This document shows, in pieces, positions 1-64,000 of a DNA stretch of 64,000 bases. The notes under the pieces are model-generated. The model ran no database searches, had not been told where the DNA came from, and was given only the letters and a program-made list of their open reading frames with translations. The stretch comes from Henricia sp. BOLD:AAB3569 (taxonomy: Eukaryota; Echinodermata; Asteroidea; Spinulosida; Echinasteridae), in NCBI GenBank assembly GCA_037783545.1, contig JBBELK010000001.1, positions 248,001 to 312,000 on the forward strand. Direction: 5' to 3'. Position numbers and translations under genes: made by a program. Position 1 is the stretch's first letter. Each line of letters opens with the position of its first letter.

Positions 1-169
1 GATGGTGGCGCACATACTGCAAGCTTGGTATCGCTGCATGCAATTACCATACGTGAAGTTCGTATATCTGCTTTTTAGTGGGTAATTACGCAACCACCGT
101 CCTAACTAGGCTGGTTCCCAGGGTATACAAGCAAAACGGAGCAATGGTAGCCAGGGGTCTATCACATGA

Positions 170-260
170 GGTCGTCCTTGTGAAACAAAGTTTGTGCACA
201 CGCATTTAAATACATAGTCTTTTCTTATATATAAAAAAACCGAATTGGAATGAATAATTT
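170..260 (+). repeat. Dispersed repeat R2 fragment (TGTGTGCGCACACA family)
   Basis: The segment around TTTGTGCACACGCATTTAAA resembles copies at 27735-27790, 29700-29770, 30180-30235, 34670-34705 and 61380-61460. All share a purine-pyrimidine palindrome followed by an A/T stretch. Confidence 0.45.
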
Positions 261-299
261 CATAGGAAAGTTGCTACAACTTGTGTCTAACACTTGAGT

Positions 300-705
300 A
301 TAAAGGCTTTACATGTCAAGTCCTCCAATAAGGTTAAACAGTCATTGACAATTGGCCTTGAAAGCCCCAATACACCATTTGCAGTGACCCGAAATTTTAC
401 TTGAGTCGACAGGAAAAACCCGTTGATAGCAATGGTAACAAACATCATGAATTTTTCCCAATGTAAAATGGTACATTTGTGGGAGAAATTTCCAACAGAA
501 GGTGCTTTTATTTTAAATAGTCTGCAGACAATTGTTTTTACTATTTATTTAACACAAAAACCATGCATGAATTCCTATGGTTTTCTGAAGTATTACTGCA
601 TGTGTGGCTGAAATTTCTACAAGAGCAAGGCAGTTTATCAACATTATTATCTAGTTGTGTGATGCTGTTGGTCCTGTTTTTAAAAGATTTCCAATCATGT
701 AATCT
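300..705 (+). repeat. Dispersed repeat R1, copy 1
   Basis: The unit contains CCATTTGCAGTGACCC, a GATAGCAATGGTAACAAA segment and GTATTACTGCATG...GCTGAAATTTCTAC. Other copies lie at 7020-7350, 8690-9045, 9940-10235, 16880-17110, 21390-21510, 22480-22580 and 57650-57760. It has no coding capacity; class unknown. Confidence 0.75.
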
Positions 706-709
706 GTCT

Positions 710-1665
710 TTAAAGAGCTAGAATCCCCCTTGACTTTGTTTCAATAGTCCACATATCCCTCCAGTCGACTTATACCACTGTTTATTTCAAATTGTCCGTT
801 TTTAGTGGATGAGCGATTTCTGAAACGCTCATTAGGTATTAATGATATGCGCATGACCCCGTGACGCAATCCTGAGAAACACGAGTAAACACGGTCGGCA
901 GTTCCATACGTTTACACGCAAAAAACTCCGAAAACCGTCTCTGTTCAGTGGTGTTTCTTGAAGAATTTTTCTCGTGCAAAAAGCCAGAGATGTGCCCAGT
1001 AGTTGTGTGATTGTATGCTTTACCAGACATCATGAAAAAAAAAGAGCAGAAAGATTTTCTTTTTTATTACCAAGAGAGAGAAAAATAAGTCGCTCGTTCT
1101 AACTTGTACTGGCCGATGTGTATACCGTGTTGTGCCAATTTCAAACACGTGGGAACTACGGCTCGCAGAGACCGTTCTCATGTACACGGACTGCTGTCAG
1201 TGCTGTGTATGCCGTTCGTTCCGTGACAAAATCACCAGTCGCAATGCACCAACATTTACTTCAAAAGAGTTTCATTGTGAGCCACAATTTCACCGTTTTT
1301 TTCACAAAAGGCAATAGTATAGATTATTGTCATATTACAAAGTGTTTCTCACGTTTGTATTTTAAATTACAAGGACAAAACAGGCATGATGAACATACAC
1401 TTAGTATATTATCCATTCAATACTATACACAGGCCGTTTTGTGTTCTTTCTCAGGATGACGTCAAAACCCTATTTATCAACAAACCAAGTGACCTCGAGC
1501 GTTTCAGAATTTCGGGTAAAGAGGGTCGGAACTGAATTGCGTTTTAAACAAAACGCTATCGATTTTTGGTGGGAAAACAAGTTGTGATGGTGTTGTAGAC
1601 ACATACACCTCCATGATAAACAGAAAAACTAACAAAATGTGGATGGGGGGATACTAGCTGTTTAA
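710..1665 (+). mobile_element. TTAA-flanked non-autonomous element, family K1, copy 1
   Basis: The element starts TTAAAGAGCTAGAATCCCCC and ends with the near-inverse GGGGGGATACTAGCTGTTTAA. TTAA flanks both ends. A second copy in opposite orientation lies at 49326-50486. Short ORFs inside are not protein-like. Kolobok-type by target site and ends (inference). Confidence 0.8.
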
Positions 1666-2727
1666 GATCGATTGGCGCCTAATTTGCGTCATCTGTCGCA
1701 CCTTCAATCATTTCTGATGGATTTGTCCTCTCGGGCCACCCAACTGAGACTTATCCATTGCCCTGACGTGACCCACACACAATCCATAATTGTGCGGAAA
1801 TGAACAGCTTTGAGAAGCTCGTCCACTTGGGAATCGGTTGATATAATTTAATTACATTTGAACAGTTTTTATCTGTGCTTGCTTAATTCTGATGAATCAT
1901 GTTTTTTGAACTTCATCAACTGTCAATTGCCATGAAAGGGCAACGATGATTCGGTCTAGTAGGCTCATAAACCAGAGGTGGTAGGTTCGAGTCCCACTAT
2001 GTTTGAGTCATACTGTTATACACAGTACGATATGGCAAAGGGACTCTTCTAACGCCCCTATTACCTCAACAGTCAACACCACTCTTCCCTTTTGTTAACG
2101 CACCCCCTCCCCCTAAAAAACTAAAAGGAATTCCTTTGAAATTCCTTGGAAGTTTGAGACACAAATGGGGGAACATTGGAAGGGGATACCCTCTGCCACA
2201 TATCGTGCTGCATATGCATACTATGGCCAACATTTCTGTATTCCTGGGCAGGGCAATTAATCTCAATTGCCTGGTCGACCGTTAAGCGATGGACATTTTC
2301 CGCACCGAGGCGTTACAGTATTTTCTTTGATGTTTTTTTTATCACGAAATAGATGCCGTGCATTAACTACCACTTCAATTTGGCGTAAGACACGCGATGA
2401 ACAAACGGACCCGCGGAGTCGGTTTTGGGTGTGCGGGGAGGACAACAGTTTGTGACCCTTGTGGATGTTTATGGTCTAGTCAATTTAGCATGAGGTTTGA
2501 GGGGAAGGGACTTTCAAACGCAGGATTTCCCAGTACATGACCACAACCATGACTGTCCGTGACCTCTGGTGCCTGAGGTCACCTTATGCAATATCATTCA
2601 ACAGATAGCCATTGAAAATTTACTTGCTTTTCGTGAAATTAGAAACATTTGTATATACAAATGCGATGTCCCTTATGTAGTACGCCACATTATGATTGGG
2701 TCACCGGGCGGCTAAATATCGTATAGC
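1666..2727. other. No gene recognised; tRNA-like segment at 1955-2012
   Basis: Only a SINE-head-like piece stands out: TTCGGTCTAGTAGG resembles a pol III A box, followed by GGTTCGAGTCC as a B box. The rest shows no coding or repeat signature that I can name. Confidence 0.4.
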
Positions 2728-3049
2728 GTACAAGGGAAATCGCAAGGCTTTGCAAATATTTGCGATGTCGCACATTTCTTTGGAAATATGTTTACAATGG
2801 TTTACGGTGTCGTACATTTTGTCACATGCTTAGTTGCAAGCCCAAGCGGGCTGTTTGTTTTGGGTTTTTTTTGGGTGGGGGGGGGGGGGGGTGTGGGGGG
2901 AGGGGTGTCAGAAGCTAGACGCGCGTCGTCAGGAAAAAATAAGAAACCGGCTTTGAAGCAAAGATTCAAATTGTTTGCGACAAAAATGTGCGACATCACA
3001 AATATTTGCAAAGATAATTATCTTTAGTAGCTACTAAAGTCCCTTGTAC
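2728..3049. mobile_element. Foldback element with inner poly-G
   Basis: GTACAAGGGA at 2728 is inverted at 3040-3049, and the inner arms around TGCAAATATTTGCGATGTCG match ACATCACAAATATTTGCA near 2995. A G-rich run at about 2876-2906 lies between the arms. Confidence 0.6.
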
Positions 3050-5609
3050 CTTGTACTACTAAAGTCACTTGTACGCCACCATAACTAAATATATATAACG
3101 ATTCATCATGCCTTCTTCGTGGGTTAATTATAATGGTGTGATAATGTACACTTAACCGTGACCCTGAACCCCAAAATACCGCAAGGGAAAACCATCTATA
3201 CCTTGTGAAGTTCGATCACCATTTCGCAGTTTTGGTATGGCGGTTTGCAGAGGCGTAACGACCCACGGCAAATACATTGCAGTCACCGTTTAATTGCATC
3301 TAATCTGATGTATCCCCTAAGGGATAAAATAGTGGCACTCACCGAAAACCTCAGTGGAGCGGTTAAACACGCGCTAAATTGGCATTTCCCCCGTCCGTTT
3401 GGGCCACGTCCGTGCGCCAAAACGCATCAATCGCAGTGGTCAAGTAGCTTACCTCTGTCATTACCCAGGTCAACATCCTGGTCATGCAGGCCTGAGGTCA
3501 AACGGTGGTCATCAGAAATGCACCTTCATCGCAATTTCATTTTTGTTTTCAACATTATTTTATACAGAGAGGATTGCATGATTGTTGTCCTTCCTTATCT
3601 CACGGGTACACCTCACTAAATCAGGCTCCCATTGGAACCAATGCTATAATGCCCAATAAAAGCCCAAAATATACTAATAACATCTCGAGACAAAAGGAAA
3701 ACGCTCCTTAGAGTCTCATCTTTTTAACTCTTTTCAATTTTATAGGGGTTGTCCGTCATTGTTATTTAGTAATTTCTACTGAAATAAAACCACCCATGCA
3801 TGCAGAAGTGAAAATTGGCAGACAAACGTGCATTTTAAAGTCCCATATAGATACTGGGGAAAATGGGGCAATTTTCACTAGTTATAGATTTTTGAGTTGA
3901 AGGGATAAATACCTCACATCACTTAAGTCTCAAAACAATCGCCGACTAATTTGATGATTACGGGCGCAACTAAAAAGCCAGTTTAATGTCCTCGGAAGTT
4001 CGATCTGAAGACGCCTTTAAGCTGCGCCTGAGCTAAGCCAGTCGGCCAGTTTCGTATGATCTGAGTGTAACTTAACTCCGAAGATTTCAGGACTGTCGGC
4101 ATCTGAGACGGTGCTTTATAAATGTCAACACTAGCAAGAGTAGAACAATTGCGAAAAATTTCGAATAATACGGGTATATAGCACCTTTGATATATAGTTC
4201 AGTGCCGTGGAATACTGTAACCTTCCACCGGGTGGAGACACCGTGAAGTTGTGTGTTTGATGAGATATGTAAAACCACATAATAGGTCCGGTGAGCCCAG
4301 AGCTTACAAGACCCCACGGCACTTTTTGGACAAGAAAACGGAAACTTTCCTCCGGTGTTTTCCGGCCTCCGGCTGCTCAAAGCGCCACCCGCTGGGACCC
4401 ATGCATGCTCAGTGTTTGCCGCTGAATTGACTGTACATGTATGAGCATACCAAACTCTAGGACCTTTATTCCATACATCTCAAAATAGAAAGAAGAGTCT
4501 TCTGACAATCATGTAAGCGATATAATGGGGAAAATATGAATTGTGTAAAATCTGACAGTGGACAAAACCCACGCTCACAACGCCAATTAATGAAATTACG
4601 ACTTGACCGAGAGTAAACCCTCCCTTTCATGATAACCGTCATCAGACGGGGGCAGTTACGGCTGGCACATGCACTCTGCTCAACTTGATACGGTGGGTTT
4701 TCCCTCAAAGACAGCTGATGTGTGTGACGGGTATTAATGAACGCCGGCCTTGAGATTTGCCTGTGACTTTGAGGGTACTTTTTGAAGAAGAAACCGGGAG
4801 GTCAATGACTGATAAGTCAAGATTTCATCTTGGATGGAATCCAGGGAGGGTTTTGTCATCCATTAGATCAGAAAATGCGCCGTAATCGCCTGGAATTAGC
4901 GGTTCAGCTTGTCACCCGCGCCCATGCACAGTCACGGTGTAGATGCGACAACCGTACGCAGTGCGTCCGTGAACCGTACTTAAAGAGCATGGCGCAAAAG
5001 TTATACCAAAACGCATTTAAACAGTAAAACCGACATTTTTCTCAGCTTTTAGGCCCCTCTTCAAAGTTTTAAATGATTATTCAAATGTATGATGATTTAC
5101 AAGACAAAACTAAGTTGGGCCTTTGCCGCCTTTGGTAATAATCGATAGGCCTATATAATTTCAGATTATCCCAGCTGTCCAGTGCACCAAGTAACTTTTT
5201 TTTAAAATAAAACGCCTACTGTATCATTTGGTTGACCAGAAATGTGTATGTTATTCACTTAGAGATAATTTTCAATTGTGTCCCCGAAAATATAAACCTG
5301 CTCATCAGGAAGGTGCCGGACTGTTCATCACAGACACAATAGAAGGGCGTATTTCATTTTGTTTTGTTTTCGAAGCAAATGCAAAATAACTGCATTTTCA
5401 CTTTACACTTGATTAAGTATAGGCCTACCTAGGCCTACACATTATTGCCCAGTTGTTCCGCCATACTTTGAAAAGACTATAAGCCTCGTCTTTACAACAA
5501 AGTTTGGAAATAAGCATAGGCCTAATTAGTCTAGCTACGTTTCTCATTAGCAGTTTGTAGAACTGAATAAGAGACACGATTTTCGCAGAGGGACGGTGCA
5601 TGCAGTCGT
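3050..5609. other. No gene or repeat recognised
   Basis: I see no convincing coding region, splice-framed exon or structured repeat in this 2.5-kb stretch. Short open frames occur at background level. Confidence 0.4.
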
Positions 5610-5891
5610 GTCCCCTGAATCGGTTCTATAGAATACAAACTGCTGATTGGAAAGGTGCCAGTTGCGTATGCGTTCAAATCTCATTATCGAGACGAGAATT
5701 GGGGGCTTTTCCAAATCTCGGCTTCGTCTCCGTCTCCGTCTCCGTCTCCATCTCCATCTCCATAGGGTTTACATGGAGCCGAAGCCTGAGCCTGAGCCTA
5801 AGTCGAGATTTGGAAAAAGGCCATGGAACGCATAAATAGTCTGGCACCTTCCCAGTAGAAGTTTGCACTTTATAGGAGTGATTCAGGGGAC
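5610..5891. mobile_element. MITE with a second foldback nested inside
   Basis: GTCCCCTGAATC at 5610 and GATTCAGGGGAC ending at 5891 head inverted arms of about 50 bp, which also share GGTGCCAG. The arms are separated by the hexamer foldback at 5702-5822. Confidence 0.75.
5702..5822. mobile_element. Hexamer-core foldback element, copy 1
   Basis: Ends are GGGCTTTTCCAAATCTCG and its inverse CGAGATTTGGAAAAAGGCC. The interior is an imperfect TCTCCG/TCTCCA microsatellite on one arm and GAGCCT on the other. A second copy lies at 15267-15375. Confidence 0.8.
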
Positions 5892-7019
5892 CCAATATAA
5901 CTGTCATTTTGGATGAAAATATGGTTGTGAATATACGTGTCTTTATACGGTTTCCCCACGGCACTCGCGACACGCACTCGCTCGGCTTCACGGATTATAC
6001 CGTGACAACGGGTTTTCGACAGTCATCTCAATTTGTCCACCCCTAGACGCCGATATAATCCCAAAACAGATATACAGTGGGTTGAATCTGAATCTGAGCT
6101 CTATATTACCAGCGAATATTTGTGTCAAAAACACAAATTCGCCACGTTTTACGGGTAATTTGAAGCAGCCGATAGCTCCATTAACCTGCCAATTCTCATT
6201 CGATTCTACACGAAAAGATTGAACGCCGAGGCAAAGCGTACTATATTTGTATCCCATCATGCACTGCGCCATGTACCACGCGCAGTGAATTGTGGGGGAA
6301 CCGTAAAGGCACGTATATGGTATCGTACGCAATAAGTTGGTATATATGATGCCTATAAAATGACGTTTGGTGAGTAACGTGTCTTGTTGATCACAGATGG
6401 CGGATTTCGTGAGGGATTATGTAGCTCTATACATCAGCAACTTTTGTTGGCGTAACCATTCTAAAAGATTTCCTACATGTCCGTATCTCAAATCCGACCA
6501 ACATCTGCGCTGGCGCGATTATTCAGAAACAAATTGTGATGAATTGGCTTTCAGCGGGATTGTGACAATCGGCAAAGGGAAGACGCCCGGCATGATTAGC
6601 TGACTGGAACCGATGTGATCCCCTTGTCTTAGTGCGGACCGGGCGCGTATTAATGGGGGATTTTTGCTTCGTTAGAGCAGGGCGTAACACGAAAGAGTTT
6701 GTCGTGTTAAGGACCTCTCGGACAATGTACTTTCTTGGAAGACCTCGAAGTGTAGTGTTATGACCTCATCATGGTCGATGCATGTTGTTGTTGTTTTGTT
6801 GTATAGCATCTTCGGCAGGGCCCTTTTAAGTTTATGCCATCAACAGTGTGCTATTTGCTTTAACTTTACTTTGTTATCAACTTAGCCTATGACGAAGAAG
6901 GAGATGCAGTTTTAGAAGTAGGAGGAAAACCCCCAGGAAAAACCACTCGGCCGAGTAGGGACAACAACACGGTCGAGTATAATCTCAGAGCATCTGTCCG
7001 GTTTGCGTCGTCACAAATT
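5892..7019. other. No gene recognised
   Basis: A 68-codon frame at 6397-6603 begins in a reasonable context but has no family I know and no splice partner. Nothing else is supported. Confidence 0.35.
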
Positions 7020-7350
7020 TGCCTTTGAGTAAAATACAGATTACATGATTGGAAAACTTTTAAAAACAGGAACAACAGCATTACATAAATAAAGAATAAT
7101 TTTGATAAACTGCCACATAGGCTAGATGCAGTAATACTTCAGAAAACCTTCAAAATCCATGTATGCATGTTTTTTTGTGTTTTTTTAAAGCACCTTCGGT
7201 TGGCAATTTCTCCCACAAAGATTTTCCACGGGGAAAAAATCATGTGGTGTTTTTTATTTTTGTTATCAACACTCTTAGTCGGGTTTTTCTTGTCAACTCG
7301 TAAAATTTGGGTTAACTGCAAAATATATACTGGGGTTTTAAACAAACGAA
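7020..7350 (-). repeat. Dispersed repeat R1, copy 2
   Basis: This is an inverted copy of the 300-705 repeat, recognised by GATAAACTGCC, GATGCAGTAATACTTCAGAA and GGTGTTT...TATCAACACT. Confidence 0.7.
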
Positions 7351-8689
7351 ACATGACATTTTGTAGAGACAGATTATCTTGTCTCTCACTAGACAGAAAA
7401 AAATTGACAGGAACAGCCAAATTTTGGCACAGAATCATACGGAACAGGCTGTGCAATCCGTAGGGCATTGAAAGACATGGCTGAAAATAATCCTCCTCCT
7501 TTCCCGCCAAAATTTCCGTTTATAAATGTCACTTTGCTGTGATAACGATATAGATATCGTAGGGTAAAAGAAATGTTATGGCAAGACTCGTGAGTCATTC
7601 CTTTTAGAGAAACAAAAGTGAAAAAGTGGAGGGTAAAACCACGAACATGCGTCATATATTAACATCCAGATAATTCGCGGTGTCATGTGATGAGATCAGT
7701 TGGTAAGGTAGTTCAGCTTCGTCGTATTTATGAACATCCTGGTTGCTCTGCGAGGAGTAAACGAAGTTGAACCAACCAATTTGTGTGGTGAATCTAGGTC
7801 GAAAAAAGCTTGCAAGGCGTGGCTCACAAACTGTGTATATAGGTTTGCAAATTCTTTTCTTTAATATGCTAGAATTGTGCGTTTAAAATCTGCACTATGA
7901 AGAAGTGTTTAATAATGGCTATAGAAAACATCATTATAGTAAGCTGGTTTTAACTGAAGATCATTTAGCGAATATGTTAAATTTGTGATTGAACATATTA
8001 TTGAACCGGCTCTATGTATAAGCTATACGGTATAACATGACACGGTCATCTTTCTGGATAAAATGTTTTCTTCAAAGTGTGATATTATTTTCTATTTTCA
8101 CAGGTCTTTCCCTTATTGCATTGTAAAAGTAGCAATTGTCGTCAACGTCCTAAAATTGTCCAAATTGTTTTGGAATTTCAAGTATGCCTATTTGTTTTTC
8201 TAGTTTGGGATTATTGTTATCGGTCAAGCTTATTTTGAAGATGCCGTCCGGACACAGGTGTATGCCTAGCAGGTAATACCTATAGTATAGGCCATAAGCG
8301 GCTTATATTCCTTTCGATATACCGCCGAGGCTTCTGAGCGTGTTTACCACGAAGTCCACACCCGGGGAAAACTGCATCTAGCACGGACAAAAGGGATCTG
8401 CTGTCTCCGGCCGCTGCCACAACATTCCCGTAGCTGATCATTGGACTTGCGGTTATCGTAAAGGTCAAGTGCTTTATAATTCTTTTTTTGGTTTTTATTT
8501 ATGCTGTTTGAGATTCGGTTTTGCAATTTTATTGGCAAACACAATAACGAGTTTTTCAGACTTGAATTTTTGGTGGATATATTTTTAAACTCAAATATTC
8601 TGACGTCGACAAAATAATTATTTTGTTGCTCAAAGGGCTTTATACTGTATAGCCGGCAAAATTCGTCTCCCATACGATTGGACTTATAT
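7351..8689. other. No gene recognised
   Basis: No coding exon or structured repeat is supported in this stretch; only scattered short frames. Confidence 0.35.
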
Positions 8690-9045
8690 ACAGATACATC
8701 ATTGGAAAACTTTTAAAGAAAAAGGAACAATTACATAACTAAAGAATAATGTTGATAAACTGCCTTGTAGAAATTTCAGCCACATAGATGCAGTAATACT
8801 TCAGAAAACCCGACAAATCTATGGATGGTTTTTATGTATGAATAAAAAGTAAAACGTTTTCTGCAGACAACTTTTAAGAAAATAACCCACCTTCAGTTGG
8901 CAATTTCTCCAACAAAAGTACGGCCTACACTGGATAAATCATGTGATGTTTGTTACCATTGCTATCAACACTTCCAGTCGGTTTATTTTTCTTCTCAACT
9001 CATAAAGTAACATTTTGGGTCACTGCAAATGATGTATTGCGCTTT
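8690..9045 (-). repeat. Dispersed repeat R1, copy 3
   Basis: It shares GGAAAACTTTTAAAG, GATAAACTGCCTTGTAGAAA and the GATGCAGTAATACTTCAGAA box with the other R1 copies, in minus orientation. Confidence 0.7.
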
Positions 9046-9939
9046 AGAAACTAGCTTTTTTATTATTTTTTTTAATTTTTTTTTATTACTTTCTATGTAT
9101 TTGTTTTCCCTTTCTTATCTTTTATTTAGATATTTTTTTTTTAATTAGATTTTTTTTTTTTTCTTCTAACGTGCAGTTTCACTTTTTGATCGCCGTACTT
9201 ATTGTCTGTCGCTGTAATTGATAGCATTATGGGAGAGCTGCACCAGATAGTGATTAAGTTCGCTTTTTGGCAATCCTTCAGGGGTGTTATCATTCTCGTT
9301 TTCTGAATTACTTGGTTGGTTTTTTTTTGTTTTTTTTGTATTTTTGCTTGTAGTGTCCTTTGTCACATTTGTTGTTCTCCTGAGAAATAATAAATGAAAT
9401 GAAATGAATGTAAGATATCCTCCAAAAGGTGACAGGACCACCACCATGTTTAGGCTACGCCCCGTTGACAAGATGACAAGAAGTATAGTCCCAAAGGGTA
9501 ACCCAAGGCGTTTTTGCCTCCAGCTGTCTGCATGTTACAAGTCAATGACCGCTTGGCCAGATCATGAGGTGGCTGCATACGGCGCTTTGTTTGATAATCA
9601 GAGGTGAAAAGGTTGGCTTTTGTTCTGGCGGAGTGCGGTATGGTGCGGCCTGGTACGGGGCCGTCGCTAACGAGTCAACTGCGGCGGGGCTACCGTGTGG
9701 TCGCCGGCCAGAAACGCTGGGAAAAGGCCTATACGGAACCTTGCTCAAATTAAGGAAAACATTACTCAAAGTGTACAAACCAATGGTTATCAACACCACA
9801 ATTTCAATTGCCCAAAATGGCATCTTTCTGAAGGAAATTAAAGTAACTGAATTTACCAAAGGCCCAAAATATCACTTGCAAGATGAAACTTTGTTTTGTT
9901 TCTAGAATTCCTGGGCATAACATGTCTAAAGAAGAATGT
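9046..9939. other. T-rich tract, then unassigned sequence
   Basis: From 9057 to 9166 the plus strand is dominated by T runs, with another T-rich patch at 9318-9345. The frame at 9564-9905 is open but not protein-like and belongs to no family I know. Confidence 0.4.
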
Positions 9940-10235
9940 TGGTAGGCCTATAGTCTGTAGAAATGTTTAGCTATATTATAGGCCTAGATGCTCAGGCCTA
10001 GATGCCGCAATTCTGAATTCGGAAACTTTTAAAATCTATGCAATGCATGATTTTCGTGTTGAGTGAATGGTAAAAAGGAGTGTGCGCACCAATATTTTAA
10101 AACCACCTTAGTTTCAGTTAACTTCTTTCAGAAAGAACCATCTTGAAAAGAAATGAGGTGTTTGTTACCGTTGCCATCGACACTTTGAGTAATATTTTTT
10201 TTTTTTGGTTAAAAATTGGGGTCATTGCAAATGAT
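9940..10235 (-). repeat. Dispersed repeat R1, diverged copy 4
   Basis: GTAGAAATGTTTAGC, a degraded GATGCCGCAATTC box and GTTGCCATCGACACTT align with the R1 family at lower identity. Confidence 0.55.
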
Positions 10236-10588
10236 ATAATATGCCTTTAATCTGTTCAAAATGTTCGTTGCCGTTGGGTAACCGCAACAATTATTTAGAA
10301 ATATAGGCCAATACTTTAAGGGGCGCCATGCACCATATAAAGCACATAATGCACATTGAACGTCTTTCCATGACACTTTGCAATTTCTAATGACGAAACA
10401 TTTTAGCTACGTCCGAGTTATACGACGACGTCTTGAAAGCATATGCGATCTAATCGTAGACGCTAGGTAGACGGCCGTGATCACCTTCTACAGACAGTGT
10501 GAGTCAAGAAAAGAACTATACACTTTTAAGACTACCTGTTCTGTTTTAGTGTACCAATATTTATCTGAGATGTTTTGACATGTATTAT

Positions 10589-11163
10589 GGATAAGTTCTC
10601 CTGTGTCTTTTGGTAGCAGTTTAAATAAATTATGTTTCATGCATGACCGCACATGAGGCAAATAAGTGTGTCAGGTGGAACACTGACTTGCACCAACTGA
10701 TCAGAATTGAAGAGAAAAAAAAGACCAAAACAAAACCCCGAAAAACTTGTGGCTTGTCCCTGTGGCTTGGTATTTACGGACATTTGAGTAAACGGTGGCA
10801 CGAGTTGAACATCTTGCATTAGGAAATTGCTGGCGAAAGCTTTGGAACACATCCGTAGCACTTTGTGTGCGGTGGATTTCGCTTATAAGTAGGCCCTTTG
10901 CTGGGGTGTGGGAGCTTAGGACGAGCCATGTTTTATAAGATGAAATGAAGAATAACCCACAAGATGTTTCATTGTACGTACGTTCAACGAGGCTCTGTTG
11001 ATTCTTGACAACAACCAAGTCACTGGTTTAAATCCTTTTTTCCTAGCCATACTGAATTGGCGCAAGTCGTGTTCCACCTGACACCCTTATTTGCCTCATG
11101 TGCGGTCATGCATGAAACATAATTTAATTAAACTGCTACCAAAAGACACAGGAAAACTTATCC
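10589..11163. mobile_element. MITE with about 100-bp terminal inverted repeats
   Basis: The left arm starts GGATAAGTTCTCCTGTGTCT, and the right arm ends with the inverse AGACACAGGAAAACTTATCC. Both arms carry ATGTTTCATGCATGACCGCA or its inverse and the GTTCCACCTGACAC segment. The central 350 bp has no recognisable coding region. Confidence 0.85.
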
Positions 11164-11194
11164 AAATAACAAAACAAAACATATCATATTAGGT

Positions 11195-11370
11195 TTCGGT
11201 AATGCACTCTAAAGATCCCAGAGCATTCTTTCGTGAAGAGCAAGGGGAGGGATTCCCCGGTGTCTCTGGCAGTTTATAATTCAACTTAGAAGTTGATAGT
11301 TATTCGAATATCTATGTTAATTGATCCCATTCCTGTAATTGGCGGTTCTTCCGCTGTTGGATGTGGTTAA

Positions 11371-11401
<31 letters not shown>

Positions 11402-11412
11402 AAAAATAAAAA
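11195..11412 (+). repeat. SINE S1, 3' portion with (AAAT)n tail
   Basis: GATCCCAGAGCATTCTTTC and GGATTCCCCGGTGTCTCT match the SINE at 61624-61965. The copy ends in a run of AAAT repeats at about 11370-11406, a typical SINE tail. Confidence 0.7.
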
Positions 11413-12225
11413 TATTGGTACAATAAAACAGTAATTTTAAAAGTGTATTCGTTTTTTTTTTTTACTCACACTGTATATAGACTCGGTGTGTAAAATAAGA
11501 GGGAGCCAAAAAATTCGGACACGGCCTGGTTGTGTCAGATAGGCGTGCCTCTCTAGGCTGGCTCACGTCGCTAGAAATTTTAGTCTGAAAGATTTTTCTG
11601 AAATCAGCACATGACAACCGTGACCTTTTAAGATGTGGGTCAGCGACATTGCCCCGTTTTGGGCCCATTTTTCTCCTCGGCTTATTTAGAACACCACCCT
11701 CGGAGGAATACGAACCGTTGAAAGCCCGTGGCCCACCGAGGCCCGTGGCCGGTCCTAGGGGAGCCCGGCGCGTGCGGTGTTTTGAAAAGCGATAATTTTT
11801 AGGGTAAATGATTCGCAGTTGGGAAGTATCACTGAAAGAAATCCGATGATAGATCATAAGAGCTTGAGTATGGTCCGCGGTTTGGTGCGGGAGACTGGTG
11901 TTTAGGCGTGAGGGGTGTTTTCAGGCAAAGTAACATGGCCGATCGTGCAAAAGCTCTATGGGTGCACCCAAGTAAATAGGCAGAGATCAGTGCGCCGAGC
12001 TCATGAATATTTTGTATGCCCTCAAATTCTTATTTATAAGAGAGAGTTGCGAGCTGAACGAGTGTGGTCTTGTGGGGAAACTGGCCATCATCGCATCATG
12101 ATGTGGGGTATTTTTGTTCTTCCAACTGTAAACATTTTGGAGAATGTAGCTCGTGAAAGTTGCCCTATTTTTCCCAGTAGCGAATGTGACTTTTTACAAA
12201 ATGGACGCTGGTCTGCTCTGTATAC
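11413..12225. other. No gene recognised
   Basis: A 168-codon frame at 11915-12421 overlaps the foldback that follows and resembles no family, so I do not call it a gene. Confidence 0.35.
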
Positions 12226-12477
12226 GTCCGCCATAACTGGGGGCGGGGTTGGTATGGGGGGAGGAGGGTTGGTTGGGGGTTGGGGGTTGGGGGAGTGCAT
12301 CCAGTGCCAGGAACTGTACGTTACATTATGTTGTCACTTCGAACAATTTGCGCGCTCTTTATTGAAAGCTTGTAAAGCCTGTGCACACAAAGGGGGCGCG
12401 TTGTGTACTGTTCAATTTTAACAACCGTCACAGAACGCACACTTCATGGCACTGGATGGCCCCCAGTTATGGCGGAC
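12226..12477. mobile_element. Foldback element with G-rich interior
   Basis: GTCCGCCATAACTGGGGGC (12226-12244) is exactly inverted at 12459-12477. The left interior is strongly G-rich (12236-12296) and could form G-quadruplexes. Confidence 0.75.
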
Positions 12478-13406
12478 ACGTACACGCAGGGAAGGCGTCC
12501 TTAGTGACCGGATTCGTGTATAGGGAGCCGAAGTGTGACAAGTTTTCATTGTAAAATGAGCCTTTGGACCAAGCATCCATTGTAAAAGCACAGGAATAGG
12601 GTTTACTGATTTTAGTGTAGAACCCCCGTCCCCTTATGGTTGATATACAGGGATCATAGCCTATATATAAAAACTGGAGTTTCAACATTTCAGGTGACTT
12701 AAAATAACCATATCGCTACAAATTTTGAACCAGTGTAGGCCTGCACCATACCTTTTGAGAAGTGGCAATGTTAAAGTACTTTTCAGCATGGTCATTAAAA
12801 GAAAACGTTGCCTTCAGATTTCACGAAATCTCACGTTTGAGGGTGTTCCTTATACTTATTAAGAGTTGTTCTTGCAATAAAACACATTTAATGTGTTATA
12901 ATTAGTGAATGGTAATTTAAAAAAACAAACACTGACCTCTGACCCCCACTACATGTCCCGCGAAATGTATACATATTTCAAGCCGTCAATACGATCGTCC
13001 GGGTAGTGGGCAAAATGCAGCGACGAACAGGAGTATTAGGCTGGCGCCGTAGCCAGTGGTCAGGTAAACCTATCAGATGAACGCAAGGTACCATACCATT
13101 CTCCGCCTCCCGAGACATGTGTGAAATGTAAACACAGTAACACACACACACCGACTGGCTGTCAAAAAATGGATCGTCAAGAGAACACAGCAAAAGCGTC
13201 AAAAAAGAAAAAAAAGGAAAACCTCGCCAATCAGGGTAAGAATATTGTCATGGGACAAACCGATAGAAAGGACTTGGATGATTTATACCCAATGGTTATT
13301 GTAGACACGAATTTAAAAAAACTGATGATAATACGAATTTTTTTAATGAAATAATTGTTCAGAAGTATTTCAACAGCTGCGACTGGAAATAAGACTAATA
13401 TGATTT
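12478..13406. other. No gene recognised
   Basis: No exon-like or repeat-like structure is supported; short frames only. Confidence 0.35.
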
Positions 13407-13454
13407 CTCCGCCATTTATGGGAGTCAAGATTTTGACTCCCATAAATGGCGGAG
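13407..13454. repeat. Perfect 22-bp hairpin
   Basis: CTCCGCCATTTATGGGAGTC begins the left arm, and the right arm 13433-13454 is its exact inverse. The spacer is four bases. It may be a very small MITE or the remnant of one. Confidence 0.85.
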
Positions 13455-14060
13455 CGTGCTGCTTCGAGAAATTACGCAAAATTGAAGCATTTCTAAGGCA
13501 CGTTTGTGTGGATTATATTCTACTTTTTAAACATCTTTCAGATCGTGCTCATTATACTTCAAACGCTTGTAATAGCCCAAAAACGCCCAATAAAGCGCAA
13601 CCCGAAGGCAACGTGTTCCTTTAATTGTTTCAGTAAAGGGACAAAGTGACAAATCAGCAAAATTGGGGCTATGCTTGTGGACAGTCTTCAGTTGACACAA
13701 ATAGTGGAATTTGTGGATGCACATAATAACTTGATAATGCCCAACACACAAGACATTTGCATGAAACATGTGAACACGACCGATATAATTATTGATGAGC
13801 AGCCTCTTACAGGGCATGCATTTGAAATTTCATGTTGTTTTGAAACACCCCAAACTTATTGCAGGGCGTGCAGCGTCGGGTCATATACCGGTGCTCAACC
13901 CCTCGGTACCCCGGCAAGCACCTCCCATCCGTCCCTGGGGCGTGTGCTCCCAGCTGGCCATCTGTGTTTCTACACCTGTACACCTGACCAAAGGTTGCCT
14001 TTTCCTCTGGTCACAAACAGGGGCCTGTTTTCGCGGTCACAACCAGAAGCATGTTTCTGG
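13455..14060. other. No gene recognised
   Basis: Overlapping frames at 13671-14102 have no family resemblance and run into the MITE that follows. Confidence 0.35.
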
Positions 14061-14243
14061 TACAGTGAAACTTGTCTAAAGTGGCCACCCTCGGGACCGT
14101 AAAAAACTGGCCACTATAAAGAGGTGGCCTCTTTATAGAGGTTTCTTAAGCATTATACACATGGTATTGGGACCAAAGGTGGGTGGCCACTATATGCAGG
14201 TGGCCTGTTTGTCAAGGTGGCCTTAATAGCAGGTTTCACTGTA
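14061..14243. mobile_element. TA-flanked MITE (Tc1/mariner-like ends)
   Basis: The 183-bp element starts TACAGTGAAACTTG and ends AGGTTTCACTGTA. Subterminal GTGGCC/GGCCAC words are repeated through it. The superfamily is inferred from the TA and CAGTG ends. Confidence 0.75.
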
Positions 14244-14303
14244 TAATCACCGATTCAACCAATGGTCAGGTTTAGTCGTCGACAAACAAAGTTGGTCATT
14301 GGT

Positions 14304-14917
14304 TTAAAGGGACACACCGGCTTACTGTTTACATAATGTAGCAATATAGCATCCTTGACAATAATATTTTCCCTGACTCATCACACCTTGCATGATCCCT
14401 CAGGTCAGCGCTGACTCGAGGAAGCAACTCGAACGCAACTTGTTGGTGTCTTTAGCGCCCTCAATAGGCCTATATGCTGTTTTTTCTTCGGATATTATTT
14501 ATCGCCGCGAACGCGAAGCGAATACATGAAAATATGAGAGATTCTCTAGTCCATATCAACACCCAGAAACCCTTCAAGATTATGAAATATGTTGGTAGAT
14601 TTGTGTACAAATTGGAAAATACGGCATGTACACTGAGTACATAGTGTTCGTAGGACATTATTTTTCAACAAGAAGACAAACCAACCGCGAATGACAAAAG
14701 CAACTCGCACTTCGCGCTGGTTTCTACGACTGAAAATACAACTAACTCACAAGAATCTGGTTCCGAAAAGTCACGTGACCTTGAATTTTTAAAAAATGCA
14801 CAAAAACGGCCAAATTTGACGGCGTCTTTTCAGGATGTATCTAATTTACTCTGGAAAGCGCTTCATAATAATGTATGGGTCTATTTCGAGCCCAACAAAG
14901 CCGGTGTGTCCTTTTAA
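14304..14917 (+). mobile_element. TTAA-flanked element family K3, copy 1
   Basis: Ends are TTAAAGGGACACACCGGCTT and GCCGGTGTGTCCTTTTAA. A longer copy in the same orientation lies at 17360-18169; this copy lacks about 190 internal bases found there. Confidence 0.85.
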
Positions 14918-14939
14918 CATGTAATTTACGGCAGAAACA

Positions 14940-15030
14940 TGTTGGTCATAGTTGGGCTCAGTGAACCCACAACCTCTGATTGGGAGTCCCGCTTCATACC
15001 CACTAGACCACACGCGCTACCATATCATTT
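14940..15030 (-). repeat. tRNA-derived SINE head
   Basis: On the minus strand TGTGGTCTAGTGGGTATGAA resembles an A box region, and GTTGTGGGTTCACTGAG a decayed B box. It reads as a SINE or tRNA pseudogene rather than a working tRNA. Confidence 0.5.
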
Positions 15031-15266
15031 AGATGATAATTAGGTCCGGCAACCGCCAGTATACATGTTAGTCCGCCATATTGAAACAGGAGGAATTTCT
15101 CCTTTTCCCGAAGTTACCCGAATGCACACCCGGACGTTATCGTTAATCGTCGGGTACGATTCGCCAGGTGTTTATTTTACGATGATGCAGACAAGGTTTT
15201 AATTTGATTTTTGATGCTATAATGGGCATGTGTTTAATTGGCCAAATATGGAATAACCCTTTTTAT

Positions 15267-15375
15267 GGCCTTTTTCCAAATCTCGACTTGGGCTCAAGCT
15301 CAGGCTCCGGCTCCATGTGAACCACATGGAGACGGAGCCGGAGACGGAGACGAAGCTGAGATTTGGAAAAGCCCC
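15267..15375. mobile_element. Hexamer-core foldback element, copy 2
   Basis: Ends GGCCTTTTTCCAAATCTCG and GAGATTTGGAAAAGCCCC match copy 1 at 5702-5822. The core again is GGAGAC/GGCTCC-rich and inverted. Confidence 0.8.
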
Positions 15376-16130
15376 TATATACACTCGTGCCGTAGCGCAT
15401 AGCGCGCAACTGCAGCGCGCTTTGAAAATTAGCGGTTATGCGCTCCTAAAAATAAATGCATGACGTAATGCTTAGTGCTATTTTAAACACTACGGTAGTC
15501 GGTCCTCATATTCAGTCGTTGTATGTGGAATATGTAGAGCTGGAACCAGTCTATTTTCTTCTGAAAACCACATACCAAATACGAAAAGTCAGACCTGCAG
15601 TATGGGCAAGTCTAAGCAAGGCGCAAAAACGGCCGAGCCGTATAAAAACGGCGTTTTTCACATGGTTGCCGATGTCTAAAATACAAAGTATGATGTTTTT
15701 TCGTTAAAATAAAGTAAATGCTTTAAAAATTCGTTCAGGGGAAGAAAACAAAATCAAATTTGCTGAGAACCACGAACCATATATCTTTAAATATTGTCAT
15801 CATTTAAATTGAAATATGGAATGTTTCCTTCATAATTCAACAAGCCGAGACGAAGGGAGTTGTGCAGTTCGGCAGTTGTTGTTTGAGATGATTTTCATCT
15901 TGATAGTGTCACGCAGGGGTAGGAACTAGCGGAAATTATTCTAATTTAGCCAGATTATGTCAGATAATTGTAACGGAAATAACGTGTAATAATAATTGCT
16001 ACCGACCGCCCCTTCCCGATAACAAACAGCTAAAGCAATCCCAAAGTAATGAGTCCATAAGCTTCCGACATGGCCTTACAAAAATACCCCATATTGCTCC
16101 AATAGGGAATGTTTAGCAAAAATGTTGATC
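15376..16130. other. No gene recognised
   Basis: The 83-codon frame at 15456-15707 has no family match that I know. No structured repeat is evident. Confidence 0.35.
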
Positions 16131-16490
16131 TTAAAGGAGCACGTCTAGATCACATTTTGACCTCCCAATTTTCCCCATGGGTGTTGAGATTTTGATACCA
16201 TATCATTTGTCATATTTTTCTCAGTATACCATTCTGAAATTTCGCGCTTTCAATCTGTTATTTTTAAGCATATCGCCTTTAAACCACCAATGTTTTGTAA
16301 ATTATTATAATCCGTTGCATACAGCAGTTGCATACAGCAGTGCAGTGATCACACCAACCTTTTTACTTCCACATCCAAATTGGGATTGCAAATTTCCTGT
16401 TTTCTTCTCATGGATAGTATTTTGGGGAGGTATATGATTGTTAGAACGAAATCCATTTTCTGGAAAACAAATCTGAACATGCTCCTTTAA
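16131..16490 (+). mobile_element. TTAA-flanked element family K4, full copy
   Basis: The element starts TTAAAGGAGCACGTCTAGAT and ends AACATGCTCCTTTAA, 360 bp in all. Internal marks are CCATGGGTGTTGAGATTTTG and TGGATAGTATTTTGGGGAGG. Five other copies or pieces occur in the window. Confidence 0.88.
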
Positions 16491-17359
16491 CGATCACAAA
16501 GCTTGTCCATAGGGATCTTGTATAAACTAATGTGTGCGAAATGAATTCAAACCATAAATAATCGAATTAAAGTAACTTCACTGGTGAATGAAATAGCTCA
16601 CTAGACAATGTCATGAAATTCGCGTGCACACGCACTTTTTAGAAGGGCGCCGTCATGAGAGCCAAACTAGTCCCCTGACTATTATGGCTCTGTTTTCAGT
16701 GCATTCCAGCCAGGGAACAGTAGCTTCACAGCATTTCTCGAAAGCATGGACACAGTTTTTCAATGTTTTCTCGGAACACAGATGAGGTACTGAGCTGACT
16801 TATACACAGGTTGGTTTTTATCATACACATCCTCAATCACGCATGGAGATAACGTCATTTGTAACAGTTTTCCAAACGTGTAATATATCGTTAAAGACCC
16901 ATAGCATTGTACCATTTGTAATAAATTAAAATTTTACTTCATGCATAGGTTGAAAAGAAGAAAAAAAACTTACTCAAAGTGTCGATAGCAATGATAACAA
17001 AACACCACATCAATTTATTTCTGTCCAAAATGGTACTTTCTGCAAAACAAAATTTAAAAAAATTAAATAAACTGACAAAAACAGTGCTAGGACTTTAAAG
17101 GTTTTCTAAAGTACTGATGCATAAAATTGCTTCTGCCGTGTCGAATTTAATTCCAGTTTGAAGTTGGTCCGCAATTTTGTTCATAACTAGGAATGCTGCA
17201 TGCTCGCAGCGCGTATGAGAGTAAAGAAATAACCATCAAAATAAGAAAATGGCGACGTACAATGGACAGAATGGAAAAACGCACGTGTACAACATCCATG
17301 ACGTGCACAATACTCATCCGCCATGTTGGATGTGTTTAAGCTCGACTGGGAGTTTGCAA
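16491..17359. repeat. Unassigned stretch with R1 copy at 16880-17110
   Basis: CATTTGTAATAAATTAAAATTTTAC and GATAGCAATGATAACAAAAC mark a diverged R1 copy in plus orientation. The remainder shows no gene. Confidence 0.5.
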
Positions 17360-18169
17360 TTAAAGGGACACGCCGGCTTACTGTTTACATAATGTATAGC
17401 AATCTAGCATCCTTGACAATAATATTTCGTTGGTCGTTGTGAAACAAAATTATCAAAATGTCACGTAATTAACTCGAAATGTTTAAAAATTAACAAAAGA
17501 GACCAATGTTGGGCTATACGTTTTACCAGCCGTCGCGATGTATCATGTGTTTGTAAATAAAGGTGGCGTTCGATATGGGTCGACACGTGTTTAACCTCGA
17601 TTCCTTGTTTTCCCCGACTCGTCACACCTTGCATGATCTCTCAGGTCAGCGCTGACTCGAGGAAGCACATCGAACGCAACGTTTTGGTGTCTTTAGCGCC
17701 CTCAATAGGCTTATGCTGTTTTTTCTTCGGATATCATTAATCGCCGCGAACGCGCGCGAAGCGAAGACACGAAAATCTAAGAGATTCTCTCGTCCATATC
17801 AACACCCAGAAACCCTTCTTATGAAATCTGTTGGCAGATTTGTGTACATATTGAAAAATACGGGTATGTTCGTAAGACATTATTTTCCAACAAGAAGAGA
17901 AACCAACCGCGAATGACAAAGGCAACTCGCACTTCGCGCTGGTTTCTATACGACTGGAAATACAACTAACTCACAAGACCACGTGACTTTTCGGAACAAG
18001 AATCTGGTTCCGAAAAGTCACGTGACCTTGAATTTTTGAAAAATGCTAAAAAACGGCCAAACTTGACGGCGTCTTTTCAGGATATATCTAATTTACTCTG
18101 GAAAGCGCTTCAGAATAATGTATGGGTCTGTTAGCAAATTAGCCCAACAAGGCCGGTGTGTCTCTTTAA
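17360..18169 (+). mobile_element. TTAA-flanked element family K3, copy 2
   Basis: Ends are TTAAAGGGACACGCCGGCTT and GGCCGGTGTGTCTCTTTAA. It is the longer of the two copies and has an extra small hairpin around CACGTGACTTTTCGGAAC near 17983. Confidence 0.87.
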
Positions 18170-21100
18170 GTTCGACGTTTGAAACCACTGCCGTGTGCTA
18201 TACGTCATGCCAACGTCGTGCCAAGTTGAATTTAATTCGATACGGCATAAGCGCGACGTTTGAAGCGGGCCTTATCTTGCAAATGATATATTTTGTTCCT
18301 CCGTTGCAAAATATGGACACCAGAGAATGACTGGTCTAATTACGGCAGTTTTACCAGACTCATGTGATGTCCCCAACCTGAGCCTAAACAGTTCTAGTTT
18401 CTCTCCAGTGTGTCTATTTTTTCTCTCCTAAGTACCCCCACATCAAGTGCACTAACCTTCAAGCAATTGACTCCTGCAGCGATTTTACCGTCAGTGACTT
18501 CATAAATTCGCCCGATGACGTTTTTTGACATCAAAATCCGTTGTTTTGAAAACATGCCAGTAATGACAAAACTTCCAAATTTATGTGGATGATTTACAGA
18601 GCTGTCGCTAAATATTTGACCCCGGAGATTTTCCTCTACCTGTGTGATATATCTTTCGAACCACTTGGTTTTACGATCAGGTTTAGTAGCGGAATGTCGA
18701 CTCTTTGAAAGGTCTCTTGCGGACAAGAACATTTTCAATGCTGTATATACTCAGTGCTTTCCCGAGACACTATAAACTTCATAGTGTGCTCGGGTGGGAC
18801 TCTAACCCACGACCTCCTGCATACTAGACAGGCAGACGTCTAAACAAAATTGGGAAAACTGTAACCTTTAAAATGCATATGACGAAACAAAACGTGTAAT
18901 TTTTTTCTGAACAACCCTGTTAATGCATTTTTTGTCTTTTTGTACAGAATGTTCTGTCTGACACTGACGATGATGAAGAGCTGTAAAACCAATCTCAATA
19001 CATACACAGTGCACGTTAAAGGCCAATATATTATTTGTAAGATAAAGGGCATATAACTGCAAACATTTTAGCCTCATAGATGCATCAATGCTCTGCATGC
19101 AGCAAACCTCAATTATCATGATAGCACTTCGCAGCTTATGTATCCATTTCAGTGCCTGGGCGATGCCACTGCAATGGGGTCTGACATCGAGTAGGAATGG
19201 CAGATGTAGGCTTTGTGAGTCAGCATTTCTGATTTCCTTCCTCCGTGGTTCAAGAAACTTTAGCTTGAGAAATTAACAAGATGTTTCATTTCTGAAAAAA
19301 AATGCCAGGGCCTTTTTCTGTTTGTGAACGATACGTCGACGTTTTGAGTCCCATAAAACGGGAGAGGTTGGTGCATCAACAGCACTTTTAAACTTTCGTT
19401 GTTGTTGCCCCTTTGTTTTTTAACCCCACCTCGATTTTTTTGTTCAATTTGGCATATGTTTCCGGCCTTCGTGTTCGACAACAGCAGAGATCCATCACTA
19501 GCAGGTACAGGTATCATGACAACACACATGCACACACACACAAATTGCATAACGGAACTCCATCATGCAAAACGGAACCCCATCATGCTAGCGGAGGGGG
19601 TGCGTCCTGGTATGGATAAAGCTAATTTAACCGTATAGTAAGATGGCATATACCGGTAGTTGCCGAAGATGACATAAAATTAACAAAAACTCAAGCAAAT
19701 CAACGACACACATGCAGTAAAATAATATATTGACAAATTTCAAATAAGCACCGGCAGCCTCGTTTTTTATTACGTCACGCGTCTTTTCATTTGCAAATTT
19801 TATCACAAAACAAAGCACCGAGACCTTCGTTTTCGATGACAATTTGAAATTCCTGTACCCACAGACCGAGCCTTGAGCCGAATTCAGCATAAACAGCGCC
19901 ACCTTTTGACAGCGCCGATGTTTGATTCAGACCACCTGTTAATACCAGTGTCTTGAAGGGTGTAACCCCCACGTCGCTTTAGGTTTTAACCTTAGCCAAT
20001 TTATAACTTTAATTAATTGCCATGGAATGTTCCCACAACAGATATGCGCTGAACCGGAATAAATAGCCTCACCCCGAAGATTTCGTCGAATGACCGGTGT
20101 GACCTTCGGTATATACTTGGGGTGTAAATCGTCGGAAAAGGGCCTTGCCCCTTGACTAAAAAGGGAATTGTTTCTGATGAATTTAACCCATGATTTAACT
20201 CGTTAGGGAGATTTGACAGTTCCAAGTGATGTACACACTGTGCGATTGTTACTGACGTTTGCTATTGACCACTATTGAGGACCATATTAACTCTAATTTT
20301 CCCGTGTTGTCGAAATCGATGTTTTTCGAGTTTGTTACAATGATTTAGAGTTTGTTTATAATTACATGCATTGATCGGGCGTTGACCTCGTGTATAGACC
20401 TCCAATCTAACCTTGGAATCGAGCGATTGTGGGGTCTAAAGATTTGCGGTGGTCGATTAGGACTTCTCAAAGTAATCGCCAGAAAAACTGCAGAAAACGT
20501 AAACAAGGCTGCTTTTTATTTTTATTTCACCCAACATATAGGTCAAACATATGAACCCTCTCCTCTCGATAAGAGCAATTCCATGATTACGTTGCATTTT
20601 TAGGTGCCTTTTATATACTATATGTTTGGCCGCTATATAAAGATGCATAAATATTATTTTCTCATTTTGATGATGTCAATACATCTAAACCAGACTTCAC
20701 ACTATCAAACAAAATCACTATTAACACATTTCTGTGAGTGATATCAAGAACTTTAACCTTGGTTAGTTACGTCACATTAAAAGGACATGCATGGAAAAAA
20801 ATAACAATTAAGTCTTTTCCCCTGAAACAAAGTGTGGCAAAAATGGCGACCACATCATTGTCATGGCAAGTTATTCGGTATATGACTTGTAACAATAATT
20901 CTTTTCAATTTCAACTATACAACAACAAAAACATGGTTAGTTACGTTACGGCTAGTTGTGTTACACTTTGTCTATCCATAGGCCTACAAGTTGTGCCTGC
21001 ATGGTACTGTCCTGTTGTGCTCATATATAGTGATGTGCAGGTAGGTCTCCATTGCTTTCCAAACAAAGTCAAGAACATCTGTATAGCCTAGTCCAATTTA

Positions 21101-21838
21101 GGATAGGTACCATCTTCTAAAAATTAAGCAAGATATTAACACTATAATTTGTGTTGAAATACAGTGTGTAAAGACTTGTGATGCGTCATAATTGCTCAAA
21201 TCCGTCGCAACTTTCGCCGAACCCTTCATACATTTACGAAGGGTTTAATCAGTTGCATTCCACAAAACACTTACGACGGTATACACTTTACATGAAAAGG
21301 TAGAAAGTGACAATTTTAACATTTAGGGTCATGTCTACTTAAAATTATGGAATTGCCCATAAATTGTAATCCTTAGGCCTACTAGAAGCTTTTAGCCCCA
21401 ATACATCATTTGCAGTTACCCAAACTTTTACTTCACGAGTTGACAAGAAAAATCTGACTTAAAGTGTTGAAAGCAATTATTGTGTTAACATACACCACAT
21501 GATTTTTCCTGTGTACCAACAGACTTTCTTCGTCGAAGCATGTGAAGAACTGAAAATGACACCGGCTAACACCAAAGAAAACATTTAAATTTAATTGATC
21601 AAGAAAACATTTAAAACCATTTTAAAATAAAAAGGATGGGTTCTTCAGCACTATACATTACAAGCTGGCTGCTTTAAAGATGGCCGACTGCATGATAAAA
21701 TTATATATACAAGGCCCACTTTTTTTGTCGATCTCGGGTTGATTTCCCCCCCCAGATTTTTCATTTGGTTTGAAAGGAATTTGAATCCAAAATTATTTGG
21801 CCATGGAATGTGATAATTATCGCACCCGCTGCTCCAGC
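18170..21838. other. No gene recognised; scattered repeat remnants
   Basis: Remnants include a SINE S2 piece at 18745-18845, a relic of the GGGTCGATTTC MITE near 21170-21290, and an R1 piece at 21390-21510. A 114-codon minus-strand frame at 18394-18738 is open but unmatched and unspliced, so it is not called. Confidence 0.4.
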
Positions 21839-21839
21839 C

Positions 21840-22310
21840 CAGACCTGGTATTTTTCTCAACAGCGGGCTATCGCAGTTGTACCCACCGAAAATAACCCAG
21901 CACCCAGAGGTGCCGATACCCAGCTGTTGGAAAATGTACTGGGCGCAAATTGGGGGTGTACGTGTTCCCATTGCCTACCCAGTTAGTGGGCGCAGGGGTA
22001 CGGTGTTAAGCCCTTCACACCCAGTTGATGGCGGTGTAACCCAGCACCTAGAAGGTGCAAAACAAAATCGGTGCCCAGCTGTGTTGAGATAAAATGGGTA
22101 TTCTGTGTCGATTGGAAATGCATTATCCTATAACCGGGTATTTTATAAATCTAGTAAACATATTTACGCCCAGCTGTTGAATTAGTCTGGAATGAAACGT
22201 TAACCCAGTACCGGGGTGTAAAATGACTCGAACTCGTCAGGGAATGAAATTTGAGCCTGGTTGTAACCCACTAACCCATTAGCGACCCACTGGGTTGCCA
22301 ATATTTAAAA
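21840..22310. repeat. Element saturated with ACCCAG/CTGGGT words
   Basis: ACCCAGC, CCCAGCTGTTG and GTGTAACCCAGCACC recur many times at irregular spacing in both orientations. It has no coding capacity. The outer ends could not be defined. Confidence 0.6.
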
Positions 22311-22379
22311 ATAATAGCCTGTCACAAGTACCCACAAAGTAAAATTCGGGGTGATAAAAAAGTGCAGCAGTGTGGCGAT

Positions 22380-22467
22380 TTAAAAGGGTGTCCTTTTCTA
22401 CATGGAGCTGCGTATTTCGTGGCACGAATTTGGCGCGCGCGCATTGCTGACGAGCCTCTGCCTTTAA
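22380..22467. mobile_element. TTAA-flanked MITE family K2, copy 1
   Basis: The right part GGCGCGCGCGCATTGCTGAC through GAGCCTCTGCCTTTAA matches the complete copy at 49226-49329. The left end is diverged. Confidence 0.75.
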
Positions 22468-22479
22468 AGTTCAGTACAT

Positions 22480-22580
22480 CATTTTGCAGTTTATCAAGCT
22501 TTTGCAGTTTTCTACAAGGCACGCAGTTTATCAAAATATATTTATGTATAAATGCTGTTGGTCCTGGAATTCGTAACTAA
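22480..22580 (+). repeat. Dispersed repeat R1 fragment
   Basis: CAGTTTATCAA and ATGCTGTTGGTCCTG match the 3' part of R1 at 640-680. Confidence 0.5.
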
Positions 22581-22760
22581 AACGTTGCATCTGCAAATAG
22601 GCCTTTAATGTCCACCGTTGCACACAGAAATATGTGTTAACAAAAAGAATAGTCTGTGGGCTTCGCTCGTTCCCAGCCCGTTCATACTGGGCGCTGGTAC
22701 CATCGATATATAACACTGAATGAAGTATGCAATAGCAGTTGGCTATACATGTACGAGAAT

Positions 22761-22904
22761 AGACCGTATCGAATAGCCGCCATTTCGTGGGGCAGTTTCT
22801 TTGTTCCTTGAGGACATGCATGGTTGCACATATTGTGCTTCCATTGTTGAACGGTTTAAGTAACAAAAGGTGCCCCACGAAATGGCGGCTATTCGATACG
22901 GTCT
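22761..22904. mobile_element. MITE M1, copy 1
   Basis: The 34-bp terminal inverted repeats AGACCGTATCGAATAGCCGC...(inverse) are perfect. The 144-bp element sits in the arm of the larger foldback, flanked by AT on both sides. Copy 2 is at 26293-26436. Confidence 0.9.
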
Positions 22905-23360
22905 ATTGAAGCCATGCGCCGGCCGCCATTTTACCCCACGAACAATGTTCGCTCCCCGGTCCATGCGATCGATTGCATTCCAATTAACACATGTGGACTA
23001 GTGAAGACAGTATGATCAGTCTAGGCAAGGCATTGTATTTGGTGGGGTACAATGGCGGACGGTAGCTTCAATTTTAAAAGTCGTTGCTTCTTCCAGTGAT
23101 TATATATCGATGGCTGGTACGGGCAGATGTCATCGAATTATATACACTGGATGAAGCAACGACGTCTAAAATTGAAGTCACCGGCCGCCATTGTACCCCA
23201 CCAAATACAATGCCTTGCCTAGACTGGTCATACTGTCTTCACTAGTCTACATCATGGTCTACATGTGTTAAGTGGAATGCAAGCGATCGCATGGACCGGG
23301 GAGCAGTCTAGGCCAAGCATTGTTCGTGGGGTACAATGGCGGGCGGCGCGTGGCTGCAAT

Positions 23361-23532
23361 AATAGACTACTAAAGTGTGACGTCAGTTGCCATGGTAATT
23401 GGGTCTAAACATTCGCTGGTAATCTGAAACGTCCATTGCTAAAGCGCAGGGAAACTGGCTCACGGGTTTTAGGATAGACCCATAAACCTTAGCAACACAC
23501 AATGGGTGACGTTTTCACTTTAGTAGTCTATT
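23361..23532. mobile_element. MITE M2
   Basis: AATAGACTACTAAAGTG is inverted at the right end. Comparison with the foldback copy near 28975, which runs CTTCAATTCTCG without it, shows this is a later insertion. A fragment of the same family lies at 25183-25230. Confidence 0.85.
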
Positions 23533-23959
23533 CTCGTATAGCCAACTGATATTGCATACTCTATCCATTTATTATATATCGATGGTCCCAGCGCCCAGTT
23601 TGGGCGGTGGGAACGAGCGAATCTGTGGGCTTGCAACTCTGAGAATTGTAGGCGAAAGGCTGGAAAGAGCTCTACTATATTTTCCCTATATAGTGCAATG
23701 ATACTTTTGAGACATGGCTGCTTTTGAGATGTCCTCACTGGAGGGTTAGTATTCTTTGGAGCAATCTCACCCGAGTGCAAATTGAAAAAAAAATAATTCA
23801 GTCCTATAAACATTATTTTGTCACACAACATCTGTATTTCATATTATAGTTTTGTTTCATAGCCATATCGAGATCTGCTTTGTGTGAACTGGAATTCGAA
23901 TCTAAGTTCTGAAATCCCTGTGTTGCTATAGTATACAGGCCTCTACATGATTGCTGAAA

Positions 23960-24285
23960 AAAAGTGGAGCGTGTCCAGATCACATTTTGTAACCACCCAT
24001 TTTTCCTATGGGTGTTGAGATTTTGATACCATATCATTTGTCATATTTTTCTCGTTATCATTCTAATATTTCGCGCTCTCGATTCGTATACTTTCAAGGA
24101 TATCGTCAAAAAACCACCGATGTTTTGTAAACTAATTTGTCTGGTTCTATAAAGCGGTGCAGTAATTACACCAACATTTTGCTTCCATATCCAAATTGTA
24201 AATTTCATGTTTTCTTCCCATGGATAGTATTTTGGGGAGGTATTTTAAATCCATTTTCTGCAAAAATCTGAACACGCTCCTTTAA
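23960..24285 (+). mobile_element. Family K4 element, copy 2
   Basis: The left end is AAGTGGAGCGTGTCCAGATC and the right end AACACGCTCCTTTAA, with the family's CCTATGGGTGTTGAGATTTT inside. The left TTAA is lost. Confidence 0.82.
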
Positions 24286-25395
24286 AATCCATGGATGTGT
24301 TTTATGGCTTTAGGCAAAGGAATTCAGGGGAGAACTATAATTGTAGAATAAACTGGGTCAAATTCCAGGTAAATCGAACTCTTTCTTTTTTGATAATCAC
24401 CGTTCAGATCTCGGTCGGTGTAAGAAAAATATAAAACACGTCGCTGGAAAACCTGATCCCAGCGAAACCTGCTCTGACCCACATCTAACATGACCCTGCT
24501 ATCCTCAGCGGTTTCTATTCCGCTCGGGCCGTTTATCATGTCCGTTTTTTGCGCGCGTGGAAACGCGTTTGTCAGAAATTGGGTCATTCGTGAAGTCCCT
24601 CTGGACGCAATCTTCGAGAAATATCTCGGGCCAGCCGTAAAATTGAGATGTCAATATAATCCGAGATACGATCAACGGGTAGTTGAAATATAAATGTGCC
24701 AGTTGAAATATAAAAGTCGTCGGTGTGACCACAGTGATTGACGAAGAAAAAAGGCTGTACTCGATCAGATATAGCTTTGAATTCCAAGCGTAGCAGCCCT
24801 TTTTGATTTGCCTGACCATAGTTCTTGCTAACAAAAGATCTCCCACCAATATTTTTGACCGCCAGTGTTATTAACATATTTAGGCCGCGGATTAACTGGG
24901 GGATAGGTGTCAGAGCGGATCTGAGCGCCTGTCAATCAAAGGATATGATTAAATGACAACCGACGGCAACTGTTGCTCTCAGAGGGGGGTTGTTGACGAA
25001 GGGCCTGTCATTATGTTTTTGCTGTATACTTGGTGAGCTTCGTGTTTTTGCCATTGGCCATAACCTACTTTCTCCAGCGACAAGCACCTTATTTTATCCT
25101 ATTTGGATATTAACCACCATGTTACCACGTAGTCATCACATGACGAGTGCTACACACGCCCAGCTTTTTGACAACGCAAAACAGACTATTCAAGTGTGAC
25201 GTCAGTTGCCAGGGTCTAAACATTCGTTGGTAATCTAGTCCAAGTCTGGTCAAAAGCGTAAGGATCATACCAACGTCGAAACAACACACATAATCGAATA
25301 CCGCGCATACGGCGTGCTACGAGAACAAACAAACTTGAACGACAAAGGTCTTGGAGACAAGACTTGTCCATTGCTAAGAAAACAGGGAATTTGCA
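24286..25395. other. No gene recognised; MITE M2 fragment at 25183-25230
   Basis: Open frames on both strands at 24324-24877 overlap one another and have no family resemblance or splice structure. GTGTGACGTCAGTTGCC near 25193 belongs to MITE M2. Confidence 0.35.
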
Positions 25396-25631
25396 ACCTT
25401 TAATTATTTGGACGTGGAAGCAAAAAGGTTGATGTAGTTACTGCACTGCTTTATCGAACCAGATAAATTAGTTTACAAACCATCGGTGGTTTTTGACGAT
25501 ATCCTTGAAAATAATATACGGATTGAGAACAGAAAAGAGAAAGAGAAAAATATGACAAAAGATATGGTACCAAAATCTCAACACCCATGGGAAAATGGGG
25601 AGTTCAAAAATGTGATCCAGACACGCTCCGG
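25396..25631 (-). mobile_element. Family K4 element, truncated inverted copy 3
   Basis: CTCAACACCCATGGG and ATCCAGACACGCTCC are inverses of the K4 left end. The other end is truncated within the GCAAAAAGGTTGATGTAGTT region. Confidence 0.75.
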
Positions 25632-26292
25632 CCTCCTTCAGTGGTACATGTATAACAACAGCCCGCCCACCTCAGACGGGCTGGCAACGAGCCCTGGTAC
25701 CCCATTTTCCAAACTGCCCCAGTTTTGTGGACCCAGTTGGGAGACAAATGGGGGCATGGTGGGCAAACCCTGTTCATCCCAAAATAAACCGCGAAATAAA
25801 TAATTATGAGGGTGTTACCGCTATCCCTTGTGTGCGTAACGAGCCGAATTGGAGTACCGCTGCTTGTTGGAATTGCACCAGCGGAGATCGGTGGGGCTTC
25901 CGCGGCGTTCTCTCGGGCCGCGAATCACAGTGCAGTGCGCTGGCACCTCGGCGTGTTCCGTAATAAGCGATCATCTGGGACAAAACGCCCAGGAATTCTT
26001 GGATGTGCAAATTCAAACTTAATACCTGGATCTATAATTAGATGTGCTTATCCAGCAAATTACAAGCATGGGTGGAGCGATTGACGGCGCGCCAACCAAA
26101 TTGGAACTGTGGGAGAGGGAGTGGGTGTGCAAATGATTTTTCTTTTCACATTTTATTTTATAATTATTGATGGGTAACCGATTTATGGGTATATATGAAA
26201 AGAATGAGGTCAAGGAAATGTTTGAGGACATTGTCCACATTTGCAACCCCCACCGTTTTCCTGCTTGTGCAGATTTGAGCAGCAGCGACTTC
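25632..26292. other. No gene recognised
   Basis: Overlapping frames on both strands at 25727-26084 lack family resemblance. A short CCCAG-rich patch lies at 25660-25750. Confidence 0.35.
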
Positions 26293-26436
26293 AGACCATA
26301 TCGAATAGCCGCCATCTTGTAGGGCAGTTCCTTTGTTCCTTGAAGACATGCATGGTTGCACCATTTGTGCTTACATTGTTGACCAATTTGAATATAAAAA
26401 GTTGTCCTACAATATGGCAGCTATTCGATACGGTCT
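26293..26436. mobile_element. MITE M1, copy 2
   Basis: It has the same length and ends as copy 1 (AGACCATATCGAATAGCCGC and GCTATTCGATACGGTCT), with a few substitutions in each arm. Confidence 0.88.
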
Positions 26437-26689
26437 ATATAGGCTCTGTAGTAAACCACGTTTTCTTCCTCCGTGAGTGAACAAAATTTAGGTTTGAATT
26501 CAAAGTAATTTTTTAAAAGGTACGTTCGAGAACGTGGGTGTTATATTTTCAGCATTATTTGTTCTGCAATCGTATACAATTATTTTGAACCGACTACTAT
26601 CTCGAGTTGGTTTGAATATTTATTTATTTTATTTGTTTATTTGAATTGCGTGAAGTGTCTTACACCTAAACATCAATATACATAGGTGG

Positions 26690-26925
26690 GTGGCGCCATT
26701 GGCGACGCCAGAAGACACCGGGTAATCCCATTACTCTTCACGAATGAGTGCTCTAGATCTAGTTTTAGGTGTATGTTACACAACATGCACTGGACCAACG
26801 GCTTTACATCTCTTCCAAAGGATAGAACAATTGTGGTAAAGTGCATGCCTTGCTCAAGGGCACAATTAAGTACCACGACAAGGTATCGAACCCGCAACAC
26901 TATAATTTAACCCCGCTGTTACGAG
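26690..26925 (-). repeat. tRNA-derived SINE related to S1
   Basis: On the minus strand the order is a tRNA-like head with GCGGGTTCGATACC as B box, then GCCCTTGAGCAAGGCATG, then a body. That layout matches the S1 SINE at 61624-61965. Confidence 0.65.
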
Positions 26926-28019
26926 CCAATGACCCAAAAACCCCCGATGTTGTTAATGTTATGGCAACTTCGGCGCGGTATTACAATGTAGCTTTACTTT
27001 TTTAGATAACGAAAGAGATAATGAAGAATGACAACTAAATTATAACGAAATTATAGCGAAAGAGATGCAATGTTAGAAACGGGAGGAAAGCCGAAGAGAA
27101 ATCTGCTCGATACTCACCCAGGAATCGAACCCGGGGCGCCAGAGGTGAGGAGCGAGTAAAGAACCACTACGCCAACCCGCCCTCCGGTACCCTCACTGTT
27201 ATCGCTGGTATTTTGAGGGTGTAGGTGATGGACACGTTTTGGATTACAATTTTCCCTCGAGAAGAGATGGGAAACAAATCAACAAACGGGGCAGGTCGAG
27301 GTCTCCTCATCCAGACTTCAAGTGCGCATTCTTAACCTGTCACTATACACTGGGTGGGCTGACCGAACAACGTTACCAACGCTAAATTGTTTTCAAATGT
27401 TATTAGAAAAAGCGACCGCAAATTTACACTTTGATGTAATGTAACTGGCTTGTGTGGCATGTGGCCCGGGGCGAAGTGGGCTGGTCATTAAGAGGTTTCT
27501 AGGAAGCGGCCTTGGTGAGGAGTTGGGAGGGCATGACCGCTAAGCCAGGCCTATACCCTGATGTAAAAGCAAAAGTGTGTTGGAGGGTCCAGTAGTCACC
27601 CCTCGCGGACATGCCATTTCCAAAATCTTAATCACAATGAACCATTTGACTGGAAAAACCTAACTCAAATAGAAGATAGAAGTGGTTCTAACTGTCCAAT
27701 GTTTCCGCCTGAGTATAAGAAAACGATGATTGAAGATGAATTTATATAGATGTGTGTGCACACACATTTTTACAAGGGTGCCACATGTGGTATTATATGG
27801 GTCAGTTATTTGTGCAGTGTGATAGGGAAACCAGTCTTAATAGGACGGTGGCTTTGGGCAATTTCTCGAAAGCATGGACGCTTTCGAGAAACGCCTCTCC
27901 GTCTGAACGTGAATTAGTTTTTTAAAAATCAAACACATTATCAATTATTTTGGAGATTAACGCCGTCTGTGCACATTTTATACCTGGTCTTTTACTGCAT
28001 AATAATGAAGGATTATTTG
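26926..28019. other. No gene recognised; tRNA-like piece at 27105-27190
   Basis: CCAGGAATCGAACCCGGGG at 27117 is an inverted B box, and GAACCACTACGCCAACCCGC an inverted A box, so a SINE head is likely on the minus strand. An R2 piece with TGTGTGTGCACACACA lies near 27750. Confidence 0.4.
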
Positions 28020-28086
28020 TATTTGATTCGAACCGCGGACCTTCTGTTTAAGGTGCAGACGCCCTACCAATTGAGCTATAAAGCCA
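28020..28086 (-). pseudogene. tRNA-like pseudogene (Lys-like)
   Basis: On the minus strand GGCTTTATAGCTCAATTGG begins an acceptor and D-arm, an anticodon loop around ACCTTAA would give CTT, and GCGGTTCGAATC is a B box. The T stem and acceptor 3' side do not pair, so it is a decayed tRNA or SINE head. Confidence 0.5.
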
Positions 28087-28699
28087 ACTCAATCACGGTA
28101 GTGGAGCTGTTCCTCACTGATTGGGATTGGCTATCACGTGAACAATGAGATAACCACCCCTCCCGGCTTGCCCCAGAAAGTCATTTGTCCAAATTTGTAT
28201 CGAAGGGTTATTTGGTTAAAAAGACATTTTCGATGTAAAATGAATAAAAAAGCGTTTGTCAACTTTGAAAATGTCTTCACAGAAACTCACAGAAGGGGGC
28301 GCTGTTTGGGGTGCGTTAGTTCAGGAACACAGCCGTGCTAGACTGGTTCCCGTCCACATATTCCACACAGGAGAATATAAGGACAGGTAAAGGGCGCTTC
28401 ATCTTGATCTGTAATTGGTCGTCTTTGCGCGTGCGCATTGTGTTTTCTTTTAAAATTTAAAAATTAGCCAAGCCCTTTGCTTTAGGCAATGTACTTTATT
28501 TACATAATTGGATATGTTCGACACGCACGGCCAAGTTACAAATGTCAATGCACAATCTGCGCACTTACTAAAAAAATATAAATAATAATAACCACGTGAT
28601 GGGCAGAATTCTACCCGTCATGGCTGCCCTTTACCGATCCCTATATTTTCGCAAAAAGCGAACCAATCTATAGGGATCGGGAACAAATCTAACAGCCGT
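28087..28699. other. No gene recognised; 12-bp hairpin at 28634-28680
   Basis: CCGATCCCTATA is exactly inverted 23 bases later. Nothing else in the stretch is supported. Confidence 0.4.
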
Positions 28700-29025
28700 G
28701 CATACACCATCTATAGATATATATACACTGGATGAATCAATGACGTCTAAAATTGAAGCCACCGTCCGCCATTGTACACACCATAATACAATGCCTTCCT
28801 CGTTTCTTCCTCCGTGCCTAGACTGGTCATACTGTCTTCACTTTTCTACATCATGGTCTACATGATGTATTAAGTGGAATGCGAGCGACCGCATGGACCG
28901 GGGAGCAGTCTAGGCCAAGCATTGTTCGTGGGGTACAACATGGCGACCGGCGCATGGCTTCAATTCTCGTATAGCCAACTGCTATTGCATATTCATCCAG
29001 TATATATATATTTCGATGGCATACA
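28700..29025. mobile_element. Composite foldback element, half-length copy 2
   Basis: This copy matches the 23120-23355 and 23530-23600 parts of copy 1, joined directly at GGCTTCAATTCTCGTATAGC. It therefore preserves the uninterrupted arrangement. Confidence 0.82.
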
Positions 29026-29052
29026 CTCATTTTGGTTTCTGGACCTTTCACC

Positions 29053-29125
29053 CATTGGATGCGCGGTGGTCTAGTGGATATAGCGCGTCAGACTGCGATT
29101 GGTCGGTGGTTCGAGGCCTGGTCAC
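29053..29125 (+). repeat. tRNA-derived SINE head
   Basis: GCGCGGTGGTCTAGTGGATA is an A box context, and GGTGGTTCGAGGCCTGG a B box at the usual spacing. The stems do not pair as in a working tRNA. Confidence 0.55.
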
Positions 29126-29912
29126 CGATATCGCGTTGATTAGACAAGACACTTGTCATGCATAGAATGAAACACTCTCTGTTTTTGGTGCAAAGTTACA
29201 AATTGTATTGCGTCGCAGAGAAAGAAAAATAATGGTCTCGCTTTTTGTGACATAAACAGCAGGAGTCCTTATGCGTAATAAACTGCCCGGAGGCACTTTT
29301 ATTATAGGACAAAATATGTCTTTCATTGGTTTCTTCCGTCCTTGTTAAGGGTCAGTCGGTGTTGTGATGTGTGACCGAACGGTCAAGTATTCTGCCAAGG
29401 TGCAGAAAGGCTGTCAGTGACCGGATGTGCATGCTGACCAGCAGCTGAAATAATGATCGGAAACATTTCGTTCTGCCCATGCTGCGCAACCGCCACGCGT
29501 AGGCAGTCTTGGTAAAATAGCGGTCAGTCGTGATATCGCCCTCTTGCGGCGGATGGTGGAACAATGGTGTAAACGTTTTTATCACCGTGCGCCAGGCGTG
29601 GTTTAGACGAGAAAGCCTGTCCACCAACATGGCCGGTTGTGCAAATAGTCTATACCATGACAAGAAGAAGTTGAAGGCAAACGGGACTAGTTTCGTTCAT
29701 ACTAGGTCGCCCTTAAGTAAAAAATATGTGTGCGCACACGTCATTTATATAAATTTATCTTCAATTATGTTTTCCCCCGTCGGCGGAATTATTTTTATTA
29801 TTATTATTATTTATTTAGCCATTCCTGCAATACACAAAATAGGTAAGGAGCAACAAAAGTAAAAATTACTGTGATCCAAGGACCTGCTGCCCCAAAAATT
29901 ACATTAAACATC
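29126..29912. other. No gene recognised; R2 copy at 29700-29770
   Basis: ATGTGTGCGCACACGTCATT is an R2 core, and a short TTA microsatellite follows at about 29795-29815. No coding exon is supported. Confidence 0.4.
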
Positions 29913-30174
29913 TTAAAGGAGCGTTTCAGAAAAATGTATCTCGTTTTAACCTAACAATCTGATAAAATACCTCCCCATAATACTATCCGTAGGAAAAAAA
30001 CCCGGAAATTTGCAATTTCCAAATTAGATCTGGATGCAAAAGGTTGGTGTAATTATTGCACTGCTTTATGGAGCCAGATAGGTCTAAATTAGTTTACAAA
30101 ACATCGGTGGTTTTCTGACGGACATCATTGAAAATATACGGATTAAGAACGCGAAATCTCAGAATAGTAATGAG
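29913..30174 (-). mobile_element. Family K4 element, inverted truncated copy 4
   Basis: It starts TTAAAGGAGCGTTTCAG and contains the inverse of GGGGAGG and TTTGGATATGGAAGC-like segments, ending near 30174 before the GGGTGTTGAG end. Confidence 0.75.
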
Positions 30175-30179
30175 GGCGC

Positions 30180-30463
30180 CCTAGTAAAAAATGTGTGTGC
30201 GCACACAACTATAAATTCATCTTCAAATATACGTTTTTCTGTTCCATAAAGCAGTGCAGTAACTACACCAACCTTCCAAGCAAATTTCCCGTTTTCTTTG
30301 GGGAGGTATTTTATAGACTAATCCGACGAACGAAAACTGCGGTGTATCTCCAAGGTATTTACATGACGTCACAATAGAAATACACCGCAGTAACAATGGA
30401 ATAACCACAAGAGGGCGGGCTCAAAATGTAATCCATTTTCTGGAAAACGACACTTTAACAAAC
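30180..30463 (+). mobile_element. R2 core, then K4 fragment interrupted by a small hairpin
   Basis: TGTGTGTGCGCACACA lies at 30190. A K4 piece follows from about 30238 to 30313 and resumes at 30428-30463 (CCATTTTCTGGAAAACG). Between them ACTGCGGTGTAT (30336-30347) is inverted at 30380-30391. Confidence 0.6.
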
Positions 30464-30974
30464 TCTATTGACCGAAAGAGGGCGCTCTTTGTTTCGACCA
30501 GTGTTGCACTTGTAGCGCAGACGACGGGGTGGACAAGTCCAACATTTCATGATGACGTCATGGGTTCTCGACCAGTTGCCGGGGAAGCGAGAACACAAGT
30601 TGGTTTCTCGAGTAGGCCCTATTTGACATTAATAAAATTCTCCATGAATTACGCCTTTTGCGTCCGGGATCGATAGCAAAGTAACATCCGGGCCGTACGG
30701 ACTGTGACTTTTTGCTGTAACGCTGAAGTGTAAAAAGGGTGAATTGACATGCGCTGGGATCTTGATTTTGGAACATTTTGAAACCGTCCCGGACCTGGGC
30801 TGTGCACCTGTTGTTTCGTACACCTGTTGGGTTGCATGTGCTGTGTTTAGCTCGGCGCACTGGGAGCGAAGTGCTGGACATTCACAGGACATCTTCGGCC
30901 CCCGCATTAAATGGCTTAGGCCTATGGATCTTCGAATCTGATCTTTGTGCACTGTGGTTACACAAATTAGCAAC
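30464..30974 (+). promoter_or_regulatory. Upstream region of the kinesin gene
   Basis: This stretch before the ATG holds no recognised repeat after 30464 and probably contains promoter and 5' UTR. A perfect cAMP-response-type palindrome TGACGTCA lies at 30553-30560. No TATA box was found. The transcription start is not determinable from sequence alone. Confidence 0.35.
30553..30560. promoter_or_regulatory. CRE-like palindrome TGACGTCA
   Basis: The full 8-base CREB/ATF consensus lies about 415 bases before the start codon. A second copy at 30364-30371 sits in the loop of a small hairpin element. Occurrence by chance or through a MITE is possible. Confidence 0.25.
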
Positions 30975-30994
30975 ATGTCTGGTGGAGGAGACTC
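30975..30994 (+). CDS. KIF28P: KIF28-like exon 1 (start codon)
   Basis: The ATG at 30975 opens MSGGGDS, which leads directly into the first motor strand after splicing. The donor GTAAGT follows at 30995 and the exon ends in phase 2. The start is chosen because it places six residues before [10 protein letters not shown], as usual for kinesin-3 motors. An additional upstream non-coding exon cannot be excluded. Confidence 0.85.
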
Positions 30995-33900
30995 GTAAGT
31001 ATTGGCTCAATATTTTAGCCCAAATTCATCATTTTGATGATGTTGGATTTTCTATTATTAAATTTATGGGTATTTTTTCGTATTCTGTCGGTCGCCGCAA
31101 CATCACTGGAGTGAAAACAACGTTGTGCCCATGGTGACAAGCGAAGAAACAAAGCCGTTGTCTACGCAACACGTACACGCATCTAAGGCCATCGGAATGA
31201 AAGTCATAGAATACCGTCCTCCGCCTGCATGACCAAATGGCCGCCGCCAAAATATTTTTTATTATTCAAAATTTTTCATTATTTCCAAAAAATTGGAACT
31301 TCAACGTACTTTCAATACTTGTTCATGAAAGAAATCGATATATATGGCGCCAAACCGAGAAATTCCGACCAATCAACCAAATTTTTCGAAATCAGACGGC
31401 AGACGATAGTCTTGAGCGCGAGATCCAAGTACTGACACACAATTCCACTGTTCGTGTTTTTTGTTTCGGTGTAGCCGTGCGAGACTGCAAGTCCCGGGGC
31501 GCGTTCAATAGCGCAATACGTATGCATACCGACAATACCTTCAACGGTGAAGGTATAGGAAAATACCCATACCGGCGTACGTATGTATTGTGCTATTGAA
31601 CGCACCCCCGATCTCACTTCGGCAATCTTCGGACGTTCTGTACACGTATGTATTCCGTCTCTGATTGGCTGTTGCCATCGCGACATCGAATTTTGGCCAA
31701 TGAAAAATTACGTCTCATCGGTGTCTGCCTGTCATGCAATGATGGCAGACGTAAAAACGATTTGAAGACGAAAACGTAAGAAAAGTCCCGATTTCCCAAA
31801 TTTCGTCCACTTTATGATCAATATGAAAGAAAAATAATGAAACCAAATCGTAAATAAAATACTAAAGAAACCGTAAGAGGTTTTCATATGAATTTATGGT
31901 GAGAATAAAACGTGGTATTTGGCGAGTTGATCTGATTAATCCGAGTCGTGTCTCACTCGCACGCTGTCCTTATATGGGGGCAGCACATACATTGTCTATG
32001 TACCCCTCGGGCACCTGTTTTTCAAAATAATGAAAAATGAATAATGAAAAAAAGCCTCGTGTTTTTGAAATCTTCCGGACGGTATTCTATGACTTTCATT
32101 CCGATGGCCTAAGCATGAATGAATTTTATTTCACTCCAGTCACGGTGTTATGCCCGTATACAAAGGCACATAACACCGGGTCACAGAAGTGCCAGGATGT
32201 GCGACCGACAGAATACGTTGAACAAAGATTTGAAGGAAATTACCTCATGGAATCAACAGATCATCCAATTCTAAGATATACTTGCACTTCTGTCGGAAAT
32301 GTTGCTTTTCTGAGATAAATAAATGATAAAAGTACTGCATAAAGTAATGCACAAAAATAAGGCGCGAGTGGTCTGTGCGTAAGCGTGATAACAGAGGGCG
32401 CTGCGCGCGTGCGAATGGTTATCTTGTGCACTAACTGAAGGCAATTTTTGAATGAGAAATGTGATTTTTCTACAGAAAAGCAACATTTGCAACAAATAGT
32501 GCAAGTGGGAAGTATATCTTAAAATTATATTATATCTGTTGATTCCAGGAGGTAATTTCCTTCAAATCTTTGTTCAATGTATACAAACAAAATACAAATT
32601 TATGTATGTATCGATTGCTGATAATTCAAAAATAGTGATTAAATAAAATAACTTTTGTCTTTTATTTTGCATGTTTAGGGTGAAGGTGGCAGTCCGAGTG
32701 AGGCCCTTTAACACGAGGTAGGTAAAAATTGAAAAGTTTTGCAAGAAAAATGTCATGTGGTGTTCTTTTTTGTTTTTTCTACTGACTCTGCTTCACATGA
32801 ACTGAAAACAACAGTGCTACAGGATTGTTGGGTCATGAAATCAACACAAACTAGCTTACAAGGCACTGATTGACCAACCACTTTAGAAAATAAACCTTAT
32901 CGACGTTCTCAATGCATCAAGCGATTGGATGACAAATATTGCCCATCCAAGTGTGCATAAACCTATGAGACGGAGGGCAACTCGTCAACTTTTTTACTCA
33001 TTTTCACAAAATTAAAAAGAGTTCAAAAATCGGCCCATGTAACACGAACTTGCAGTGCAGCACACTCAATCCAACCACCCCGAGCCGATACGGCGCACGT
33101 TGCATTGCTCATACCGAGCTGCGAACGCGGTACTCGAACTTCCCCACTATATGAAGGGAATCCCCGATGATTTCTCGCATTTGCAATATTTCTGTTTCGG
33201 GACATGTTTGATAGTATGTTTGATGTTTGAAAAAGTGGTGGGAGGTTAATTCTTGAACTCTCTCTGATTTTCATGAAAATAAGTTTTAAAAGTTGCAGAG
33301 TTGGCCTCCGCCTCATAGGTTTACACATACTTTGCCGGGCAATATTTGTCATTCAATCCCACGATGCATTTATAATGTCGATAAGGTCAGGTATAGTGGG
33401 GAACATCAGGTAGAGTGGTGCACGCTGCCTCAGTGGCTCTTACATTGGTGTTGGTGCAGTCAGCCTTGCTACAAGGTGTTCATACACATTACTCGCTGAT
33501 AAAATGTTACATCTCTCAATTGCCTTGATCTTTCGGTCAGAATATAACTTTTTTAACCATATGCTTTTGGGAAAATGTCATTGATTTCTTTCAATGGTTA
33601 ACTGACTGGTTTTTGTTTCCGCTTTTTAAATTCCCCCCTTTTTTGACTTAAACAGTCAAAAAAGAAACTTCATGCAATTTATTTTCAGGAATTAACAACC
33701 TTTTTTTTTCGATGTGAGCATCTTATATTGCTCAGACATCATTTGAAAGACTGATTGAAAAAAACATATATTGTGATGTTTTGCATCTTTAGGGAAAAAG
33801 ACAGAGGGGCCAAAGTTATTGTTGAAATGAATGGAGCAACGACCAAACTACACAGTTCTGATAAAGGTAAGAAGAAATTTGACCATGAGTCTAGTCTATA

Positions 33901-36900
33901 AAAGTCAAGTCAAACTGCCTTTAAGTCCCAAGTTATGCAAGTTTATCCATTGTAACCCAGCCCCGGGGGACCCGAGACTAGTGGGGACTTGACCGGGGAT
34001 GTAAAATTGGCCCAGAGTGACAACCCGGCAATATCCCTGCTACTGCCCCAGCCGGGCGGAGCACTTATTTTTTGGACATCCCTGGCTATACCCTGGCCCC
34101 AGCATGTGGGGCATTGTTGTACAACCCCCGCACGATCCCGGCCCGGCATGTGGGGCATTATTGTCCCCGCTATTGTCCACACTATTAAAGTCCCCACTCT
34201 TGTCCTGGTAGGGCCGGGCAGCAAATTGTACAACCCCGGCCAAGTCCCCACTATTGTCCCAGCTAGCAATATTTTTTGGACATCCCCAGCTTAGGTCCCA
34301 GCTACTTTTTCCAAATTCCCGGGTACCCTGGGGCCAGGACTATGATTTTGCTAAGTGCATTATTTCAAACTGCCTTCAAGTCTCAAATCAAGTCAAGTCA
34401 AACTGCCTTCAAGTCCCAAGTCAAGTCAAACTGCCTTTGAGTCCCAAGTCAAGTCAAACTGCCTTCGAGTCCCAAGTCAAGTCAAACTGCCTTTGAGTCC
34501 CAAGTCAAGTCAAACTGCCTTTGAGTCCCAAGTCAAGCCAAACTGCCTTTGAGTCTCAAGTCAAGTCAAACTGCCTTCAAGTCCCAAGTCAAGCCAAACT
34601 TCCGGCAATAAATTTGTCGAAACCAATTTCAAAATTAGACTAAATGCTGGAATTTGCTTTCAGGCATACATGATTTTTGTGTGCGCGCACATTTTCCATA
34701 TAATGCTTGTCGTCCATTTTCTGTATGTTTGTGGGCCAAACTAGAGAGTGTTTAAAATTAGCTGAGCTTTTGTCGTCTATTTAAGACCAGACACTTGACA
34801 TGCTCTTAGCCAATATGTATGCATGAACTGTCTTTTTACACATGTATATTTAAATATTTAAGCTCTACATGTAATTTAGGAAAACTGAGTTGAACGTTTT
34901 CTTGATAACAGAAAGTACATGTATACCCGTAATTAAAAATTCTTTGTTCAATTTTTCATTTTTATTTTCATATTCTTTTTTCCCGAACAACCCCAGGAGA
35001 AGAACCAAAAAGTGTGAGTAAATCTTTTGTTTTATTCCTTTGTCTTATTTGTGTTTGGTGAAAAGAATGGTTTGTAGTTGGGTCTTTCCACAGTCAAGGG
35101 GGCATTTTGGCAACAGAGTGCAGACCATTATTTTCGAGGAAATACCTTTGTCTGGTCTCAAAATAAAAGAAATAAGTTTCAGTTGTTCTGAAGAGATAAC
35201 TTAGGCCCAAAAAGGGTTACAAATAGTGTGACAACATGCCTTTCTAAAAACCCTGTGTACAAATTTCCAATATACGCGCGTAACCAGGACGAACACTTGT
35301 TACATTTTAGGCCGTCCTGGATACGAGCGTATATTTGAAATTTGTACACAGGGTTTTTAGAAAGGCATGTTGTCACACTATTTGTAACTCTTTTTGGGCC
35401 TAAGTTATCTCTTCAGAACAACTAAAACTTATTTTTTTTATTTTGAGACCAGACAAAGGTATTTTCTGGAAAATATGGTCTGGCGTTGCCAAAATGGCCC
35501 CTTTACCGTGGAAAGACTCATATATCAATGAAAATGTATCCATTAAACTCTTATCAGTGTACTATTTACAGGGGTCGATTTCATAAAGATTTGTGACGTG
35601 TCATATATACATGTACCAAATCCATCGCAACTCGCTGAACCCATGGTAAACTTACAAAGGGTTCGGTGAGTTGCGATGGATTTAGTAGTTATACACGTCT
35701 TTGTGAAATCGACCCCAGGAGCTATTGGAAGGTGAAACAGCCGAAGTATCCAGATTTAGGAATACACCTATGAAACAGCATTCATATTTATAGCTTAAAA
35801 TTTCAAAATAAGTATGATTTTTTTATCTTTTAATTTTTTTTATTTTTCAGTTCACGTTTGATTATTCATACTGGTAAGTTGACATTTTGTTCGAACTTTA
35901 TTTTTTCCCCCAATATTTAATGAACACTTCACTCCAACAATATACAGCCTGTCATTTTTGTCTAAATTGCAGTTCCGGGATACCAAAAAGTGATAACCTG
36001 TCATGTGCTAATATGATTTACATGTATCTGTGCTTGGCAAATCTGGGTCCTTATCAGTTTGTTTGCTTCACCTGGCCAGCATGTTTGGACTTTGGACATA
36101 CATTATAGGGACTAAGCCATATTTTAAGGCCCAATATATCATTTGCAAGATGAACTGTTTAATTCCTGGAATAAGGGCATTATGACCTACACTGCAAAAT
36201 CTGAGGTGTTAAATTTAACACGCTTGGTGTTAAATTTTATTCTTTCCTGCATGGTATCTATAAAAGACAACACCCATGGTGTAAATTAACACCAACTCTG
36301 GTGTACTTTTTACACCAGGAGCTGGTGTTATTTCGTATTACAATTGGTGTCACTTGCTTCTCCTCTGGTGTGAATGCTGAAGACACTTTCCCTTTAAAAT
36401 TAAGACGTTTCACTGCGAAACGTCTTGATGAGCACATTGATTTATCGCTTTTCACTTACAGTAATCTCCTTTTTTTTCAATTTATCCGCACTATTCCGTT
36501 CGTGGTGGAACAGTAGTGTGATTGGCAAAATGCCATTGTCCTCGTCATGATTTGAGAATTATAGAGAAACGCCTTTATTCATTATGTCTTCACAACCCCC
36601 TAAGGCATGTACACTCAAAAAAATGAGACTGACCTAAAGTAAATTTTAAACAAGACAAATGAGTAAATATTACACAAAACTATGTTATTGTTGCATTTAC
36701 GTTTATAATGGCGTTACACCAACTTGAAATGTTAACAAGTGGATATAACTTGTTATTTCTTGTGTTAACAACACGTTGGATTAGTAGAAGTAACAATATT
36801 AAAAGTCAAGTTAACTTTATTAGTTATATTTGAGTAATAATTACTGGAATCATATTGTCGTCTCTTTTACAGTTTTTGTAAAGTAGGAAGTACTGACATT

Positions 36901-39900
36901 TTAATATTTTGCGCAACGTAAAATTACTTCTTACGAGAACAAAACCAGTTTAAGTTGGACAGACTGCATAAAACTTACTCAAAGTTATTAAGTTGCAATA
37001 ACTTAAAATCACTGGTACCGGAAGACCCGTGCATAATTACGCATGCGCGTAGGGGACGTACAAAGTCTTGTTTCTGCGACGTGATAACCATGGCTGTTAC
37101 GTTGCTTAGTTTTGGTTACCACCGGGCCGAAAGCAATTACGGGCAAGCTCTCTTGGAGCATTGTTTGAGTAAGTATCGATTCCCCATAAATGACTCTTGG
37201 GCCATTGGTTCCCCTAATTGGCAAGAGAATCCAATTGACAAACTTATGAAGTTAAACTTACTACAAGATATTAAGTTGCAATAACTTAAAAACACTGGAC
37301 ATTGGAAATGTATAGAATATGAGAGTGAATGCATTCCATTTGTTTTTTTGAGTTGTTTTAAAAAATACAACTATAAGTAATAAATATTTACTAGATTGAG
37401 TTGAAATTACTAATTAAAATTAAAAATGACCTCTTAACTTGAAATAATTAAGTATATTCAGTACTGTTGACAACAAGTAATCTTAACAAACAAATATACA
37501 TGGCTTTAACTTAAAAATACGTTAAGTTGAAAGGACGTAACTGAATTAAGGCAACAAAGTTGCCTTTATTTTTTTAAGTTTCCTCAACGAAATATTTTTT
37601 TGAGTGTATATAAGGAGTAATAATGATCGGATCCACTCATTATTACTCCTTATATACACTCAAAAAAATATTTCGTTGAGGAAACTTAAAAAAATAAAGG
37701 CAACTTTGTTAAAAGATTTTCCTAAGTGGGCATGCGCGGAAATCCAGCTATTTTTTGATCGGTGTTTCTGATCATTTTTCCATGTTTGCGCATACAAACC
37801 ATAATCACCAAGTTGTACGTATGGCTAGACTACTTGTAGTCTAGCCATACGTACAACTTGGTGATTATGGTTTGTATGCGCAAACATGGAAAAATGATCA
37901 GAAACACCGATCAAATAGCTGGATTTCCGCGCATGCCCACTTAGGAAAATCTTTTAACACCAGAACAATTTACACCAAGATATTCAATAATTTAACACCA
38001 AAAGAATCACGTCAAGTTTTACACCAGGCTGGTGTCAGAGTTTCTTGTCTTACTACAGAAATTTTACCTACATTATTATTATCAGTGCTGCATAAAACCA
38101 TAAAAACCATGCAATTTTTTAAAACCTTAAGTTATTTTCTTACAGAAAGTAAATGTGCCATTTTGTTCACATTTTGGGTCCCATTTTTATGGAAAACCCC
38201 ATTTTATAACTGTTTTACATGTTATAACAGTTTGCTAAAGTTTGTAATTTTCTGCGGCACTTTTTATTTATTTCAAAGTCAAATGACTTGGTATTGATTT
38301 CATTTATTTTCACAACAAAAATTTGTTGGATTTTGGTGTTCATTTTGGAACCAAAACATAACAAATTTTACTTTTTGAAGTGGCAAATTCGGCAATAAAA
38401 AGGCTGCTGTATTCCTGTGAGCTGTGAGTTCCGATGTGCCAAAATCAATTAATTTCACAGCAAACTATTTTGACAAAATCTTAAGAACAAATTCACGCAT
38501 CGAAATTGAAAATGAAACCGATTTTTCGAATAGTAAATTATTCGAAAATGCACAGGCCTATTTGATTTCATGTCAAAATAAATAAAGCTTAAATATCATC
38601 TATAACTATTAAAGAGAATTAACCTGTAGAATTGAAAGCCAAGTAATGTAATGCACACCCGGGTGGCATACCGTAGGCTAAATAGTTATTGTGTACTTCA
38701 TAGCATTAGTTTCAAAGCAAGTCAAACACTATTATGTACATGGCCATTTCATCAAAGCTTGTAATGCGATCATTTCTCGGACTGAAAGTTCTATTTTCTT
38801 CTGAAAGTCATATTTCCTCTTGGTTGTCTCTCTCTCTCCCCTGCTACCCCCATGATACTAGTCACTAATGTTTGCTCAAGAGATCAGGCAATTTCTTTGA
38901 AAATACTTTGAAAATATTTTGCTGCGAGTCAGACTATATGTAACTCTTGAGTGACATAATGTACACTTTGGGACGTTTGCAGTATTTTCACAGGAAACAT
39001 ACATGTAGATTGCTGATCAAAAATACGCTGTCATCATCACCATAAAAAAAAAAGACTCAAAATTAAAATTTTTCCACAATTTGCATTTTTTTTTCGGCCT
39101 TGAATTTTTGTGTTCCCTACAGTTAATGATACAGTAAGACATCTGATGAGTGATCACATAAAAATCATCGGATATCAATTACTCAAGAAAAAAATTTCAA
39201 AGCCCAAAAAAATGGCCTTTTTGGGAAAATTTTGTTTGAGTCTTTTTTTTAGCAGTATTAAAGTTAAAAAAATAGCTTTTCACTGAAATTAAACACATCT
39301 ACATTACCAGAAATTTGTAAACTGCCTGTGTCAAATGAGGGCGCTGTAACCACGTTATGCGCACGCGCAATAATTGTTTACATGTATGAAAAAACGGACA
39401 AGGAGTCAGTTGTTTGGATCTCACCACCAGCTAGGATTATTATTGGTTTCTATGGATCTGCAGGATTCCCTTGGATTAGGTCGATTCCAAATGTGTGGTT
39501 AATGGATGTGTTCCAAGTGTGCTACGTGGTTTATCCCAAATGTGTGGTTTTTAAAGATTCACGCACAGGAATAATCTTGGATACATTGTGGTTAAGATAG
39601 GTTGGTTGTCTATCCCATCCGGTCTCTGAATTGGTGGAAATTTAGGCTTAAAAACAGAGTCTGGAAAATGGCAAATGATTAGGAACAAAATTGACATGGG
39701 AATGAACTGTTGTCTGGTGATTAGATACACAAACTATTGAGGGCGCTATTCAATGAGACCGTTGGATTGCTTTCCTTACTGGATTCACTAATAAATCAAC
39801 AGAGGGCGCTATTTAAGTCCCCTGATCAGGAATGCTTTCTGACACAGCCGCCCTTAAATTTGAGAAGAAAATTTACAAACAAAAGCATTAATGACACTGT

Positions 39901-42900
39901 TCTGGTAAAACTGTCAGTCCCATACTAGGTGGGCGCGTCCTTAGGTTTATCATCATCACGCATCTCTGGAAGCTGGACCAATCGGGCTACAGGGCGTGTG
40001 TAGACCTTGCTTCTGACCTTGACGTTTGCAGTGCGTACATGTCCATCCGGTCCAGGGAAGGTTTCAGTGACCCTGCCGATAGGCCACTGAGCTCGAGTGA
40101 GGTTAGGATCCACGATCATCACGACATCGCCCTGGGACACCTCGGTCGTATTCCGCTGCCACTTTTCGCGTCTCTGTAGTGTTGGTAGGTAGACCTGGAT
40201 GAACCTTGACCAGAAGTGATCAGCAAGGATTTGGCTGTGTTTCCATTGTCGGCGTCCGAGCAAGTCCCTCGCTGGGTAAACCACTTGTGGTAGAGACGGA
40301 TCGTATCGTCCCATCAGCAGAACGTTCGGCGTCACTGGATCAGGGTCAGCGACATCCGATGACACGTAACCAAGTGGCTTCGAGTTGAGTATCCCCTCAA
40401 CTTCGATGAGGACCGTACGAAGAACCTGTTCAGGAACGGTCTGGTCGCCGAGGATGACTCGCAGGCCATATTTGGCCGACTTGATCTCACGCTCCCACAA
40501 GCCTCCGAAATGTGGAGCGTTCGGGGGATTGAAGCGGAACCTGACTTGTTGTTTGGCAAGCTCCCTCTGCAAGGCTGGCTCCATTGCGGAGAAGGCTTCT
40601 TTGAGCTCAGAAGCACCACCCTTGAAGTTGGTCCCACAATCTGAGAGTAGCTCGAATGGCTTCCCTCTTCGGGATACAAATCGCCTGAAAGCCATGAGGA
40701 ATGAGTCTGTATCTAGACCCGCCAGTAGGTCCAAATGCACTGCTCTTGTTGTCATGCACTTGAAAATAATGCCCCAGCGTTTCTCGGATCTCCTGCCGAT
40801 CTTGACGGTCATCGGACCGAAACAGTCGATACCTGTCGAGTAGAAGGGTGGCTTCTGGATTCGGAGACGTGCAGGAGGAAGATCTCCCATTTTGGGAACA
40901 GTAGGGGTTGCTCTCCATCTCTGGCAGTCAAAGCATTGACGCTGGTGCTTACGAATGGCCTCTCTACCACGCAGAATCCAGAACTTTCTTCTTATTTCGG
41001 CATGGACTCGTTCTGGGCCATAATGCATCGTGTTCTTGTCGTAGGCACGGATTAGGAGTTTTGTCACTGGATGTGCTGGGTCAAGCACTATTGGGTGCTT
41101 AGTGAGCTGCGGGATGCCTTCAGCACGACGTAGACGTCCTCCAACTCTTATCACACCGCCGATTTCATCCCATTCTGGTGAAAGCTTTAGCAGTCGGCTC
41201 CTTATGGGAATTTCTCTACTACTTTTGAGAGCTGCACATTCTTCAGGGAAGGACGACCTCTGGGCTTGTTGGTAGAGGTTCAGCTCGATCTCTGCTCGCT
41301 CATCGGCAGAGAGCTCTTTAGGGTCTTGCTGCGTAGCCGCCCCATCACGGGTCTGCTTTGATGCCTCAATAAGGTCATCCCAGGTTTCATACTTATCGAG
41401 ATCTTGAATGTCGGTAGGCTCTATGGTGACTATTCCACAGAATGTGGACTTCTTCAACTCGCAGTTGTCTTCAGCTAAGGCTGGTGGAGTTGCTGGCCAC
41501 ATATCGCAGTGAAGCGAGAGAAATGGTGGGCCATCTCGCCATCTGCTAGGTTGGCTGAGTGATTGCAGAGACATCCCTCTGGTCAGATCGTCAGCCGGGT
41601 TGTCCTTGGTATTAACATATCGCCACTGGTTGACGTCAGTCACGGTCTGGATCTGTGATATCCGGGTCCCGACGAAGACCTTGTATCTGCAAGACTCGGA
41701 CTTGAGCCAAGTCAAGACGGTGGTAGAATCACTCCATAAAGTGATGCTCTCCAATGGTAGCGTCAACTCCTCTTGAAGAAGACTGGATAGTTGAGCCCCG
41801 GTCAAAGCGGCTGAGAGTTCGAGGCGTGGTATGGACAGCTGCTTCTTCGGAGCAACTCTTGATCTTGCCATGAGGAATCTGGTATGTATGTTGTGTTCAG
41901 CATCTTCTGTTCGGAGATAGGCCACTGCTCCATAAATCCTCTCTGAGGCGTCGCAAAAGATGTGAAGCTGGCGACTAGCTGTTTCGAGGTTGATGCCGGG
42001 TGGTGTGTAGCATCTGGGTAGTATGATGTTAGACAGCTGTGGTAGCTCGCTTTCCCACTCTTGCCACCGGTCCATAATGTCTCCTGGTTCCAGGACTTCA
42101 TCCCATTCACGTTTGGTTTTCCACAAGTCCTGTACAATGACGCGGGCTCTTGCAGTGAAGGGGGTCAGGTATCCAATGGGGTCGTATTGGCTAGCTAAGG
42201 TTTTGTATATGTTTCTCATGCTGAGACACTCATATTTCACTTCTCTGAGCTGGTATTGCAGGTCGTCAGTGCTGCAGTCCCACTTGAGCCCGAGCATGGG
42301 TTCGGTGGTGTCCGTCTCACCGAATGCCAACCACAGATCGCATCCATCTGAGCGGGCCTCTGGAGGTAGGTCATCTACAACACTGGGCAAGTTACTAGCC
42401 CACTGACGTATCTCAAAACCGCCCTGGGCGAGCGAGTCACGCATAGCATGGACGAGGGATTTAGCTTCATTCTCTCCTGGTATGCTGACCAAGCAGTTGT
42501 CAACGTAGAATGATTGGTCGACTGCGGCAGCAACTTCTGGGTACTCTTCTTGGTGGTCGAAGGCATGCTTGCGTAAAGCATACGTGGCACAGCATGGACT
42601 GCAGGTAGCTCCAAACGGCAGTACTTGCCACTCATAGATATTAGGTTCTGAGTCAGACTTCAAGTTGCGCCAAAGGAACCGAAAGAGGCATCTCTCGTCT
42701 GGTTGGAGCTTAACTTGGTGGAACATTGCCTTGATGTCCCCTGAAGCAGCTACTTCGTGTTGGCGGAAGCGCAACAGTACAGCAATGAGCGATGCACTAA
42801 GTGGTGGGCCTGGAAGTAGATGCTGGTTGAGCACCTGGTCTTGGTACTGGAAGGAGCAGTTGAACACAAGACGGTACTTCCCGTTGTGCTCAACAAGGTG

Positions 42901-45900
42901 ATGAGGAATGTACCAGGATTCGTCGGATTTGGCAGCTTCCTCTGGCGACAAGATTCTGGCGTAGCCACCGTCGACTAGCTTCTGAACCAACTCGTTGTGC
43001 TTTTCCGCTAACTGTGGTCGGGTTTCTAGGCGCTTTTCAGTCCTCCTCAGGGTAGGAAGAACAGCTTCCTTTGGAGCATGGAACTTTGTATCATCAGCTC
43101 GCAATAATGGAGTGATATAACGCTTTATTCCTCCTTCGGTCACACAGGTTGTTTCGTCTTCAAGCAACTTCATAGCTCTTTGGTCTTGCTTGGAGCGAAC
43201 GGCATGTTTTTCATTCACATGCGGTAGGATGTCTACTTGCCAGAGTCTCTCGACGTGCTTCATCAGATCTGTAGTGTCTGCTTGGGGTGAAACTGTAAAG
43301 CATCTGGGCTCGTCAGCTTTCTGCTCCAAGATTCCAGCTGGTCCCTGGAGTGTCCAACCTAACTTGGTCAGAACGGCTACTGGTGCTCTGCGAGGTCCGA
43401 ATTTGACAGGTTGCCTCGGAGTGATGAGGTCCACGTGATCTGAACCATTGAGGATTACTGGTTGAGCACACTCGATTGCTGGTAGCGGTAAGTCACGGAG
43501 ATGGGGGTACTTTTGTTGCAGGGTCTTCACCTCGTAGGTGTATTCAGAGAGACACAGGTTGGCAGCTGTAAAGACGCCATCGAGGGAGAATTTGGAACCT
43601 GGCTCATCATAGGGTGACAGGGATAGGGACACGGATTGGCCCTGGCATGTGACGATGTCTTCTCTGACGGTTCTCAGATGCATGGTTTCTGCTTTACCCT
43701 GTAGGTTGAGCTGTTGAGCTGCCCCTTGCAGAAGCATGGTTCGCTCAGATCCATCATCTAGGAGTGCATAAGAGTCTATGCTGGTGTTTGGGCCGTGGAG
43801 GACAACTCTCACTACTTTCAGCAAGATGCCACAGGGACGTCGGGGTTTATCGACGTAGACAGACTGGGTGGTAAACGTCGGTTTCACCAAATATACATTG
43901 GTAGCTCTTTGGGCTGCCTCGTGCAGAACTGTCAGGTGAATCTGCTTGCACTGGTGGCACGGTTTCTTCAAGGTGCAAGCTTCAGGTGCATGTTTGCGGC
44001 AACACTTCCAACAGCGCTTGTTGTCTTGGATCCACTTGATGATATCATCGGTGCTGTGTGCCTTGAACTTCTCACAGCCATTCAGGAAGTGATCATTTCC
44101 ATCACAGTAAGGGCAGAATGGCTTTGGCTTGTTGAATCTTGGCGGTGCTGCACTTGGCTGTTTACTGCCTGTGAAGAAGGCCGAGGTGGGAGGTTGTTTA
44201 GGCCTCCACGGTGGTCGGTCTCTCCTTTGGTTGGTACCACTCTGGTCGGGAATGTGGCCAGTAACGGCTCGCTTGGCCAACATCTGGGACTGTGACTTTA
44301 ACTTAAGCCACATGGCAAACTGGGGCAGAGTGTACGTTTCGCCCGAGTTCGGCTTCAGGATGCCAGACTTCATGCAGTATTCGATGAAGTTGGTGCGGAG
44401 ACCCGGAGAGAGCTTACTTAGCAGCTTATCCACATGTGAGCCACAGCGAAGTTCAACTCCAGACTGACTCTCCAAGGATTCTAGCATGCCCACGAGTGAC
44501 TGGACATCTAGGCAGAAATCTTCAAAGGCCTCTGTGTCGTTAGACTTGATGGGAGGAGTCATCATAATGGCTGCGATTTCGGACTGGACAAGTTGTCGAG
44601 GCTGGCCGTACTTATCGGTCAATGCAGCTAAAGCGGTGGTGTACGGCTGGTTGCTGTGCATGTAGGATTTGGCAAGTTTAAGTGCCTTGCCGTCCAATTT
44701 GTCAATCAGCACCTGGTATTTATACTGCTCGCTGAGGTGAGGGTGGACATTGACTAGGTTGTGCAGCGCCATCTTTAGCAGGGCGAACTCTCTCTCCTTG
44801 CCATTGGAGAATCTAGGAAGATTCGGCTTCGGTACACCAAGTGAGGAGGCCATTATGAGGTCGGCGAGGTTTGGTGCTGCAATGACGCTGGGAGGTGACA
44901 AAGGACTCTGGTGCGGCAAAGCGGATGAGGAATACGGCAATGACTGAGTCATTCCAGGCGGGAGTATCGTCCCCGGTGAGTAATGAGTCACATGACTACT
45001 GGTGTTGCAGGGATGTGCAACAGGCACAGGGGGATTCATGATTGGAGATGAGGAAAGGGACCATGTCATATTCCCTCCATATGGAGTCCGCTGTTGGCAG
45101 GTAGTTGTGACAGTGCAGTGGGGTGTTGCCATGGCAACGAGTGGCGGTGGTGCATTAATGATGCAGGTTGGCGCAGGGTACATCTGCTTGGATGCGCTGG
45201 TGATTTGGAACACCGGTACTTGGCCCATGCTCACTGGTCTCTGGAACGTACTGGTCATTGGATGTGGATGGTCAGTTGCCTGGGCACGGGTTTCTGCTGC
45301 AGCTTGGATCTGGGAGGTGATTGGTTGCTGGTCAGCAGTGGAATGGCTAGGTAAACTGATAGGTGAACCATCCTTTGGCTGGGATGAGGCTGGCAAAACA
45401 TCTGCCCCATCAGATGAACTCAGAGACGTATTACTCAATGAAAGAGTCGGGTCAGCAATTGGCCGGGTAGAAGGGACCTCGCTGGTGTCAAGGACCTTCA
45501 TGTCCACTTCTTGCATAAGGGTCTGAACTACTTCTGCATCACGCAATTCCTGCTCAGCTTGACGGAGTCGTCGTTGCTTGGTGAGGCGTGCGGTGAGAGT
45601 TTCACGCTCTCGGATCGCTCGTCGCTCAATTTCTTCCAGCTCTGAATGGGTTGCTTCAAGCTGCATACGTGCTGCTCTGGCTCGATCATCTCGCTCTTGG
45701 AGCTGCTTGTCGTACACTTCGTCCTCTTCGATCTGCTTCCGGAGTTCCTTGACATCGGAGTGCTTTCGCATGGCATTAAGTCGGGCCACCTGGGAATCAC
45801 TTAGTTGTGAATAGTTGGAACGGATTGACCGTGTCGAACGGTTCGAGTGGTGCGAACTCAGGGAAGGAGAACAGCTGCCGTTGATGGAAGAACCAAGGCC

Positions 45901-48900
45901 ATTTTCGCTGGCAGACAGGTGTTCAGGCTCGGAGGGGATGGACATTGTTGGCTGCAGATCCATAGGTCGCTGGTTCGAATCCGGCTCGAAGGACCATGAA
46001 AAAACGGACAAGGAGTCAGTTGTTTGGATCTCACCACCAGCTAGGATTATTATTGGTTTCTATGGATCTGCAGGATTCCCTTGGATTAGGTCGATTCCAA
46101 ATGTGTGGTTAATGGATGTGTTCCAAGTGTGCTACGTGGTTTATCCCAAATGTGTGGTTTTTAAAGATTCACGCACAGGAATAATCTTGGATACATTGTG
46201 GTTAAGATAGGTTGGTTGTCTATCCCATCCGGTCTCTGAATTGGTGGAAATTTAGGCTTAAAAACAGAGTCTGGAAAATGGCAAATGATTAGGAACAAAA
46301 TTGACATGGGAATGAACTGTTGTCTGGTGATTAGATACACAAACTATTGAGGGCGCTATTCAATGAGACCGTTGGATTGCTTTCCTTACTGGATTCACTA
46401 ATAAATCAACAGAGGGCGCTATTTAAGTCCCCTGATCAGGAATGCTTTCTGACAATGTAACTAAGAGCCAAACGCGCTTGCACGCGCTACATGATGCATG
46501 ATCAATGGTGCGCTATAGTTTAGCGTAGAGATTTTTACGTTTGTCATGCCAATGTACACTGCAAAAGTTCACGTAAAAAGACATTTTTTCCGCTTAATGT
46601 AAACTTTAAAATACCCCCTTTATTGACGCTATTTGCAAATTTGCTACAACGAGCCATTTTCTCGGAAAAAAGCCCTGAAGTCGGGCATATTGTACATCTC
46701 GTGTGCCTTTTGCCTCGAAAATCATTGCACATATGGAGTGATTTTCGCATGGCACAAGTACAATGGAAAATATTCAGTATTTTTGTCAAAAAAAGGACAA
46801 CAAACACGCAATGATTAGATCGTTGGCGTAGGCTATTTGCATTTTCGTTCTGATCGTTGGTATGCACATTGTAATGTCTTGTTGTCAAGACGCTGCACAA
46901 ACTCTACCAGCGCGCGGTCAATGTAAGTTCGTGCATGCGCAGAATGGTGTCTATACACACAGTACGTATTTCTGGTAATGAAAAGAAAATTCATATGAAT
47001 ATATGCAGTTATTCTGGTGCACAAATTTGGAGAACATGCAAATACAACATGCCTATAGTGTGTGTATATACACCCAGTGCCACTGGTGTATGTGTACATA
47101 GCAACCGCATTGTGTGACATACACAAACGTGTGTAAAGTGTGTACTTGTTGCATAGCAACGAGCCTTTCATGGACACTGATCTTGTATTAAAGTGATTAA
47201 CAAGCAATATGACATTACAACTGTTGGGAGAATTAAAGTTTTTTAAGTTGTCATGTATGGGCGGCCAAAAGGACCAAAATTAAAAAAATCTTCACAAAGG
47301 ACAAAACGACAGGAAAAGAACAAAATAGCAAGAGGACAAATTTACAGAAAGACAAAATCAAAATCAAACAAAGAACAAAGCCACATGAGGACAAATTTAT
47401 AAAAAGACAAACTCCAAATCAAACAAAGGACAAAACGGCAAGAGGACAAAATTACAAAAAGACATAGTAAAAATCAAACAAAGGACAAAACGACAAGAGT
47501 ACAAAATTACAAAAAGACATAGTAAAAATCAGACAAAGGACAAAAGGACAAATGTTACAAAAAGACAAACGCAAAGAACGTTTTCACAAATGGACGTCCA
47601 TATACACACGCCAATGACGTTTTCACAAATGGACGTCCATACACACGCCAAGGACGTTTTCACATATGGACGTCCATACACACGCCAAGGACGTTTTCAC
47701 AAATGGACATCCATACACACGCCAAGGACGTTTTCACGAAAGGACGTCAGCCCACACGCAAAGAACGTTTTCACAAAAGGACGTCCACACACGCAAACTA
47801 AAGACGTTTTCACAAAAGGACAAATGTTGACAACTTAAATAATATTGAACGCTGGGGGCGCTTCTTCAGATGTCCGCTAGCCTAAGTACGCCCGCGCGAT
47901 CACTCGACATAATAATTTGGGTCACTGCAAATGATGTACTGGGGTTGAAATAGACTCCCGAAGTGAATACATCATCTTTTGTTGGTTGCTTAGGCAATTG
48001 GCTGTACACTAAAAATCACTGAACCGTGTCCCTTTGCTTTTATTTTTTGCAATGGTACTTTTCCGACGGCCATTTTAGTTTAGAGCCAATTGTAATGGCA
48101 ACGCACGTCACACTTTGGCTGTCCTGTCAGGGAATGGCAATAGGGTTTTAACGTTGTGACGATATTCTTTGATTTTTCACCACATCGTACTGCGTTTGTA
48201 GGCGCTCAAAAGCCAATAAATGGGAGAAGGAGCTTAAAATCTATTGATTCAATAAATAAAATGAAGAAAATGTTGTCCGAACTTGTCACAAACAAATAAA
48301 CATGTTCGACTTGTTGTTTCGGCGGTTTGCAAGTTCATTCGCGAAGTACGGCCCTAGGGCTTGGTGCATCTGAGAAGCATTAACGACGCTAATCAAATAC
48401 CTCGTTTTAACGACAACTTGGACGTTCGCTACTGTTGAGAGTAGGTCAAACCAACACCAAAAACCCAAACAAATAAAGTACACATCGTCAGGACGGATAT
48501 CGCAAAGACCGTCTGAAGCCGAATCGAGAACTTTTGAAGAAAAAAAAAATTCACGCCTGCCCAGTTGCAGACTACCAGCGACGCGGTGTATTTTCTGTAA
48601 CGCTACCAGTTTATGCCAGAGACGGAAATATTTAAAATTGTATAAATCTTTTGCTCAATCAACGTTTCGCACAGGTAAAAAATGAGAGTTTAAGGATTTT
48701 TATAGTGGACCCCGAATCGGTAGGTGAAACTACTAATTTTGACGTAGTGTCAGACGGAGAACAACGAGTGTTTGAAGTTTTGAGTGCTCACTTTTGCCTT
48801 TTTCAAAAGGAATTAACGGGGAAGTGAACATGCTTACAAAAAATATATTCAATATTTTCAATACATGTATTGAATATGTTCAATCGGCAACTTGTTTTAT

Positions 48901-51900
48901 CGTGGATTAGCATCCACTTTAATGTTATTTGATCAATATGCCGTTGGCCTATATGAAACATTGCAGACCTGAATTCCTTTAAAAACCTTTTTGTCTAGAA
49001 TACTTGAGCCTTGTGGGTACTTTTTCTGTTCTAAATGTTGTTTTTATGCCAAATTTAACCTGTATGACAGCAAAGCCAAATTTCGTAACGATCGACTTAT
49101 CGGTTTATTTTGAGCTACGATCATGTTTATCGCATGGCCGGCCGCATTCCCTTTAAAATTGGCTCAAACGATAACCCATGTATGCCCGGCGTGTCTTTCA
49201 ATTAAGTACTTGTGACATGTGGACTTTAAAGGCACAGGCTCGTCAGAAATGCGCGCGCGCCAAATTCGTGCCACGAAATACACAGTTCCATTTGGCGCGC
49301 GCGCATTGCTGACGAGCCTGTGCCTTTAAACAGCTAGAATCCCCCCGTCCACATTTTTAAAGTTTTTCTGTTTATCATGAAGATGTATGAGTCTACAACA
49401 CGTACCATCACAACTTGTTTTTCACAAAAAATCGACAGGCTTTTGCTTAAAACGTAAAGCAGTTCCGACCCTCTTCACCCGAAATTCTGAAACGCTCGAG
49501 GTCACTTGGCTTGTTTATCAACAGGGTTTTGACGTCATCCTGAGAATTAGAAACATACAAAACGGCCTGTGCAGTATTGAATGGAAAATACACGAAGTGA
49601 ATGTTTATCATGCCTGTTTTGTCCTTGTAATACACTTGTAATATGACAACACTCTACTATTACCTGTTTTGTGAAAAACGGTGAAATTGTGGCTCGCAAT
49701 GAAGCTCTTTTGAAGTAAATACTGGTGCCATTGCGACGGGTGGTTTTGTCACGGAACGAACGGCATTCACAGCGGTCTGTGTACAGCATAGGACGGTTCA
49801 CTGCGGGGGAAGTTCCCACGTGTTTGAACATCGCCCGGTACAAGTTAGAATGAGCGACTCATTTTTCTCTCTCTTGGTAATAGAAAAGAAAAGAAAAAAA
49901 ATTTTTTCATAGTGTCTGGTAAAACATACAACTACGCAGCTACTTGGCATATATCTGGCTTTTTGGACCAACAAAATTCTTCAAAAAACACCATCTAAAG
50001 CCCGGTTCATACTTCACGCGAAAGCAAACGCGAACGCGAATCTCACGTCAATGTGACGTCAAACATTTCGCGGCGAACATTCGCGCAAGTTGAAACTAGT
50101 TCAACTTTTTGCGAATTCGCTGCGCGAAACAATCGTTGTGACGTCAAATTCGCATTCGCGTTCGCGTTCGCATGAAGTATGAACCGGGCTTAACAGAGAC
50201 GGTTTTCCAGGTTTTTTGCGTGTAAACGTATGGAGCTAACAATCGTGTTGACTTCTCTTTCTTAGGATTGCGTCACGGGGTCACGCGCATATCATGAATA
50301 CCTAATGGCGTTTCAGAAATCGCGAAAATCTCATTTTCGAAAAGCGCACTTTTGCTTGCAATTTATCCACTTAAAACCGACAATTAAAAAATAATAAAAA
50401 TCCACGTCGGCAACAGGGATGTTTGGACTATCGAAAAAAGCCTAAATGCTGGATTTTCGTCAAGGGGGATTCTTCCGGCTCTTTAAGTTTTAAATGCCGT
50501 TTACGGGAGTGTAACCAGTAGGTACATACGTCTGTACAGAAACAGGTTCACCAGGGGCCAATTTCATAGAGCTGCTTAAGCATGACAAATTGCCATTTTT
50601 GGCATGAATCGCTGGGGAAAAAAATGGTTGCTGGCCTGTTACTAGTGTTGGGCCTAATAAGTCTCGTTTTTAGTACTATATTGTAACCTGGAAAAATGAA
50701 ACGTACAACTGGGGACTAACTTAAAAAAGGACAATAAACTCAATACAAATGACACCTGCAGCCGATTTCACGAAACTTTACGCAATTGCGCAAGTCCACT
50801 TACGCCATAAATTATTGCGCAAATTGCGCAATAAGTTGCGGCGCGTTCCACGAAAGTTGCGCCACATTTGGATATGGCGCAACTCGCCGACTTACGCCAT
50901 AAAATGTGGCGTAACTTGCGCAATGGTTTTTGGTGGCGTAAGTTGGAAAAATGTGTCGTAGGACAGTGAAAAGTGGCGATAATGCAGCCAGCTACACGTG
51001 CTTATTTACCGCATCGTCAACGAACTGAACCCCAGCCTTTAGTTAGTAGAAATTTAATAATTAAACGGCCTTTATCAGTGAAATCTGCGACGCGACGCAT
51101 GATGATAGAGCGACATGAGCGATGGCAGCCATGATGACCGTGCAAAAATTGTGAAAAACAACGACGTATGTTTTATGTATGAATATTTTATCAAGCGCAA
51201 ACATCAAATAGTCGTTGATAAACTAGAAATTAGCCTCGTCCTAGAAGTTACAAGTGCTGAAGTGAAAAAATAAACGTTGCGCAGCTAAGGAGAGTTTCGT
51301 GAAATCGATCTTGGGTTTATTGCGCAGCTACGCCATAAAGTTATGGCGCAAGTCTTACGCCATGGCGCAAGCTGCGCAGTGTTTCGTGAAATCGGCTGCA
51401 GGGCCCAAGGACCAGTCGCGAACTGTTTTTAAAGAACGGTTTAAAGGGCCCCTTATTTAGGATTTTTATCAATGAAATCTATGCTTTAAAACCACTTTAC
51501 TCAGTTAAAGTCATAAAAATCCTATTTGGAGCTTGCTTTGGGGGTTAAAACAAAGGTTTTTAGTTTTTATGCTAATGCAAATATGCATATTCATGACCAA
51601 GGTCACGATGTCACAAGAGGCAAACACAGGAAAATCACATTGAACTGTGCACAAAAGATTCCACTTTTTTCTCAATTTTCCTGAAAGTTTTGTAATCCAT
51701 GGCTGTTTCAGTTTGTTTTACATGTTGCCTGCTGTAAGCCATGACAAAACTGGGGGTAGAAACTGCAGCAATTTGCCACAAGTCCAACTTGAAGTCTTAT
51801 GTTTTTTCTTAACTTTTCCCTTCTGTCTTCCTTACGTGATGCACTCCAAACAGCGCCCTCTGTCTGTGATTTATTGCAATGAAATCTTCAAAGTTGAAAA

Positions 51901-54900
51901 AGGCCACCTTTTATTGATTTTACATCCAAACGAACAATAGTATGTCTTGCTGAACAAGTAATCCATCATTATGAAGCAAAACTTAGGCACAAAGTTGTTT
52001 AGCATGTCACAGGCCCTTTAATGAAGAAAGATACCAAAATATGAATAACTAAACTTCAACTTGAACTTGAAACCAACTAAAAGCAACCAAATTAACTTAT
52101 GACCAACACAGTGTATATATACAGTAAAAACCTATAGTGTACAATCAGGGAACTATGGATGTGCAGACATTAAACTTGAAATCTTCAAAAGCAGCAGAAA
52201 AACACAGTTGTGAAGAGTCAACATGAAACACTGGCAGGTCTTCTACGCTGCTGATCTGCACACTGACCATTCATGTGCTTGTGGTCACAGGGCCCGTGAC
52301 CTCAATAAAGCAATAAACTATTAACAACCTTGGGCCATACACGATAATGGGGCTCATACAAGAAAACTACAGGGACATTAAAACAGGGGATGCACACCTA
52401 TATGACTAGAAACGGAAAATGTTCACCCTTTTTATACACTATGCAAGAGTCAGGGGATATGTTATCTCTTTGGTTGTTTTTATGGACATAACGTCCATCT
52501 TTCCCGTCTTCCTCCTATACCCTTTAGGATTCGCATTGCAAGTTAATCTCCTGTATTCTTCCCATATACAGCAGACAATTCAATACTTTTTCATAATCTG
52601 GAAAAGATGTTCTCGACAATATTGAAGAACATCTCTGCACAAACTGTCGCCATTTGCAATGGCTGATATCCGTCCTGACCATGTGTACTTTATTTGTTTA
52701 GGTTTTTGGTGTTGGTTTGACCTACACTCAACAGTAAACGTCCAAGTTGTCGTTCAAACCAGGTATAGCGTCATTAACAGATGCACCAAGCCCTAGGGCC
52801 GTACTTCGCGAATGAACTTGCAAACCGCCGAAACAACAAGTCGAACATGTTTATTTGTTTGTGACAAGTTCGGACAACATTTTCTTCATTTTATTTATTG
52901 AATCGATATATTTTAAGCTCCTTCTCCCATTTATTGGCTTTTGACTGCCTACAAACGCAGTACGATGTGGTGAAAAATCAAAGAATATCGTCACAACGTT
53001 AAAACCCTATTGCCATTCCCTGACATGACAGCCAAAGTGTGACGTGCGTTGCCATTACAAGTGGCTCTAAACTAAAATGGCCGTCGGAAAAGTACCATTG
53101 CAAAAAATAAAAGCAAAGGGACACGGTTCAGTGATTTTTAGTGTACAGCCAATTGCCTAAGCAACCAACAAAAGATGATGTATTCACTTCGGAAGTCTAT
53201 TTCAACCCCAGTACATCATTTGCAGTGACCCAAATTATTATGTCGAGTGATCGCGCGGGCGTACTTAGGCTAGCGGACATCTGAAGAAGCGCCCCCAGCG
53301 TTCAATATTATTTAAGTTGTCAACATTTGTCCTTTTGTGAAAACGTCTTTAGTTTGCGTGTGTGGACGTCCTTTTGTGAAAACGTTCTTTGCGTGTGGGC
53401 TGACGTCCTTTCGTGAAAACGTCCTTGGCGTGTGTATGGATGTCCATTTGTGAAAACGTCCTTGGCGTGTGTATGGACGTCCATATGTGAAAACGTCCTT
53501 GGCGTGTGTATGGACGTCCATTTGTGAAAACGTCATTGGCGTGTGTATGGACGTCCATTTGTGAAAACGTTCTTTGCGTTTGTCTTTTTGTAACATTTGT
53601 CCTTTTGTCCTTTGTCTGATTTTTACTATGTCTTTTTGTAATTTTGTACTCTTGTCGTTTTGTCCTTTGTTTGATTTTTACTATGTCTTTTTGTAATTTT
53701 GTCCTCTTGCCGTTTTGTCCTTTGTTTGATTTGGAGTTTGTCTTTTTATAAATTTGTCCTCTTGTGGCTTTGTTCTTTGTTTGATTTTGATTTTGTCTTT
53801 CTGTAAATTTGTCCTCTTGCTATTTTGTTCTTTTCCTGTCGTTTTGTCCTTTGTGAAGATTTTTTTAATTTTGGCTCTTTTGGCCGCCCATAGTCATGGC
53901 TGGGCATTTTTTTTAAAATAAAATGCCAGCTGTCTATTAGAATTGATGTCATAGGTTGGCTTGCATTATTTGCATTTTGTGTTGCCTTTTCACACATACA
54001 CGTGTGTCTTATAACGCTGCCCTTGCAATGGGTGACAAAATTACATGTAGATATTTTGAGGGTTTGTTAATTATAGGGTATGTTTTGCCCTGCTCGACAT
54101 AACTTCATTAACATTGTATACTCAGTGCTTCCCCGAGACACAATGAGAAAATCTTCATAGCATGCTCGGGTAGGACTGGATCCAACGACCTCCTGCATAC
54201 TGTAGACAGACGTCTTGACCACCGAGCTGGCTTGTGTTGAGCAGCCGGTTCAAATCATTTTAGCAGTATAGGTACTGCAAATGATGAGAGAATGCGTTCA
54301 ATGCAATTTGGCTTGTGTCGGGGAGAATGAATTAATTAGGGTTTGTTTGCCCTACCCGACATAACTTGATTAGCACTGTATACTCAGCGCTTCCCTAAGA
54401 CACTATGAGAAAATCTTCATATAGCGTGCTCGGGTGGGACTTGGGTGGGTTTGGGTGTGGCATAAGCTGTTGTGTATTTTACATGTTTAAGACAGCAAAT
54501 ACATGTATTTACATGTAATATTTGGTCAGATATCGAAGCAAGTGGCATTTTACCATCTCTTTCACTAAGCTTGTGCATTTTTGAATAATTTACTTTTCGA
54601 AAAATCGGTTTATATTTTCGATCAAATATTTGCTATTCGATGCGTGAACTTTTTTTTTAAATTGACATAAAAGTTTGCCGTGAAATTTATCTGAACTCAC
54701 AGCTCACAGGAAGTTACATAAGCCTTTTTTATTACCGAATTTGCCGCATCAAAAAAAAATCTGTGCTCAAACTATGTTGAGGTATTTGCAGAAATTATCG
54801 TCGGCCCTTGTACACTGGACTCGTGGTTGGATGCAAATATGACATCGGCAAAGGAAAAAGGTTTTTTACTTCTTCCTAGCTGAATGACATGTTTGGTTTG

Positions 54901-57900
54901 GAGTGGTAAAATATTTGATTTGGTAAAATACTATTCGAATATTCGATGGACGACCGAATATTCGAATATTCGATTCGTTAGGCATAGCCTTACCCTCCCC
55001 CATATACGGTACACACACAAGTCTACTTTAAACCCCATAGGCCCACAGGATTTGCAATGTACCAACATTTTAAGATAGAAGTGGTTCCAACTGTCCAGTG
55101 CAAAAACTGGAACTGCCAAGTCTAGAATCTCTGAGGCTACAGTTTAGCCAGGGGCGTGTTCAACAGCGCAGTCCCGAAATATGTACGGCAGCGGCAGTAT
55201 ATGCTACAAACGAAACGGCTTGTTGAACGACTGCATCCCAAAACGTACATGTATGATCAAACATGGCCACTGTAAACAACGCCGTTTGTGAAGCACTACA
55301 TGTATATGGCTACATGCTTAACGTGAAGATTTTAACAGAATACATCGTAAATCAAAAATAATGCGGACTGTTTACTCATCTGGCAGTGATCTTCCGTAGT
55401 CAAAGAATGAGCGCTTTAAAATTCTGCTTGTCAAGCCGAATGTTGAAGCAAAATATCGACTTTTAAAACGTAGCCACAATTTCATTCGCCATCTTGGAAT
55501 GGTAGGCAAACGGCCTTCGAGTCGGGATTGCTTGGTGTGCAATACGTATTGGGAATGCATTCGGTTGCATTCAACGTTTTCGGTATGCTGGTATGGCCAA
55601 TACCGGCGTACGTATTGTGCTGTTAAATGCGCCACAGGTGTCTACTAATGGCATCATACAAATGATCTTGGAAAGAATATCCAAATTACTAATATTCTTG
55701 GAATAACCATGAACAAAATGCCGTTGAGCCAGTATGTTTCTTGGATACATGTATTTCCCTTTCTTGAATTTACTTTTTCCAAACGATTCATCTTTTTGTA
55801 GAGCATATCTTAAACATTCCTGTTACCTACATAATTTGTGCCCAGGTCACACGATGGCTTCACGGAGCAACCAGACGGCATCTTAACGGCTGATCCTGGT
55901 AGTGACTATGCATCCCAACAGAATGTCTTCAACGATTTAGGACAAGGTGTTCTAGACAATGCCTTTCAAGGTATGGATGTTCTGCAGGAATCATTGAACC
56001 AATAAACTCAAAGCGAGATAACGCCATGGCTTCTTTACGTGCAATCCTGGCAGTAACTATGCATCCCAACAGAAAAATCATGGAGCGAATAATAATGTCG
56101 CCATTTATATTGCTCTTACAAGAGGTTTCAGCGTGCATGCTTTATATCCATTCGTCGGTGACACCACGAAGTAACAAGTAGCGAAGCAGACGTGTACAAG
56201 TCTAATACCTAAGCAAGCGCCATCTTTGCCTGCATCGTAAACTGGCAACGGTCGTGCGTTGCATGTGGTGTGTAATGCGTGCACGTGTGCAGTGCACAGC
56301 TGGCACGATGCGGCAAGCAGTGGGCAACGAACCACTTTCGCTTCACCGTCTTCAACGTATCGATGTTGCCTAGATTCTTTTTAATTTTATCCACATTTGT
56401 ATAAGGTAAATATTTCAAACAAAACTGGTTCTTGTGATACCTGGTTAAAATGTTTTTGACATTGCAATTTGCACGATGGTGGTGTTTAAAACGATCATAA
56501 AAGTTGAAGTCTTCATGGTCTCTACATCTCTCCTTTGCCCCTCCCCCAAGGAAGCCACGCCCCTTCCGATTTTTTTTCTCCCGGAATTTCTGTTTTTCTC
56601 CAATTTCACCCCTGAATTGCATTTCTTTTTTTTTGGAGAGTATAATATTATAATATTTTCAATGATTGTACATTTCTTTCAGGTTTCAACTGTTCACTAT
56701 TTGCCTATGGTCAAACTGGCTCAGGAAAGTCCTATTCTATGGTCGGCTATGGACCTAATAAGTAAGTAATGGAGGATTTGTCATTTAAAACAAATTTATT
56801 TGACACAGGGGGCCAGTAAAAACCTGTAATGTTGGCACTGCTTTTTGGAAGTCTATAAATGCTATCAATTATTATACATTAAAGATACACTGTCCGTGTT
56901 TAGGCCAATTTGGGCGTCAAAATAATATTTAAAAGTTAAATTGCTATTTTTCTAGATTAGAAAAAGTTATCGGCTTTTATTTAGTACCAAGAACGTAAAA
57001 CTCCGTCGAGGATTAATGCCAGTCGATTAAAAACAAGAAATAATAAAAGGCACGTACACGCGTGAATGTACGTGCACATGTACAACATGTAGAGCCTGTT
57101 TTAAGAAAAAGGCTCCAATTCCCGACATCGGAAATTCAAGTTTTTTATAATTTTTGTTTCAGAGATACGTAAGATTTCTAGATTCGTTCGCTTATGTAAA
57201 TTAATTTTTTTAATCCTTTCACCCAAATACGTACAGTCCATCTTTAACTTTCCGGAATTTGTTTTGCAGAATTTACTTGATTGCAACTGAAATGTACATG
57301 TACCATCATTTGACAATGTATTCTGTTTGCCAGGGGTATTGTGCCAATTACATGTGATGTTCTTTTCAAGACGATGTCATCTAATGAGGGCAATGTGGTA
57401 AGTCTGGATTTGTCCATTGGCATAGTCTGCTCTTGTCTAATAGGTTTTGAATACAATCCACTAGACCACTCCGCCATAGCACTCCGCTTAAAGGTAGTCT
57501 ACTTGTTTGGTGAATACCCTCCAAAAATATTTCTCAATTATTATCTTTAAGCTTAGTTATCAAGATGGTAAATGTAGTAATCATCCTGTGAAATTATTTC
57601 GTCTGAATTGCCCCATTCATGAAAAAAATGACAAAACTATTTGAATCTCCACAGGCGATTCATTCATGCAAAAAAAACATACTTGGATTTTTCAGGTTTT
57701 CTGAAGTATTTAATTACTGCATCTATAGCTGAAATTTCTACAAGGTAGTTTTCTTGACATATGCTTCAATTACCAGTGGAAATAATGCCGTTTTTAACAC
57801 TTTACCAAACAAGTATACTACCTTTTATTTCTTACAAGTTTTCTTCTTTTTTTACTTTTCAACAGAAATATGGAGTGACATTTTCCATGTTGGAGATCTA

Positions 57901-60900
57901 TAACGAGCAGGTGCGTGACCTGCTGCAAAAGGTCAACCCTAAAGGTGGCCTACAGGTGCGACAGAACCCTAAGGAGGGTTTGTTCTACGTTCAGTCACTC
58001 AAGAAGGTTGCCGTAGGAACCTACAGGGAGATTGAGAACAAGATTGAGGAGGGTAAGGGGGCGGGGCTTGGGGATATGAGAGGGTGGGGCTTGGGTATGT
58101 AGGAGACGGGGCTTGGGGATGTAAGAGGGCTGGCTTGGGTTGCAAGAGGGCGGGCTTGGGTTGCAAGAGGGCGGGCTTGGGTTGCAAGAGGGTGGGCTTG
58201 GGTTGCAAGAGGGCATGGCTTGGGGATGTAAGAGGGTTGGGCTTGGGATTAGTTGGGTGCTAGCTGTTGGGTATAAATTTATCAGATTTACCTTCTGTCA
58301 TGTCCCCATTTAACTTTCACTTCCGCTACCTCACGGAAAGTTACCGTGACCTTACGGGAACATTCCTCCGTGTCATCTTACCGTTACGCTATGAGGCACA
58401 GTGGTATACTCTCTCAGGTTCCTCCAAGCCTTCTGACACACCGGGCCGATGCTCTACCAGCTGAACTATGAGACACAGTGGTATACTCCCTCAAGTTTCC
58501 CCAAGCCCTCTGACACACCGGGCAGACGCTCTACCAGCTGATCTATGAGGCACAGTGGTATACTCCCTCAGGTTTTCCCCAAGACCTCTGACACACCGGG
58601 CAGGTGTTCTACCAGTTGAGCTATGAGGCACAGTGGTTTACTCCGTCAGGTTTTCCCCAAGACCTCTGGCACACCGGGCAGATGCTCTACCAGCTGAGCT
58701 AGGAGGCACGATGGTGTATCCCTCAGGTTTTCCCCCAAGACCTCTGACACACTAGGCAGATGCTCTACCAGCTGAGTTATGAGGCACAGTGGTATACTCC
58801 CTCAGGTTTCCCCAAAGACCTCTGACTCACCGGGCAGATGCTCTACCAGCTGAGCTGTGAGGCACAGTGGTATACTCCTTTAGGTTTTCCCCAAGACCTC
58901 TGACTCACCGGGCAGATGCTCTACCAGCTGAGCTATGAGTCACAGTGGTATACTCCTTCAGGTTTTCCCCAAGACCTCTGACACACCGGGCAGATGCTCT
59001 ACCAGCTGAGCTATAAGGCACAGTGGTATACTCCCTCAGGTTTCCCCAAGCCTTCTGACACACCGGGCAGAAGCTCTACCAGCTGAGCTATGAGGCACAG
59101 TGGTATACTCCTTTAGGTTTTCCCCAAGCCCTCTGACACACCGGGCAGATGTTCTACCAGTTGAGCTATGAGGCACAGTGGTATACTCCCTCAGGTTTTC
59201 CCCCAAGACCTCTGACACACCGGGCAGATGTTCTACCAGCTGAGCTGTGAGGCACAGTGGTATACTCCTTCAGGTTTTCCCCAAGACCTCTGACACACTG
59301 AGAGATGCTCTACCAGCTGAGCTATGAGACACAGTGGTATACTCCCCCAGGTTTCCCCAAGCCCTCTGACACACCGGACAGATGCTCTACCAGCTGAGCT
59401 ATGAGTCACAGTGGTATACTCCCTCAGGTTTTCCCAAAGACCTCTGACTCACCGGGCAGATGCTCTACCAGCTGAGCTATGAGGCACAGTGGTATACTCC
59501 CTCAGGTTTTCCCCAAGACCTCCGACACACCGGGCAGATGTTCTACCAGCTGAGCTGTGAGGCACAGTGGTATACTCCCTCAGGTTTCCCCAAGACCTCT
59601 GACACACCGGGCAGATGTTCTACTAGCTGAGCTATGAGGCACAGTGGTATATTCCCCCAGGTTCCCCCAAGACCTCTGACACACCAGGCAGATGCTCTAA
59701 CAGCTGAGTTATGAGGCACAGTGGTATACCCCCTCAGGTTTTTCCCAAGACTTCTGACACACCGGGCAGATGCTCTACCGGCTGAGCTATGAGGCACGAT
59801 GGTGTATCCCCTCGGGTTTTCCCCCAAGTCCTCTGACACACTGGGCAGATGCTCTACCAGCTGAGCTATGAGGCACAGTGGTATACTCCCTCAGGTTTCC
59901 CCAAAGACCTCTGACTCACCGGGTAGATGTTCTAACAGCTGAGCTATGAGGCACAGTGGTATACTCTCTTGGGTTTTCCCCAAGACCTTTGACACACTGG
60001 GCAGATGCCCTAACAGCTGAGCTATTAGGCACAGTGTTATCAGGTTTTCTCTGTGTTGCCCGGCAGTGCAGCTGGGGAAAGTAATCTGGCATGGTGCCTA
60101 ATCACCATTGAAATGAAGCAACCTGGCATGAAAGAAAAATCATATGGAACTCATCGGGATTCGAACCAAATTACTACGGTACGTGTATTGTTTAAATATT
60201 AACCACAATGTATTTATTTTGATCTTAAGGTACATCCAACAGGACCGTGGCCGCCACCCAGATGAATGCAACGAGTAGTCGCGCTCACACGGTGGTAACA
60301 ATTCAGTTTGATCAAACCAGTAAAAATGACGTGGGACAGGAAACCAAGAAAACCAGTGTTATTAACCTGGTTGATCTGGCAGGTACGTAGAAGTCGGACA
60401 TTTCCAGCAGAATTTGGGAGGAATGATTCCACACACATAGCAGATTGTGATAACAGAGGTTTTAGCGGCATGACTTAAAATACCCTACATAACTTGCTTA
60501 ATAGCCAGCAGAGTCTGTGGTTGCTGACCTGAGTGAGCCACGGGTATGAAGTCCTGGCTAAATAACTCGGCAGACCCGGGGCAACCCGATGAAGCTAAAC
60601 AAATGCACCTTCAATTTCTGTCAATATGGTCTGCAAAATACAACCTAATTCACTATAGATTTGCTTTCAATTTAGCATTTAACTAAAGTATGAAATTGAG
60701 TCGTGGTGTTTGACAGAAAATTATAATTTCTTAGCAGGGGTATGCATGAGTGGACGAGAAAAAAATATACCCATAAAATCCTGTGTATAAAGCGCACCCA
60801 TGTATAATGCGCATCCCTGTCTTTCAAACTAAACAAAAAAAAGGATCGCTAATATGCAGCTCACTCCCAGCCCAATTTTGGTGAAATACCACAGAATGTG

Positions 60901-62860
60901 TGTCTGTTTGATGCAGTTGTTCTCATTCTAGATTCAGTCCTTCCCATTTCTGGATTTTATTTACCTTAAATCCAGAGGCTCGTCAATGCGCGCGTGAGGC
61001 CAAACTATAGATAGTATTCGAACACGTGCGAATACGCCATTTTGTAAGTCAAATAATTGTGGAAGTGATGTGCGTGCGCGTTGCGTGTGTCTCTGGTGGG
61101 CGTAGCGCGGTTTAGTTCACCAATGGGAGCCTTCGTACAGAGCGTTACGCGTGCTATGGACACACGCGGCGCGCGCGCGCATTGCTTCCGCAGTGGCGCG
61201 GCGTTGTTTGACACACGACATGACGTCATGAGAAAGCTATCAATATAGCTGTATAGACTGGTTAGAAGTTCCAATGTCATATTCGCAAGACATCACATCA
61301 TTATTCACAATTCTCCGTCAATACAGTGCAACAGGGGCAAAAAAGAAAACCCTCCCTCCTGTATTCGCGCCTGGTATCGCACAAATGAGGACGATCTTGT
61401 AAAAACATTTGTGTGCACACGCATTTATATAAATTTATTTTAAATTGTTGTTATTCTCTAAAAAAAAAAATACTTTAAAAAAACAGATATTATCTCGGAC
61501 AGAATAATTGAATGGACAGTGCAACCATGCACTTCTATCTTCCATTCGAGTAAGGTTTTCCAGTCAAATAATTGATTAAAATGTTGGCATATTGTAAATC
61601 CTATATAAAAGGTATATATTAGTGGGGTATCGTGGCTGAGTGGTTTAGGTCACTTACTCGCTAGACTCGGGTGGAAACTTGGGTTTGCGAGTTTGACAAC
61701 CCGCCGTGATACCTGTGCCCTTGAGCAAGGCACTTAAACACACTTGCTCCATTCTTCGTAAGGGATGTAAAGCCGTTGGTCTAGTGTGTTGTGTAACACA
61801 CACAGAAGATCCCAGAGCATTCTTTCAAGAGGAGTTAGGGGATTCCCCGGTGTCTCTAGCCGTTGGCTGCCAGTGGCGCTACCCACCTGTGTATCTCGGT
61901 GTTTAAGTGGAAGACACTTAGCTTCATGCAATTCAGCCTACGGGCTGAGAATTGAATAAAACAATTAATATAAGGGCTTTAATTCTGATTGCTTTATATT
62001 GCGTTTCAGGCAGTGAACGTGCTGATAGCACAGGAGCCACTGGAGACAGGCTCAGGGAAGGCGCCAACATCAACAAATCACTGTCTTCGCTTGGAAATGT
62101 CATTTCTGTAAGTTGTGGGGAAGCTTAATGTTAATAATGTTGTCTTACATAGCACACGTTCACCACCCAAGATGCTCAAGACACATTGTCGTCTCTGGTC
62201 ATTGGGCTCCATTATATCATTCTTAAACTTCTCTTAAAGGAGCGTGACAAGATCACATTTTTCAAACCCCCATTTTTCCCATGGGTGTTGTAAGAACTCT
62301 GGATGCTGCAATAGGGCGACAATTCGGGAAGCCTTTCCCCGGGGACCACCGAAATTTCGGCAAGAATCACTCAAATTGACACCTTATTTTTTTACACAAA
62401 GCTTCCAAAAATGGTTCCAGACTTAAGAGAGACGGTTCTAGTCCTAATAAAAATGGTTTTTGACCTAACAAAAATGGTTTTTAATCTCAAAAATATTAGG
62501 GCGACACCAAATTGTCGCCCTATTGAGCGTGTCGCCCTAATATAGCTTTTTTACACACAAATTGTCGCCCTATCCTAGCAAACAGAGTTTTTGAGATTTT
62601 GATACCATATTTTTCGTCATATTGTTCTCATTTTCTCAAATTATTACCCTAATATTTAATGGTATATTTCCTAGGTTTTTGATTGATCAATGCAACTGAT
62701 GTGGCTCGGTGTAATTGACATAACTCTAGAACTACACAATCAATTTCACCTATTACCAACAGGCCCTTGCAGATCTTTCCATGGGTAAAAAGAAGGTTCT
62801 TGTTCCATATCGGGACTCGATACTCACTAAACTACTGGCGAATGCTCTTGGAGGAAACAG
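30975..62860 (+). CDS. KIF28P: KIF28/KLP-6-type kinesin-3 motor protein, 5' part (12 exons, continues past window)
   Basis: This is an ATP-driven microtubule motor of the kinesin-3 group. Twelve exons join in phase to 325 codons plus two bases. Visible in order are the first motor strand [10 protein letters not shown] (residues 8-17), FTFDYSYW (51-58), the P-loop GQTGSGKS (109-116), [12 protein letters not shown] (156-167), switch I NATSSRAH (222-229), switch II DLAGSE (258-263), the alpha-4 stretch [10 protein letters not shown] (281-290) and [12 protein letters not shown] near the end. The FTFD-YW-SH-GF and GYGPNKG signatures fit KIF28 better than KIF1 or KIF13; this assignment rests on remembered family sequences. 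All introns are GT-AG. Switch I has SSRAH where most kinesins have SSRSH. The rest of the motor end, FHA region and tail lie beyond 64000. Membrane or ciliary cargo roles are known for relatives but cannot be read here. Confidence 0.93.
31079..32217. mobile_element. Foldback element in intron 1
   Basis: CGTATTCTGTCGGTCGC (31079-31095) is inverted at 32201-32217, and AAGGCCATCGGAATGAAAGT near 31186 is inverted near 32090. A 116-bp palindrome is nested at 31495-31610. Confidence 0.8.
31495..31610. mobile_element. MITE M3, copy 1 (nested)
   Basis: GCGTTCAATAGCGCAATACG is inverted as TATTGTGCTATTGAACGC. The ends resemble the larger element at 55151-55634. Confidence 0.8.
32213..32582. mobile_element. 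Palindromic MITE in intron 1
   Basis: TTGAACAAAGATTTGAAGGA begins the left arm, and the right arm ends with its inverse. Each arm is about 120 bp. It abuts the right end of the preceding foldback. Confidence 0.82.
32679..32717 (+). CDS. KIF28P: KIF28-like exon 2
   Basis: The 39-base exon lies between a TTTAG acceptor and a GTAGGT donor. It encodes [13 protein letters not shown], the conserved first strand of the kinesin motor, and keeps the phase of exon 1. Confidence 0.95.
32933..33358. mobile_element. MITE in intron 2
   Basis: GATTGGATGACAAATATTGC is inverted as GCAATATTTGTCATTCAATC, and the arms continue through AAACCTATGAG...GGAGG for nearly 60 bp. It is about 426 bp long. Confidence 0.82.
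33793..33866 (+). CDS. KIF28P: KIF28-like exon 3
   Basis: The 74-base exon follows a CTTTAG acceptor and precedes GTAAGA. It encodes [19 protein letters not shown] and a few more residues, the strand following the VRPF motif. Confidence 0.93.
33945..34345. repeat. GTCCC/GGGGAC-saturated element in intron 3
   Basis: CTATTGTCCC, GTCCCCACT, CATGTGGGGCATTATTG and TTTTTTGGACATCCC recur. It interrupts a minisatellite whose units appear at both 33900-33935 and 34355-34612. Confidence 0.55.
34355..34612. repeat. 28-bp minisatellite in intron 3
   Basis: About nine units of CAAACTGCCTTTGAGTCCCA followed by AGTCAAGT are arranged head to tail with few substitutions. Confidence 0.92.
34997..35013 (+). 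CDS. KIF28P: KIF28-like micro-exon 4
   Basis: A 17-base micro-exon lies between CCCAG and GTGAGT and encodes GEEPKS. It is supported because it is the only in-phase link found between exons 3 and 5 and because KIF28-type motors have a short variable linker before FTFD. The small size makes it less certain than its neighbours. Confidence 0.8.
35082..35517. mobile_element. 436-bp foldback MITE in intron 4
   Basis: GTCTTTCCAC at 35082 is inverted at the end. Long inner arms of about 200 bp (TTAGGCCCAAAAAGGGTTAC, GTGTGACAACATGCCTTTCT) pair over almost the whole element. Confidence 0.9.
35571..35716. mobile_element. 146-bp MITE in intron 4
   Basis: Ends are GGGGTCGATTTCATAAAGA and its inverse TCTTTGTGAAATCGACCCC, with inner inverted CCATCGCAACTC. 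Relics of this family lie near 21170-21290. Confidence 0.88.
35851..35873 (+). CDS. KIF28P: KIF28-like exon 5
   Basis: The 23-base exon after TTTTTCAG encodes FTFDYSYW and ends at GTAAGT. The split tryptophan codon is completed by exon 6, nearly 20 kb away, where SHDGF continues the KIF28 signature. Confidence 0.92.
36190..36375. repeat. GGTGTAA/TTACACC-saturated element, left part
   Basis: GGTGTTAAATTTAACAC, GGTGTAAATTAACACC and ACACCAGGAGCTGGTGT recur after a CACTGCAAAA start. A matching right part lies at 37956-38045, so the intervening elements are probably insertions. Confidence 0.6.
36608..37608. mobile_element. AAGTTA/TAACTT-saturated element of about 1 kb
   Basis: Ends are ACACTCAAAAAAATGAG and ATTTTTTTGAGTGTA. 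The interior is filled with AACTT/AAGTT words and carries a 41-bp near-direct repeat at 36977 and 37258 (TTAAGTTGCAATAACTTAAA). Confidence 0.7.
37553..37710. repeat. Perfect 74-bp palindrome
   Basis: Arms 37553-37626 and 37637-37710 are exact inverses around a 10-base spacer TCGGATCCAC. The left arm is the right end of the preceding 1-kb element. Confidence 0.93.
37707..37959. repeat. Near-perfect 125-bp palindrome
   Basis: Arms 37707-37833 and 37836-37959 differ only by a three-T length change, with a two-base centre (GACTAC TT GTAGTC). It overlaps the previous palindrome by four bases. Confidence 0.93.
37956..38045. repeat. GGTGTAA/TTACACC-saturated element, right part
   Basis: AACACCAG, TTTACACCAAG and TTTTACACCAGGCTGGTGT match the word set at 36190-36375. 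Confidence 0.55.
38046..39381. other. Intron 5 sequence; diverged repeat at 38380-38570
   Basis: The block with CTGTGAGCTGTGAGTTC and CCGATTTTTCGAATAG has an inverted relative at 54560-54760. The rest has no recognisable content. Confidence 0.45.
39387..39844 (-). repeat. BEL 3' LTR (element sense)
   Basis: The sequence matches the other LTR base for base over 458 bp by eye. It follows the gag-pol stop codon by 80 bases and is preceded by a short purine-rich stretch. Confidence 0.96.
39845..39862 (-). other. BEL polypurine tract region
   Basis: In element sense the bases before the 3' LTR read AATTTAAGGGCGGCTG. AAGGGCGG is the probable plus-strand priming site, judged by position only. Confidence 0.5.
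39925..45963 (-). CDS. BEL/Pao gag-pol polyprotein
   Basis: The 2012-codon frame runs from the first ATG at 45963 to TAG at 39925. Rough residue positions: a charged coiled coil at 68-154; a DUF1759-type gag domain near 380-440; CX2C-type zinc knuckles near 618 and 650-675; a DUF1758 aspartic protease with DDGSE near 735; reverse transcriptase from about 1026, with [10 protein letters not shown] near 1075 and the YVDN catalytic box near 1150; RNase H with FCDAS near 1332; an integrase zinc-binding region near 1645-1682; the integrase core with D in GIDCFGP near 1711, D in LLSDCGTNF near 1771 and E in GLWERE near 1820; and a DUF5641 C-terminal domain near 1916-1990. This is the BEL order (protease, RT, RNase H, integrase). 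An in-frame TTG extension into the LTR exists, but the ATG is the likelier start. No stops or frameshifts are seen. Confidence 0.96.
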   Translation of the reverse strand: MDLQPTMSIPSEPEHLSASENGLGSSINGSCSPSLSSHHSNRSTRSIRSNYSQLSDSQVARLNAMRKHSDVKELRKQIEEDEVYDKQLQERDDRARAARMQLEATHSELEEIERRAIRERETLTARLTKQRRLRQAEQELRDAEVVQTLMQEVDMKVLDTSEVPSTRPIADPTLSLSNTSLSSSDGADVLPASSQPKDGSPISLPSHSTADQQPITSQIQAAAETRAQATDHPHPMTSTFQRPVSMGQVPVFQITSASKQMYPAPTCIINAPPPLVAMATPHCTVTTTCQQRTPYGGNMTWSLSSSPIMNPPVPVAHPCNTSSHVTHYSPGTILPPGMTQSLPYSSSALPHQSPLSPPSVIAAPNLADLIMASSLGVPKPNLPRFSNGKEREFALLKMALHNLVNVHPHLSEQYKYQVLIDKLDGKALKLAKSYMHSNQPYTTALAALTDKYGQPRQLVQSEIAAIMMTPPIKSNDTEAFEDFCLDVQSLVGMLESLESQSGVELRCGSHVDKLLSKLSPGLRTNFIEYCMKSGILKPNSGETYTLPQFAMWLKLKSQSQMLAKRAVTGHIPDQSGTNQRRDRPPWRPKQPPTSAFFTGSKQPSAAPPRFNKPKPFCPYCDGNDHFLNGCEKFKAHSTDDIIKWIQDNKRCWKCCRKHAPEACTLKKPCHQCKQIHLTVLHEAAQRATNVYLVKPTFTTQSVYVDKPRRPCGILLKVVRVVLHGPNTSIDSYALLDDGSERTMLLQGAAQQLNLQGKAETMHLRTVREDIVTCQGQSVSLSLSPYDEPGSKFSLDGVFTAANLCLSEYTYEVKTLQQKYPHLRDLPLPAIECAQPVILNGSDHVDLITPRQPVKFGPRRAPVAVLTKLGWTLQGPAGILEQKADEPRCFTVSPQADTTDLMKHVERLWQVDILPHVNEKHAVRSKQDQRAMKLLEDETTCVTEGGIKRYITPLLRADDTKFHAPKEAVLPTLRRTEKRLETRPQLAEKHNELVQKLVDGGYARILSPEEAAKSDESWYIPHHLVEHNGKYRLVFNCSFQYQDQVLNQHLLPGPPLSASLIAVLLRFRQHEVAASGDIKAMFHQVKLQPDERCLFRFLWRNLKSDSEPNIYEWQVLPFGATCSPCCATYALRKHAFDHQEEYPEVAAAVDQSFYVDNCLVSIPGENEAKSLVHAMRDSLAQGGFEIRQWASNLPSVVDDLPPEARSDGCDLWLAFGETDTTEPMLGLKWDCSTDDLQYQLREVKYECLSMRNIYKTLASQYDPIGYLTPFTARARVIVQDLWKTKREWDEVLEPGDIMDRWQEWESELPQLSNIILPRCYTPPGINLETASRQLHIFCDASERIYGAVAYLRTEDAEHNIHTRFLMARSRVAPKKQLSIPRLELSAALTGAQLSSLLQEELTLPLESITLWSDSTTVLTWLKSESCRYKVFVGTRISQIQTVTDVNQWRYVNTKDNPADDLTRGMSLQSLSQPSRWRDGPPFLSLHCDMWPATPPALAEDNCELKKSTFCGIVTIEPTDIQDLDKYETWDDLIEASKQTRDGAATQQDPKELSADERAEIELNLYQQAQRSSFPEECAALKSSREIPIRSRLLKLSPEWDEIGGVIRVGGRLRRAEGIPQLTKHPIVLDPAHPVTKLLIRAYDKNTMHYGPERVHAEIRRKFWILRGREAIRKHQRQCFDCQRWRATPTVPKMGDLPPARLRIQKPPFYSTGIDCFGPMTVKIGRRSEKRWGIIFKCMTTRAVHLDLLAGLDTDSFLMAFRRFVSRRGKPFELLSDCGTNFKGGASELKEAFSAMEPALQRELAKQQVRFRFNPPNAPHFGGLWEREIKSAKYGLRVILGDQTVPEQVLRTVLIEVEGILNSKPLGYVSSDVADPDPVTPNVLLMGRYDPSLPQVVYPARDLLGRRQWKHSQILADHFWSRFIQVYLPTLQRREKWQRNTTEVSQGDVVMIVDPNLTRAQWPIGRVTETFPGPDGHVRTANVKVRSKVYTRPVARLVQLPEMRDDDKPKDAPT
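45952..45996 (-). other. Primer-binding site, extended tRNA-Tyr complement
   Basis: Directly inside the 5' LTR the element reads TGGTCCTTCGAGCCGGATTC on the minus strand. The plus strand here reads like the 3' half of eukaryotic tRNA-Tyr, including GGTTCGAATCCGGCTCGAA and ACCA. The match seems to continue through the variable loop to the anticodon stem (AGATCCATAGGTCGCTGG), about 40 bases, far beyond the usual 8-18. The tRNA assignment is from memory of tRNA-Tyr. Confidence 0.85.
45997..46454 (-). repeat. BEL 5' LTR (element sense)
   Basis: This LTR is upstream of gag-pol on the minus strand. It begins TGTCAGAAAG and ends TTTTTTCA in element sense. It contains two GAGGGCGCT words at 46349-46357 and 46412-46420. 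Confidence 0.96.
46460..47255. other. Intron 5 sequence, nothing recognised
   Basis: The stretch right of the BEL element includes a semi-palindromic GTGTATATACACCCAG area near 47060 but no gene or defined element. Confidence 0.4.
47256..48501 (+). repeat. Left arm of the 6.6-kb foldback
   Basis: It begins TATGGGCGGCCAAAAG and ends TCAGGACGGATATC. Open frames in the 37-bp repeats ([17 protein letters not shown]) are by-products of unit length and occur in both arms. Confidence 0.88.
48502..49224. other. Foldback centre, left part, unassigned
   Basis: No coding region or named repeat is seen between the left arm and the first nested element. Confidence 0.4.
49226..49329. mobile_element. TTAA-flanked MITE family K2, complete copy
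   Basis: TTAAAGGCACAGGCTCGTCAG is perfectly inverted at the right end. The right TTAA is shared with the K1 element that follows. Confidence 0.9.
49326..50486 (-). mobile_element. TTAA-flanked element family K1, copy 2
   Basis: It matches 710-1665 in opposite orientation, from TTAAACAGCTAGAATCCCCC to GGGGGATTCTTCCGGCTCTTTAA. It is longer because a 192-bp MITE sits inside it. Confidence 0.85.
49999..50190. mobile_element. Harbinger-like MITE nested in K1 copy 2
   Basis: Ends AGCCCGGTTCATACTTC and GAAGTATGAACCGGGCT are flanked by TAA on both sides. The other K1 copy lacks the insertion. A three-base TAA duplication is typical of PIF/Harbinger (family knowledge). Confidence 0.88.
50755..51402. 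mobile_element. Non-autonomous DNA element with GCGCAA-rich interior
   Basis: CCTGCAGCCGATTTCACGAA and the inverse end the 648-bp element. Subterminal TTGCGCAA/TTACGCCATAA words recur in both halves. Confidence 0.85.
51441..52021. mobile_element. TTAA-flanked element family K5
   Basis: The element starts TTAAAGGGCCCCTTA and ends CAGGCCCTTTAA, 581 bp. The inside is non-coding. Confidence 0.7.
52022..52664. other. Foldback centre, right part, unassigned
   Basis: No coding region or recognisable repeat. Confidence 0.4.
52665..53891 (-). repeat. Right arm of the 6.6-kb foldback
   Basis: It is the inverse of the left arm, beginning GATATCCGTCCTGA and ending CTTTTGGCCGCCCATA. A 19-base length difference and scattered substitutions separate the arms. 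Confidence 0.88.
53892..55150. repeat. Intron 5 sequence with SINE S2 copies and one diverged repeat
   Basis: Minus-strand SINE S2 copies lie at 54118-54240 (AGCTCGGTGGTCAAGACG head) and 54375-54442; both share GTCTCGGGGAAGC or a variant. The 54560-54760 block matches 38380-38570 inverted. Confidence 0.55.
55151..55634. mobile_element. MITE M3-related element
   Basis: GGCGTGTTCAACAGCGCA and TGTGCTGTTAAATGCGCC form the ends, and GGCGTACGTATTGTGCT is shared with the nested MITE at 31495-31610. Confidence 0.7.
55635..55845 (+). other. 3' end of intron 5
   Basis: Unique-looking sequence leads to the CCCAG acceptor of exon 6. Confidence 0.5.
55846..55970 (+). CDS. KIF28P: KIF28-like exon 6
   Basis: The 125-base exon follows CCCAG and precedes GTATGG. 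It encodes [13 protein letters not shown] and continues to the [18 protein letters not shown] helix that leads to the P-loop. Part of it is duplicated in the next intron. Confidence 0.95.
56027..56083 (+). pseudogene. Decayed partial duplicate of exon 6
   Basis: ATCCTGGCAGTAACTATGCA and the next 11 bases (56044-56074) match exon 6 at 55893-55923 with two differences in 31. The weaker CATGGCTTCTTTACG before it resembles the exon start. No splice frame survives. Confidence 0.75.
56683..56761 (+). CDS. KIF28P: KIF28-like exon 7 (P-loop)
   Basis: The 79-base exon encodes [19 protein letters not shown] and the GYGPNK turn. GQTGSGKS is the Walker A nucleotide-binding loop of kinesins and is intact. 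Acceptor TTTCAG and donor GTAAGT are canonical. Confidence 0.97.
57334..57397 (+). CDS. KIF28P: KIF28-like exon 8
   Basis: The 64-base exon encodes [20 protein letters not shown] and one further valine, the helix after the P-loop. It is flanked by TTTGCCAG and GTAAGT. Confidence 0.93.
57650..57760 (+). repeat. Dispersed repeat R1 fragment in intron 8
   Basis: TTTTCTGAAGTATTTAATTA, GCTGAAATTTCTACAAGG and neighbours match R1 at 580-640. Confidence 0.65.
57866..58052 (+). CDS. KIF28P: KIF28-like exon 9
   Basis: The 187-base exon encodes [20 protein letters not shown] and the following loop and strand up to IENKIEEG. The SMLEIYNE motif is a kinesin hallmark. Its GTAAGG donor runs straight into a G-rich tandem repeat. 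Confidence 0.96.
58050..58255 (+). repeat. G-rich 22-bp minisatellite at the exon 9 donor
   Basis: Units of GGGCGGGCTTGGGTTGCAAG and the longer TTGGGGATGTAAGAG form start within the donor GTAAGG. The sense strand, and so the pre-mRNA, is G-rich with repeated GGG runs. Confidence 0.9.
58385..60035 (-). repeat. Tandem array of a 78-bp unit carrying a tRNA 5' half
   Basis: About 21 units are read from 22 starts of the GAGGCACAGTGG-type mark, spaced 77-79 bases. On the minus strand each unit has GCCTCATAGCTCAGCTGGTA, a good tRNA acceptor strand and pol III A box, then GAGCATCTGCCCGGTGTGTC and a linker. No B box is in the unit. A B-box-like GGTTCGAATCCC lies beyond the array at 60148-60160 on the same strand. 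Confidence 0.92.
60230..60382 (+). CDS. KIF28P: KIF28-like exon 10 (switch I, start of switch II)
   Basis: The 153-base exon starts after a TTAAG acceptor. It encodes the switch I segment [16 protein letters not shown] and ends inside switch II at NLVDLAG. The serine before the switch I histidine is replaced by alanine. Donor is GTACGT. Confidence 0.95.
60384..61620. other. Intron 10 sequence
   Basis: A K2-like fragment GAGGCTCGTCAATGCGCGC lies at 60975, a GCGCGCGCGC patch at 61167, and an R2 copy at 61380-61460. No exon is seen. Confidence 0.45.
61624..61965 (+). repeat. SINE S1, near full-length copy
   Basis: The tRNA-like head GGGGTATCGTGGCTGAGTGG holds an A box, followed by GCCCTTGAGCAAGGCACTTA, the body with GATCCCAGAGCATTCTTTC, and an end near GAATTGAATAAAACAA. 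Copies or pieces are at 11195-11412 and 26690-26925. Confidence 0.8.
62010..62107 (+). CDS. KIF28P: KIF28-like exon 11 (switch II, alpha-4)
   Basis: The 98-base exon completes switch II (G then SER) and encodes [18 protein letters not shown], the microtubule-binding alpha-4 region. Acceptor TTTCAG and donor GTAAGT are canonical. Confidence 0.96.
62234..62660 (+). mobile_element. Family K4 element, copy interrupted by an insertion
   Basis: TTAAAGGAGCGTGACAAGAT through CCCATGGGTGTTG is followed, after a 300-bp insert, by TTGAGATTTTGATACCATAT. The right end is missing. Confidence 0.8.
62291..62590. mobile_element. 300-bp MITE inserted in the K4 copy
   Basis: Ends AAGAACTCTG and CAGAGTTTTT are near-inverse. 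AATAGGGCGACAATT and its inverse lie inside. TTG occurs on both sides (62288-62290, 62591-62593) as a likely target duplication. Confidence 0.82.
62763..62860 (+). CDS. KIF28P: KIF28-like exon 12
   Basis: The 98-base exon encodes [20 protein letters not shown] and [12 protein letters not shown], ending two bases into the next codon before GTAACC. The next exon, expected to begin with the KT(I/L)M-type strand, was not found before 64000, so intron 12 is longer than 1.1 kb. Confidence 0.95.
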
Positions 62861-64000
62861 GTAACCACTGTGCAATGTTTATTTTTCTTGTTCCTTGTAA
62901 AAATCTTTTAAAGCACAGTTTTCTCCCTCTTGTGTTAGTTTACATTAGGGAAAACATTTCTTCATAGGGGTTTGCTCCAAATGTCTCACTGCAAAATGAC
63001 CCTTTTTGCATGCCTGACTGAGTGCCTGACAAACATCAGTTCAAGTCGGCACAAGTTCAAACGGAACTTGTCAACATGGATCCCGCTTACATTAGGGAGA
63101 TTGCTTCGTTCGACGACGATTCGTCAAAGAGATTTCCTTATGTTAACACATACCTTTTATTGGGTAAGCAGGCTTTAGGGCTACAGTGTTTAGGTTCACT
63201 TTTGCTTACCCTGGCCGGCTTGGACTGTTTTGTCCTAGTTCACTCCTGTCTATTTTTCTCTGCATTATTCAGTATTACATCGTAAATTGCGCTTTCTTAT
63301 ATAACTTTTGTTTATTGTTCACAGCATGTAATTTGTGTGTGCTTGTTTTTTTTATGTATTGGCCGAATAAATAATAATAATAAATAATAATTTAATGGAG
63401 ATTAGAATCTCTTTGTAAAACGAAGCAAAAATTCAACAAAAAGCTCGCTTTTAAATTTCTTTGTTAGTTACTTAAAAGTTAGTTCTAAGTTCTTATACAG
63501 CGCATTTCATGTTAGCCAACATTTCAATCACTTAACCGCCTATAAGCATTGAGATACCGGTACATAGGTAGCCGTAGGGGTCGAAATTACCACTAGTCTG
63601 CTAGTTCGAGAGGACTACTAGCTGTATTGTGCCGGTAGTCCGACGGGCTAGTGGGCCAATAGACCGATCCAGTAAGCTCTGCCCATTTAGAAATTGTCTA
63701 ACAACATACCACACATGTGAGGCACGTGTGCAGTAGAGTCGCGTGGCCATGCCGTGCGTCAGCGTCAGCGCCCTGGTCAGCGCGTATTGAAACACGTGCA
63801 CACGCACACAGAAACTGCTTGCTCAAAAGCAAAATGTGCACTGAAGTATCCGGTCCTGTGCGTGCACGTACAATACGCCTGCATTACGCGTAACGCGCGC
63901 GATCGAACAAAAACATCTTGACACACATCTAGAACGCAGTGAATGCACAACATAGCAAAACGAAAAGCTAATTTTGGTGAGTTTTTTCCGTTTACACAAA
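62861..64000 (+). other. Start of intron 12, window end
   Basis: No further kinesin exon is found. A short coding-like patch at 63022-63170 ends in a donor-like GTAAGC but does not continue the motor. An ATAATA-rich run lies at 63363-63393. Confidence 0.45.

What the first reader, a model, noticed from the sequence alone, without database searches (positions are those of the whole stretch)
45952..45996. BEL primer-binding site is about 40 nt of tRNA-Tyr and supplies the polyprotein start codon
Directly inside the 5' LTR, the plus strand reads like tRNA-Tyr from the CCA end back through the T arm and variable region toward the anticodon stem, with very few changes. Retroelement primer sites normally match only the last 8-18 bases, because plus-strand copying stops at a modified A in the T loop. 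Here read-through or capture of a tRNA half seems to have occurred. The first ATG of gag-pol lies in this tRNA-derived stretch, so MDLQP is anti-tRNA sequence.
Basis: partly seen in the sequence, partly recalled or inferred. Interest (0 to 1): 0.75.

Follow-up and report, generated by a model that had tools for sequence, protein, structure and literature searches.

The report
Retrotransposon carrying half a tRNA complement
Several BEL retrotransposon families in an animal genome share an unusually long, 39-base stretch complementary to the 3' half of tyrosine tRNA, with the first start codon of their protein inside it, which suggests a two-part docking site for the tRNA that starts their copying.

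Summary
On the minus strand an intact BEL/Pao element (39387-46454) has, directly inside its 5' LTR, a stretch complementary to tRNA-Tyr positions 38-76: 39 of 39 bases with one host gene, 38 of 39 with the bulk type, which has A57. It is not private. Of 29 tRNA-Tyr primer sites found in the 740-Mb genome, 14 (F1, F1b, F2, F3) match 37-39 of 39, 4 (F4) keep an 18-nt site plus a separate box for tRNA 38-51, and 11 (F5-F7) lose the match after 18 or 19 bases. F1-F3 agree at 63 of 63 pairwise positions in the extension and at chance beyond it; F5-F7 give 18 of 63. The RT tree separates F1, F3 and F4 from F5-F7. F1-F3 complement G57, so the extension does not look refreshed from bulk tRNA each cycle. 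I read it as an ancient capture of a tRNA-Tyr 3' half, kept as a two-helix primer site overlapping the first in-frame AUG of gag. Pairing, the form of the primer, selection and use of that AUG are inferred, not shown.

The parts
39387..46454 (-). BEL/Pao LTR retrotransposon, whole element
   Evidence: LTR pair; DUF1759, RVT_1, Peptidase_A17 (Pao), Integrase_H2C2 and DUF5641 matches on pieces
45997..46454 (-). 5' LTR (458 nt, TG..CA)
   Evidence: identical to 39387-39844
39387..39844 (-). 3' LTR
39382..39386 (.). target-site duplication ATGTA
   Evidence: read from the sequence printed; the twin copy is at 46455-46459
46455..46459 (.). target-site duplication ATGTA, other side
45979..45996 (-). 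canonical 18-nt primer site (complement of tRNA-Tyr 59-76), no spacer to the LTR
45958..45978 (-). 21-nt extension, complement of tRNA-Tyr 38-58 (G57 type)
   Evidence: 21/21 match; 63/63 pairwise identity among F1-F3
45952..45957 (-). F1-type further extension, complement of tRNA 32-37 across the splice junction (5 of 6, sixth a possible G.U pair)
   Evidence: also in F1b L041; may be chance
45961..45963 (-). first in-frame ATG of gag-pol, inside the extension
45943..45945 (-). second in-frame ATG, purine at -3
   Evidence: sequence
45995..45997 (-). ATG made by the LTR/primer-site junction (CA|TGG), other frame: MVLRAGFEPATYG...
   Evidence: sequence; frame
46060..46073 (-). LTR (presumed U5) segment perfectly complementary to 45952-45965 (14 nt), resembling the tRNA-Tyr anticodon arm
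   Evidence: intact in 15 of 17 LTR matches found
39925..46059 (-). gag-pol open frame, 2044 codons stop to stop, first ATG at 45963
42238..43182 (-). reverse transcriptase piece used for the tree
   Evidence: RVT_1, E 4.1e-13

Best explanation
This is an extended, two-helix primer-binding site of a BEL/Pao clade. An ancestor acquired the complement of the 3' half of tRNA-Tyr (positions 38-76). The descendants kept it because primer tRNA-Tyr pairs with the genomic RNA through helix A (59-76, 18 bp, next to the LTR) and helix B (38-56, 19 bp, or about 38-51 in F4), with T-loop positions 57-58 left as an internal loop. Helix B spans the first in-frame AUG of gag, so an RNA with annealed tRNA would be poorly translated, which could help separate translated from reverse-transcribed RNA. 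Shown: the complementarity, its sharing among families with unlike flanks, its end at 38 in F2-F4, its absence from 18-nt families, and the position-57 mismatch to the listed bulk tRNA genes. Inferred: pairing in particles, selection as the cause, the capture origin, and any effect on translation.
For: Pairwise identity among one copy each of F1, F2 and F3, without gaps: 54/54 in the 18-nt site, 63/63 in the extension, then 5/18, 9/45 and 18/90 downstream; in the LTR 17/60, 21/45 and, for the last 5 bases, 15/15. F5-F7, with the same tRNA in the same genome, give 54/54 in the 18-nt site and 18/63 in the extension. Of 29 tRNA-Tyr sites, 14 match 37-39 of 39, 4 have an 18-nt site (17 of 18) plus a separate box, 11 lose the match after 18 or 19 bases. 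Predicted duplex of A57 tRNA 38-58 with the extension: -37 to -38 kcal/mol in F1-F3, -30.5 in F1b, -29 to -30 in F4, -9 to -10 in F5-F7, close to shuffles. In F4 the distance from TGG to ATG is 32 or 34 nt instead of 33 and the T-loop part has changed, yet the 38-51 box is 14/14 in 3 of 4 copies and 13/14 in one, so one kept upstream reading frame cannot explain it. F1, F3 and F4 fall in one group (96/90) with starfish and Haliotis proteins and C52, whose leaders are unknown; F5-F7 are separated at 100/100.
Against: No RNA or biochemical data. The clade shares ancestry, so families are not independent trials, and the kept box also holds the first AUG and its context. The 57 mismatch fits passive inheritance as well as pairing. 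A 39-nt duplex over the AUG could be harmful. Cofolding is a weak control: F7, with 19 bases, gives -27 against -34 for F4. Relatives P0004 (unnamed) and P0038 (fish) look like tRNA-Tyr sites followed by other residues (peptides only), so the extension seems dispensable elsewhere. The N-terminus of the starfish relative P0001 shows only a shared MD. Only one genome was open at DNA level.
Confidence: 0.55

Rival explanations
1. Over-extension model: in each cycle RT copies the primer tRNA past position 58 and stops before modified G37, so the plus-strand strong-stop carries 39 nt of tRNA and the long site is needed for, and renewed by, strand transfer.
For: The match ends exactly at 38 in F2, F3 and F4. 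Cytosolic tRNA-Tyr of human or bovine has m1G37 (PMC7200024 Table 1, passage seen). A review describes a minor HIV-1 product stopping at modified position 37 and a 'primer over-extension sequence' just after the PBS in lentiviruses and spumaviruses (PMC13191261, passages seen).
Against: F1-F3 carry the complement of G57, but all listed tRNA gene copies except one have A57. F4 lost the T-loop part yet kept 38-51. F5-F7 use the same tRNA with 18-19 nt. The review counts the HIV-1 product ending at 37 as not functional.
Confidence: 0.15
2. The primer is a 3' half of tRNA-Tyr (the 3' exon 38-76 released during tRNA splicing, or an anticodon-cleaved half), by analogy with copia, which uses a half tRNA.
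For: The 39-nt match in F2 and F3 ends where exon 2 of the intron-bearing host tRNA-Tyr gene begins, give or take one or two bases that also fit the intron; eukaryotic introns mostly sit at 37/38 (PMC4090602, passages seen); copia half-tRNA precedent (PMC5371799, passage seen).
Against: F1 may continue across the splice junction to position 32. The 57 mismatch to listed bulk genes applies here too. No data on tRNA halves in this animal.
Confidence: 0.12
3. Inert legacy: an ancestor captured the tRNA half and the segment stays only because it supplies the gag AUG and its leader.
For: An ATG lies at this place in each of F1, F2, F3 and F4; the 57 mismatch fits passive inheritance.
Against: AUG context does not require 21 of 21 identical bases between families whose downstream sequence matches at chance. 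F1 and F3 have a second in-frame ATG close by, and the decayed copy L011 (F1b) has ATT in place of the first.
Confidence: 0.15
4. Chance or alignment artefact.
For: None found.
Against: 39/39 match to a tRNA gene of the same genome; many copies and several families.
Confidence: 0.01

Closest known systems
Yeast Ty1 and Ty3 bipartite primer-binding sites
   Same: More than one segment of the genomic RNA pairs with the primer tRNA; in Ty1 the site lies in the GAG frame (PMC4974528, passages seen).
   Different: Initiator tRNA-Met, separated segments, T and D arms. Here one nearly continuous 39-nt stretch covers the 3' half and holds the first gag AUG.
Primer over-extension sequence of lentiviruses and spumaviruses
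   Same: Complementarity to the primer tRNA continues beyond the 18-nt site (PMC13191261, passages seen).
   Different: The review ties it to products ending at positions 55 and 54; here the match runs to 38.
copia half-tRNA priming
   Same: A tRNA half as functional unit is one possible reading (PMC5371799, passage seen).
   Different: copia uses a 5' half of initiator tRNA-Met (recalled); here it would be the 3' half with the normal CCA end.
Achilles, a BEL family of olive fly
   Same: BEL element with a tRNA-Tyr primer site (PMC4580426, passages seen).
   Different: 18 nt complementary as described there.
Bivalve TRIM elements
   Same: In two species tRNA-Tyr similarity lies just after the 5' terminal repeat (PMC6934838, passages seen).
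   Different: Central part of the tRNA, no clear PBS, small non-autonomous elements.

Membership tests
BEL/Pao LTR retrotransposon | two LTRs with TG..CA ends and a short target-site duplication | tested here: met
   458-nt identical LTRs, 5-nt duplication ATGTA
BEL/Pao LTR retrotransposon | Pao-type polyprotein domains | tested here: met
   PF03564, PF00078, PF05380, PF17921 and PF18701 on four of the five pieces scanned; the gag N-terminal piece matched none
BEL/Pao LTR retrotransposon | RT groups with BEL relatives | tested here: inconclusive
   RT tree of 28 rows, chosen from relatives found with this element; no gypsy, copia or retrovirus outgroup was included
tRNA-primed element with canonical 18-nt primer site | complementarity limited to about the last 18 nt of the tRNA | tested here: not met
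   39 nt; met by F5-F7 in the same genome
bipartite primer-binding site (Ty1/Ty3 type) | a second region of tRNA complementarity beyond the primer site, conserved in relatives | tested here: met
   F1-F4
bipartite primer-binding site (Ty1/Ty3 type) | second region needed for priming or tRNA packaging | not testable with these tools
   needs RNA experiments
primer over-extension sequence | extension copied from the tRNA during plus-strand synthesis | tested here: inconclusive
   end at 38 fits; the position-57 mismatch to listed bulk tRNA genes speaks against
half-tRNA primed element | primer is a tRNA fragment | not testable with these tools
   only the boundary coincidence

The most novel reading that the evidence does not exclude
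These BEL elements are primed by a 3' half of tRNA-Tyr, or by a tRNA opened over its whole 3' half, and annealing that covers the gag AUG acts as a switch turning translated RNA into template RNA. In the F1 family a 14-nt LTR segment that mimics the tRNA anticodon arm competes for the same AUG region, a built-in counterpart of the tRNA.
Probability: 0.2. Interest if true: 0.8.

Novelty: new variant of a known kind. Interest (0 to 1): 0.6.

Why it matters
Primer sites of LTR elements are usually described as about 18 nt, explained by a block at modified A58. A clade that kept a 39-nt complement ending next to position 37 (modified in mammalian tRNA-Tyr), beside families that use the same tRNA with 18-19 nt, is a natural comparison for testing how far primer pairing and tRNA copying can go, and whether one RNA segment can serve both translation start and primer binding.

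Tried and rejected
Renewal from the primer each cycle: weakened by position 57. Upstream translated frame as cause of conservation: SWSFEPDSNQRP is open upstream in F1-F3, but in F4 the distance changes by one base either way. LTR:AUG pairing as a general feature: the 14-nt complement is perfect in 5 of 6 F1 loci and one mismatch away in the sixth; in the other 11 element loci examined the longest complement was 9 nt. F5-F8 were not tested for it. The predicted fold of 45900-46120 contains this helix but is not more stable than shuffles overall (z -0.75; 42 of 200 shuffles fold at least as well). Rfam, E up to 10: one weak match, Plastid-ycf2, E 2.6, rejected. Four IMG/VR scans found no relative. 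A protein search scored on the junction region had 5 candidates, none at E 10 or better. A search scored on residues 1-420 of the open frame gave one protein, P0001. In one search my tRNA comparison was one base out of register and the LTR one base too long; both corrected and in the notes. F2 could not be placed in the RT tree.

Rows dropped: from the RT tree, L060 and L062 (partial RT matches) were left out, and 14 of the 120 listed proteins were picked by hand. L049 (F1b), L050-L052 (F2) and L055 (F4) gave no RT match. The first tree (11 rows) gave the same split.

Full report
What is there. The finding lies at the 5' end of an intact BEL/Pao element on the minus strand. Its LTRs, 39387-39844 and 45997-46454, are identical over 458 nt, flanked by ATGTA on both sides (sequence). 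One frame of 2044 codons is open from inside the LTR to 39925. Of five pieces scanned, four match DUF1759, RVT_1, Peptidase_A17 (Pao), Integrase_H2C2 and DUF5641; the gag N-terminal piece matches nothing. Directly inside the LTR, with no spacer, the plus strand reads as tRNA-Tyr back from CCA.

Match to the host tRNA. The genome (740.7 Mb, 2104 contigs, unnamed) has tRNA-Tyr genes in tandem arrays. One unit, L018, reads CCTTCGATAGCTCAGTTGGTAGAGCGGTGGACTGTAG, a 10-nt intron by my reading, then ATCCATAGGTCGCTGGTTCGAATCCGGCTCGAAGGA. Against this tRNA, spliced and with CCA, the window element matches 39 of 39 for positions 38-76 and 44 of 45 for 32-76. Against the commoner gene type, with A57, it matches 38 of 39 (sequences).

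Sibling test. A search with the 61-nt junction scored 40 of 390 candidates and found six copies at 98-100% (F1), partial matches in other families, and tRNA genes. A pattern search for the last 14 tRNA bases plus CCA, one mismatch allowed, found 29 places; the reversed control pattern found 3. In one search the 29 were: F1 6, F1b 1, F2 3, F3 4 (37 to 39 of 39 bases each, 14 of 29); F4 4, with the 18-nt site at 17 of 18 and, after a changed T-loop part, the box AGCGACCTATGGAT (14 of 14 in 3 copies, 13 of 14 in one); F5 7, F6 3, F7 1 (match lost after 18 bases, in one F6 copy with a mismatch inside the site, and after 19 in F7; 11 of 29). Two more F3 copies with two changes in the 18-nt site came (L015, L016). 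Family names are mine.

Sharpness. With one copy each of F1, F2 and F3 aligned from the LTR end without gaps, pairwise identity is 17/60 and 21/45 in the LTR, 15/15 in its last five bases, 54/54 in the 18-nt site, 63/63 in the next 21, then 5/18, 9/45 and 18/90. F5-F7 give 54/54 in the 18-nt site and 18/63 in the next 21. The extension ends at tRNA position 38 in F2, F3 and F4. F1 and F1b continue with CTGCAG against CTACAG, which could be ancestry from a spliced tRNA or chance. F1b is a relative of F1 (gag start 69% with gaps), not an independent family.

Tree. RT pieces (28 rows, IQ-TREE, midpoint root) group F1 with two Patiria proteins, and these with F3, C52 and a third Patiria protein (100/99, eight rows). 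F4 pairs with a Haliotis protein (95/90) and joins them (96/90, eleven rows). Ten further proteins, six named as fish and four unnamed, form another group (93/94). This group, F8 and the eleven rows are a three-way split that is not resolved; F5-F7 with C43 are separated at 100/100. F8 has an 18-nt site that resembles tRNA-Trp (recalled) in 3 of the 4 leaders fetched; the fourth stretch (L066) did not show it. Leaders of C52, C43 and the proteins are unknown. F2 has no RT in the two copies (L050, L051) where other pol pieces were found; its best integrase piece (L051) is 64.5% identical to F1.

Hints from proteins. Of 185 hits 120 were listed, and I looked at their N-termini. P0004 (unnamed) and P0038 (Astyanax) begin MVLRAG, which is what a zero-spacer tRNA-Tyr site encodes, followed by unrelated residues before M. 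P0022 (unnamed) begins MVLPNINWSFEPDHSNQSIMD, which looks like a decayed version of the extension. The starfish protein P0001 begins MDR and shows no more of it.

Position 57. A 35-nt exon-2 pattern of G57 type, two mismatches allowed, gives 389 places. The 11 exact ones are 10 elements and one tRNA gene; the other tRNA copies among the about 100 places listed have A57. The copies of F1, F2 and F3 examined carry the complement of G57. If the extension were rewritten from the bulk primer each cycle, it should have A57's complement. I cannot say which genes are expressed, and about 290 places were not listed. G57 in other animals is recalled.

Mechanism. Predicted duplex energy of A57 tRNA 38-58 with the extension is -37 to -38 kcal/mol in F1-F3, -30.5 in F1b, -29 to -30 in F4 and -9 to -10 in F5-F7 (shuffle means -7 to -12). 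Cofolding the whole unmodified tRNA with leaders gave interaction energies of -62, -45 and -48 (F1-F3), -34 (F4) and -17, -19 and -27 (F5-F7), so F4 is not far from F7 by this measure. With m1A58 and the 57 mismatch, I expect two helices with an internal loop. That F4 lost the loop part but kept 38-51 fits this best. The boundary at 38 has two further readings: the base before it is m1G37 in human or bovine tRNA-Tyr (PMC7200024, passages), a possible RT block, and it is also the exon boundary (PMC4090602, passages). Either could explain how the segment was first captured.

Start codon. The tRNA-derived ATG is the first in-frame ATG in the F1, F2 and F3 copies read and in F4 copies L044 and L047; in F4 copy L043 the junction ATG is in frame too, and L046 reads MN. 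F1 and F3 have another in-frame ATG close downstream with a purine at -3 (sequence), and the LTR/site junction makes an earlier out-of-frame ATG in F1-F3. So the claim that the tRNA supplies the start codon is likely but unproven.

LTR copy. In F1 the LTR holds CTGCAGATCCATAG, perfectly complementary to the AUG region. None of 2000 LTRs with shuffled letters reached 12 nt of complement; the real one has 14. It is intact in 15 of 17 LTR matches (the search pattern contained it). F1b and the F2, F3 and F4 loci examined lack it. A U5:AUG pairing like that of HIV-1 (recalled) is possible; that the segment lies in U5 is presumed.

Literature. Ten searches showed me no description of a primer site of this extent in BEL elements. 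They covered open-licence PMC papers only; I saw listings with starts of abstracts and, for eight papers, passages.

Noticed in passing
G000 C109 about 127-198 kb and C837 about 144-159 kb: Large tandem arrays of tRNA-Tyr genes, alternating with tRNA-Lys in the two stretches examined (spacing often near 590 nt); 389 exon-2 matches in all including elements. One unit (L018 1073-1158) reads as tRNA-His.
   Followed up: partly
L050, L051 (F2): Both copies match protease and then the end of the RNase H region with no RT match between: a non-autonomous or deleted lineage that still carries the 39-nt primer site.
   Followed up: partly
L015, L016 (F3): Two copies share the same two changes in the 18-nt primer site (TGGTCCCGCG), which a site renewed from tRNA-Tyr should not have.
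   Followed up: no
window 47260-47590 and 47565-47820: Two tandem arrays beside the element, with spacings of 55 and 37 nt.
   Followed up: no
window 37553-37959: Nested long inverted repeats with arms of 79-80 and 47 nt, 97-100% complementary.
   Followed up: no
window 45960-45994 (-): Weak Rfam match to Plastid-ycf2 5'UTR (E 2.6, below threshold); that model's consensus itself looks like an antisense tRNA T arm.
   Followed up: no
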